DNA of 38,362 bases from Spirochaetales bacterium (GCA_012838275.1 DUPO01000158.1:1-38362), one strand, 5' to 3'; shown: positions 1-38,362, counted from the first letter of the stretch. A program made the numbers and translations. Notes: generated from the sequence alone by a model not told the origin.

Positions 1-823
1 GTTTCAGGTTCATGTTGGAGGCTGTTACCAGCCTGAACTCTGATACCTTCACTTTGGTGTCCCCGAGCTGCCTGTATCGCCCGCTCTCCAAAAGCCTGAG
101 CATGTTCGCCTGGGAGCTCAGGCTGAGGTTCTCCACCTCATCGAGGAAGAGCGTTGAGCGGTGAGCCTCATGGATCAACCCGGGCAGATCACTCTTGCCG
201 TCTGTGAAGGCTCCTTTAGTATGCCCGTAGAACATGGAGTCCCCGACCGGCCCATGCAGTAAAGAACAGTTGACGCTTACCATGGGCCGGAATGGATTCT
301 TGATCTTATGGATTATTTTTGCTGCAATCTCCTTCCCTGTTCCTGTCTCCCCGTACAAGTGGATAGAGCACTCCCCCTTTGCATAGGTGGCGAGCTGGGA
401 GCGCAGCTCCTGCATCTTGTCGCTACTGCCAATAAAGCTTTCAGTCGTGTAGGTAGCATCTTCGCGCACACTGGGATCATCACTGAAGCGCAAAAAGAAA
501 TTGGTGTAGTTCAGGTTTTCCTTTTGGATGAATTCAACCGGAAAAGAGAGTTCCGGCAGAATGAAGGGGAGGGAGCCCCGATCAAGGAATAGGATCACCT
601 GTATTGGAGCTGATGTCTCCTGAAGCTCCTGAAGGAGCTTCAGTTGAGAACCCGATCCCAATTTTTCATCTGCCAGGATCCATATCTCTTCTTCACTCTT
701 GGCCTCTGCGACTGCGGTTACTAGTTTTTTGACCATACTGAACTCATGCAGGTACTCATAGGAAAAATGGTGTTTGAAACGTTCTTTGAAACGCCAATCG
801 GATGAGACTAGAAAAAGGGACAT
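1..823 (-). CDS. Sigma-54-dependent transcriptional activator, NtrC family (partial)
   Basis: The gene reads leftward and runs off the window, so only about 274 N-terminal residues are visible; it is absent from the ORF track because it has no stop here. The ATG at 823 has a strong Shine-Dalgarno (AGGAGG at 832-837). Residues 1-125 look like a degenerate receiver-type regulatory domain (MSLFLVSSDWRF...) with no convincing phospho-acceptor. From about residue 130 an AAA+ sigma-54 interaction domain follows, with Walker A GETGTGKE, the L1-loop segment GAFTDG and Walker B TLFLDEVE. The loop normally reads GAFTGA (GAFTDA is a known variant), so the last position is unusual. Family members hydrolyse ATP to remodel RNA polymerase-sigma-54 at -24/-12 promoters. 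The rest of the AAA+ domain and the expected HTH lie outside the window. The target genes and signal are unknown. Confidence 0.9.
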   Translation of the reverse strand, partial: MSLFLVSSDWRFKERFKHHFSYEYLHEFSMVKKLVTAVAEAKSEEEIWILADEKLGSGSQLKLLQELQETSAPIQVILFLDRGSLPFILPELSFPVEFIQKENLNYTNFFLRFSDDPSVREDATYTTESFIGSSDKMQELRSQLATYAKGECSIHLYGETGTGKEIAAKIIHKIKNPFRPMVSVNCSLLHGPVGDSMFYGHTKGAFTDGKSDLPGLIHEAHRSTLFLDEVENLSLSSQANMLRLLESGRYRQLGDTKVKVSEFRLVTASNMNLK

Positions 824-1019
824 CTGCAAACTCCTCCTTTAGATATCGGGACAAGGGGAAAGTCTCTATATTTTTGATATTCTAGGGTCTCCGATAGCTG
901 GACACTACTCTAACAACAAGAGGTGTACCGGTTAATTTTTGAATTTTTTGCAATAATACTTGAATACAGAGGACGGTTCCTGCTAAAAGCAGGGTATTGC
1001 ATTGCCGTATGAAGCTAGA
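824..1019. other. Intergenic region upstream of the sigma-54 activator
   Basis: No gene is visible on either strand. On the minus strand a TAGAAT hexamer (879-884) is a fair -10 box for the activator gene, with only a weak -35 (TAGTGT, 902-907). A small perfect hairpin (CCTGC-TAAAA-GCAGG, 979-993) lies further upstream. I see no -24/-12 (TGGCAC-N5-TTGC) site. Confidence 0.35.
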
Positions 1020-1066
1020 GAAAATGAAAACCCTCCCGCCCTTTCTTTCGGAGAAGGACGGGAGGG
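1020..1066 (-). terminator. Rho-independent terminator of the S41 protease gene
   Basis: On the minus strand an 8-bp GC stem (CCCTCCCG at 1059-1066 pairing with CGGGAGGG at 1031-1038), with partial pairing continuing inward, is followed by the T-rich run TTTTCATTTT. It lies 45 bases past the S41 protease stop codon. A second hairpin (1079-1097) sits between the stop and this terminator. Confidence 0.85.
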
Positions 1067-1078
1067 CATGTAGCTGGC

Positions 1079-1097
1079 CTGGATCTTTTCATCCAGG
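1079..1097 (-). other. Small hairpin in the 3' UTR of the S41 protease gene
   Basis: CCTGGAT and ATCCAGG form a perfect 7-bp inverted repeat around the loop CTTTTC. It has no T-tract of its own, so it is more likely an mRNA 3'-end stabiliser or part of a composite terminator with the hairpin at 1031-1066. Confidence 0.5.
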
Positions 1098-1110
1098 TTC
1101 CGGGTAATGA

Positions 1111-2547
1111 TTATTTGCCTTTGCGTATGAACTCAACTGCTCGCTTGAGCTGTTTGTCGAAGACAAGGTCTCCTACCGGCCTGTCATCGAAGGGAATTCT
1201 TCCGAGATATTCGTTTCTCATCAGAATGTTCAGGATATCCCTGTTTATGCCTAGTTCAGCATACTGCTCTGAGAAGAGGAGTATGTTCTCTGTCGTAGGT
1301 TCAGGATGCTTGTCGGCAAAGGTTGAAAGGGATTTTTCGGTCATCAGCTTCTCGTAGGCGGGAATCTCCTCGTCCTCGAGCTTGATGTCCTCGACCATGA
1401 TATCGGGCTCTATCCCCTTCTTATGGATGTTTTCACCGGTTGGGGTGTAGTAGTGGGCAGTGGTGACCTGGGCATATCCGTCTCCAAACTTGAACACATC
1501 CTGGACAACCCCCTTTCCGAATGTCTTGGTACCTATGAGTGTCGCCCGGTTGTTGTCTTTCAGCGCCGCTGCAAGAATCTCAGATGAGGATGCGGAACCT
1601 CCATTGGTAAGCAGCACGATGGGAAGATCCTTGGGCACTAAGGTTGAGCCTGTGGAAATGTAACGCTGGTCACGGTTCGAGCCCTTCTTGCCTTGGATGG
1701 TGACTAGGGTCTTATTGGCAGGAAGGAAGATGTTCGCAACTTGCATCGCTCCGTCGACAGCACCGCCAGAGTTGTTGCGTTCATCGATGATGAGGCCTTT
1801 GATACCCTGTTTTATCAGATCTTTTACACTTTTCAGCATCTGTTCACCAGTCTGGGGGGTGAATTCGGAAAGCACGATATAGCCGATATCCCCATCTATG
1901 ATGTTGCCTTCAACTGTCGGAGTACTGATTTTTTCCCTGATCAGGCTGAGGTCGAACGAAGTCCCGCCTCTGAATACAGTGATGGTCACTTCGGTTTTCG
2001 GCTCTCCTCTGAGAAGGATGCTCGCTTCGTGACTGCTCAGGTCGTCGACCTTCTCCCCGTTGATATGGCTGATGAGATCGCCTGCCATAAGCCCTGCCCT
2101 CTGGGCTGGGGAGCCTGGGAAGGGTGATATGATGGTAACCATATAGGAGGAGGGGTCGGAGGGGTCCTTGCGCTCTGGAGAAGGTTTGTTGAGGTAGGTG
2201 CCTATGCCTCCATACACCCCAGTCGTCCCTTCCATGTAGTCGGTTGCTTCAGAAGGGGGAACGTAGAAGGAGTAGGGATCCTCAAGCGAGGCAACCAGAG
2301 CGGAGGCAAGGTCATTGAAAACCTTCTCCTTGTCGACTTCCTCGATATAGATGCTATCGACATAGCGATAGAGTCTTCCCAAGGCCTCCATATCTGTGGA
2401 AATCTTGTCCCCTTGTGTGGGTATGCTCAAAGCGTTGTTGCTTGGGGCAGCGAGAATTTCCTCAAAGGAACCCGAAGAAAAAAGAGGAATAATGATAAGC
2501 AATAATATGAGTGTTAGGCTTAGCCTTGTTACATTTTTTCTTTTCAT
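1111..2547 (-). CDS. S41-family C-terminal processing protease (CtpA/Prc-like)
   Basis: A 478-aa serine protease expected to act outside the cytoplasmic membrane. An N-terminal hydrophobic segment (about residues 8-26, rich in L and I) is a signal peptide or anchor. A PDZ domain (about 105-190, with GSPAQRAGLMAGDLI) binds substrate C-termini, and the S41 catalytic domain follows (about 210-390). The nucleophile lies in GGSASSSEI (about residue 319) and the general-base lysine in TKTFGKG (about 344). Their spacing of about 25 residues matches the Ser/Lys dyad of the family. The gene diverges from lgt across an 82-bp gap. There is no Shine-Dalgarno before the ATG, and a TATATT -10 box ends six bases upstream, suggesting a leaderless mRNA. 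The substrates are unknown. Confidence 0.93.
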   Translation of the reverse strand: MKRKNVTRLSLTLILLLIIIPLFSSGSFEEILAAPSNNALSIPTQGDKISTDMEALGRLYRYVDSIYIEEVDKEKVFNDLASALVASLEDPYSFYVPPSEATDYMEGTTGVYGGIGTYLNKPSPERKDPSDPSSYMVTIISPFPGSPAQRAGLMAGDLISHINGEKVDDLSSHEASILLRGEPKTEVTITVFRGGTSFDLSLIREKISTPTVEGNIIDGDIGYIVLSEFTPQTGEQMLKSVKDLIKQGIKGLIIDERNNSGGAVDGAMQVANIFLPANKTLVTIQGKKGSNRDQRYISTGSTLVPKDLPIVLLTNGGSASSSEILAAALKDNNRATLIGTKTFGKGVVQDVFKFGDGYAQVTTAHYYTPTGENIHKKGIEPDIMVEDIKLEDEEIPAYEKLMTEKSLSTFADKHPEPTTENILLFSEQYAELGINRDILNILMRNEYLGRIPFDDRPVGDLVFDKQLKRAVEFIRKGK

Positions 2548-2553
2548 ACTTTG

Positions 2554-2559
2554 AATATA
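2554..2559 (-). promoter_or_regulatory. -10 box (TATATT) of the S41 protease gene, leaderless arrangement
   Basis: On the minus strand TATATT is followed by CAAAGT and then the ATG, leaving no room for a 5' UTR. The -35 region is weak. No purine-rich ribosome binding site precedes the start codon. Confidence 0.5.
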
Positions 2560-2594
2560 CTTAATAATGTGAAATTAGGCTACTCTTTGGAGTA

Positions 2595-2623
2595 TTGACC
2601 TCAACACTATTGCACATTACACT
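2595..2623 (+). promoter_or_regulatory. lgt promoter, TTGACC-N17-TACACT, leaderless arrangement
   Basis: TTGACC (2595-2600) and TACACT (2618-2623) are separated by exactly 17 bases. The -10 box ends six bases before the lgt ATG, so transcription would start at or within a base of the A of the start codon. No Shine-Dalgarno is present. Confidence 0.65.
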
Positions 2624-2629
2624 TGCTTC

Positions 2630-3577
2630 ATGACTCAATTCCTCCATTTTCCCGGTTGGATTTCTCCTGAAATCATCCCTGGCTTGCCCCTGCGATGGTA
2701 TGGACTGATGTATGTGGTGGCTTTTGCGATTGCATACGGACTGATTCGTCTGCAAGCAAGGAAGGGGGAGGTTTCCCTCGATCCGGACCAGAGCCAGAAC
2801 CTGGTGCTTGCCTGCATCCTGGGCCTTGTGGTGGGAGCCCGTCTCTTCTCCGTGCTCTTTTATGATGGCACCACCTACTATTGGACACATCCATGGATGA
2901 TCTTCTGGCCTTTCCAAGGCGGACAGTTCGTGGGACTGCCTGGCATGAGCTATCATGGAGGCCTTGTCGGTGCGGTCCTGGGCGCCTATTTTTTCAGCAA
3001 GAAAAACAAGATGCATTTCTTTGAACTTGCCGACACTGTTGTCTATGCGGTTCCCCTTGGGTACACCTTCGGCAGGTTAGGCAACTTCATAAATGGCGAA
3101 CTCTTCGGCAGGGTATCAACCAAGCCTTGGGCAATGGTCTTCCCTAACGCCCCCCATTTCTCTACAAACTATGGATGGGTACGATCTGTAGCGGATTCGC
3201 TGGATATTCCTTATGTTGCAGGATCGTTGGTAAATCTTCCCCGTCACCCCTCCCAGCTCTATGAAGCCCTGTTTGAAGGGATAGTCCTCTTTTTGATCAT
3301 GTGGTTCGTCATCCGCCCGAGAAGAGAGAGACAACCCTATGGGTTTGCCCTCTCTGCCTACCTCATGCTTTACGGTTTCATCCGTTTTGTCATTGAATAC
3401 TTTAGGGCTCCTGATGAGAATTTGGGGTATATCCTCGCTTGGGGAAAAGAGAGTGACAACATCTCCCTCTTCCAATCTTTTTTCAATATCTCGATGGGAC
3501 AGCTGTTCTGTCTTGCAATGATGATCGCCGGACTAGCCCTCTACCTGGTGTTACGAAAAACAGACAAGAGGGCATAG
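2630..3577 (+). CDS. lgt: Prolipoprotein diacylglyceryl transferase
   Basis: A polytopic inner-membrane enzyme that moves diacylglyceryl from phosphatidylglycerol to the lipobox cysteine of prolipoproteins, the first step of lipoprotein maturation. At 315 aa it is slightly longer than the usual 270-300. The Lgt signature appears as GRLGNFINGELFGR (about residues 147-160). The N-terminus (FPGWISPEI...LRWYGLMY) aligns with known Lgt N-termini, so the ATG at 2630 is right even though it has no Shine-Dalgarno. Several hydrophobic helices are evident. The stop overlaps the ribosome binding site of the next gene, so it is probably co-transcribed with the aminopeptidase and gpmI genes. A putative lipoprotein client is encoded at 31.6 kb. 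Confidence 0.97.
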   Translation: MTQFLHFPGWISPEIIPGLPLRWYGLMYVVAFAIAYGLIRLQARKGEVSLDPDQSQNLVLACILGLVVGARLFSVLFYDGTTYYWTHPWMIFWPFQGGQFVGLPGMSYHGGLVGAVLGAYFFSKKNKMHFFELADTVVYAVPLGYTFGRLGNFINGELFGRVSTKPWAMVFPNAPHFSTNYGWVRSVADSLDIPYVAGSLVNLPRHPSQLYEALFEGIVLFLIMWFVIRPRRERQPYGFALSAYLMLYGFIRFVIEYFRAPDENLGYILAWGKESDNISLFQSFFNISMGQLFCLAMMIAGLALYLVLRKTDKRA

Positions 3578-3587
3578 GAGTACGTAG

Positions 3588-5363
3588 ATGTCATCAGTTG
3601 AACAACGAATAGCTGAGTTGCGGACCGTCTTGAAGCGTGAAGGCTTGGACGGTTGGTATATAAATGGTACTGATCCTCATCAGAGCGAATATGTTTCCTC
3701 ACGTTGGAGAAGCAGGGAGTGGATCTCCGGGTTTACCGGAAGTGCGGGAACTGTCCTGATAACCAAGACCGAAGCGCTGCTCTGGGTGGATTCGCGCTAT
3801 TTCATCCAAGGCGCCCAACAGATCGGGGGAACCTCCATCAAGCTGATGAAGCTCGATACTGAAAACGTCAAGGACCCCCAAAGCTGGATGGCGAGTGAAC
3901 TCCCTGAAAAAAGCAGGATAGGAATCGACGGCTCGACACTGACTGTCTCAGAGAAGGCTCATCTGGATGCAGCTTTCAAGCAGAGGGGGATAGAGCTGGT
4001 CGTCTGTCCTGATTACCTTGATGAGATATGGGCTGATCGCCCTCAGATCGCTTCCACGCCAGTCGTCGATCTCCCAAATGAGATAGCGGGATTCAGCAGG
4101 ATCCAGAAGCTTACGATGACCCGTCTGGCTATGGTGGAGAAAGGGTGTAACTACACACTAATCTCATCTCTGGATGATATCGCATGGATAACCAACCTGC
4201 GCTCCTCCGATGTCTCTGTACACTCTCCGGTGTTCCTCTCCTTTATGCTTATAGGCACCGAGAAGGCCTGGCTCTTCACCGATCCCAAGAGATTTACCAA
4301 GAAGATCCGCCTGCAGATGGAAGAGGAGTTTGAGCTGCTCCCTTACGAGGATGCGAAGACAACCGTTGAAGGCGTGCTCACAGAGGGAGACGTCCTCTAT
4401 TATGATCCGAAGAAACTCAATCTTAACCTGTATGAGGCGACACTGAAGGCCAGACATGTTGAGGGAAGGGATTTTACAACTGACCTGAAGGCCAGTAAGA
4501 ATGAGACTGAACTGGAAGGCATGAGGCGCAGCCATCTTCTTGATGGTGTCGCCCTGGTCAACTTCCTTGCCCGTCTCGATACTGAGAACGGAGGATATGA
4601 CGAGATCGAGGTTTCCACCCTTCTGCAAAAGCAGAGGGAGCGAAACAAAGCTTGCTTGGGCGAGGCTTTCTCCCCCATTTCAGGCTGGGCCGAACATGGT
4701 GCGATGTGTCACTACAGCGCAACAGAAGAGAGTAATTCCCGTATTGAAGGGGATGGGCTGCTTGTCCTCGATACCGGGGGCATGTACGAGTTCGGTCTTA
4801 CCGATATAACCCGTACCATCTTGTTTGGTAAGGCTACCGACGAGCAGAAGAGAGATTATACCCTGGTCCTCAAGGGGAATCTGGCCCTTGCATCCGCTCG
4901 GTTTCCTGCAGGGACCTGTGGTTATCAGCTGGATGCCCTTGCAAGGCAGTTCCTCTGGCAGCATGGGATGACCTTTTTCCATGGTACAGGCCATGGCCTG
5001 GGGTTCCGCCTCAATGTGCATGAGGGCCCTGCTGTGATAAACACCCGTGCCGTAGATGTCCCCTTGAAGAAAGGCATGATCCTCAGTGATGAGCCGGGAA
5101 TCTATAAGGAGGGCCGTCATGGCATCCGTATTGAGAACATTGTTGCTGTCCGTGAGGACATTAAGACGGAATTCGGGCAGTTTTTTAGTTTCGAGGTATT
5201 GACCCTCTGTCCGTTTGAACGCAAGTTGATAGACAAGACCCTGCTCACGGAAGCTGAGCTCTCCATGGTGAACAATTACCATCGGTGGGTCTACGAAGAG
5301 CTGAAGGATCTTGTTGATGATGAGGCCAAGGGCTATCTTAAACAGGCTACCCTCCCTTTATAA
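3588..5363 (+). CDS. Xaa-Pro aminopeptidase (M24B, three-domain type)
   Basis: A cytoplasmic metallopeptidase that removes an N-terminal residue preceding proline. At 591 aa it is the long three-domain form (two creatinase-like N-terminal domains, about 1-150 and 160-310, then the pita-bread catalytic domain) rather than the roughly 440-aa PepP form. The dinuclear metal ligands are all visible: Asp in LDTGG (about 394) and TDITRT (about 405), His in HGTGHG (about 466), Glu in DEPGIY (about 501) and GIRIEN (about 516). The gene has a good Shine-Dalgarno (AGGAG) overlapping the lgt stop and lies 10 bases downstream of lgt. No frameshift or missing catalytic residue is seen. Confidence 0.95.
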   Translation: MSSVEQRIAELRTVLKREGLDGWYINGTDPHQSEYVSSRWRSREWISGFTGSAGTVLITKTEALLWVDSRYFIQGAQQIGGTSIKLMKLDTENVKDPQSWMASELPEKSRIGIDGSTLTVSEKAHLDAAFKQRGIELVVCPDYLDEIWADRPQIASTPVVDLPNEIAGFSRIQKLTMTRLAMVEKGCNYTLISSLDDIAWITNLRSSDVSVHSPVFLSFMLIGTEKAWLFTDPKRFTKKIRLQMEEEFELLPYEDAKTTVEGVLTEGDVLYYDPKKLNLNLYEATLKARHVEGRDFTTDLKASKNETELEGMRRSHLLDGVALVNFLARLDTENGGYDEIEVSTLLQKQRERNKACLGEAFSPISGWAEHGAMCHYSATEESNSRIEGDGLLVLDTGGMYEFGLTDITRTILFGKATDEQKRDYTLVLKGNLALASARFPAGTCGYQLDALARQFLWQHGMTFFHGTGHGLGFRLNVHEGPAVINTRAVDVPLKKGMILSDEPGIYKEGRHGIRIENIVAVREDIKTEFGQFFSFEVLTLCPFERKLIDKTLLTEAELSMVNNYHRWVYEELKDLVDDEAKGYLKQATLPL

Positions 5364-5386
5364 TTGATACGTAAGGAGTTACCAAA

Positions 5387-7033
5387 ATGGTAGATGCATT
5401 GAAGAGGAATTCAAAGATTGAAAGAAAGGGCCCTGTTGTCCTGGTTATTATGGACGGCGTCGGCTTTGGGAAATATAAGGAAGGTGATGGTGTTGCTGCT
5501 GCCATGACCAGGACTCTCGACAGGCTGTACAAGGAAAATCCTTGGACCAAGCTGCAGGCTCACGGCGTAGCTGTCGGCCTGCCATCCGATGAGGATATGG
5601 GAAACAGCGAAGTCGGGCACAATGCGATGGGCTGTGGCCGGGTGTTTGCCCAAGGTGCGAAACTTGTCATCAAGTCCATCGAGTCGAAAGCGATGTTTGA
5701 AGGCGCTACCTGGAAGAAGCTCATAGCCAACTCAAAGGACAAGAAGAGCACTCTGCACTTCATCGGACTGCTCAGCGACGGTAACGTCCATTCCAACGTC
5801 AAGAACCTGAGGGACATGATACTCCAAGCCAAGGAAGAGGGTATTTCCAAGATTCGGATCCACGCCCTCCTCGATGGCCGTGATGTCGGAGAGCTCAGCG
5901 CCCTTGAGTATTTTGATCCGTTTGAGGAGTTTCTCGCCTCCCTCAACGGTGATGGCTTCGATGCAAGGATAGCCAGTGGCGGCGGACGTATGCAGATTAC
6001 TATGGACCGTTATGATGCCAACTGGGATATGGTCAGGAAGGGATGGGAGACCCATGTCCTTGGTGAAGGCCGTCAGTTTGCAACAGCCCATGAGGCTATC
6101 GAGACGCTGCGCCTTGAGACCAAGGCAATCGACCAGGACCTTCCTCCTTTTGTGATTGCGAAAGATGGCAAGCCTGTAGGGACAATTGAGGATGATGACA
6201 GTGTCATTCTCTTCAACTTCCGAGGAGACCGTGCCCTTGAGATCACCAAGGCTTTTGAGGCAGAACACCTTGAGGAGTTTGACCGCAAGAGAAGGCCAAA
6301 GGTCGAGTATGCAGGCATGATGGAGTATGATGGGGACCTGCATCTTCCCAAGCAGTACCTGGTACAGCCTCCCGCCATCGACAGGACCATGGCCGAGTAC
6401 CTCTGTGCCTCCAAGGTAAGGCAGTTCTCCATCAGTGAGACCCAGAAATTTGGCCACGTGACCTACTTCTTCAATGGTAACAAGACCGGAAAATTCGATG
6501 CCAAGCTTGAGGAGTATGTGGAGATTCCTTCCGACATCCTTCCTTTTGAGCAGAGGCCTTGGATGAAGTGTGCCGAGATTACCGACCGGGTTCTCAAGGA
6601 GATTGAGGGCGGCAAGTGGGATTTTATCAAGCTGAACTTTCCCAACGGTGATATGGTCGGACATACTGGAAACTTCCAGGCTGTTGTCTGTTCCATGGAG
6701 GCTATGGACCTCCAGATCGAGAGGCTCCATAAGGCTGTCATGAACTCTGGTGGGGTGATGATCATCACCGCCGACCATGGAAATGCCGATGATATGTACG
6801 AGCATGCAAAGGATGGCCGTGTTAAGTACAAGGAGAATGGAGACCCTCAGGCAAAGACAGCCCACTCTCTCAATCCTGTACCATGTATCATCTGTGACAG
6901 TGCCTACAATGGTGAGTACTCCAAGACCTTGAATACGGGCCTGGGCATCAGCAGCATTGCTGCCACCTGTATCAACTTCCTGGGCTTCGATGCTCCTGAA
7001 GGGTACGATTCGAGTATTATCTCCCTAGCCTAG
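5387..7033 (+). CDS. gpmI: 2,3-bisphosphoglycerate-independent phosphoglycerate mutase
   Basis: A cytoplasmic glycolytic enzyme that interconverts 3- and 2-phosphoglycerate through a phosphoserine intermediate with two divalent metals. Visible marks are the N-terminal metal aspartate in MDGVGFG (about residue 22), the phospho-acceptor serine in GNSEVGHNAMG (about 73), RASGGGRMQ-like sequence (SGGGRM, about 198), GHTGN (about 425) and the C-terminal metal site DHGNADD (about 463). At 548 aa it is longer than typical bacterial GpmI (about 510) and nearer the plant-like length. The ATG has an AAGGAG site seven bases upstream. It is the last gene of the lgt operon and is followed by a strong terminator. 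Confidence 0.97.
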   Translation: MVDALKRNSKIERKGPVVLVIMDGVGFGKYKEGDGVAAAMTRTLDRLYKENPWTKLQAHGVAVGLPSDEDMGNSEVGHNAMGCGRVFAQGAKLVIKSIESKAMFEGATWKKLIANSKDKKSTLHFIGLLSDGNVHSNVKNLRDMILQAKEEGISKIRIHALLDGRDVGELSALEYFDPFEEFLASLNGDGFDARIASGGGRMQITMDRYDANWDMVRKGWETHVLGEGRQFATAHEAIETLRLETKAIDQDLPPFVIAKDGKPVGTIEDDDSVILFNFRGDRALEITKAFEAEHLEEFDRKRRPKVEYAGMMEYDGDLHLPKQYLVQPPAIDRTMAEYLCASKVRQFSISETQKFGHVTYFFNGNKTGKFDAKLEEYVEIPSDILPFEQRPWMKCAEITDRVLKEIEGGKWDFIKLNFPNGDMVGHTGNFQAVVCSMEAMDLQIERLHKAVMNSGGVMIITADHGNADDMYEHAKDGRVKYKENGDPQAKTAHSLNPVPCIICDSAYNGEYSKTLNTGLGISSIAATCINFLGFDAPEGYDSSIISLA

Positions 7034-7062
7034 GCAAACGGATACGTTAGTCCAATCGGTAG

Positions 7063-7098
7063 AACAACAGAGCTCAGATGAGCTCTGTTGTTCTGTTT
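7063..7098 (+). terminator. Rho-independent terminator after gpmI
   Basis: A perfect 13-bp inverted repeat (AACAACAGAGCTC, loop AGAT, GAGCTCTGTTGTT) is followed by CTGTTTTG. It lies 30 bases past the gpmI stop. The A-rich/T-rich stem ends could also let it work for minus-strand transcripts. Confidence 0.88.
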
Positions 7099-7236
7099 TG
7101 TGCCTCACTGCAATGGATTTCTCTAAAACTCCTTACCGCTTCCCCTGGAAGAGCTTTTAGCTGTGAATGGCTCGGTCATGCTCAGTATTTTTTCCACTAA
7201 TGGGTATCATACATGCACTTGCTAGAGTTATGAATC

Positions 7237-7264
7237 TTGTCTGAGCCAATACATTATGTAATAC
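7237..7264 (+). promoter_or_regulatory. Probable promoter of the SNF2 module (TTGTCT-N16-TAATAC)
   Basis: TTGTCT (7237-7242) and TAATAC (7259-7264) are 16 bases apart. The -10 box ends nine bases before the ATG, so the leader would be only about 2-3 nt. No Shine-Dalgarno is present. The rest of 7099-7236 holds nothing I recognise. Confidence 0.4.
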
Positions 7265-7273
7265 TCCTATGAT

Positions 7274-10120
7274 ATGAAAGCAACTCCGACAGATACAGAA
7301 AAACCTCCCAGAAAAAAGCGTACGACAACTCCCAAGGGGTCATTCGTAGGTAAAGCCGGCCCTGATACCCCCCAGCAATTCAACTTCAAGCTTTTCAGGG
7401 GAACTGATGGATGGGGTCTTACCCTGTGTGACTCCAAGGGAAAGCCTTGTCAGCCTGACTATCACCGCTACACCTCATCTGTACGTGATGCTCTGCGGGA
7501 ATTCAATCTGCTCCTCCAAAAGGAACAGAAGTACCTTCGTTGGGATATTTCTGATCAGGAGCGTGATGGTTGGACCGTCCATGACCCCTCAAGCAGGCTC
7601 ATGGAACTTGCCCTGCGCTCGCACCTGCTTCTTGATGAGGGTGGTAACCTCCTGCATCCCCAGAACAAAGAATCAAAAGCCATCCTCTCTATTGAGAAAA
7701 TCTCAGACCATGAGGTCTCGGTAGCCCCGATCATCCTCTCCTTTGACCAGATTATTGCAGATAAGGAGAGCCTGCTCCCAAGCAAGCCCTATCCCATCTC
7801 GTCTGAGCTTGTGGCTGTGGCTCAGGACGTCTTTCATGTTTCTGACCTAGGATGCTACTGGACGGAATGGTTTTTACTTACCACACAGGTGCTCGAAAAA
7901 GACCTGCATACCTACCTTGCCCTTGCTCTCTCAAAGTTCCCGACCATCTCCCTTAATTACGAGGGGTATACGGTCCATACCATTGCTCCTAGGACTGCAT
8001 CCTCAAGTCTTCTTTTCAAGGAGATAGATGCCTATGGGTTCTTGCACATCCTCCCTCTTATACATCTTGAATCCTATCCCCCTGGATTCTTTGAGGACCA
8101 GGACATAACCAAGGTCGTCGAGATTGACCCGGATGAAAAAACCTTGTCGATCGGAGAGGTCGTCTATCCGAGGGCTCCTGACAGTGAGTTCAGGGATGTG
8201 CTTTCCCTGATGGGAAAAGAGGTCAAGAAAGCGGTGTTTGAAGAGGAGCTTTACTTTATCCTTGAACCTGACTTTGCCCAACGGTTTCTCTCCCTGCATA
8301 TGCAGGCCCTGCTCTCGCGATTTGTCCTCTTTCAATCTTCGGTCCTCAGCAAGTATAAGGTCAAGTTTGTCAGACCCAAGATGAGGCTTTCCCTGGGAGA
8401 GGGCATCGACTATTTTGAAGGTACGGCTGATATCGACGTGGAAGGACAGACCTTCTCCTTCAATCGCTTCCTCTCAGAATATAAGCAAAGCGGGTATATT
8501 GTCCTCAATGATGGCTCAAAAGCGTATCCGGATATGCGTAGCATCAACCGGTTTGAACGATTGGTCCATCAGAAGTCAAAGTTGGATGAAACCGTGAGGG
8601 TCTCGTTCTTTGATATCCCCACTCTCCAAAAGGATGCCACCCTAACCTTGGCAGGTGATGGTGGGCAAAGGGCAGAGTCGTTTTATAAGGGGTTCAACGA
8701 CATAGGCAAGAGAAAGGGTTCCCATGCGATAGAAAATGGGGAACTGCGTCCGTATCAGGTATATGGGGTGCAATGGATGGAGTACCTGCGCGATCACCAC
8801 ATGGGAGCCTGCCTAGCCGATGAGATGGGTTTGGGAAAGACTGTGGAAGTCATCTCCCTGTTGAGGGGCACCTATGCAAGCGGATGTAAGGAGCCTACGC
8901 TTATCCTGGTTCCCCGAACCTTGATATACAACTGGAAAAATGAACTGGAAAGGTTTGCTCCCGAGTTGAACTGTGTCCTCTATTATGGTGTGGCAAGGGA
9001 GCTCTCCATGATCGAAGATAGCACAGCCAACATAGTGATCAGCAGCTATGCTACGATTCGCAATGATATCAATGACCTCTCCAAGAAGTCATTCAGCTAT
9101 GTGATCCTTGATGAGTCGCAGAACATCAAGAACTTGGAGACCCAGACAACCAATGCAGTCCTTGCCTTGAAAGCCCGGTATCGCCTGGCCCTCAGCGGAA
9201 CCCCGGTGGAAAACAATCTGGGGGACCTGTACAGTCTCTTCCGTTTCCTCAACCCCTCCTTTTTTGGAAGCCAGAGTGAATTCCTCCGTGACTATATGCG
9301 ACCTATCCAGGACAAGCAGGACAAGGATGTACTCAAGGACCTGAAGACCCGCGTCTATCCGTTTATGCTCAGGAGAGTAAAGAAGAACGTCCTTAAGGAC
9401 CTTCCTCCCAAGACCGAGCAGGTTTCCTATGTCGAATTGGACGAGAAGCATCTGGCCATTTACAACCGCAGGCGTGAAGAGCTCAAGGCAAAGGTAACGA
9501 TGGCTGTCGGTCTTGGTGGGGTGGGAAAGAATACGTTCATGATCTTGCAAGCCCTTACGGAGTTGAGACGGCTAGCTTCCGTCCCTGAGGCCGATGGTGA
9601 GTTCAACGGAATTTCAGCAAAACGTAAGTATCTTAAGGAGGTGGTTGCTTCGATCACCTCCGAAGGCCACAAGTGCCTCATCTTCACAAACTTTCTTGCC
9701 ACTGTAGAACTCATTGGTGAGGACCTTGAGGAGCTGGGCATCGGGCATCTGGTCATGACAGGTGCTACAGGGGACAGGCAAAGTCTGGTACAGCGTTTCC
9801 AAAACGATCCTTCCATTGGAGCGTTCGTCATGACGCTGAAAACGGGAGGGGTCGGGCTTAACCTTACAGCAGCAGACTATGTGTTCATCGTGGATCCCTG
9901 GTGGAACCGCGCTGCAGAGAATCAGGCTATCGATAGGACTCACAGGATAGGGCAGGAAAATCCTGTATTCTGTTACCGACTCATAGCCAAGGATACGATA
10001 GAGGAAAAGATATTGGAACTGCAGCAACGAAAAGCAAACCTTGTTGCTTCCTTGCTCACCTCCGATTCGAATGCAGTTAAGGCTTTGTCTGAAAAAGACA
10101 TTGAAATGTTGTTGGGGTAA
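7274..10120 (+). CDS. SNF2-family DNA helicase/translocase
   Basis: A 948-aa ATP-dependent double-stranded DNA translocase of the SNF2 superfamily. The basic N-terminus (PPRKKRTTTPKG) is followed by about 470 residues of the divergent region seen in bacterial SNF2 proteins. The two RecA-like lobes come next: LADEMGLGKT (Walker A, about 515-524), ILDESQNIKN (motif II, DESQ, about 611), SGTPVENN (motif III), FTNF (motif IV), LKTGGVGLNL (motif V) and HRIGQ (motif VI, about 889). I see no SWIM zinc finger at the N-terminus, a domain common in relatives. The next gene starts three bases after the stop, so the two are almost certainly co-expressed. The role is unknown; it may act in DNA repair, transcription remodelling or defence. 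Confidence 0.93.
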   Translation: MKATPTDTEKPPRKKRTTTPKGSFVGKAGPDTPQQFNFKLFRGTDGWGLTLCDSKGKPCQPDYHRYTSSVRDALREFNLLLQKEQKYLRWDISDQERDGWTVHDPSSRLMELALRSHLLLDEGGNLLHPQNKESKAILSIEKISDHEVSVAPIILSFDQIIADKESLLPSKPYPISSELVAVAQDVFHVSDLGCYWTEWFLLTTQVLEKDLHTYLALALSKFPTISLNYEGYTVHTIAPRTASSSLLFKEIDAYGFLHILPLIHLESYPPGFFEDQDITKVVEIDPDEKTLSIGEVVYPRAPDSEFRDVLSLMGKEVKKAVFEEELYFILEPDFAQRFLSLHMQALLSRFVLFQSSVLSKYKVKFVRPKMRLSLGEGIDYFEGTADIDVEGQTFSFNRFLSEYKQSGYIVLNDGSKAYPDMRSINRFERLVHQKSKLDETVRVSFFDIPTLQKDATLTLAGDGGQRAESFYKGFNDIGKRKGSHAIENGELRPYQVYGVQWMEYLRDHHMGACLADEMGLGKTVEVISLLRGTYASGCKEPTLILVPRTLIYNWKNELERFAPELNCVLYYGVARELSMIEDSTANIVISSYATIRNDINDLSKKSFSYVILDESQNIKNLETQTTNAVLALKARYRLALSGTPVENNLGDLYSLFRFLNPSFFGSQSEFLRDYMRPIQDKQDKDVLKDLKTRVYPFMLRRVKKNVLKDLPPKTEQVSYVELDEKHLAIYNRRREELKAKVTMAVGLGGVGKNTFMILQALTELRRLASVPEADGEFNGISAKRKYLKEVVASITSEGHKCLIFTNFLATVELIGEDLEELGIGHLVMTGATGDRQSLVQRFQNDPSIGAFVMTLKTGGVGLNLTAADYVFIVDPWWNRAAENQAIDRTHRIGQENPVFCYRLIAKDTIEEKILELQQRKANLVASLLTSDSNAVKALSEKDIEMLLG

Positions 10121-10123
10121 TGC

Positions 10124-11971
10124 ATGGCAAAAAGTAGCAAGAAAATGGAACAGAAAAGTACATTGGCCTCAACGATGAAGCCTACGAGGCCCTTGTCCCT
10201 GAAGGGGAAAGCCCTCTCTGAGACGCTTGAGGGTTTTACTGTCGAGGAACTGATTGTTGTTTATAATTTTCTTGTTGGTAAAAAACCAAGTTTCAAGAAT
10301 AAAGCTGACTTGTGCAAACAGACTGCGGGTTTGCTTGATTTTAGAGACCAAGAAGAATTCGACCTTTTCTTTGGGGGCTTCCCAAAGTATTTGCAGGAGG
10401 CAATACAACGGGGGGCATTTGAGCACTTCATTGATATTCGTTCGCTGCATACCCCTGTCGATGAGCCTTTGATCATCAAGCCAAAAACCCGGTATTCCCA
10501 TTGGGAGAGATGGACCATCAATCCGGCCTTTCGGCTGGGAATCTTTGCAAGCTTCAGTCAATTCGAAATGGAGATGCACCCCTTCTTTGTACAGTTCTTT
10601 TCGCTTTGGGTTCCCAAGCCTTCGGGTCATACTCTCGAGCCCATGATAGAGGCCGATGGTGCCCTTTGGTCTGATGATCAGCAGATAGCTGAGGTGATAC
10701 CCCTGTTGGTCGAGGCCTCTGGGCAGCTCATGAAAACAAGGGCAAGGAGCGATATTGCCCGTAAAGGCTTGCTCAAGGGGAATATCAAGAGTCTGCGTGC
10801 CTCCTGTGCCCTGGAGCCATTTCCGATTGCCAGCTCCTATGGCCTCGATCCCATTGAACTGTTTGTGCAGGCTTTGACCCATCTGGAATCGAAATCCATC
10901 AAACGTCCCGAAGACGGGGAGCTGTATATAAAGAGCCTGGTACAGCGGTTATTCTTTGAACCCCCGAAAACCTCGAGAGGGCTCATTGGCAATGAAATTG
11001 AGTATTACTGTCTCCTCAAACAGTTTTCCAAGACAGCGTTTACCTACTCCGTTGAGATCAAGAGCCAGGGACGCAATGGTATGAAAGATATGTTGCAGCA
11101 AATGCATGGTGATGGTTCTTGGTTTTCTGTAGATAATCTATTTCAGTCGTATGTTTCTAACGGCAATGGATACACCTTTTGGAATAGGGACGTCTTGAAC
11201 CGTGTCCTCTTTATGCGAGGGGATACCATCGAGGGTGAGTATGGTCCCTATAGTATTGGTTCTTATGATAAAGGCTTTCTCCCTCAAGGAGTACTCAGGC
11301 GGAAACTGTTTGAAAAGCCTCTGTTCAAGGCCTATTGTTATCTGTTCGCTGTTCTAGGGTTGGTAGAGATCACAGAAAAACCCGCTGCCTTGGTTTTGAG
11401 CAAAAATGGGAAAATGCATCCACTCACACCGTATGAGGGTATCTGCAGCATGAAGGTTACTCCCTTCGGGGCATGGTGTCTTGGCTTTACTGATGAACGG
11501 CCTAAAGCCAAGAAGCAGCAATTCGAGACCATTGCCGATTCCAACCTCTTATTGGTTACCTTCAAGGGGCTGTCGTTGGAGCGAAGACTGTTCTTGGAAC
11601 AGATAGGCGATGCAATGGGCAGTGAACGGTACAAGATTAGCGAAGTCTCATTTATACGTGGATGCGCCGACCCTTCTGAGATACGTTCCAGAATAGAAAA
11701 ATTCAAGAACCTCATAGAGCCGGACCCTTCTGAGCGTTGGCTCACCTTCTTTACCATGGTCGAGCAAAGGGCTACCCTGTTTGCCCATGGAGAGAATGTC
11801 TTGCTGTATACGTTCCCCGATGATGCTGCGATCAGGAAGATGTTTGCACAAGAGCCTGCCTTCAGGAAGATCATACTACGGGCAGAGGGAAATAGGATTG
11901 TCATAAAGAAGAAGGAGCAGGCCCTCTTCAAGAGGTTGCTTGCTGAGCATGGATATCTCAATACCCTCTGA
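10124..11971 (+). CDS. Uncharacterised SNF2-partner protein with an XPB-N-terminal-like segment
   Basis: A 615-aa protein encoded three bases after the SNF2 gene. I do not recognise the family with certainty. Residues about 20-95 (LSLKGKALSETLEGFTVEEL...) resemble a SAP-like or small helical DNA-binding segment. A winged-helix-like stretch lies near 385-450 (VLRRKLFEKPLFKAYCYLF...). Residues about 470-525 (DSNLLLVTFKGLSLERRLFL...ISEVSFIRG) follow the pattern of the bacterial 'helicase C-terminal/XPB-N' domain (PF13625-like) found next to or inside helicases. There is no nuclease, methylase or ATPase motif. A weak GGGG site precedes the ATG and coupling to the helicase is likely. By context it is a DNA-binding or loading partner of the helicase; this is inference. 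Confidence 0.8.
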   Translation: MAKSSKKMEQKSTLASTMKPTRPLSLKGKALSETLEGFTVEELIVVYNFLVGKKPSFKNKADLCKQTAGLLDFRDQEEFDLFFGGFPKYLQEAIQRGAFEHFIDIRSLHTPVDEPLIIKPKTRYSHWERWTINPAFRLGIFASFSQFEMEMHPFFVQFFSLWVPKPSGHTLEPMIEADGALWSDDQQIAEVIPLLVEASGQLMKTRARSDIARKGLLKGNIKSLRASCALEPFPIASSYGLDPIELFVQALTHLESKSIKRPEDGELYIKSLVQRLFFEPPKTSRGLIGNEIEYYCLLKQFSKTAFTYSVEIKSQGRNGMKDMLQQMHGDGSWFSVDNLFQSYVSNGNGYTFWNRDVLNRVLFMRGDTIEGEYGPYSIGSYDKGFLPQGVLRRKLFEKPLFKAYCYLFAVLGLVEITEKPAALVLSKNGKMHPLTPYEGICSMKVTPFGAWCLGFTDERPKAKKQQFETIADSNLLLVTFKGLSLERRLFLEQIGDAMGSERYKISEVSFIRGCADPSEIRSRIEKFKNLIEPDPSERWLTFFTMVEQRATLFAHGENVLLYTFPDDAAIRKMFAQEPAFRKIILRAEGNRIVIKKKEQALFKRLLAEHGYLNTL

Positions 11972-12087
11972 ACCATATAGGGCCCGTTGTAGTATCTTGC
12001 AGAGTCTCCAATCCTGGTAGGTGAATGGCAGGTACCCAAAAACAATCTATTCCAATCGTGATACCTGTGTATCTCACTATCTCTTCC

Positions 12088-12116
12088 TTTAGCCCAGCTT
12101 TTTCCTGTGGTATACT
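12088..12116 (+). promoter_or_regulatory. Promoter of the aldo/keto reductase gene (TTTAGC-N17-TATACT)
   Basis: TATACT (12111-12116) is a strong -10 box with TTTAGC exactly 17 bases upstream. Transcription would begin near 12123, just before the AGAGG ribosome binding site, giving a short leader of about 12 nt. No terminator is obvious in 11972-12087. Confidence 0.55.
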
Positions 12117-12134
12117 GTAGAAGAGGTACAAGCC

Positions 12135-12992
12135 ATGATTGAAAAAAAGAAATTTGGAAGGACAGGCCATATGAGCAGCCGCGTGCTTTTCGGAGCCGCC
12201 GCCTTAGGTGGTGTTACTCAGAAAGAGGCTGATGCTACCTATGATCTTCTCAAGAGATATGAGATCAATCATATTGATACCGCCCAGAGCTATGGGGAAG
12301 CGGAATTAAGGATAGGCCCTTGGATGAAGAGGGACAGGAATTCCTTCTTCCTTGCAACCAAGACCGACAAACGAACCAAAAAGGAAGCTGTTGATGAGCT
12401 TCACCAGTCTCTGGAAAAACTGCAGACCGACCACATAGACCTCTGGCAGTTCCATCTGCTTGTAGATGAACAGGAGTGGGAGATTGCAATGGGTGAAGGA
12501 GGGGTGCTTGAGGCGGCCATTGAGGCAAAGCAACAGGGCCTGATCAAGTATATAGGTGTTACCGGCCATGGGCTGGGAGCTCCTCGCGCACACTACCGGA
12601 GTCTGATGAAATATGATTTCGATTCGGTGCTCTTCCCCTACAACTACACCATGATGCAGATTCCCCAGTACAGCGAAGATGTGAATCATCTTATGGAGCT
12701 CTGCAAACAACGAAGCGTTGCCGTGCAGACCATCAAGGCTCTTGCCAAAGATGAGGTTGGGGATGCTGTGAATCCCTTTGCAACTTGGTATCTTCCGCTG
12801 ACTGACCCAGTCTCCATCGCCCGGGCAGTCGGTTGGGTCTTGAAGAATCCAGAGGTTTTTCTCAACAGTACAGGAGACATCTCCCTGTTACCCACCCTAT
12901 TGGAAAAGGCTAGCGAAAACCTGCCGGCTCCCACAGACGAGGAGATGGAGGCTCTGGTTGCCGAGCAGGGCATGAAGCCCCTGTTCCATTAG
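12135..12992 (+). CDS. Aldo/keto reductase
   Basis: A 285-aa NAD(P)H-dependent oxidoreductase with an AKR (beta/alpha)8 barrel. The catalytic tetrad is present: Asp in HIDTAQSYG (about residue 38), Tyr in the same motif, Lys in ATKTD (about 75) and His in WQFHLL (about 102). The N-terminus (KKFGRTGHMSSRVLFG) is typical. Family members of this length reduce aldehydes or ketones; the substrate cannot be told from sequence. The start has an AGAGG site eight bases upstream. Its stop codon overlaps the stop codon of the converging membrane-protein gene. Confidence 0.92.
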   Translation: MIEKKKFGRTGHMSSRVLFGAAALGGVTQKEADATYDLLKRYEINHIDTAQSYGEAELRIGPWMKRDRNSFFLATKTDKRTKKEAVDELHQSLEKLQTDHIDLWQFHLLVDEQEWEIAMGEGGVLEAAIEAKQQGLIKYIGVTGHGLGAPRAHYRSLMKYDFDSVLFPYNYTMMQIPQYSEDVNHLMELCKQRSVAVQTIKALAKDEVGDAVNPFATWYLPLTDPVSIARAVGWVLKNPEVFLNSTGDISLLPTLLEKASENLPAPTDEEMEALVAEQGMKPLFH

Positions 12993-13756
12993 GACCAGAT
13001 GTGATAGGTCTTGGTGATGAGTATCAGCAGAGTTGTTCCCCCCACGTATAGTGCGAGGCCAATGCCGTTGTAAAGGGTATCCTGGGTGATGGTCACCATC
13101 GCATTGCCCACTATCATCAGGGAGAAGGAGAGCCCGCGGGCAAGAGTCTGCCTGCCACCCATCTCCTCATAGATTGCAATGATGAAGGTCAGCAGCGCCA
13201 AAGCGCTTAGCATGATCGAAACGGACAAAAACAGCGTGTTTGTTATATTCGCCTCCTTGAGAAAGGAGGCGGTATTTGTTGTCATGGGGACAAGCAAGGC
13301 GAGTAACAGGGAAGAGGTCCCGCCAATGAATGAGTACTGCCCCAGACGAAGAGGGTTCATGGTCTGCTGGAACAGCCCTGAAGCGAGGAAAAGGAACGTT
13401 GAGAAAAGAAAGGAGAAGTGGTAGAGGATTCCTATCCAGTATGGGGAGAGAATCATGATATGTGAGAGTTGGTAGTAAAGGGGGAGGATTTTTACATTTC
13501 CCAAGCATATGGCAAGAAAGAGAAGAGGAAGGAAGTGGGCTTCCGCCCCTATGTTTGCCCGATAGAATACACAGAGCAGGGTTGCTGCGACCAGGGTTAC
13601 CCAGAGATGGACAACCGAAGGTATCAGATGGGGAAGGGCTTCAAGCAACTCGCCTTGGGCATTGGCAAGAAAGAGAGCATGTACAAAAATTCCGGTGAAC
13701 AGGAGAGTTATGGCTGCTTGTATGCCTAGAAAGACAAAACGTAATTTCTTACCCAT
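12989..13756 (-). CDS. Multi-pass membrane protein of unknown function
   Basis: A 255-aa protein made almost wholly of hydrophobic segments, with about seven or eight transmembrane helices and short polar loops. I recognise no transporter signature or catalytic motif. It starts five bases after the stop of the symporter gene (GGGT just before the ATG), so translation is probably coupled. This context suggests a role linked to the symporter, but nothing in the sequence proves it. Its TAA overlaps the TAG of the converging aldo/keto reductase gene, so neither gene has room for a separate terminator. Confidence 0.75.
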   Translation of the reverse strand: MGKKLRFVFLGIQAAITLLFTGIFVHALFLANAQGELLEALPHLIPSVVHLWVTLVAATLLCVFYRANIGAEAHFLPLLFLAICLGNVKILPLYYQLSHIMILSPYWIGILYHFSFLFSTFLFLASGLFQQTMNPLRLGQYSFIGGTSSLLLALLVPMTTNTASFLKEANITNTLFLSVSIMLSALALLTFIIAIYEEMGGRQTLARGLSFSLMIVGNAMVTITQDTLYNGIGLALYVGGTTLLILITKTYHIWS

Positions 13757-13761
13757 ACCCG

Positions 13762-15009
13762 TTAGATGATATCCCTATAAGAACTATCATGTCTCACACC
13801 CATAATCTGACAGGTGTACGCCGATCCAAAGGCGGCGACGTATGAGTCTACCAGAGTGCCGAATCCATTGAGGATGGGCATTAGGGCGATGAGGGTCATC
13901 TCTGCTCCGTAGAGGTCGATCTTTAAAAATTGCAGGGCAATGATCGTAATGAAGAAGACCTCAAATCCCAAGTACAGTGCACTGGCATAGGAGAACAGGG
14001 CACTGGCAAGTGCCACTAGGAGGATGACCTTATTTGAAGGCATTGTTCCAAGTGCAGCATAAAGCAGGCTGGTTATGCTTAGGGTGGCTATCATTGCCGA
14101 GCCACCTCTGCCGATAAGGGTGTAGAGGGGGATTGCGGTTGCGCTGACACGCTTCTGACAACCCAGGTTGTGTCTGGTGTGGGAGATGGTTATTGGGCTG
14201 CTGAAGAAGATGCTTCCACTGAACAGCGCTGCTATGGCAGGGGCTATCATTCTGTAGAGAATCTTGTAGGGGTTTGCCTTGAAGCGGGTAAGCAGGCCGA
14301 ACAGGAAAGGGAGGAGGATGAGCAAGACCAAAAGTGTCGAAGCGCTTAGCATGAACAGGAAACGTCCGGCCACAAAAACCGTACCCTCACTCTGCAGGCG
14401 TGAAAACCAGTAGGCGGAGGTAAAGAATATGAAGAAGTGACCGAATCTGCTGTATGCGTTGGCAAGGCGGAACATTGTCTCGCTCAAGGAGTTCATCGTC
14501 ACATATGCAGGACGGATGACCTCAATGTTCGGTTTGAGGAAGTAGCCGAAGATCAGGGCGATGATGATGATGGGGAGCAGAAAACTTTCAGCTGATGCAA
14601 GCGAGTAGAAGGGATTTACAGGAAGCAGCGAGCCGAAGAGCGTTGATAGTGATTGGGGAGCGACCGCACCGATGATCGATGCCTCCGCTCCAGCACTGCT
14701 GCTTGCTGGGAAGTTTGTGGGCAGAAAGCGGAAGACAAGGGCCGCACCGCCTACCAGCATCAGTGTTGATGCGATGCTCCAGAGGATGGTTGTCCAGCTG
14801 AAGGTTCTTCCCAGCGAGTCTTTTCTCAAGGAAGCTATTCCTGAAGAAAATCCAAAAAAGACTATAGGGATCAAGATAAACCCACCGAGCTGTACAAACA
14901 GGGCGGTAGCGGTATACATGATCTGCTGGTAGAGAGCAGAATCTCCAAACAGGAGTGTTGCGGCCAGCCCGAAGGCTGTTGCTGCTAGATAGGTTATCCA
15001 CGTCTTCAT
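13762..15009 (-). CDS. Divergent dicarboxylate/amino acid:cation symporter (SDF/DAACS family)
   Basis: A membrane transporter of about 415 aa with the GltPh-type layout. The re-entrant loop HP1 region reads SSPITISHTR, where canonical members have a serine-rich SSS motif. The TM7 NMDGT-type motif is replaced by IGRGGSAMI, while the preceding ATAIPLYTL keeps the family pattern. An HP2/TM8-like segment (NGFGTLVDSYVAAFGSAYTC) follows. Loss of the NMDGT and Ser-rich motifs suggests altered substrate or ion coupling. The ORF track starts at a TTG (15018); I prefer the ATG at 15009, which lies eight bases after a TTGACT-N17-TACTCT promoter. It is transcribed into the membrane protein gene downstream. 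Confidence 0.82.
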   Translation of the reverse strand: MKTWITYLAATAFGLAATLLFGDSALYQQIMYTATALFVQLGGFILIPIVFFGFSSGIASLRKDSLGRTFSWTTILWSIASTLMLVGGAALVFRFLPTNFPASSSAGAEASIIGAVAPQSLSTLFGSLLPVNPFYSLASAESFLLPIIIIALIFGYFLKPNIEVIRPAYVTMNSLSETMFRLANAYSRFGHFFIFFTSAYWFSRLQSEGTVFVAGRFLFMLSASTLLVLLILLPFLFGLLTRFKANPYKILYRMIAPAIAALFSGSIFFSSPITISHTRHNLGCQKRVSATAIPLYTLIGRGGSAMIATLSITSLLYAALGTMPSNKVILLVALASALFSYASALYLGFEVFFITIIALQFLKIDLYGAEMTLIALMPILNGFGTLVDSYVAAFGSAYTCQIMGVRHDSSYRDII

Positions 15010-15017
15010 AGTTTCCA

Positions 15018-15046
15018 AGAGTATCTTATCAGTAGCGTCAAGTCAA
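15018..15046 (-). promoter_or_regulatory. Symporter promoter TTGACT-N17-TACTCT, near-leaderless
   Basis: On the minus strand TTGACT (15041-15046) lies 17 bases from TACTCT (15018-15023), and the ATG follows eight bases later. The -35 box directly abuts the stop codon of the upstream glycosidase gene (15047-15049). The symporter can thus be transcribed on its own. Confidence 0.55.
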
Positions 15047-18000
15047 TCAAAGCTCGAACGCATCTCCCAGGAGAAGGTTCAGTTTGTACCCTGCCATTGT
15101 CTCTGCTTCGGTGAGAGTCTTCACATATTCCAAGGTATCGGGGATACCTCCCAATATCTGGAAAGAGAGAGCAGAGAGATAGATAGTCTCTTGGATTGCC
15201 TCCTTTTTATACCAGGTGGTCCCCTGGTACTCATTACAATTTGCATAGGTTCTCAACGCCGGGTCTGTAAGTAGGGTTGCGAGGACCTTTTGTGGTGTGT
15301 CGGTGGTAAAGGTTTCGACCATATTTGCTGCGGAAGCCAGAAGAGCCGCACTATGACAGGCTTTTCTAGCGTTATCTCCGTTGAATCCCACCTCTTCAAG
15401 TTCCTTGCCGAAGAATCGGGAGAGCAGCAACTTGTCACTTGCCACCATCGCATCGGTGACGGTGGACCACTCATGGATGAACGGCTTGAGGAACAGTGAG
15501 GCTGCTATGATGGAGGGAAGTTCGTCCATGATGACTCTTCCCTGGCTGAAATAGGGTTGCTTGGAGTCCTTTGCAAAAAGTTCCGACAGCCTTTGGACCT
15601 CCTTGAGCACGTTTGAAGGCTCGATCTCCCTCGGCTTGGAGGGCAGGGCTTTCAAGGCCACTGGGTGGAGCTGTTCCACGGCCACACCCAGGTGGGTATA
15701 GGCCTCTGCAAGGGCGAGGATCAGTTTGCGTTCGATCTTGGCTGAGGATTTTCCCTCCAGTATCGATTCAAGCAGTTTTTTGAAGGATGCCCCGTGCAGG
15801 TTCTCCATTGCCTTGAAGACAGGCTTCAGCCTCAAGGCCAGTATCTCCTGTTCGATGTTCTCTATGCCCTTGTCACCGAGGGTGTTGTAGAGCATCTCGT
15901 AGGTGCCGTCCACATCTTCAACTTCCCTGATGTTCAGCATGATTTTCGCTTCATAGCCGTTGAGGTGGAAAAATCCGCCCTCATCAAATACTTTCAGGGA
16001 GGGGACCATATAGGTCAGGTTCCCAGGGAATGCCTCATAGAGCACATACCTTCTCCCGCCTACGGTGAGGCCCATTGCTTCAGCAAGGGAGATGGTCTCT
16101 GTTCGTTTGTCTTCGCCCTGTTTCTCAAGCTTGGGAGCTGAGTTCTTTATCCATCCCTCCACGCTGTCATACTGGTTGTTGTAGAGTACCAGGGCCTTTT
16201 CATGTTCTGTCCCATTGATATAACAGAAGGCCGATTCATGCACATGGTTGTCTGCAACAAGGTCGAACAGGTAAAAATTATCCACACCGCTGAAAAGGTA
16301 GCGTTTTTTCAACAGGGGGAAGATTCTCCTGTGGTGTTCATCCACAAGCCACTGATTGGGCCTTTCGTCCCAGTAGGCCCTGCTGTACTCCATCCCGTAC
16401 TTCTCCTTGTACCCCTCAATCTGGCCATGGCCGAACATCGGCAGGCCAGGCATGGTGGCTAGGAGCGTACAGACGCCAAAGTACTTGTCCCCCTCGCCAA
16501 ACTGGGCGACGGCAGTGTCTTCATCAGGGTTGTTCATGAAGTTGACGAACCGCTTGAGAATTTCAGGTTCAAAGCTGATGGTCCCCTTGATGGTATCGCG
16601 GTATTTCTGGTTTTCCTGGTTCTTGAGCATATTCATGAATGCACTGTTGTAGACCCTGTGCATGCCCAAGGTTCGTACAAAATACCCCTCCATCATCCAG
16701 AAGGCCTCTGCTAGCAGAAGTGTGTCGGGCAGTTCTGCGCTGAGTCGGTCAACGACCTCCCTCCAGAACTCCTTGGGGATGAGAGAGTGGAACGTCGCCT
16801 CGTCAAGGCCGCTTTGGGCGCGCCCTGCAATATCGCCGCCATGACCGGGCCTTGGATACCAGAGCCTTTGGATATGCTTTTTCGCAAGGGTCATCGCAGC
16901 ATCGAAACGGATGATGGGGAAGTTTTTCGCCACGTGCTTTATCTGTTGGAAAACCGCTTCCCTGGTTGCCGGGTTGAGGAAATCAAGCTGAGCGGTATCA
17001 TTCCAGGGCATGGCGGTGCCATCGTTGCCGTGGTAGATGTATGAGGTCTCACCGCTTCTCAGGTCTTTTCTTCTGAAAGTAACAGCGGCATCACTCTGGT
17101 CGTAGTAGTGATCTTCCAGCTTGATCTCAATGTCGGGGTTCTCTGAAAGGTCTTCCCCATTGTATGTATAGGATGGGAAGGGGGGATAACTCTGTTGGAT
17201 GAAGTACTCGCTATGGTTGAAGACCCAATCCCCGTCAATTCCCGTATGGTTGGGGACCATGTCGCTGGCAAGGCGCAAACTGCGGTCAGCACATCTCTGG
17301 CGCAAGTTATCCAAAGCCGCCCACCCTCCGATGGAGGAGGCTATCTCGTAATTCTTAAGTGAGTATGCTGAGGCCTCTGCCTCAGGGTTGCCGCAGAGGT
17401 TCTTTATCCTCTTTGAAGCGCTGCTGCGCTCCCATATTCCGATCAGCCAGAGGGCGGTAAAGCCCCGTTCATGCAGGTTGTCCAGTTCCTGGTTTGGTAT
17501 CTGGTCCAAGGTGGTGATTGAGGTGTTGTACTCCTTGGAAAGCTGATCAAGCCAGACTAGGGTCGATTTGGCTATCATGACCACATTCGGCATCCAGTTG
17601 CGGTCGGCTGAGAATGCCTCATATTCAGTATCATAGGAGCTGTAGTCGGGCACGTAGGTAGGAGCGGTCCCGCTGGGGGCTCCAAAATGAGGTTTTTCCT
17701 CTTCTTTGACATAGTCTATGGCACGGAGCAGCAGCTCTTTGAGGTCTGCCGGTAACAGGTCATCCCACGCTTCCATGATGTAGTTGATCTGGTCGAGCAG
17801 GGATTCCGGGTAGAGTCTCGACGGTCTGGTGAGGAACGTGAAAATATCCTCATCACTGTTGGTCATCAGTGCGGCGCTGCGGGTATACCCACCCAGCAGG
17901 GCGGTCAAAGCTTGGGCTCCCTTGGGGAATGCCACCCCTTCAGGAGAGATGAAAGGTTTGGCAGCCTTGATCAAGGCCGGGTTGTCCAGCATTACCTGAT

Positions 18001-18364
18001 GGATAAAATATCCCCTGAGAGATTCGTCGTAAAAGAAATCCAGGGGCAGCTGCTGTTCCAGCAGCAGGGGTGAAGGGAACTCCTTCATGTAGAAGGCAAG
18101 CACATCGCCACCCGCATGATTCTTGCTCAGCAGGCTGGTGAGGCGGCTAAAGAAATCCGGTTCGGTATCGCTGAGGTAACGGGTGAGTACTGTCTGATAA
18201 AGCAGGTGCAAGACGGCGGTGGCGTGGAGTTTGCCAGCTGCGACGTACTCGCTTCCTCCGCGTTCCTTCATCTTCAGATTGTATAGGTGTGCAAGTTCGT
18301 TTGCCTGTTTATAGAGTGTTCCCAATTCAGTTGTAGAGGGAAACAGTGCGGAAAAAAAATCCAT
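15047..18364 (-). CDS. Large GH13-family (alpha-amylase-type) glycosidase
   Basis: About 1105 aa, roughly twice the usual GH13 length. An alpha-helical N-terminal region of about 270 residues precedes the (beta/alpha)8 domain, and about 300 more residues follow it. GH13 regions visible are DMVPNHTG (region I), IRFDAAMTLAK (region II, nucleophile Asp with its Arg two residues before), LLLAEAFW (region III, acid/base Glu) and NNPDED (region IV). In region IV the usual His-Asp pair reads Pro-Asp. No signal peptide is seen, so it should be cytoplasmic, perhaps acting on glycogen or maltodextrin. The track begins at a TTG (18409). The ATG at 18364 has a proper AAGGA site six bases upstream and the remaining N-terminus MDFFSALFP, so I use it. 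The exact specificity is unknown. Confidence 0.88.
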   Translation of the reverse strand: MDFFSALFPSTTELGTLYKQANELAHLYNLKMKERGGSEYVAAGKLHATAVLHLLYQTVLTRYLSDTEPDFFSRLTSLLSKNHAGGDVLAFYMKEFPSPLLLEQQLPLDFFYDESLRGYFIHQVMLDNPALIKAAKPFISPEGVAFPKGAQALTALLGGYTRSAALMTNSDEDIFTFLTRPSRLYPESLLDQINYIMEAWDDLLPADLKELLLRAIDYVKEEEKPHFGAPSGTAPTYVPDYSSYDTEYEAFSADRNWMPNVVMIAKSTLVWLDQLSKEYNTSITTLDQIPNQELDNLHERGFTALWLIGIWERSSASKRIKNLCGNPEAEASAYSLKNYEIASSIGGWAALDNLRQRCADRSLRLASDMVPNHTGIDGDWVFNHSEYFIQQSYPPFPSYTYNGEDLSENPDIEIKLEDHYYDQSDAAVTFRRKDLRSGETSYIYHGNDGTAMPWNDTAQLDFLNPATREAVFQQIKHVAKNFPIIRFDAAMTLAKKHIQRLWYPRPGHGGDIAGRAQSGLDEATFHSLIPKEFWREVVDRLSAELPDTLLLAEAFWMMEGYFVRTLGMHRVYNSAFMNMLKNQENQKYRDTIKGTISFEPEILKRFVNFMNNPDEDTAVAQFGEGDKYFGVCTLLATMPGLPMFGHGQIEGYKEKYGMEYSRAYWDERPNQWLVDEHHRRIFPLLKKRYLFSGVDNFYLFDLVADNHVHESAFCYINGTEHEKALVLYNNQYDSVEGWIKNSAPKLEKQGEDKRTETISLAEAMGLTVGGRRYVLYEAFPGNLTYMVPSLKVFDEGGFFHLNGYEAKIMLNIREVEDVDGTYEMLYNTLGDKGIENIEQEILALRLKPVFKAMENLHGASFKKLLESILEGKSSAKIERKLILALAEAYTHLGVAVEQLHPVALKALPSKPREIEPSNVLKEVQRLSELFAKDSKQPYFSQGRVIMDELPSIIAASLFLKPFIHEWSTVTDAMVASDKLLLSRFFGKELEEVGFNGDNARKACHSAALLASAANMVETFTTDTPQKVLATLLTDPALRTYANCNEYQGTTWYKKEAIQETIYLSALSFQILGGIPDTLEYVKTLTEAETMAGYKLNLLLGDAFEL

Positions 18365-18456
18365 TTCAGTCCTTGTGCGGATTGAAATGCGAAGGTCACG
18401 TGTTATCAATTAACGCCTCCCAGAGAGTGGTAGATGTCATCATCAGAGACAGGACA

Positions 18457-18484
18457 AGTATACCATGCAATGAAACTGTTGTAA
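18457..18484 (-). promoter_or_regulatory. Promoter of the GH13 gene (TTACAA-N16-TATACT)
   Basis: On the minus strand TTACAA (18479-18484) and TATACT (18457-18462) are 16 bases apart. The leader would be about 85 nt and carries a normal Shine-Dalgarno, in contrast to neighbouring genes. A small hairpin (CCCTT...AAGGG, 18487-18503) just downstream of pth may be a weak terminator. Confidence 0.5.
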
Positions 18485-18509
18485 CCCCCTTCTTGGGAAA
18501 GGGATGCTG

Positions 18510-19040
18510 TTAGACTAATATATTTGTTACCGGAAGTGCCGAAAGATCCCCTGTGAGCAAGCTTTCAGCCCTCTCAAACAGTACTGGGAGCAAAGGGGCC
18601 TCTTCTTTGGAAAAGGGGAGCAGTACGTAGGAAGCCACACTGCCTCGCTGGGGTCTTCCTATTCCGAACCGGAGCCGTAAAAACCCATCGTCGCCCAGAT
18701 GGCTCTTGATGGACTTGAGTCCGTTATGGCCTCCGAGGCCCCCACCTTTTTGCAATCGGACAGTTTTGAAGGGGAGCTCAAGATCGTCATGGACAACAAG
18801 GATATCCTCGCTCTTGAAATTGAAGAAGTCGGTACATGAGCGTACACTCTTTCCGCTCTCATTCATGAAGGTTTGGGGCTTGAGCAGCTTGATTGCACCG
18901 GCATTGGAGAAATGTGCGTGGAATTTCTGGCTCCACTGCATTGCAGGGTAGAGATGATCGCAAAAGAGCCAGCCGACGTTGTGCCGGCTTTTTTCATAGA
19001 CTTTTCCAGGGTTGCCGAGGAAGACGAGAAGTTTTACCAT
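18510..19040 (-). CDS. pth: Peptidyl-tRNA hydrolase
   Basis: A cytoplasmic esterase that releases tRNA from peptidyl-tRNAs that have dropped off ribosomes. At 176 aa it is slightly shorter than the usual 185-195. Family blocks are clear: FLGNPGKVYEKSRHNVG with the catalytic His (about residue 20), LLKPQTFMNESG, VHDDLELP (the conserved Asp) and GGGLGGHNGLKSI. The ATG has no Shine-Dalgarno; a TATACT -10 box ends seven bases before it, predicting a leaderless transcript. It diverges from the homocysteine/methionine operon across only 37 bases. Confidence 0.96.
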   Translation of the reverse strand: MVKLLVFLGNPGKVYEKSRHNVGWLFCDHLYPAMQWSQKFHAHFSNAGAIKLLKPQTFMNESGKSVRSCTDFFNFKSEDILVVHDDLELPFKTVRLQKGGGLGGHNGLKSIKSHLGDDGFLRLRFGIGRPQRGSVASYVLLPFSKEEAPLLPVLFERAESLLTGDLSALPVTNILV

Positions 19041-19046
19041 ATTCTG

Positions 19047-19076
19047 TAGTATAGGATGAAATAGGAGGAGAGAAAA
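19047..19076. promoter_or_regulatory. Overlapping divergent promoter region, pth and methionine operon
   Basis: Minus strand: TATACT (19048-19053) ends seven bases before the pth ATG, with a weak TTTTCT -35 at 19071-19076. Plus strand: TAGTAT (19047-19052) on the same bases is a plausible -10 for the 19078 gene, though its -35 is poor. The plus-strand gene has a strong Shine-Dalgarno (AGGAGG, 19063-19068). The two -10 boxes share the same duplex, so the two promoters may compete. Confidence 0.45.
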
Positions 19077-19077
19077 G

Positions 19078-19386
19078 ATGTATGTACTAGTCTGTTATCT
19101 GCCTGAAAGTCACCTCGAGTCGGTGAAAGATGCCTTGTTCGCTTCCGGGGCGGGAGAGATGGGAGGCTATGACCGGTGTTGTTGGCAAACAAAGGGGATC
19201 GGCCAGTTTCGGCCCTCTGCCTCCAGCAATCCCTTCCTGGGGAAGAGTGGGGAACTTGCACAAGTTGAGGAGTGGCGGCTAGAATTGGTCGTCAGGGAGG
19301 AGGATGCACCCGCTGTGATGGAAGCTTTGAAACGCTCCCATCCCTACGAGGTCCCTTCGTACCATCTCATTCCGGTTGGAGTATAG
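19078..19386 (+). CDS. Stand-alone NIF3-insert-like (YqfO/CutA-fold) protein
   Basis: A 102-aa protein matching the domain found inserted in the middle of long NIF3/YqfO proteins (VCYLPESHLESVKDALFASG...GGYDRCCWQT...GQFRPS...ANPFLG-type...HPYEVPSYHLIPV). That domain has a PII/CutA-like ferredoxin fold. Here it occurs without the metal-binding NIF3 domains. The ATG has an AGGAGG site. It is the first gene of the methionine block, with the next ATG only nine bases after its stop codon. By analogy with PII or CutA it could be a regulatory or metal-binding trimer for the pathway; that role is inference from context. Confidence 0.85.
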   Translation: MYVLVCYLPESHLESVKDALFASGAGEMGGYDRCCWQTKGIGQFRPSASSNPFLGKSGELAQVEEWRLELVVREEDAPAVMEALKRSHPYEVPSYHLIPVGV

Positions 19387-19394
19387 GAGGTTTC

Positions 19395-20555
19395 ATGGCA
19401 AAGACAGTAGCGCAGATCAATGAGAAGATCAGACAGGGGAAGGTTGTGGTGGTCACAGCCGAAGAGTTCTCCCTCATGGCAACCGAGACCGATATCGAGA
19501 CTCTTGCAGAGAAGGTGGATGTCGTTACCACTGCTACCTTCGGCCCGATGTGTTCCTCCTCTGCGGTACTCAATTTCGGGCACTGGTCTCCAGGCATCAG
19601 GATGGAGGAGATCACCCTCAATGGGGTCAGCGCCTATGAAGGCCTGGCTGCTGTGGACACCCTTATCGGAGCGACGGCAGAGTCCAAGTTCGACCCGACT
19701 TATGGTGGGGCCCATGTCATTGAGGACCTGATCAGCGGCAAGGATGTACGCCTGTTTGCCAGAGGCAAAGGCACTGACTGCTATCCCACAAGGGAGATAG
19801 ATACCTGGATCAACAAGGATACCCTTAACGAGTTTTATCTGTTCAATCCCCGAAACGCCTATCAGAACTATGCAGCGGCAACCAACAGCACCAACAAGAT
19901 CAGATACACCTATATGGGAACCCTGCTTCCCCGATTCAGCAACATTACCTATTCCACCAGCGGGGAGCTCAGCCCCCTGCTCAACGACCCGTACTTGAGG
20001 AGCATAGGCCTCGGTACCAGGATCTTCCTCGGGGGGACTGAGGGGTATGTGGTTTGGAACGGGACCCAGTACAACACGTCTCGAAAGCGAAACGAGCATG
20101 GGATCCCCTTGGGGACAGGGGCGACGCTCGCTCTCATCGGCGATGCGAAGGCGATGTCATCCGAGTTCATCCGTTCAGCCTACTATGAGAAGTACGGCGT
20201 CTCCCTGTTTGTGGGAATTGGGATCCCCATCCCTGTCCTCGATCTCCAGATGGCCAGGCATTTGGCTATCAGGAACAGCCAGATAGAGACTGTTGTCAGT
20301 GATTATGGCATTGAGGGACACCCTGAGTTGGCCCGTGTCACCTATGCTGAGCTTCAGAGCGGCAAGGTAGTGCTTCCCGGAGGCAAGGAGGTAAAAAGCG
20401 CACCTCTCTCCTCCTTGAGCAAGGCGCGGGAAATTGCAAAACTGCTGCAGAGCTGGATAGAGAAAGGTGAGTTCACCCTTACAGAGCCGGTTCATCCGCT
20501 TCCAGCGAAAAGTTTTGTAAAACCTTTGGTTCCCAGGGAAGGAGGTCCGCGATGA
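19395..20555 (+). CDS. Homocysteine biosynthesis protein (COG1900/DUF39)
   Basis: A 386-aa member of the family represented by Methanosarcina acetivorans MA1821. From established work on methanogens, this family with a NIL-ferredoxin partner converts aspartate semialdehyde and sulfide to homocysteine, without O-acylhomoserine. Two cysteines in conserved-looking settings are Cys53 (FGPMCSSS) and Cys129 (GKGTDCYP), likely to carry sulfur chemistry. There are no CBS domains at the C-terminus, unlike some homologues. The ORF track starts at 19272, inside the previous gene; the ATG at 19395 has an AGGAGG site at 19385-19390 and starts MAKTVAQINEKI. Its TGA overlaps the next ATG (ATGA), so the ferredoxin is made with it. 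Confidence 0.92.
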   Translation: MAKTVAQINEKIRQGKVVVVTAEEFSLMATETDIETLAEKVDVVTTATFGPMCSSSAVLNFGHWSPGIRMEEITLNGVSAYEGLAAVDTLIGATAESKFDPTYGGAHVIEDLISGKDVRLFARGKGTDCYPTREIDTWINKDTLNEFYLFNPRNAYQNYAAATNSTNKIRYTYMGTLLPRFSNITYSTSGELSPLLNDPYLRSIGLGTRIFLGGTEGYVVWNGTQYNTSRKRNEHGIPLGTGATLALIGDAKAMSSEFIRSAYYEKYGVSLFVGIGIPIPVLDLQMARHLAIRNSQIETVVSDYGIEGHPELARVTYAELQSGKVVLPGGKEVKSAPLSSLSKAREIAKLLQSWIEKGEFTLTEPVHPLPAKSFVKPLVPREGGPR

Positions 20556-20965
20556 AGAAGCGTTATACACTCAGATTCTCTCCGACGCTTGTAGAGCAGC
20601 CTCTGGTAAGCAAGTTGGTCAGGACATATGATGTCGATATCAATATCCTTAATGCCGACGTCGCCTCCGGAAGAGGCGGGAAGCTGGTTGTAGAGTTGTC
20701 AGGATCTGAAGAAGCCCTCAAGAAGAGCGTGCTCTGGCTCAATCAGACAGGAATCATCGTCTCCGAGATGGTCAAGGAACTGAACTTCCAACAGGAGGGA
20801 TGCATCAACTGCGGTGCCTGTACGGCTGTCTGTTCCCCCAAGGCCCTCTCCATGGATAGGGATTGGAAGTTGGTCTATGACGCCGACCTCTGTGTGCTCT
20901 GCAGCCTCTGCATCCAGGCCTGTCCGATGCAGTTGTTCTCCCTATCAAACGAGCGGGAGGCATAG
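20552..20965 (+). CDS. NIL-domain 2[4Fe-4S] ferredoxin (homocysteine biosynthesis partner)
   Basis: A 137-aa two-domain protein. Residues 1-75 form a NIL domain (KKRYTLRFSPTLVEQPLVSK...), the small ferredoxin-fold domain also found at the end of methionine ABC transporter ATPases, where it binds methionine. Residues about 85-130 carry two CX2CX2CX3C clusters (CINCGACTAVCS and CVLCSLCIQACP). The first lacks the usual trailing Pro. The family counterpart is MA1822, which works with the DUF39 protein. The likely job is electron supply for sulfur reduction, possibly with methionine sensing by the NIL domain; the latter is inference. It overlaps the DUF39 stop by an ATGA junction. Confidence 0.92.
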   Translation: MKKRYTLRFSPTLVEQPLVSKLVRTYDVDINILNADVASGRGGKLVVELSGSEEALKKSVLWLNQTGIIVSEMVKELNFQQEGCINCGACTAVCSPKALSMDRDWKLVYDADLCVLCSLCIQACPMQLFSLSNEREA

Positions 20966-20968
20966 GCT

Positions 20969-21715
20969 GTGTACCAAGAGCGTGCCTACCGTAGGGGGAT
21001 GGGGTTCTCCAGGTTTTCCTCCGTCACGGTTGCGGTAGGAGAGAGCGACCTTTGGATCGGATATGCCCCCTTTAGTGTTGCACCCGATGCCCTTGTCAAA
21101 GAGAGTACGAGGGTGCTTAGAAGGCTGCGCAATGAGATACTCAACTATCCTGACTCTTTGTTTCTCTCCTCGCTCGTACCTCTCAGAAAGAGAGAGGACG
21201 GGGTTTCTCCCTTTCTTGAGGGTATGATTCGAGCAGCAAGACTCTCTGGGACCGGACCGATGGCAAGTGTGGCAGGGGCAATCGCACAGGAGGTTGGATC
21301 TGTTTTGAAGAGGAAGTTCTCCCTGGATGAAATAGTAGTGGAAAATGGCGGTGATCTGTACATCGATACCCTTAAACCATTGTCTGTTACACTTTTTGCC
21401 GGGTCTAACAAGCTTTCAGGTAAGGTTTCTATTATTGTTGACATGGAGCATTGTCCTTTGGGCGTATGCACCTCCTCCGCTAAAGTCGGCCATTCCCACA
21501 GTTTTGGCAGAGCTGACGCTGTGATGGTAGCCTGCAAGGATGCTGCCCTTGCAGACGCCTATGCGACAGCATTCTGCAATATGGTCAGAGAAGAAGCGGA
21601 TGTAGAGCGGGTCTCCCGTCTGATGAATGAAAAAGAGGAGATACTCTCCGCTCTTGTCCTACTTGATACAAAACTGGCACTCTGTGGTCAGTTGGAGGTA
21701 CGAAACAAAGCATGA
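20969..21715 (+). CDS. UPF0280 family protein, ApbE-like
   Basis: A 248-aa member of COG2122/UPF0280, starting at a GTG (MYQERAYRR, the usual family N-terminus) with GGGAGG upstream. Family signatures are GPMASVAGAIAQ, VENGGDLYI and CTSSAKVGHSHSFGRAD, which resemble the flavin/FAD-binding core of ApbE flavin transferases. In methanogens the UPF0280 gene co-occurs with the DUF39 and NIL-ferredoxin genes and has been tied to homocysteine synthesis; its biochemical step is unclear. A flavin-related role such as flavinylation or assisting sulfur transfer is inference. The TGA overlaps the metH ATG (ATGA), so the two are translationally coupled. Confidence 0.9.
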   Translation: MYQERAYRRGMGFSRFSSVTVAVGESDLWIGYAPFSVAPDALVKESTRVLRRLRNEILNYPDSLFLSSLVPLRKREDGVSPFLEGMIRAARLSGTGPMASVAGAIAQEVGSVLKRKFSLDEIVVENGGDLYIDTLKPLSVTLFAGSNKLSGKVSIIVDMEHCPLGVCTSSAKVGHSHSFGRADAVMVACKDAALADAYATAFCNMVREEADVERVSRLMNEKEEILSALVLLDTKLALCGQLEVRNKA

Positions 21716-24700
21716 ACCGAAAAGAATATTTGCATAAGATTCTCAGCGAGCGTATAGCCTTGCTCGACGGGGCGATGGGTACCATGATCCAAGCCGAAGG
21801 TTTGGACAGTGACGACTTTACCCTGGATGGGAAAACAGCATTCGGATGCAACGAGTTTCTCAACCTCAGCCGTGGTGATGTGATCTTTGGTATCCACACC
21901 GCCTACCTGGAAGCGGGAGCCGACATCATCGAGACAAATACCTTCTGTGCCAATGCCTTCAACTTGGAGGAGTATGGCCTCGCTGATGATGTCCTCGCCA
22001 TCAATCAGGCAGGTTGTGAGATAGCACGGGAAGCCGCAGCCGACTTTGAAAGCTCTCATGAGGGGTATGCCTTTGTGGCTGGGGTCATCGGTCCCACCAA
22101 CCGTAGCCTCTCCTTCTCCTCCGATGTCGGTGACCCAGCCTACCGGCAGAGTGATTTTGCCTCATTCAAGGCGATGTACACCCAGCAGGCCGAAGTGCTT
22201 CTCGATGGGAGTGTAGACCTCCTGCTCATTGAGACGGCCTTCGATACCCTTGTTGCAAAAAGTGCGATCATGGGGTGCCTTGAAGCGATGCGGACTAAAG
22301 ATCGGGAAGTCCCCCTGATGGTGAGTGCAACCTTCAGTGACCAGAGCCAACGTACCCTCAGCGGGCAGACTTTGGAGGCGTTTGTCGTCTCACTCTCCCA
22401 TTTCCCGCTCTTCTCCCTAGGACTCAACTGCTCTACAGGGCCTGAGGAGATGCTCCCTCTGATAGGGAGACTCTCCGAATTGGCACCCTTTTACATCAGT
22501 GCCCATCCGAATGCCGGCTTTCCCGACAAGGAGGGATCGTACAGTCTGAGCCCTGCCCAGTTGGCAAAGGAACTGGAGCCGGCATTGGCTCGGGGGTGTC
22601 TGAATATTGTAGGAGGGTGTTGCGGTACGACGCCCGAACATATCAGGGCCCTCTCAAAGGCGGTGCAGGGAAAGCCCGTGCATACAAGACTCGAGCGGGA
22701 TCATACCCTGCTTCTTGCCGGTTTGGAAGTTTGCCCTCTGCCAAGCGACAGGCTGTTGGTCATCGGGGAGCGCACCAATGTCGCAGGTTCCCGAAAGTTT
22801 GCCCGCCTCATCAGGGAGAAGTCGTGGGAAGAGGCTCTCTTGGTTGCGCGGACCCAGATCGAGGAGGGAGCAGATGTCATCGATCTCTGTATGGACGCTT
22901 CCATGCTTGATGCGCAAGAGAGCATGGTGAGTTTTCTCAGGCATAGGGGCAGCGACCCTTCGGTAAGTAGGGTCCCTGTCATGGTGGACTCCTCTGATTG
23001 GTCGGTCATTGAGCGCTCTTTACAGGAGATCCAGGGCCGGGGGATAGTAAATTCCATCAGTCTCAAGGAGGGAGAGGCGAAGTTTGTCGAGCGGGCGAAG
23101 CTTATCGCTTCCTACGGTTTTGCCATGGTTGTCATGCTCTTTGATGAGGAGGGGCAGGCCGATACGTATGAACGGAAGATTTCCCTGGCGAAGCGTAGCT
23201 ATAACACCCTCTTGCTTGCAGGGATACGGGCCGAGGATATCATCTTCGATTCCAACGTGCTCTCCATTGCGACAGGCATTGACGAGCACGACACCTATGC
23301 ACGTGATTTTCTGAAGGCTGTCTCTTGGATTAAAAAGAACCTTCCTCACTGCCATACCATAGGGGGCATCAGCAACCTGTCCTTCTCCTTCAGGGGGAAC
23401 GACACCTTGCGCAATGCCATGCATGCAGTGTTTCTCGACCTCTCCTCGCTGGATATGGGCATAGTCAATCCTGCAGTTAGTAGGGAGGTGGATGCAATAG
23501 ATGCAAGGACAAGGGATATCATCAAAAGAGCCCTGCTTGCCGAAGGGTCTGACCTGCCCTCAGTCAGGATGGAGCTTATCGATCTTGCCCTGGAGACAGG
23601 CGGGGAGGAAAAGAAGGGTGCGGCTAGGAAGGCAACCATTCGAAATGAGTGGAAGACCCTCCCTCCCCGGAAGCGGCTTGTGGAGGCCGTACTCAAGGGA
23701 GAGAACGGCTATCTTAAAGAGGACCTTGCCCTCCTTATTGAAGAAAATCCGCTTGCCCTGGTTGAGGGACCTCTCATGGAGGGGATGAAAAAGGTAGGTA
23801 AGCTTTTTGGGGAAGGCAAGCTATTCCTTCCCCAGGTGGTTCGTAGTGCCCGAACCATGAAAATGGCAGTTGATATCCTCCAACCCCGAATTACAGCTTA
23901 TATTGCTAGTTCAAAGGCAGTTTCAGGTAGCCATAAGAAGAAGATTGCTGTCATAGCTACGGTCAAGGGAGATGTGCACGACATTGGAAAGAACATCGTC
24001 AGTCTTATCCTTACCTGCAACAACTTTGAGGTGATCGACCTTGGGGTGATGGTTCCCAAAGAGCAGATCCTCGCAGCGGCTAAGGAGAACCATGCCGATC
24101 TTGTCGGGTTGAGCGGCCTCATTACCCCTTCGCTTCGTGAGATGGCTTCGGTGATCGGATTGTTTGAAGAGAGTGGTTGTACTATTCCTATATTTGTTGG
24201 TGGGGCGACCACCAGCGAGTTGCACACAGCTGTAAAGCTCTCCCCCCTGTATGGGGGCCCTGTCATCCAGACTAAGGACGCCTCTGCTATGGCCCTGACT
24301 GCCCAGCTGGCGGTAGGAGAGGAGCGGAAGAGCTTTTTGAGGGAACACGAGAGGCAGACCCTCAGGTTGAGAGAGAGTGAACAAGGGGCGCAACGCCCCT
24401 CTGTAAGCTTTGACTATGCATCAATCCTTGCCAAACAAGGACAGAAGGAACAAGGCAGCGTAGCAGATGAGTATGGCGTCTTTGTCATGAAGGATTTCTC
24501 CCTTCCTCTTCTGGTTGGGAAGATCAATTGGAAGATGTACTGCGCTGCATGGAAAGTCCCCTTCTTAAGTGAGGAGGGCGAAAGGTTGGTCAGTGAGGCT
24601 AAAGCGCTTTTGGAGAGACAAGAGATACAAAACCTGTTTGAACAGGGATCCAGGGTTGTATGCGGCCTTTTTCCGGCCCAAAGTGACCGTCTTGAGGTGA

Positions 24701-25233
24701 AGGTGGGCTCTTCCTCTTTCTATTTCTTGCGTAATGAGGAGAGCGGGTTCTCCCTTGCCGATGCCATCGCCAAGGAAGATACGGTGGGCCTGTTGGTCGC
24801 AACCTCAGCTTTGAAGCTGGCTGAGCATTTGAAGCATCCGGATGAGGGGTACACACACCTCGCTTTGCAACTTCTTGCTGACAGGCTTGCAGAGGTCCTC
24901 GCCGATGAGGCGGAGGCCTTCCTCAAGGAAAAGTGGGGATGTTCCTGTCCCTCATTCATCCGTCCCGCTCCGGGATACTCCTCCTGGAGCGACCATAGTG
25001 AGAAACAAACCCTGTTCGAACTGCTTGGGGCCGAGGAGAAGATCGGGGTACGTCTTACCGAAAGTTTTGCCATGGACCCTGCATCAAGTGTCTGCTCCAT
25101 GCTCATCGGAGGGGAGAACCTCCGGTATTTCGCCATTGGTAAGGTTTCTGAGGCTCAGGTTGCCCTGTATGCCCAAAAGAAGGGTATTGCAGAGGATAAG
25201 CTTGTCACGCTCCTTGCTGGTATGGAATACTAA
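21712..25233 (+). CDS. metH: Cobalamin-dependent methionine synthase, full length
   Basis: A 1173-aa cytoplasmic enzyme that transfers a methyl group from 5-methyltetrahydrofolate to homocysteine through cob(I)alamin. All four modules are present. The homocysteine domain (about 1-310) has Zn ligands in GLNCS (about 239) and GGCCGTT (about 301). The pterin-binding domain (from about 345) begins at GERTNVAGSRKF. The B12 cap and Rossmann domains carry the axial His in DVHDIGKN (about 754). The C-terminal AdoMet-activation domain (from about 920) contains RPAPGYSSW and ends near residue 1173. E. coli MetH is 1227 aa. No reading-frame damage is seen. It is coupled to UPF0280 upstream and followed by metF after four bases, so the homocysteine made by the upstream proteins can be methylated directly. 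Confidence 0.97.
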   Translation: MNRKEYLHKILSERIALLDGAMGTMIQAEGLDSDDFTLDGKTAFGCNEFLNLSRGDVIFGIHTAYLEAGADIIETNTFCANAFNLEEYGLADDVLAINQAGCEIAREAAADFESSHEGYAFVAGVIGPTNRSLSFSSDVGDPAYRQSDFASFKAMYTQQAEVLLDGSVDLLLIETAFDTLVAKSAIMGCLEAMRTKDREVPLMVSATFSDQSQRTLSGQTLEAFVVSLSHFPLFSLGLNCSTGPEEMLPLIGRLSELAPFYISAHPNAGFPDKEGSYSLSPAQLAKELEPALARGCLNIVGGCCGTTPEHIRALSKAVQGKPVHTRLERDHTLLLAGLEVCPLPSDRLLVIGERTNVAGSRKFARLIREKSWEEALLVARTQIEEGADVIDLCMDASMLDAQESMVSFLRHRGSDPSVSRVPVMVDSSDWSVIERSLQEIQGRGIVNSISLKEGEAKFVERAKLIASYGFAMVVMLFDEEGQADTYERKISLAKRSYNTLLLAGIRAEDIIFDSNVLSIATGIDEHDTYARDFLKAVSWIKKNLPHCHTIGGISNLSFSFRGNDTLRNAMHAVFLDLSSLDMGIVNPAVSREVDAIDARTRDIIKRALLAEGSDLPSVRMELIDLALETGGEEKKGAARKATIRNEWKTLPPRKRLVEAVLKGENGYLKEDLALLIEENPLALVEGPLMEGMKKVGKLFGEGKLFLPQVVRSARTMKMAVDILQPRITAYIASSKAVSGSHKKKIAVIATVKGDVHDIGKNIVSLILTCNNFEVIDLGVMVPKEQILAAAKENHADLVGLSGLITPSLREMASVIGLFEESGCTIPIFVGGATTSELHTAVKLSPLYGGPVIQTKDASAMALTAQLAVGEERKSFLREHERQTLRLRESEQGAQRPSVSFDYASILAKQGQKEQGSVADEYGVFVMKDFSLPLLVGKINWKMYCAAWKVPFLSEEGERLVSEAKALLERQEIQNLFEQGSRVVCGLFPAQSDRLEVKVGSSSFYFLRNEESGFSLADAIAKEDTVGLLVATSALKLAEHLKHPDEGYTHLALQLLADRLAEVLADEAEAFLKEKWGCSCPSFIRPAPGYSSWSDHSEKQTLFELLGAEEKIGVRLTESFAMDPASSVCSMLIGGENLRYFAIGKVSEAQVALYAQKKGIAEDKLVTLLAGMEY

Positions 25234-25237
25234 GTGT

Positions 25238-26191
25238 ATGAAAGTCATAGATATCCTTAATCGGGCCAAGAAGCCCTTGTTTACGTTCGAACTGGTTCCT
25301 CCCTTGAAGGGAGGGAATGCTGAAGTGCTTCTGGATACGGTCCGATCACTGAGCCTTTTTGAGCCAGCGTACATCAACGTTACCAACCACCAGGCTGAGG
25401 TAGTCTACAACGAGCGTCCCGACGGTCTGCTCGAACGGCGTATTGTACGTAAACGTCCGGGCACCATCGCCCTCTCATCCCTCATCCAGCATACCTTCAA
25501 CATACCGGTGGTCGCCCACCTTATCTGTGGGGGGATGCAGAGCGAGGAGATTGAAGATGCGCTGTTGGAGCTCAACTTCTTGGGTATCAAGAATGTCCTC
25601 GCCCTCCGAGGCGATCCCCCGCAGGGGCAGAAGCGGTTCGTACCGATTAAGGGGGGGCACCAGTACTCCAGTGATATGGTGAAGCAGATAGACAACCTCA
25701 ACCAGGGCATCTATCTGGATGAGGCCCTGGTCAATGGGGAGAAGACAGACTTCTGTATCGGTGTCGCCGGGTATCCGGAGAAACACGCGGAGGCTGCAAA
25801 CCGCATCACTGATATGGAACACCTGAAGCATAAGGTTGCCTGCGGAGCTGAATATATCGTGACCCAGATGTTCTTCGACAACAGTGTCTACTACAGGTTT
25901 GTCGAGGAGTGTCGTCAGAATGGCATCACCGTACCCATAATTCCCGGAATCAAGCCGATCGGCAGCAAGCGGGACCTTGCCACCATTCCCCAGACATTCC
26001 ATGTCGACTTTCCCCCTGAGTTGGTCGATCTGCTGCATAGGGCAAAGAAACTCTCCGAAGTGAAGGAAGTTGGAGTATACTGGAGCAAGAAGCAGGCGAA
26101 GGACCTGATCGAACATAAAGTTCCCGGTGTCCATTTCTATACACTGGGAAAGGCTGAGGCTGTTTCCCAGGTTGTAAGAGATGTCTATTGA
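25238..26191 (+). CDS. metF: Methylenetetrahydrofolate reductase
   Basis: A 317-aa flavoprotein that reduces 5,10-methylene-THF to 5-methyl-THF, the methyl donor for MetH. Family blocks are FTFELVPPLKGG at the N-terminus, NVTNHQAEV, ALRGDPP, IGVAGYPEKHAEA, QMFFDN and PIIPGIKP. The ORF track starts at 24842 inside metH; the real start is the ATG at 25238, four bases after the metH stop. Its ribosome binding site is weak, so translational coupling to metH is likely. It completes the methyl branch of the pathway in this operon. Confidence 0.95.
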   Translation: MKVIDILNRAKKPLFTFELVPPLKGGNAEVLLDTVRSLSLFEPAYINVTNHQAEVVYNERPDGLLERRIVRKRPGTIALSSLIQHTFNIPVVAHLICGGMQSEEIEDALLELNFLGIKNVLALRGDPPQGQKRFVPIKGGHQYSSDMVKQIDNLNQGIYLDEALVNGEKTDFCIGVAGYPEKHAEAANRITDMEHLKHKVACGAEYIVTQMFFDNSVYYRFVEECRQNGITVPIIPGIKPIGSKRDLATIPQTFHVDFPPELVDLLHRAKKLSEVKEVGVYWSKKQAKDLIEHKVPGVHFYTLGKAEAVSQVVRDVY

Positions 26192-26214
26192 TATCAATCA
26201 TAAAGGAGTTTGTG

Positions 26215-26637
26215 ATGGCTGAAACGAGTAAGGTTAATAAAAAAAGCAGTGCATTTGTATTGAGGCTTGTCATCTCTTTGCTGTATATCAGCATAGGGCT
26301 TCAGGGCCTCATCTCTCGTGGAGGCAGTTCTGGTATCGGAGCGCTCTATAAGGCGTTCAGCAGCGATGTGATAATCTATCTGGTGGCTGTCGTCGTTATG
26401 TTGGGTGGCCTTGTAATGCTGATCCCGCTGTTTACGAACAAGCTTTCAGGTGTATTTGTCAAAGCTGGTACCATTGCCGTATTGGTCATCTGGATAGCAG
26501 CGATCTTCTTCGCGGATATCGCTCCGGGGTTCCGTGGGTTCAGGGCAGAGCACTGGATCTCCTGGGTCGAGAGCGTCATGTTCCACCTGATTGTTCTTAT
26601 TGCAACGTTTGAGGTTTCAAAGAAAGCCTTAGCGTGA
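26215..26637 (+). CDS. Small four-helix membrane protein, unknown function
   Basis: A 140-aa hydrophobic protein with about four transmembrane helices and the loosely conserved look of DoxX/YphA-type small membrane proteins (LRLVISLLYISIGLQGLI at the N-terminus). I cannot assign a function. The ORF track starts at a TTG (26188); the ATG at 26215 has a clear AAAGGAG site eight bases upstream. It follows metF by 23 bases and is probably the last gene of that operon. Its 3' end overlaps the 3' end of nth by nine bases. Confidence 0.8.
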   Translation: MAETSKVNKKSSAFVLRLVISLLYISIGLQGLISRGGSSGIGALYKAFSSDVIIYLVAVVVMLGGLVMLIPLFTNKLSGVFVKAGTIAVLVIWIAAIFFADIAPGFRGFRAEHWISWVESVMFHLIVLIATFEVSKKALA

Positions 26638-27291
26638 TTTTTTCACTCCCATCTTTGGACAATCCTGTTGTTGCGGGCATCTGGAGCACCATGGGCTTAC
26701 CGAGGTGCAGATAAGCTGGCCGTAGATCACCAACAGTTCATTGAGTGGTATCCAAAATCTCCTGGGCATGACGCGTTGAAGTGCAACTTCAGTCTGCTCA
26801 GGGGTTTTTGTATTGACCCAGCCCATCCTGTTTGCAATCTTGTGGACATGACAGTCAACACAGATCGCCTCTATGCCGAACCCCAAATTGAGGGTGAGAT
26901 TGGCTGTCTTTATCCCGACCCCTGGCAATTTCATCAGCTCTGCACTTGTTGATGGAACCCTTCCCCCATACTCGGAGAGCAGCATTTCACTGATTGCGTG
27001 GATTGTCTTGGCCTTGGTCTTGTAGAATCCGGCAGGGTAGATCGCCTTTTCAATCTCATCCAGGCCCAAGGCGAGCATGGCCTCCGGAGTATCGGCAAGA
27101 AGAAAGAGATTTTTGCTTGAAGCCAGGGTTACCACATCACGGGTCCTCAGTGAGAGGATGGTGGCGATGAGAACGCGGTAGGGGTCATCTTTCTCCCCAG
27201 CAATGATTGAGAGGGAGGGCAAGGTCCTCCCCTCGTCTTCGATGGCCTTCCTGAATGAGGAGAATATCTCGTCCCAGTACTGTTCTTCCAT
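26629..27291 (-). CDS. nth: Endonuclease III (DNA glycosylase/AP lyase)
   Basis: A 220-aa base-excision repair enzyme for oxidised pyrimidines. The helix-hairpin-helix LPGVGIKTANLTL carries the catalytic Lys (K in GIKTA) and VDCHVHKIANR the catalytic Asp. The C-terminal cluster motif C-X6-C-X2-C-X5-C (CTSVSPWCSRCPQQQDC) binds a [4Fe-4S] cluster. The track begins at 27303, four codons earlier; I prefer the ATG at 27291 because a TTGCCT-N17-TATGCA promoter ends seven bases before it and there is no ribosome binding site for the upstream ATG. It diverges from aroF-pheA. Confidence 0.94.
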   Translation of the reverse strand: MEEQYWDEIFSSFRKAIEDEGRTLPSLSIIAGEKDDPYRVLIATILSLRTRDVVTLASSKNLFLLADTPEAMLALGLDEIEKAIYPAGFYKTKAKTIHAISEMLLSEYGGRVPSTSAELMKLPGVGIKTANLTLNLGFGIEAICVDCHVHKIANRMGWVNTKTPEQTEVALQRVMPRRFWIPLNELLVIYGQLICTSVSPWCSRCPQQQDCPKMGVKKSR

Positions 27292-27298
27292 ACCTGTT

Positions 27299-27327
27299 TG
27301 CATAGCATGGCACTAGGAAAAAGGCAA
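27299..27327 (-). promoter_or_regulatory. nth promoter TTGCCT-N17-TATGCA, leaderless arrangement
   Basis: On the minus strand TTGCCT (27322-27327) and TATGCA (27299-27304) are 17 bases apart and the ATG at 27291 lies seven bases after the -10 box. The ATG at 27303 overlaps the -10 box and could not be on this transcript. Confidence 0.55.
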
Positions 27328-27334
27328 TGGTTAC

Positions 27335-27363
27335 TTGACCTTTTGGTGGATACCTTCTAGCGT
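27335..27363 (+). promoter_or_regulatory. aroF-pheA promoter TTGACC-N17-TAGCGT, leaderless arrangement
   Basis: TTGACC (27335-27340) and TAGCGT (27358-27363) are 17 bases apart, with the ATG six bases after the -10 box. The -10 box is poor but the spacing repeats that of lgt. It lies head to head with the nth promoter, the -35 boxes being seven bases apart. Confidence 0.5.
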
Positions 27364-27369
27364 AATCGC

Positions 27370-29280
27370 ATGATAATCGTACTAAAGAAAAACATATCTG
27401 AAGTGCAACAAGAGCACATCAGGGCCTTCTTGGTTGGCAAGGGTTACACTGTCAAGGAAATCGTCGGACAGGAAGAGACTGTCATTGGGGCCGTAGGCCA
27501 GAGTTCACTCGACCTTCGTGAGGTTGAGTTGCTCGAAGGGGTGGCGAAGGTCATTCCCATCAGCAAGCCCTACAAGCTCGCCTCCCGGGAACTGAAGAAA
27601 GAGGACACCATCGTCACCGTCGGAAAGGTGAAGATCGGGGGCAACCGAGTCGCCATCATTGCAGGGCCTTGTGCAATTGAGAGCCGCACCCAGATCATGG
27701 AGATTGCCCGGGCTGTGCGAGATGCAGGGGCGGTCATCCTACGCGGCGGTGCGTTCAAGCCACGGACATCCCCCTATGCTTTCCAAGGCATGGGCGAGGA
27801 GGGGCTGAAATATCTCAAGGAAGCGGGCGAGAAGTACGGTCTGCCTGTTACAAGTGAGATAGTCAATCCCAGTGATGTCGACATGATGGCCAGATATATA
27901 GACATGTTCCAGATCGGGGCGCGTAACATGCAGAACTTCGAGCTGTTGAAGGCTGTCGGGAAGACCGGCATGCCGGTCCTGCTCAAGCGCGGTCTCAGCG
28001 CCACCATCGAAGAGTGGCTGATGGCTGCCGAGTACCTCATGGCAAGTGGCACTGACCAGATAGTGTTGTGTGAACGGGGCATCCGTACCTACGAACGGGC
28101 TACCCGCAACACCCTCGATTGCAGTGCCGTCCCTGTTATCCAGAAAATGACCCACCTGCCGATCATCGGCGACCCCAGCCATGCCACCGGTATCCGGGAC
28201 ATGGTCAGTCCGATGAGCCTTGCCCTGGTTGCAAGCGGTGCCTCCGGCCTTATGGTCGAGGTGCACAACCATCCTGAAAAGGCCTTCAGTGATGGCCCCC
28301 AATCACTCTTTCCCTCCCAGTTTGAGACCTTGATGCGTGACCTGCACGCCCTCTGCCCTGTGGTAGGGAAGTCATTGGAAAGGATTCCCCTCACTCTTCC
28401 TTCTGTAAAGAAAGAGGGTGCAAAGGGGAAAAAAGCTTCTTCTCTTACTGTTGCCTTCCAGGGCGAGCGGGGAGCGTTCAGCGAACTCGCCATCAGGCGA
28501 TCCTTCGATGAGAGTGCCATAGCTCTTCCTTGTAAGCAGTTTGGTGATATCTTCGAAGCTCTGATGGGAGGAGAGGCTACCTATGGCATGATACCCTTGG
28601 AGAATACCTTGGGAGGAACCATCTTCGATACGCTGGATCTGCTTGACCGCTACCCTGACATCCAGGTGGTAGGGGAGCAACAGATCAGGATAGTGCATAA
28701 CCTCATTACCCTTCCCGGAACCAAGTTGGAGGATATCAGGAAGGTCTACTCCCACCCACAGGGCCTAGCCCAGTGTGTGGATTACCTTCGCAGCGAGCTT
28801 GCCCATGCTGAAGCGATTCCCTTTTTCGATACTGCCGGTGCGGTAAGCTTTGTAAAGGCTTCCAATGACAAGACACTCGCTGCCATCGCAGGGTCTCCTG
28901 CTGCAGCTGTCCATGAGATGGAGATACTTGCAGAAGGTATTGAGAGCAACCCCCGAAACTACACCAGGTTCTATATCCTCTGCAAAGAGGATATGGCTGG
29001 GGCTTACAGGTCCCTCTCCCCGGTCAATCGCGCCTCGCTCAGGTTCACCGTCAGTGACCGTCCCGGTTCCCTCTTCGAAGCCTTGTTGGTCCTTACCAAA
29101 CATGGGCTCAACATGAAGAAGCTGGAGTCCCGTCCAATACCGGGCAAGCCTTGGGAGTACTCTTTCTTTGTCGAGACGGAACTTGGACAAGATGCGGGCT
29201 CCTTCGAGCATGCCCTGGAAGAGCTGAAGGATTGTTGTGCGTCGGTAAGAGTCCTGGGGACCTATACGGCAGGTATCTGA
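27370..29280 (+). CDS. Fused DAHP synthase - prephenate dehydratase with ACT domain
   Basis: A 636-aa fusion of the first step of the shikimate pathway and the second-last step of phenylalanine synthesis. Residues 1-70 form a ferredoxin-like regulatory domain as in Thermotoga-type DAHP synthase. Residues about 75-340 form the class I-beta DAHP synthase barrel (AGPCAIES, GGAFKPRTSPYAFQG, QIGARNMQN, DPSHATG). After a linker rich in Lys and Ser, residues about 357-545 form prephenate dehydratase (VAFQGERGAFSE, GMIPLENTLGGT, NYTRF). Residues about 560-630 form an ACT domain with the Phe-binding ESRP motif. No chorismate mutase domain is present. There is no Shine-Dalgarno at the ATG. The next gene starts after one base. 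Confidence 0.95.
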   Translation: MIIVLKKNISEVQQEHIRAFLVGKGYTVKEIVGQEETVIGAVGQSSLDLREVELLEGVAKVIPISKPYKLASRELKKEDTIVTVGKVKIGGNRVAIIAGPCAIESRTQIMEIARAVRDAGAVILRGGAFKPRTSPYAFQGMGEEGLKYLKEAGEKYGLPVTSEIVNPSDVDMMARYIDMFQIGARNMQNFELLKAVGKTGMPVLLKRGLSATIEEWLMAAEYLMASGTDQIVLCERGIRTYERATRNTLDCSAVPVIQKMTHLPIIGDPSHATGIRDMVSPMSLALVASGASGLMVEVHNHPEKAFSDGPQSLFPSQFETLMRDLHALCPVVGKSLERIPLTLPSVKKEGAKGKKASSLTVAFQGERGAFSELAIRRSFDESAIALPCKQFGDIFEALMGGEATYGMIPLENTLGGTIFDTLDLLDRYPDIQVVGEQQIRIVHNLITLPGTKLEDIRKVYSHPQGLAQCVDYLRSELAHAEAIPFFDTAGAVSFVKASNDKTLAAIAGSPAAAVHEMEILAEGIESNPRNYTRFYILCKEDMAGAYRSLSPVNRASLRFTVSDRPGSLFEALLVLTKHGLNMKKLESRPIPGKPWEYSFFVETELGQDAGSFEHALEELKDCCASVRVLGTYTAGI

Positions 29281-29281
29281 A

Positions 29282-29815
29282 ATGGGTGAAATCCAGAGCT
29301 TCGTGCCATCAAGGTTGGTGATGGGTATCCTCTCTACTAGTGAGGATTCCCATCCAGCTCTCTTTGCCCTGCTTGAAAAGAAGTTCGGTCCCATCCTCCA
29401 TACCAGCGAGGCCGTACCTTTCACTTTCACCGACTACTACAACAAGGAGATGGACGGCCGGCCCCAGAGGTTTTTCCTGGTATTTGAAAAGCTGTATGAC
29501 CCCTCTTTGCTTGCTGAAGCCAAGCTCTTCACCAATCTGCTGGAAGAGCAGTTCACAGTGGATGGGGGCAGGAGAATCAATCTCGACCCCGGCCTGCTCA
29601 GTGCGGCCAGCCTGATCCTCGCCACCACCAAAAACCGTTCCCACCGCATACCGCTGCAGCAAGGAATCTATGCTGAGGTTACCCTCTTCTATGAGAAGGG
29701 CCGGTTCAACTCACTTCCTTGGACCTATGCAGACTATGGCAGTGAAGAGTTCCGGCTTCTGTTCAAACGTTACCGAAGTGAGTATATGTCTGCTATGAAG
29801 GCACAATTAAGCTAA
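29282..29815 (+). CDS. DUF4416 family protein
   Basis: A 177-aa protein of a family I recognise only as DUF4416, with blocks VMGILST, GPILHTSEAVPFTFTDYY and the middle NLDPGLLS plus KNRSHRIPL near the end. No catalytic motif can be assigned and the family function is unknown to me. It starts one base after the aroF-pheA stop, so it is co-expressed with it. No transmembrane segment or signal peptide is seen. Confidence 0.82.
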   Translation: MGEIQSFVPSRLVMGILSTSEDSHPALFALLEKKFGPILHTSEAVPFTFTDYYNKEMDGRPQRFFLVFEKLYDPSLLAEAKLFTNLLEEQFTVDGGRRINLDPGLLSAASLILATTKNRSHRIPLQQGIYAEVTLFYEKGRFNSLPWTYADYGSEEFRLLFKRYRSEYMSAMKAQLS

Positions 29816-29982
29816 ATAAGAATAAAAAATACCTCTGCTATGGTATTTCAGGCCATCATTGTTATGATACATATACTTGATATCGTTATTTCTACTTCCC
29901 TCCACTAGGCTCTGCTGTCCTTTTGACCTGTGTGTGGTACTATCCTGAGTAGGCTCTCTTATGAGGCCATGCGAGGTTATGT
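29816..29982. other. Intergenic region before the flippase gene
   Basis: A 7-bp inverted repeat (AAATACC/GGTATTT, 29827-29848) just after the DUF4416 stop is a weak terminator-like hairpin; the T-run lies on its minus-strand side. A TTGACC (29923-29928) could be a -35 box but has only a poor TGAGTA at 17-base spacing. Nothing else is recognised. Confidence 0.35.
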
Positions 29983-31512
29983 TTGTCAAGATTGGACAAT
30001 TCAGTACGTAATATAAAGTTTGGAACCCTTGGCCTCATCCTGAGTTATTTCAGTGGGTTCATCGCCCGTAAGGTTTTTGTGATGTTCCTTTCTCTAGAGT
30101 ATCTCGGCCTTTCAGGATTGTTCTCCAACGTACTTACGATGCTCTCCCTAGCTGAATTGGGTTTTGGCTCTGCGATAAGCTACAGCCTCTACAAACCCCT
30201 TGCCTTCAAAGAGGAACAGAAGATTCAGGCTCTGATGAAGCTCTACAGGAAAGCTTACCGGCTGATCGGTACGCTGGTGCTTGTATTGGGGTTTGCCTTC
30301 ACTCCCTTTCTCCATCTGCTCATGAGGGAGGTTCCTCCCATTCCGCATCTGAGTGTCATCTACTCCTTGTATGTCATCAACTCAGGAAGCAGCTATTTCC
30401 TGGGATACAAAAGGACGGTGATCATCGCCGACCAGAAGGCCTACATCAACTCCATCTACATGTACGGTTTTCAGATACTCAAACATCTGCTTCAGATAGT
30501 GGTTCTGGTGGTGACGGGAAACTATATTCTCTTTCTTCTGGTGATGCTTGCTTGCACCATAGGGGAAAATCTGGCGATAACACTGCAGGTGAACTCCCGT
30601 TATCCTTACCTGAAAGAGAAGACGGATGCTTTTCTAAGCAGGGATGAGAAGAGCAAGATCAAAAGAAATGTCTTTGCCCTGACATTCCATAAGGTGGGGG
30701 GAGTCCTGGTCAATGGGACGGACAACATCATCCTTGTCCGGTTTGTCAGTCTGTTCAGCGCTGGCCTGTATGCCAACTACACTCTGATCCAGGGCGCAGT
30801 GGGAGGCATTGTCGGACTGCTCTTCTCCTCCATCACTGCGAGCATAGGGAACCTTGCGGCAGAGAGAGGGGCCTTAGGAAGCAAGAGTCTCTTCGACGAG
30901 CTGAATTTCATCTCTGCCTGGGTATACGGGTTCACCGCCCTCTGCCTCTATTTCTTATATAATCCATTCATATCCTTATGGTTGGGAAGGGCATATCTGT
31001 TTCCCCGGAGCGTAGTCTTTGCAATCGTGCTCAACTACTATCTTTCGGGTATGAGAAGGCCTGTGCTTGTGTTCAAGGACTCGCTGGGATTGTTCTGGTA
31101 TGACCGGTACAAGGCCTTGCTGCAAGCCGCGGTCAATCTGGTCGTATCAATACTGCTTGCAAGAAAGTATGGAGTCCTCGGTGTCTTGATAGGATCCTCG
31201 GTAAGCACCTTGACCACCTGCTTCTGGATAGAGCCTTATGTGGTCTACCGTTTTGGCTTTGATGAAGCCTTGGGCAAGTATTTTTTTCAGTATGCGCTCT
31301 ATACACTGGTAACCCTGGTTGCTGGGTTTGCAACATTCGCCACCCTCTCCTTGATCAAGATACCCAATACGGTTTTTCGTTTTGCCGTTTCACTGCTTGC
31401 TGTGCTGGTGATTCCCAATCTGGTCTATCTGCTCTTTTTCCATCGCTTGCCCCTGTTCAAAGAGGTTCTTGCCATACTGAAGCGTCTTGTCAGCTCTGAG
31501 ACGGCAAGGTAA
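29983..31512 (+). CDS. Polysaccharide flippase (Wzx-like, MOP superfamily)
   Basis: A 509-aa integral membrane protein with about twelve to fourteen hydrophobic helices and the N-terminal pattern of the polysaccharide biosynthesis/flippase family (GTLGLILSYFSGFIARKVFV...EYLGLSGLFSNVLTMLSLAELGFG). Such proteins move lipid-linked oligosaccharides across the cytoplasmic membrane. No glycosyltransferase genes surround it, so the exported glycan is unknown. The start is a TTG at 29983 with GAGG six bases upstream; an out-of-frame ATG at 29979 leads to a quick stop, and no in-frame ATG fits. A lipoprotein gene follows after 39 bases. Confidence 0.88.
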   Translation: MSRLDNSVRNIKFGTLGLILSYFSGFIARKVFVMFLSLEYLGLSGLFSNVLTMLSLAELGFGSAISYSLYKPLAFKEEQKIQALMKLYRKAYRLIGTLVLVLGFAFTPFLHLLMREVPPIPHLSVIYSLYVINSGSSYFLGYKRTVIIADQKAYINSIYMYGFQILKHLLQIVVLVVTGNYILFLLVMLACTIGENLAITLQVNSRYPYLKEKTDAFLSRDEKSKIKRNVFALTFHKVGGVLVNGTDNIILVRFVSLFSAGLYANYTLIQGAVGGIVGLLFSSITASIGNLAAERGALGSKSLFDELNFISAWVYGFTALCLYFLYNPFISLWLGRAYLFPRSVVFAIVLNYYLSGMRRPVLVFKDSLGLFWYDRYKALLQAAVNLVVSILLARKYGVLGVLIGSSVSTLTTCFWIEPYVVYRFGFDEALGKYFFQYALYTLVTLVAGFATFATLSLIKIPNTVFRFAVSLLAVLVIPNLVYLLFFHRLPLFKEVLAILKRLVSSETAR

Positions 31513-31551
31513 AGGCTTCCTTGAAGGGATAGGGGGTGTTTCGCCTCTCTC

Positions 31552-32319
31552 TTGTATGTGAGCAAGCAGAGAGCATGTGCCATTTTTTCGATCATAACCC
31601 TTACCCTGTCTCTTTTCACCGGCTGTGCGGTCGACCCCCTTTCAATGAGGAGTGTGGAGGTGTCCCTCCCTTTGAAACACCGCTGGGAGGAGATGAAAAA
31701 CCAGAGTTTCTGGTATACCCTCGTCTGGATTGATGGGGGAGAGGTGAAGCAAAAGCACCTGAAAGCTGGGGAGAAGAGGGTGAAGTTATGGGTAAGGCGG
31801 GCAGAGACTGTACTCTTCTGTGCGTATCCGTTGGGAGTGTTTGCCCCTGCAGGAGGAGCAATAACCCCCAACGGCAGGGCACAGGTCCTGCTCAGCGAAC
31901 AGGAGGGGGCGCTCTGCCATACGCTGCTTGAGAGTTCCAAGATCAATGCTGACTCCTTAGGGTCTCTGGGCTATCCTAAGCTCCTGGAGGAGATGCGCTC
32001 CAAGGCAGATGATTTCACCCTCATCGATGCCAATCGCCTGCAAAAGGATCTGGTCAATGGAGAGCTCTCCTCCTCATCCATACAGGTTCAAAACCCCCTG
32101 GCTGTTGTGGTCTCCTCTATCCCGCAAGGTTACTGGGTTGGCCAAAGGAAGTGCGACCGCTCCTTCTGGAGCTATTGGGATGGGGAAGGGGTCAGCCTTC
32201 TCCTGGGTGAAGGATTGCACTGTTTCTGGAACATGGAGGAGGCCTTGCTGCTCAGGATATTCGTCGACCTCAGGGAGCAAGTCTTTTTTGTATCGGTTCA
32301 GAAGGGACCCCTGTGGTAG
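31552..32319 (+). CDS. Putative lipoprotein, unknown function
   Basis: Up to 255 aa. A short basic N-terminus (VSKQRA) and hydrophobic core end in LFTGC, a spirochaete-style relaxed lipobox, so Lgt encoded at 2.6 kb would lipidate it. No conserved domain is recognised; the mature part is beta-rich with several Trp and Tyr. The start is uncertain: TTG at 31552 or GTG at 31558 are the in-frame candidates, and the AGGGGG at 31531-31536 is too far from either for normal spacing. It lies between the flippase and serine dehydratase genes and may share the flippase transcript. A cell-envelope role is inference. Confidence 0.7.
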   Translation: MYVSKQRACAIFSIITLTLSLFTGCAVDPLSMRSVEVSLPLKHRWEEMKNQSFWYTLVWIDGGEVKQKHLKAGEKRVKLWVRRAETVLFCAYPLGVFAPAGGAITPNGRAQVLLSEQEGALCHTLLESSKINADSLGSLGYPKLLEEMRSKADDFTLIDANRLQKDLVNGELSSSSIQVQNPLAVVVSSIPQGYWVGQRKCDRSFWSYWDGEGVSLLLGEGLHCFWNMEEALLLRIFVDLREQVFFVSVQKGPLW

Positions 32320-32357
32320 TTGGATATCTTTCTTTTTCCCGATTAAAAATGTAAAGT
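32320..32357 (+). promoter_or_regulatory. Possible sdaA promoter
   Basis: Two readings fit. TTGGAT (32320-32325)-N18-TAAAAA (32344-32349) would give a leader of about 7 nt. TAAAGT (32352-32357) ending six bases before the ATG, with a weak TTTCTT -35, would give a leaderless mRNA. Neither leaves room for a Shine-Dalgarno, and none is present. Confidence 0.45.
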
Positions 32358-32363
32358 CTCTGT

Positions 32364-33572
32364 ATGGAATCACTACGCGAACTTTATAGAATTGGCTATG
32401 GTCCCTCAAGTAGCCACACCATGGGCCCACGTTTTGCAACAGAGCATTTCCTTGGATTGTGTCCGGAGGCTGACCGGTATGAGGCATGCCTGTACGGTAG
32501 TCTTGCTGCAACAGGAAAAGGCCATCTGACCGACAAGGCGATCCGTGAGATATTCGCCCAGGCGGAAAAACAGGTGGAGATCATCTGGTACCCTGATGAG
32601 GAGAAACCGTTCCATCCAAATGCCCTTAGCCTTAAGGGGTATGACTCTCAGGGAGAGACGGTGGCCGAACAGACCTACTACAGCACTGGGGGAGGGCGCG
32701 TGGTCGTTGAAGGCGAGATTGAGGATGAGAAGAAGCGCCCCTATCCCCAGGAGTATGGGACGATGGCGAAGATTCTCGCCTATTGCGCTGAAGAGGGCCT
32801 GCAGCTCTGGGAGTTCGTCCTGCAGTTTGAGGGCAATGAGATACTGGACTATATCAGTGAAGTCTGGACTGTGATGTGTGAAGCTGTGGAGGCGGGCATC
32901 AATGCCGAGGGAGTTCTTCCTGGCGGTCTCAAGCTGGCAAGGAAAGCCAGCCAGTACAACTCCAAGGCAGGTGATTTCACCGGGCCATTGGGCAACACAG
33001 CCATTGCTATCAGCTATGCCCTTGCCGTCTCAGAGGAGAATGCAGGGGGTGGCAGGATTGTAACAGCCCCAACTTGTGGTAGTTGCGGTGTGCTCCCCGG
33101 TGTCCTCTATTATCTTGCAAAGCATTATAAGATATCCAAGGTCAAGATTTTACGTGCCTTGCTAACGGCCGGACTTATCGGAAACCTGGTCAAGGCCAAC
33201 GGTTCCATCAGCGGAGCTGAGGTGGGGTGTCAGGGCGAGGTTGGCGTTGCCTGTGCAATGGCCAGTGGTGCTGCAACCCAGCTGCTCGGCGGGACCATCC
33301 ATCAGATCGAGTATGCCGCTGAAATGGGTCTGGAACATCACTTGGGCCTCACCTGCGATCCTATGCGCGGTTTGGTACAGATCCCCTGTATCGAACGCAA
33401 TGCCCTGGGGGCCATGCGTTCGATAGACCACTGCACCTATGCCCTGCTTGGCGATGGCAGGCATAAGGTCTCATTTGATAGTATCGTGGAGGTGATGATG
33501 GAGACCGGTCAAGCTCTTCCTTCGCTCTACCGAGAGACTTCGAAAGGTGGTCTGGCCAAGGTCCTGGCATAG
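32364..33572 (+). CDS. sdaA: L-serine ammonia-lyase (iron-sulfur type)
   Basis: A 402-aa single-chain enzyme that deaminates L-serine to pyruvate and ammonia with a catalytic [4Fe-4S] cluster. The N-terminal beta domain begins with YGPSSSHTMGP. The alpha domain contains TAPTCGSCGVLPG, SGAEVGCQGE and CDPMRGLVQIPC; the cysteines of the last two blocks are the expected cluster ligands. Both halves, split into two genes in many Gram-positives, are fused here. It fits amino-acid fermentation in an anaerobe. No Shine-Dalgarno precedes the ATG. Confidence 0.95.
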   Translation: MESLRELYRIGYGPSSSHTMGPRFATEHFLGLCPEADRYEACLYGSLAATGKGHLTDKAIREIFAQAEKQVEIIWYPDEEKPFHPNALSLKGYDSQGETVAEQTYYSTGGGRVVVEGEIEDEKKRPYPQEYGTMAKILAYCAEEGLQLWEFVLQFEGNEILDYISEVWTVMCEAVEAGINAEGVLPGGLKLARKASQYNSKAGDFTGPLGNTAIAISYALAVSEENAGGGRIVTAPTCGSCGVLPGVLYYLAKHYKISKVKILRALLTAGLIGNLVKANGSISGAEVGCQGEVGVACAMASGAATQLLGGTIHQIEYAAEMGLEHHLGLTCDPMRGLVQIPCIERNALGAMRSIDHCTYALLGDGRHKVSFDSIVEVMMETGQALPSLYRETSKGGLAKVLA

Positions 33573-33627
33573 CCCAAAGCTTTTGTACCCCTAGGAAATG
33601 CTTCAATGGTCTTTGGTTCATACTTTG

Positions 33628-33646
33628 TATGATGTGTGCTATCATA
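33628..33646 (+). promoter_or_regulatory. Inverted repeat overlapping a possible -10 box
   Basis: TATGAT-N7-ATCATA is a perfect 6-bp dyad; TATCAT within it (33640-33645) could be the -10 box of the secreted-protein gene. This layout suits a repressor site, but the repeat is short and AT-rich and may be chance. Confidence 0.3.
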
Positions 33647-33678
33647 TTTTACTGAGATATGACATAAGGGATAGTATT

Positions 33679-34140
33679 ATGGACAGGGACAACCAGGAAA
33701 ACAAGTGTAGAAAAATACTTGCCATACTCGTATTGCTTCTCTGTGCCGGGCAGTTGCTCCATGCCACCATTGTCCTGGAAACTCCCCAGACAGAGGTAAA
33801 GGTAGTCGTGACTGATAGGATGGGGGAGCGTAGCGAGCTACCTTTTTCCGCAAGGATACTCCCTCTCTGTTCCATACTGATTTCAGCTAAGCACAAAGGT
33901 TCTGGCCTTCTCAAAATCACCCATTCCCCCCTACATAATGAATTTGAGAGGGTTAACTACACGTTACTCTGTGATGTTATGGAGGGTGCGCTTCCTGATA
34001 CCCTCTCGTACACATGTGATTCTGCTATCCCTTTGATCATACCTTTGACAAGGATTTCCATTGAGTTGGACAAGCCTCTCCAAGGAGACCGCTCATCCTA
34101 TACCAGTGAAGTGTACTTGCACCTCCGCCTTGACCTATAG
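33679..34140 (+). CDS. Small secreted protein, unknown function
   Basis: A 153-aa protein with a Sec signal peptide (CRKILAILVLLLCAGQLLHA, cleavage likely after HA at about residue 31). The mature part of about 120 residues looks beta-rich, ending in LHLRLDL, with two cysteines in the middle region. No family is recognised. The ORF track starts at 33598, but the ATG at 33679 has an AAGGGA site seven bases upstream and gives a normal signal peptide start (MDRDNQENK). It is a single-gene unit between sdaA and the terminator shared with leuS. Confidence 0.7.
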   Translation: MDRDNQENKCRKILAILVLLLCAGQLLHATIVLETPQTEVKVVVTDRMGERSELPFSARILPLCSILISAKHKGSGLLKITHSPLHNEFERVNYTLLCDVMEGALPDTLSYTCDSAIPLIIPLTRISIELDKPLQGDRSSYTSEVYLHLRLDL

Positions 34141-34243
34141 GGTCTGGTGACTGATAGAAACTTTCCTATAAGGTATGTCAATAGTTTGGTCCTGTTCAGC
34201 AGTACCTGATATGTTTGGAGTGGAACGCTCTTGCAGGATCGGG

Positions 34244-34282
34244 CAAAAGAAAAAGGAGGCCACCGCCTCCTCTTTCCTTTTC
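34244..34282. terminator. Bidirectional terminator between the secreted-protein gene and leuS
   Basis: A GC-rich 6-bp stem (GGAGGC-CACC-GCCTCC, 34255-34270) is flanked by an A-run on the left and a pyrimidine run on the right. On the minus strand it gives GCCTCC followed by TTTTTCTTTT for leuS. On the plus strand it gives TCTTTCCTTTT for the secreted-protein gene. Confidence 0.85.
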
Positions 34283-34295
34283 CAACTCAAAATTC

Positions 34296-36812
34296 TTACT
34301 TGACGACCAGATTTACCAGCTTGTCGGGGACCACGATCTCCTTGACGATCGTCTTTCCCTCTATCCAACGCTGAACCCTCTCGTCATCTTTTGCCAGCGC
34401 AAGCATCTCTGCCTTGCTCAGGCCTTTTTCCTGAAGACTCTTGGAGCGGACCTTGCCGTTCACCTGGAGGATGATCTGGACCTCACTGTCAATGGTGAGT
34501 TTCTCATCATAGGTGGGCCAAGGGACATTCGCAAGGGTGGGCTCATGGCCTGCAAGCTCCCACAGTTCCTCAGCGATGTGTGGGACATAGGGGCCAAGCA
34601 ACTTGATCAAGGTCTCCCAAACAACTCTTGGAAGGCTCTCTGTCTTGTAGATTTCGTTGACCAGGACCATCATCTGGCTGATCGCCGTATTGAAGTTCAG
34701 GGAATCGGTATCATGGGTCACTTTCTTGATGGTCTTGTGCAGGAGCTTGAGAATCGCCTCTGAGGGTTCCTCGTCGGTGACGGTTCTCTCTTCCTGCAAG
34801 CGCCAGACCCTGTCAATGAAACGGTATACTCCGCTGAGCCCTGTTGTGGCCCAAGGCTTTGACACCTCAAGAGGTCCCATGAACATTTCGTACATCCTCA
34901 TGGAGTCCGCACCGAACTCCCTGATGATGTCATCAGGATTTATGACGTTCTTCAGGCTCTTGGACATCTTCGCAACTACCCGTTCGAGCTCTTCGTTTGT
35001 AGCCTTTTCAATGAAATGGTCAGGTTCCGTCTCTTCCACCATATCGGTGGGAACCAGGCTTTTGTCCTTTCTCTGGTAGGCGAAGGAGGTTATCATCCCC
35101 TGGTTCACCAGTCTTTGGAAGGGCTCCTTAGTGGTTACCAGGCCCAGGTCATAGAGCACCTGGTGCCAGAACCGTGCGTAAAGCAGGTGAAGTACAGCGT
35201 GTTCGGCTCCCCCTACATAGAGGTCTACCGGCATCCAGTACTGCTCCTTCTCCCTTGATACGAAGCGTTCGTCGTTGTTGGGATCAAGGTAGCGCAGGTA
35301 GTACCAGCATGATCCTGCCCACTGGGGCATGGTGTTGGTCTCCCTTTTGGCCTTTCCTCCACAGTTGGGGCAGGTGGTGTTCACCCACTCGTCAATCTTG
35401 GCGAGAGGGCTCTCTCCAGTTCCGGCCGGTTCGTAGGACTTCACTTCAGGCAGAAGCAGGGGCAACTGCTCTTCCTTGAGAGGCACTGTACCACATGTTG
35501 GGCAGTGCACCAAAGGAATGGGTTCGCCCCAGTAGCGTTGTCGGCTGAATACCCAGTCGCGCAGCTTGTAGTTTGTGGCCTTTTTTCCGAGCTTTTTCTC
35601 TTCAAGCCAGCCAAGCATCTTCTCGATGGCATCATCCTTGTTAAGCCCGTCAAGGAAGTCGCTGTTGACGTGCAGGCCATCTTCGGTCCAAGCCTGCTCC
35701 TGTACATCAACCTCGCTCTTCAGCACTTCCACGATGGGAAGTCCGAACTTTTTGGCAAACTCCCAGTCACGGGTATCGTGGGCGGGGACGGCCATGATTG
35801 CCCCCGTTCCGTAGCTGATAAGCACATAGTCTGCGATCCAGATGGGGATCTTCTTGTTGTTTACAGGGTTGATGGCGTAGCTGCCGGTGAATACCCCTGT
35901 CTTGTCCTTTGCGAGGTCTGTCCTCTCAAGGTCACTCTTATGGGCAGCTGAATCGATATAGGCTGCCACTTCGGCTTTCTTCTCCGCTGTGGCAAGCAGG
36001 TCTACAAGGGGGTGTTCGGGGGAAACGACCATGTAGGTCGCACCGAAGAGGGTGTCCGCACGGGTTGTGTAGACCTCCAGGTGCTCGTCACTGTCCTCTA
36101 TCTTGAAGGATACGCTGGCACCTTCGCTGCGGCCGATCCAGTTGCGTTGCATGTGTTTGACCGATTCCGGCCAGTCCAGGCTGTCCAGATCGGCAAGCAG
36201 CTTGTCTGCATACTCGGTGATCCTGAGCACCCATTGGCGGATGCTCTTGCGTACGACAGCGGTGCCGCACCGTTCGCATCTGCCATCCTTGACCTCTTCG
36301 TTGGCCAGACCGGTAAGGCACTCGTTGCACCAGTTGATGGGGGTATGGGACTCGTAGGCAAGGCCTTTGTCGAACAGCTGAAGAAAAATCCACTGGGTCC
36401 AACGATAGTAGTCGCTGCTGTGGGTCGATATCTCGCGGTTCCAGTCATAGCAGAAGCCCAGGCTCTTGATCTGCTTGCGGAAGTTATTGATGTTCTTCTC
36501 TGTGGTACCCTTGGGGTGCTTGCCTGTCTTTATGGCGTAGTTCTCTGCAGGGAGCCCGAAGGAGTCAAATCCCATGGGGTGCAGAACATTGTAGCCGTTC
36601 ATCCTGAGGTACCGGCAATAGATATCTGTGGCGGTGTACCCTTCAGGGTGCCCTACATGGAGTCCCGACCCTGAAGGATAGGGAAACATGTCCAACACAT
36701 ATTTGCGTTTTTCAGGGGGAAAGGACTCATCTTCTGTAACTGCAAAGGTCTGGTTCTTTTCCCAGTACTGCTGCCACTTGGTTTCAATTTTTTTGAAGGG
36801 GTATTTGCTCAT
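34296..36812 (-). CDS. leuS: Leucyl-tRNA synthetase
   Basis: An 838-aa class I aminoacyl-tRNA synthetase of normal bacterial length. The HIGH motif reads HVGHPEG (within [15 protein letters not shown], about residues 50-60). The KMSKS motif is AKMSKSLKN (about 600). A zinc-knuckle-like CPTCGT...CPNCGG insertion and the CP1 editing domain between are intact. The ATG at 36812 has no Shine-Dalgarno but lies seven bases after a near-consensus TTGACC-N17-TATTAT promoter, the clearest leaderless case in the window. It ends at the bidirectional terminator. Confidence 0.98.
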
Positions 36813-36819
36813 AGGAGCA

Positions 36820-36848
36820 ATAATACATTTGCAGCAATGTTAGGTCAA
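36820..36848 (-). promoter_or_regulatory. leuS promoter TTGACC-N17-TATTAT, leaderless arrangement
   Basis: On the minus strand TTGACC (36843-36848) and TATTAT (36820-36825) are 17 bases apart, both near consensus. The ATG follows after seven bases, so the start point should coincide with the start codon. It lies in the 53-bp gap after the CorC-type gene. Confidence 0.7.
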
Positions 36849-36865
36849 CGCCAAACACTCACCAA

Positions 36866-38128
36866 TTATAGGGTTGCATCGTCTATGGAGGGTGAAAATT
36901 CTACTTCTTCAACCCTATTACCCTGCATTTTCATGATCCTGAAGGTCCCTATGGGGGCCTGAAGCACATCGTCGACCTCAGGGATATCCCCGGTAAGGCT
37001 CATCAGGTAGGCCGCTACGGTACTGGTTCTTGCCCCTTCATGCTCATAGTGCAGGGAGAGTTCGTCGACAAGTTGGAGAAAAGGTGTGTCAGCCATGACC
37101 AGGTAGGTCCCCGGTCTCAGCTCCTGTTCCACTATCCTGTCGGGATAGCGTCGTTCATGTTCGTCATACAGTTCACCGAAGAGTTGCTCCGCCACATCCT
37201 CCATGGTCACCACCCCGCTGAAACCGCCGTACTCGTCAAGCACAATGGCAAGCTGCAGGCGGTCCTTCTTGAAGAGATAGAATACATCATCGAGATGCAT
37301 CTGTTCGGGAACGAAGAGCGGCTTGAGCATGATGGATGTAATGTTTTTGTCCTGTTTTTTTGCCAATTGGGCTCGCAGGATATCCCTCACCAGTACGATT
37401 CCGATGATGTCCTCAATGTTCTCGTGGTAAATGGGGATGCGCGAGTAGCCGGAGCGGACGATGGAAGGGAACGCCTCCCCGATGGTAAGGCTGTCACTTA
37501 TGCAGAATACGCCGGTCCTGTGGCTCATGATGGTCTTTACCTGGGTGTCGCTGAATTGGATCGCCCTTTGCATGAGGTCTGACTCATACTGGTCCACCAG
37601 CCCGTAGTCCTCGGCGGCCCCTACCATATGGCGGACACCCTCGGTTGTGATGGCCGGATCGGTATTTTTGGCGAATATCCTGGTTATGAGGTGTGAGAAG
37701 TGGATCAGCAGCCAGATCAGAGGGTAGAGGATGATGGTCAGCATCTTGATGGGGTATGCCATGAAGGTGGCGATCTTCATGTTGTGGTTCATTGCTATCT
37801 GCTTGGGGGTTATCTCGCCAAAGATCAGGATGACGATGGTAAGGATCCCTGTCGCATACCCAACGGCACTGTTGGAAAACAGGTCGATCGCATAGGTGGT
37901 CACCAGGGCGGATACGCTGATGTTTACCACATTGTTACCCACCAGGACGGTGGTAATGAGAATGTCGTGTTTTTGGCTGAGCTCGTACGCCATGCGGGCG
38001 CTACGGCTTCTTTTGTTTTGCAGTGTCCTGTGTTGCATGAGGGAAAGGGAGGTAAAGGCTGTCTCCGTTGCGGAAAACATGGCCGATAGGAGAAGCAACA
38101 CAAAAATAGCTATCAGGTGTGTGCTCAT
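36866..38128 (-). CDS. CNNM/CorC-type CBS-domain membrane protein
   Basis: A 420-aa protein of the hemolysin C/CorC/CNNM family, linked to Mg2+ or Co2+ handling and efflux. Residues 1-180 form the DUF21 membrane domain with about four helices and the FGEITPKQIAM motif. A CBS pair follows (about 200-330, with MSHRTGVFCI and GIVLVRDIL), then the C-terminal CorC/HlyC domain (DEYGGFSGVVTMEDVAEQLFGE, to the end). The track starts at a GTG (38134); the ATG two codons on (38128) is more likely. An AGG eight bases before it is a weak ribosome binding site. I see no convincing promoter, so its transcription may come from the upstream gene or an unrecognised site. Confidence 0.92.
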   Translation of the reverse strand: MSTHLIAIFVLLLLSAMFSATETAFTSLSLMQHRTLQNKRSRSARMAYELSQKHDILITTVLVGNNVVNISVSALVTTYAIDLFSNSAVGYATGILTIVILIFGEITPKQIAMNHNMKIATFMAYPIKMLTIILYPLIWLLIHFSHLITRIFAKNTDPAITTEGVRHMVGAAEDYGLVDQYESDLMQRAIQFSDTQVKTIMSHRTGVFCISDSLTIGEAFPSIVRSGYSRIPIYHENIEDIIGIVLVRDILRAQLAKKQDKNITSIMLKPLFVPEQMHLDDVFYLFKKDRLQLAIVLDEYGGFSGVVTMEDVAEQLFGELYDEHERRYPDRIVEQELRPGTYLVMADTPFLQLVDELSLHYEHEGARTSTVAAYLMSLTGDIPEVDDVLQAPIGTFRIMKMQGNRVEEVEFSPSIDDATL

Positions 38129-38148
38129 GAGCACAACCTAAGCATTTG

Positions 38149-38178
38149 AAAAAGTGGCGGGTGTTCACACGAGCACCC
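38149..38178 (-). terminator. Terminator-like hairpin before the CorC-type gene
   Basis: On the minus strand GGGTG...CACCC (38159-38178) forms a 5-bp GC stem followed by GCCACTTTTTC. It lies after the stop of the right-edge membrane protein. The short stem and four-base gap before the T-run make it a weak call. Confidence 0.45.
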
Positions 38179-38209
38179 TGGACTAGATAACGGGTCTTCC
38201 ATAATGGGC

Positions 38210-38362
38210 CTAGTATACCAACAGCACTGCTAGGGCCGCAAGTGTAATAGTCAAATAAAGAGCATATGTTTTTGTGCCCATGCGTTTTATCCTGCTCGCA
38301 TTGAATCCACAGAAGGGGTAGAAGAATAAGAGTCCGTCGAGGATGAGTAAGGTTAGGCCAAA
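38210..38362 (-). CDS. C-terminal fragment of a membrane protein (partial)
   Basis: An open minus-strand frame of 50 codons enters from the right edge and stops at TAG (38210-38212). It reads FGLTLLILDGLLFFYPFCG, then NASRIKRMGTKTY, then a second hydrophobic segment ending ALAVLLVY. This is two probable transmembrane helices around a basic loop. No family can be assigned from so little, and its start is outside the window. Confidence 0.5.
   Translation of the reverse strand, partial: FGLTLLILDGLLFFYPFCGFNASRIKRMGTKTYALYLTITLAALAVLLVY

Follow-up and report, generated by a model that had tools for sequence, protein, structure and literature searches.

A spirochaete operon for a predicted sulfide-to-methionine route that lies alongside O-acetylhomoserine sulfhydrylation

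Known homocysteine systems and the spirochaete operon

In Desulfovibrio vulgaris, homocysteine formation does not pass through homoserine and requires a DUF39 protein, an NIL/ferredoxin protein and a COG2122 protein (PMC5764234). Price et al. reported that the fitness of COG2122 tracks that of DUF39 in this bacterium (r = 0.98) and predicted the same pathway in Dehalococcoides (PMC5764234). In D. vulgaris Miyazaki the three families are encoded by DvMF_1464 (DUF39), DvMF_0262 (NIL/ferredoxin) and DvMF_0044 (COG2122), which stand at distant locus numbers, and the homocysteine goes to a B12-dependent MetH without an activation domain (PMC5764234). The methanogen enzyme is named L-aspartate semialdehyde sulfurtransferase (L-ASST); that of M. 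acetivorans is MA1821-22, in which Cys54 and Cys131 are conserved and Cys54 is essential (PMC12068725). The M. acetivorans system, MA1821-MA1822 and MA1715, likewise comprises a COG1900a protein with two conserved cysteines, an NIL-ferredoxin and a UPF0280 protein (PMC12068725, and Rauch 2014 and 2016 as cited in it and in PMC8351635). The earlier note on this DNA was right about the three families but described them as known from methanogens, whereas they are also bacterial and have been shown genetically in Desulfovibrio, COG2122 included (PMC5764234). The pathway is already known, bacteria included, and the operon described here is another instance of it.

The window, i.e., the whole stretch of 38,362 nucleotides analysed, comes from a Sphaerochaeta-type spirochaete (genome G000). 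Family matches bore out the six genes read earlier at 19078-26191, all on the + strand: a COG3323-type gene, DUF39/HcyBio, NIL-ferredoxin, UPF0280 (COG2122), a five-domain metH and metF. The entire proposed sulfide-to-methionine chain is thus physically together in one bacterial operon, in contrast to D. vulgaris Miyazaki, where the three genes stand at distant locus numbers and MetH is without the activation domain. The first gene (19078-19386, +), described before as NIF3-like, is indeed NIF3-related, but it encodes a stand-alone PII-like NIF3-insert protein of 102 aa that resembles residues 164-260 of the NIF3-related structure PDB 2gx8 (E 1.5e-18), with a CutA1 Pfam match barely above the cut-off. 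Identification as a NIF3 enzyme was rejected, as the PII-like insert domain alone was matched and the enzyme body is absent.

The DUF39/HcyBio gene (19395-20555, +) encodes the predicted catalytic subunit of L-aspartate semialdehyde sulfurtransferase, and its match to PF01837 (E 6.9e-144) spans the full profile, positions 1-349 of 349. Among 63 aligned sequences, no cysteines other than Cys53 and Cys129 are invariant; by position number, the M. acetivorans sequence standing outside the alignment, this pair is in line with Cys54 and Cys131 of M. acetivorans. The archaeal COG1900 subunit has at its C terminus a CBS domain described as a SAM sensor, while Pfam gave no CBS match in the window protein. 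The AlphaFold model of DUF39 has a mean pLDDT of 94.6, and a Foldseek search against the PDB returned no meaningful match (best probability 0.06), so that the fold, which in this model looks undescribed among solved structures, gives no functional clue. The next gene (20552-20965, +) encodes an NIL domain (PF09383, E 7e-17) and two [4Fe-4S] motifs with Fer4 matches, the predicted electron-donating partner, whose eight cysteines are invariant in 62 sequences. Its NIL domain matches that of MetN (2qrr) and probably senses methionine. In three loci, L116 and L118 (Thermotogota) and L123, DUF39 adjoins UPF0280 and no NIL-ferredoxin match was found in the flank; the DUF39 ORF of L116 and L118, about 440 aa, is longer than that of the window.

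UPF0280 (20969-21715, +) starts with GTG and has an ApbE-like fold; its best NCBIfam model is PRK04334.1-3 (E 6e-63), at a score under the model's own cut-off. The metH gene (21712-25233, +) encodes a cobalamin-dependent methionine synthase (TIGR02082, 1120.8 bits against a cut-off of 1010.85) with all five domains recognized by Pfam, namely homocysteine, pterin, cap, B12 and activation (reactivation); the Zn-ligand cysteines Cys240, Cys303 and Cys304 and His756 of the DxHxxG motif are invariant in the alignment. The metF gene (25238-26191, +) encodes methylenetetrahydrofolate reductase (TIGR00676, 294.8 bits against 293.7). A small ORF of 140 aa without a Pfam match (26215-26637, +) starts 23 nt after metF; it may be the last gene of the operon and is present in only some relatives.

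The arrangement was compared with 20 loci fetched from the same family. The COG3323, DUF39 and NIL-ferredoxin genes follow in identical order in all 20, the COG3323 gene first, and MetH and MetF lie downstream wherever the contig extends that far. The order COG3323-DUF39-NIL/Fd-(UPF0280)-MetH-MetF is common to the loci of the Sphaerochaeta genus and of two further genera of its family, g14 and g17, and such recurrence shows that the arrangement is not due to chance. Both ATGA overlaps noticed before are real, DUF39/ferredoxin at 20552-20555 (+) and UPF0280/metH at 21712-21715 (+). The former 4-nt overlap is found in 20 of 20 relatives' loci, the latter besides the window in only four (L067, L070, L081 and L086), most others having a gap of 1-2 nt; the DUF39-ferredoxin coupling is therefore under constraint and the UPF0280/metH ATGA is incidental.

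O-acetylhomoserine sulfhydrylation in the same genome and genus

The earlier note predicted a methionine route that bypasses homoserine acylation and trans-sulfuration. The assignment of the pathway is well supported, but the route is not exclusive, since genome G000 (2.36 Mb, 95% complete, 4% contamination) also has MetA, MetY and homoserine dehydrogenase, whereas no well-characterized methionine route is apparent in D. vulgaris Miyazaki. Contig C161 (G000:C161:1-1934, L066) opens partway through metY, with metA next to it. MetA passes the cut-off of NF047918, an acetyl-type model; MetY matches TIGR01326 best and falls slightly short of the cut-off because the contig end removes the 5' end of metY, which is intact in relatives. 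Homoserine dehydrogenase is encoded on contig C143. MetX was searched for in G000 and is absent, and in G091 the same search gave one weak match, far below the cut-off. We rejected contamination as the origin of C161: identity to G106 is 90% for MetY and 86% for MetA, as against 59-74% to other members, and the window's operon too has G106 as its nearest relative. The adjacency of metY and metA is seen in most genomes of the genus.

Among 26 genomes of the genus, DUF39 was found in 23, MetA in 23 and both in 20. MetY/MetA without DUF39 occurs in G099, G103 and G105, and DUF39 without detected MetA in G097, G098 and G112, whose assemblies are only 80-86% complete. The two routes thus commonly coexist in one genus, and finding DUF39 in a genome should not lead to the conclusion that the classical route is missing. 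DUF39 is also present in G116, a 99% complete genome from outside the genus, in which the searches found no MetA, no MetX and no full-strength PF01053 match or convincing MetY; it is the only genome with DUF39 and without all three, and the operon route is the only known homocysteine route detected in it. In G082, likewise outside the genus, DUF39 is present without MetA or MetX, and the one PF01053 enzyme resembles other lyases or racemases.

The operon very probably encodes a methionine route that works alongside, not instead of, the O-acetylhomoserine route of MetA and MetY. By analogy with the work on M. acetivorans and D. vulgaris, DUF39 would convert aspartate semialdehyde and sulfide to homocysteine with electrons supplied by the NIL-ferredoxin, UPF0280 may help to deliver or prepare the sulfur, and MetH would methylate the homocysteine with methyl-tetrahydrofolate from MetF. 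The MetA/MetY route likewise leads from sulfide to homocysteine, but via homoserine and O-acetylhomoserine, by unrelated enzymes and from a separate locus, and it could supply all homocysteine in this genome. How the two routes share the labour might plausibly depend on the amount of sulfide supplied, on redox state or on feedback by methionine via the NIL domain. The presence of MetA/MetY and homoserine dehydrogenase weakens the bypass, which is possible but not exclusive here, and points to a second route rather than a replacement. A complete acyl-homoserine pathway, together with no growth effect when the DUF39 or ferredoxin gene is lost, had been named in advance as counter-evidence to the bypass; the genomic half of this is what we found, with metA and metY present and metX absent. 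It is possible, though rather unlikely, that the operon serves as the main route, with MetA/MetY minor or conditional, e.g., when O-acetylhomoserine is high or for other thiols, so that the bypass holds in practice. The genes do lie in one operon with metH and metF, and MetA and MetX are lacking in G116 and perhaps also in G112, a less complete genome; yet three genomes of the genus keep MetY/MetA and no DUF39, and most keep both.

UPF0280 and its loss in one Sphaerochaeta clade

UPF0280 resembles PDB 2o34 (DVU1097, DUF375) with an HMM E value of 2e-40. Its AlphaFold model has a mean pLDDT of 95.1 and aligns by Foldseek to 2o34 at TM 0.80, followed by the ApbE/Ftp flavin transferases; a relation to ApbE had been stated in the literature from sequence. 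In 96 sequences, Asp196 is invariant, Thr200 is present in 97% and Cys167 is near-invariant (95%). Cys167 is replaced in five rows, by Ala in L067 (7913-8647, genome G082) and L081 (5621-6349), by Ser in L144, by Ala with a shifted Cys in L174, and in L114, which is on the same contig as L081. The genomes G082 and G095 are among those with Cys167 replaced.

In a survey of 80 UPF0280 loci from GTDB genomes, DUF39 lies within the fetched flank of 45, mostly as DUF39-NIL/Fd-UPF0280. For the other 35 loci, 34 genomes were searched and DUF39 was found elsewhere in 32; in total, 77 of the 79 UPF0280-bearing genomes examined have DUF39 as well. MetH stands directly 3' of UPF0280 in Sphaerochaetaceae, in two further Spirochaetota loci (L110 and L112) and in five Bacteroidota loci (L108, L109, L113, L115 and L121), while in most Clostridia-type loci UPF0280 adjoins DUF39/NIL-Fd without metH. 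The adjacency to MetH is recurrent, and the general tie of UPF0280 is to DUF39. The physical coupling of UPF0280 to MetH had been taken as a functional hint; the adjacency does recur in two phyla, but because the overlap is not conserved and UPF0280 tracks DUF39, the link is best read as one pathway within one operon.

UPF0280 was not found anywhere in the assemblies of G091, G092 and G102, of which G091 and G092 are single-contig and 99% complete; 49-174 nt stand in its place. In a tree of DUF39 and MetH (25 rows, quick method), these three genomes group with 100% SH-aLRT and are nested among UPF0280-bearing genomes, one change on the tree, which indicates a single loss. Among the three, DUF39 has dN 0.032-0.047 and dS 0.82-1.82, and the ferredoxin dN 0.041-0.047 and dS 0.83-1.61, the larger dS values being near saturation; both genes are under strong purifying selection. 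All three genomes have MetY/MetA. From this constraint and the presence of MetY/MetA, the DUF39 pair appears to retain its use in the absence of UPF0280, at least in genomes that have a second route. The loss fits a conditional requirement, as in M. acetivorans, better than a strict one, as in D. vulgaris. Remnants of UPF0280 were sought in the three scars, and in two of them the metH frame contains a 'LEV' that resembles the C terminus; it overlaps a ribosome-binding site and is suggestive only.

We tentatively consider, at somewhat less than even chances, that UPF0280 is accessory rather than core: the DUF39-ferredoxin pair of this clade would work without it, on sulfide directly or on another donor, and UPF0280, with its ApbE fold and Cys167, would matter mainly when the route is the sole or the low-sulfide source of homocysteine. 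The loss in G091, G092 and G102 is the most useful new point, a natural knockout that bears on the role of UPF0280, and together with G116, where the operon is the sole detected route, and the Cys167 replacements in G082 and G095, it provides natural contrasts that make this role testable. It is very unlikely that UPF0280 acts on MetH, e.g., on its cobalamin or activation, rather than on the DUF39 step; the metH adjacency in Spirochaetota and Bacteroidota and the flavin-transferase-like fold would suit such a role, but they are outweighed by the Clostridia-type loci without metH, by the genome-wide co-occurrence with DUF39, and by D. vulgaris, where the fitness of COG2122 matches DUF39 and MetH has no activation domain (PMC5764234). 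Least credible of all is the production of another, coenzyme-M-like thiol by the DUF39 unit, which is suggested by the inclusion of the coenzyme M synthase MMP16 in COG1900 (PMC12068725) and by a weak match of the window protein to TIGR03287, but this match reaches 129.8 bits against a cut-off of 363.95, on which DUF39 was rejected as coenzyme M synthase (methanogenesis marker 16), and the protein has the L-ASST-type cysteine pair in an operon with metH and metF.

Regulatory elements and neighbouring genes

Rfam searches of the window, the MetA/MetY loci and the operon loci of ten relatives gave no riboswitch at these operons; the sole match was a fluoride riboswitch at 3244-3308 of L089, near the MetY/MetA locus of G094. 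Promoter and terminator scans gave matches at chance level. Elsewhere in the window, positions 15047-18409 encode a protein of 1120 aa in which long unassigned stretches flank an alpha-amylase domain, and positions 27370-29280 form a single ORF in which DAHP synthase, prephenate dehydratase and an ACT domain are fused.
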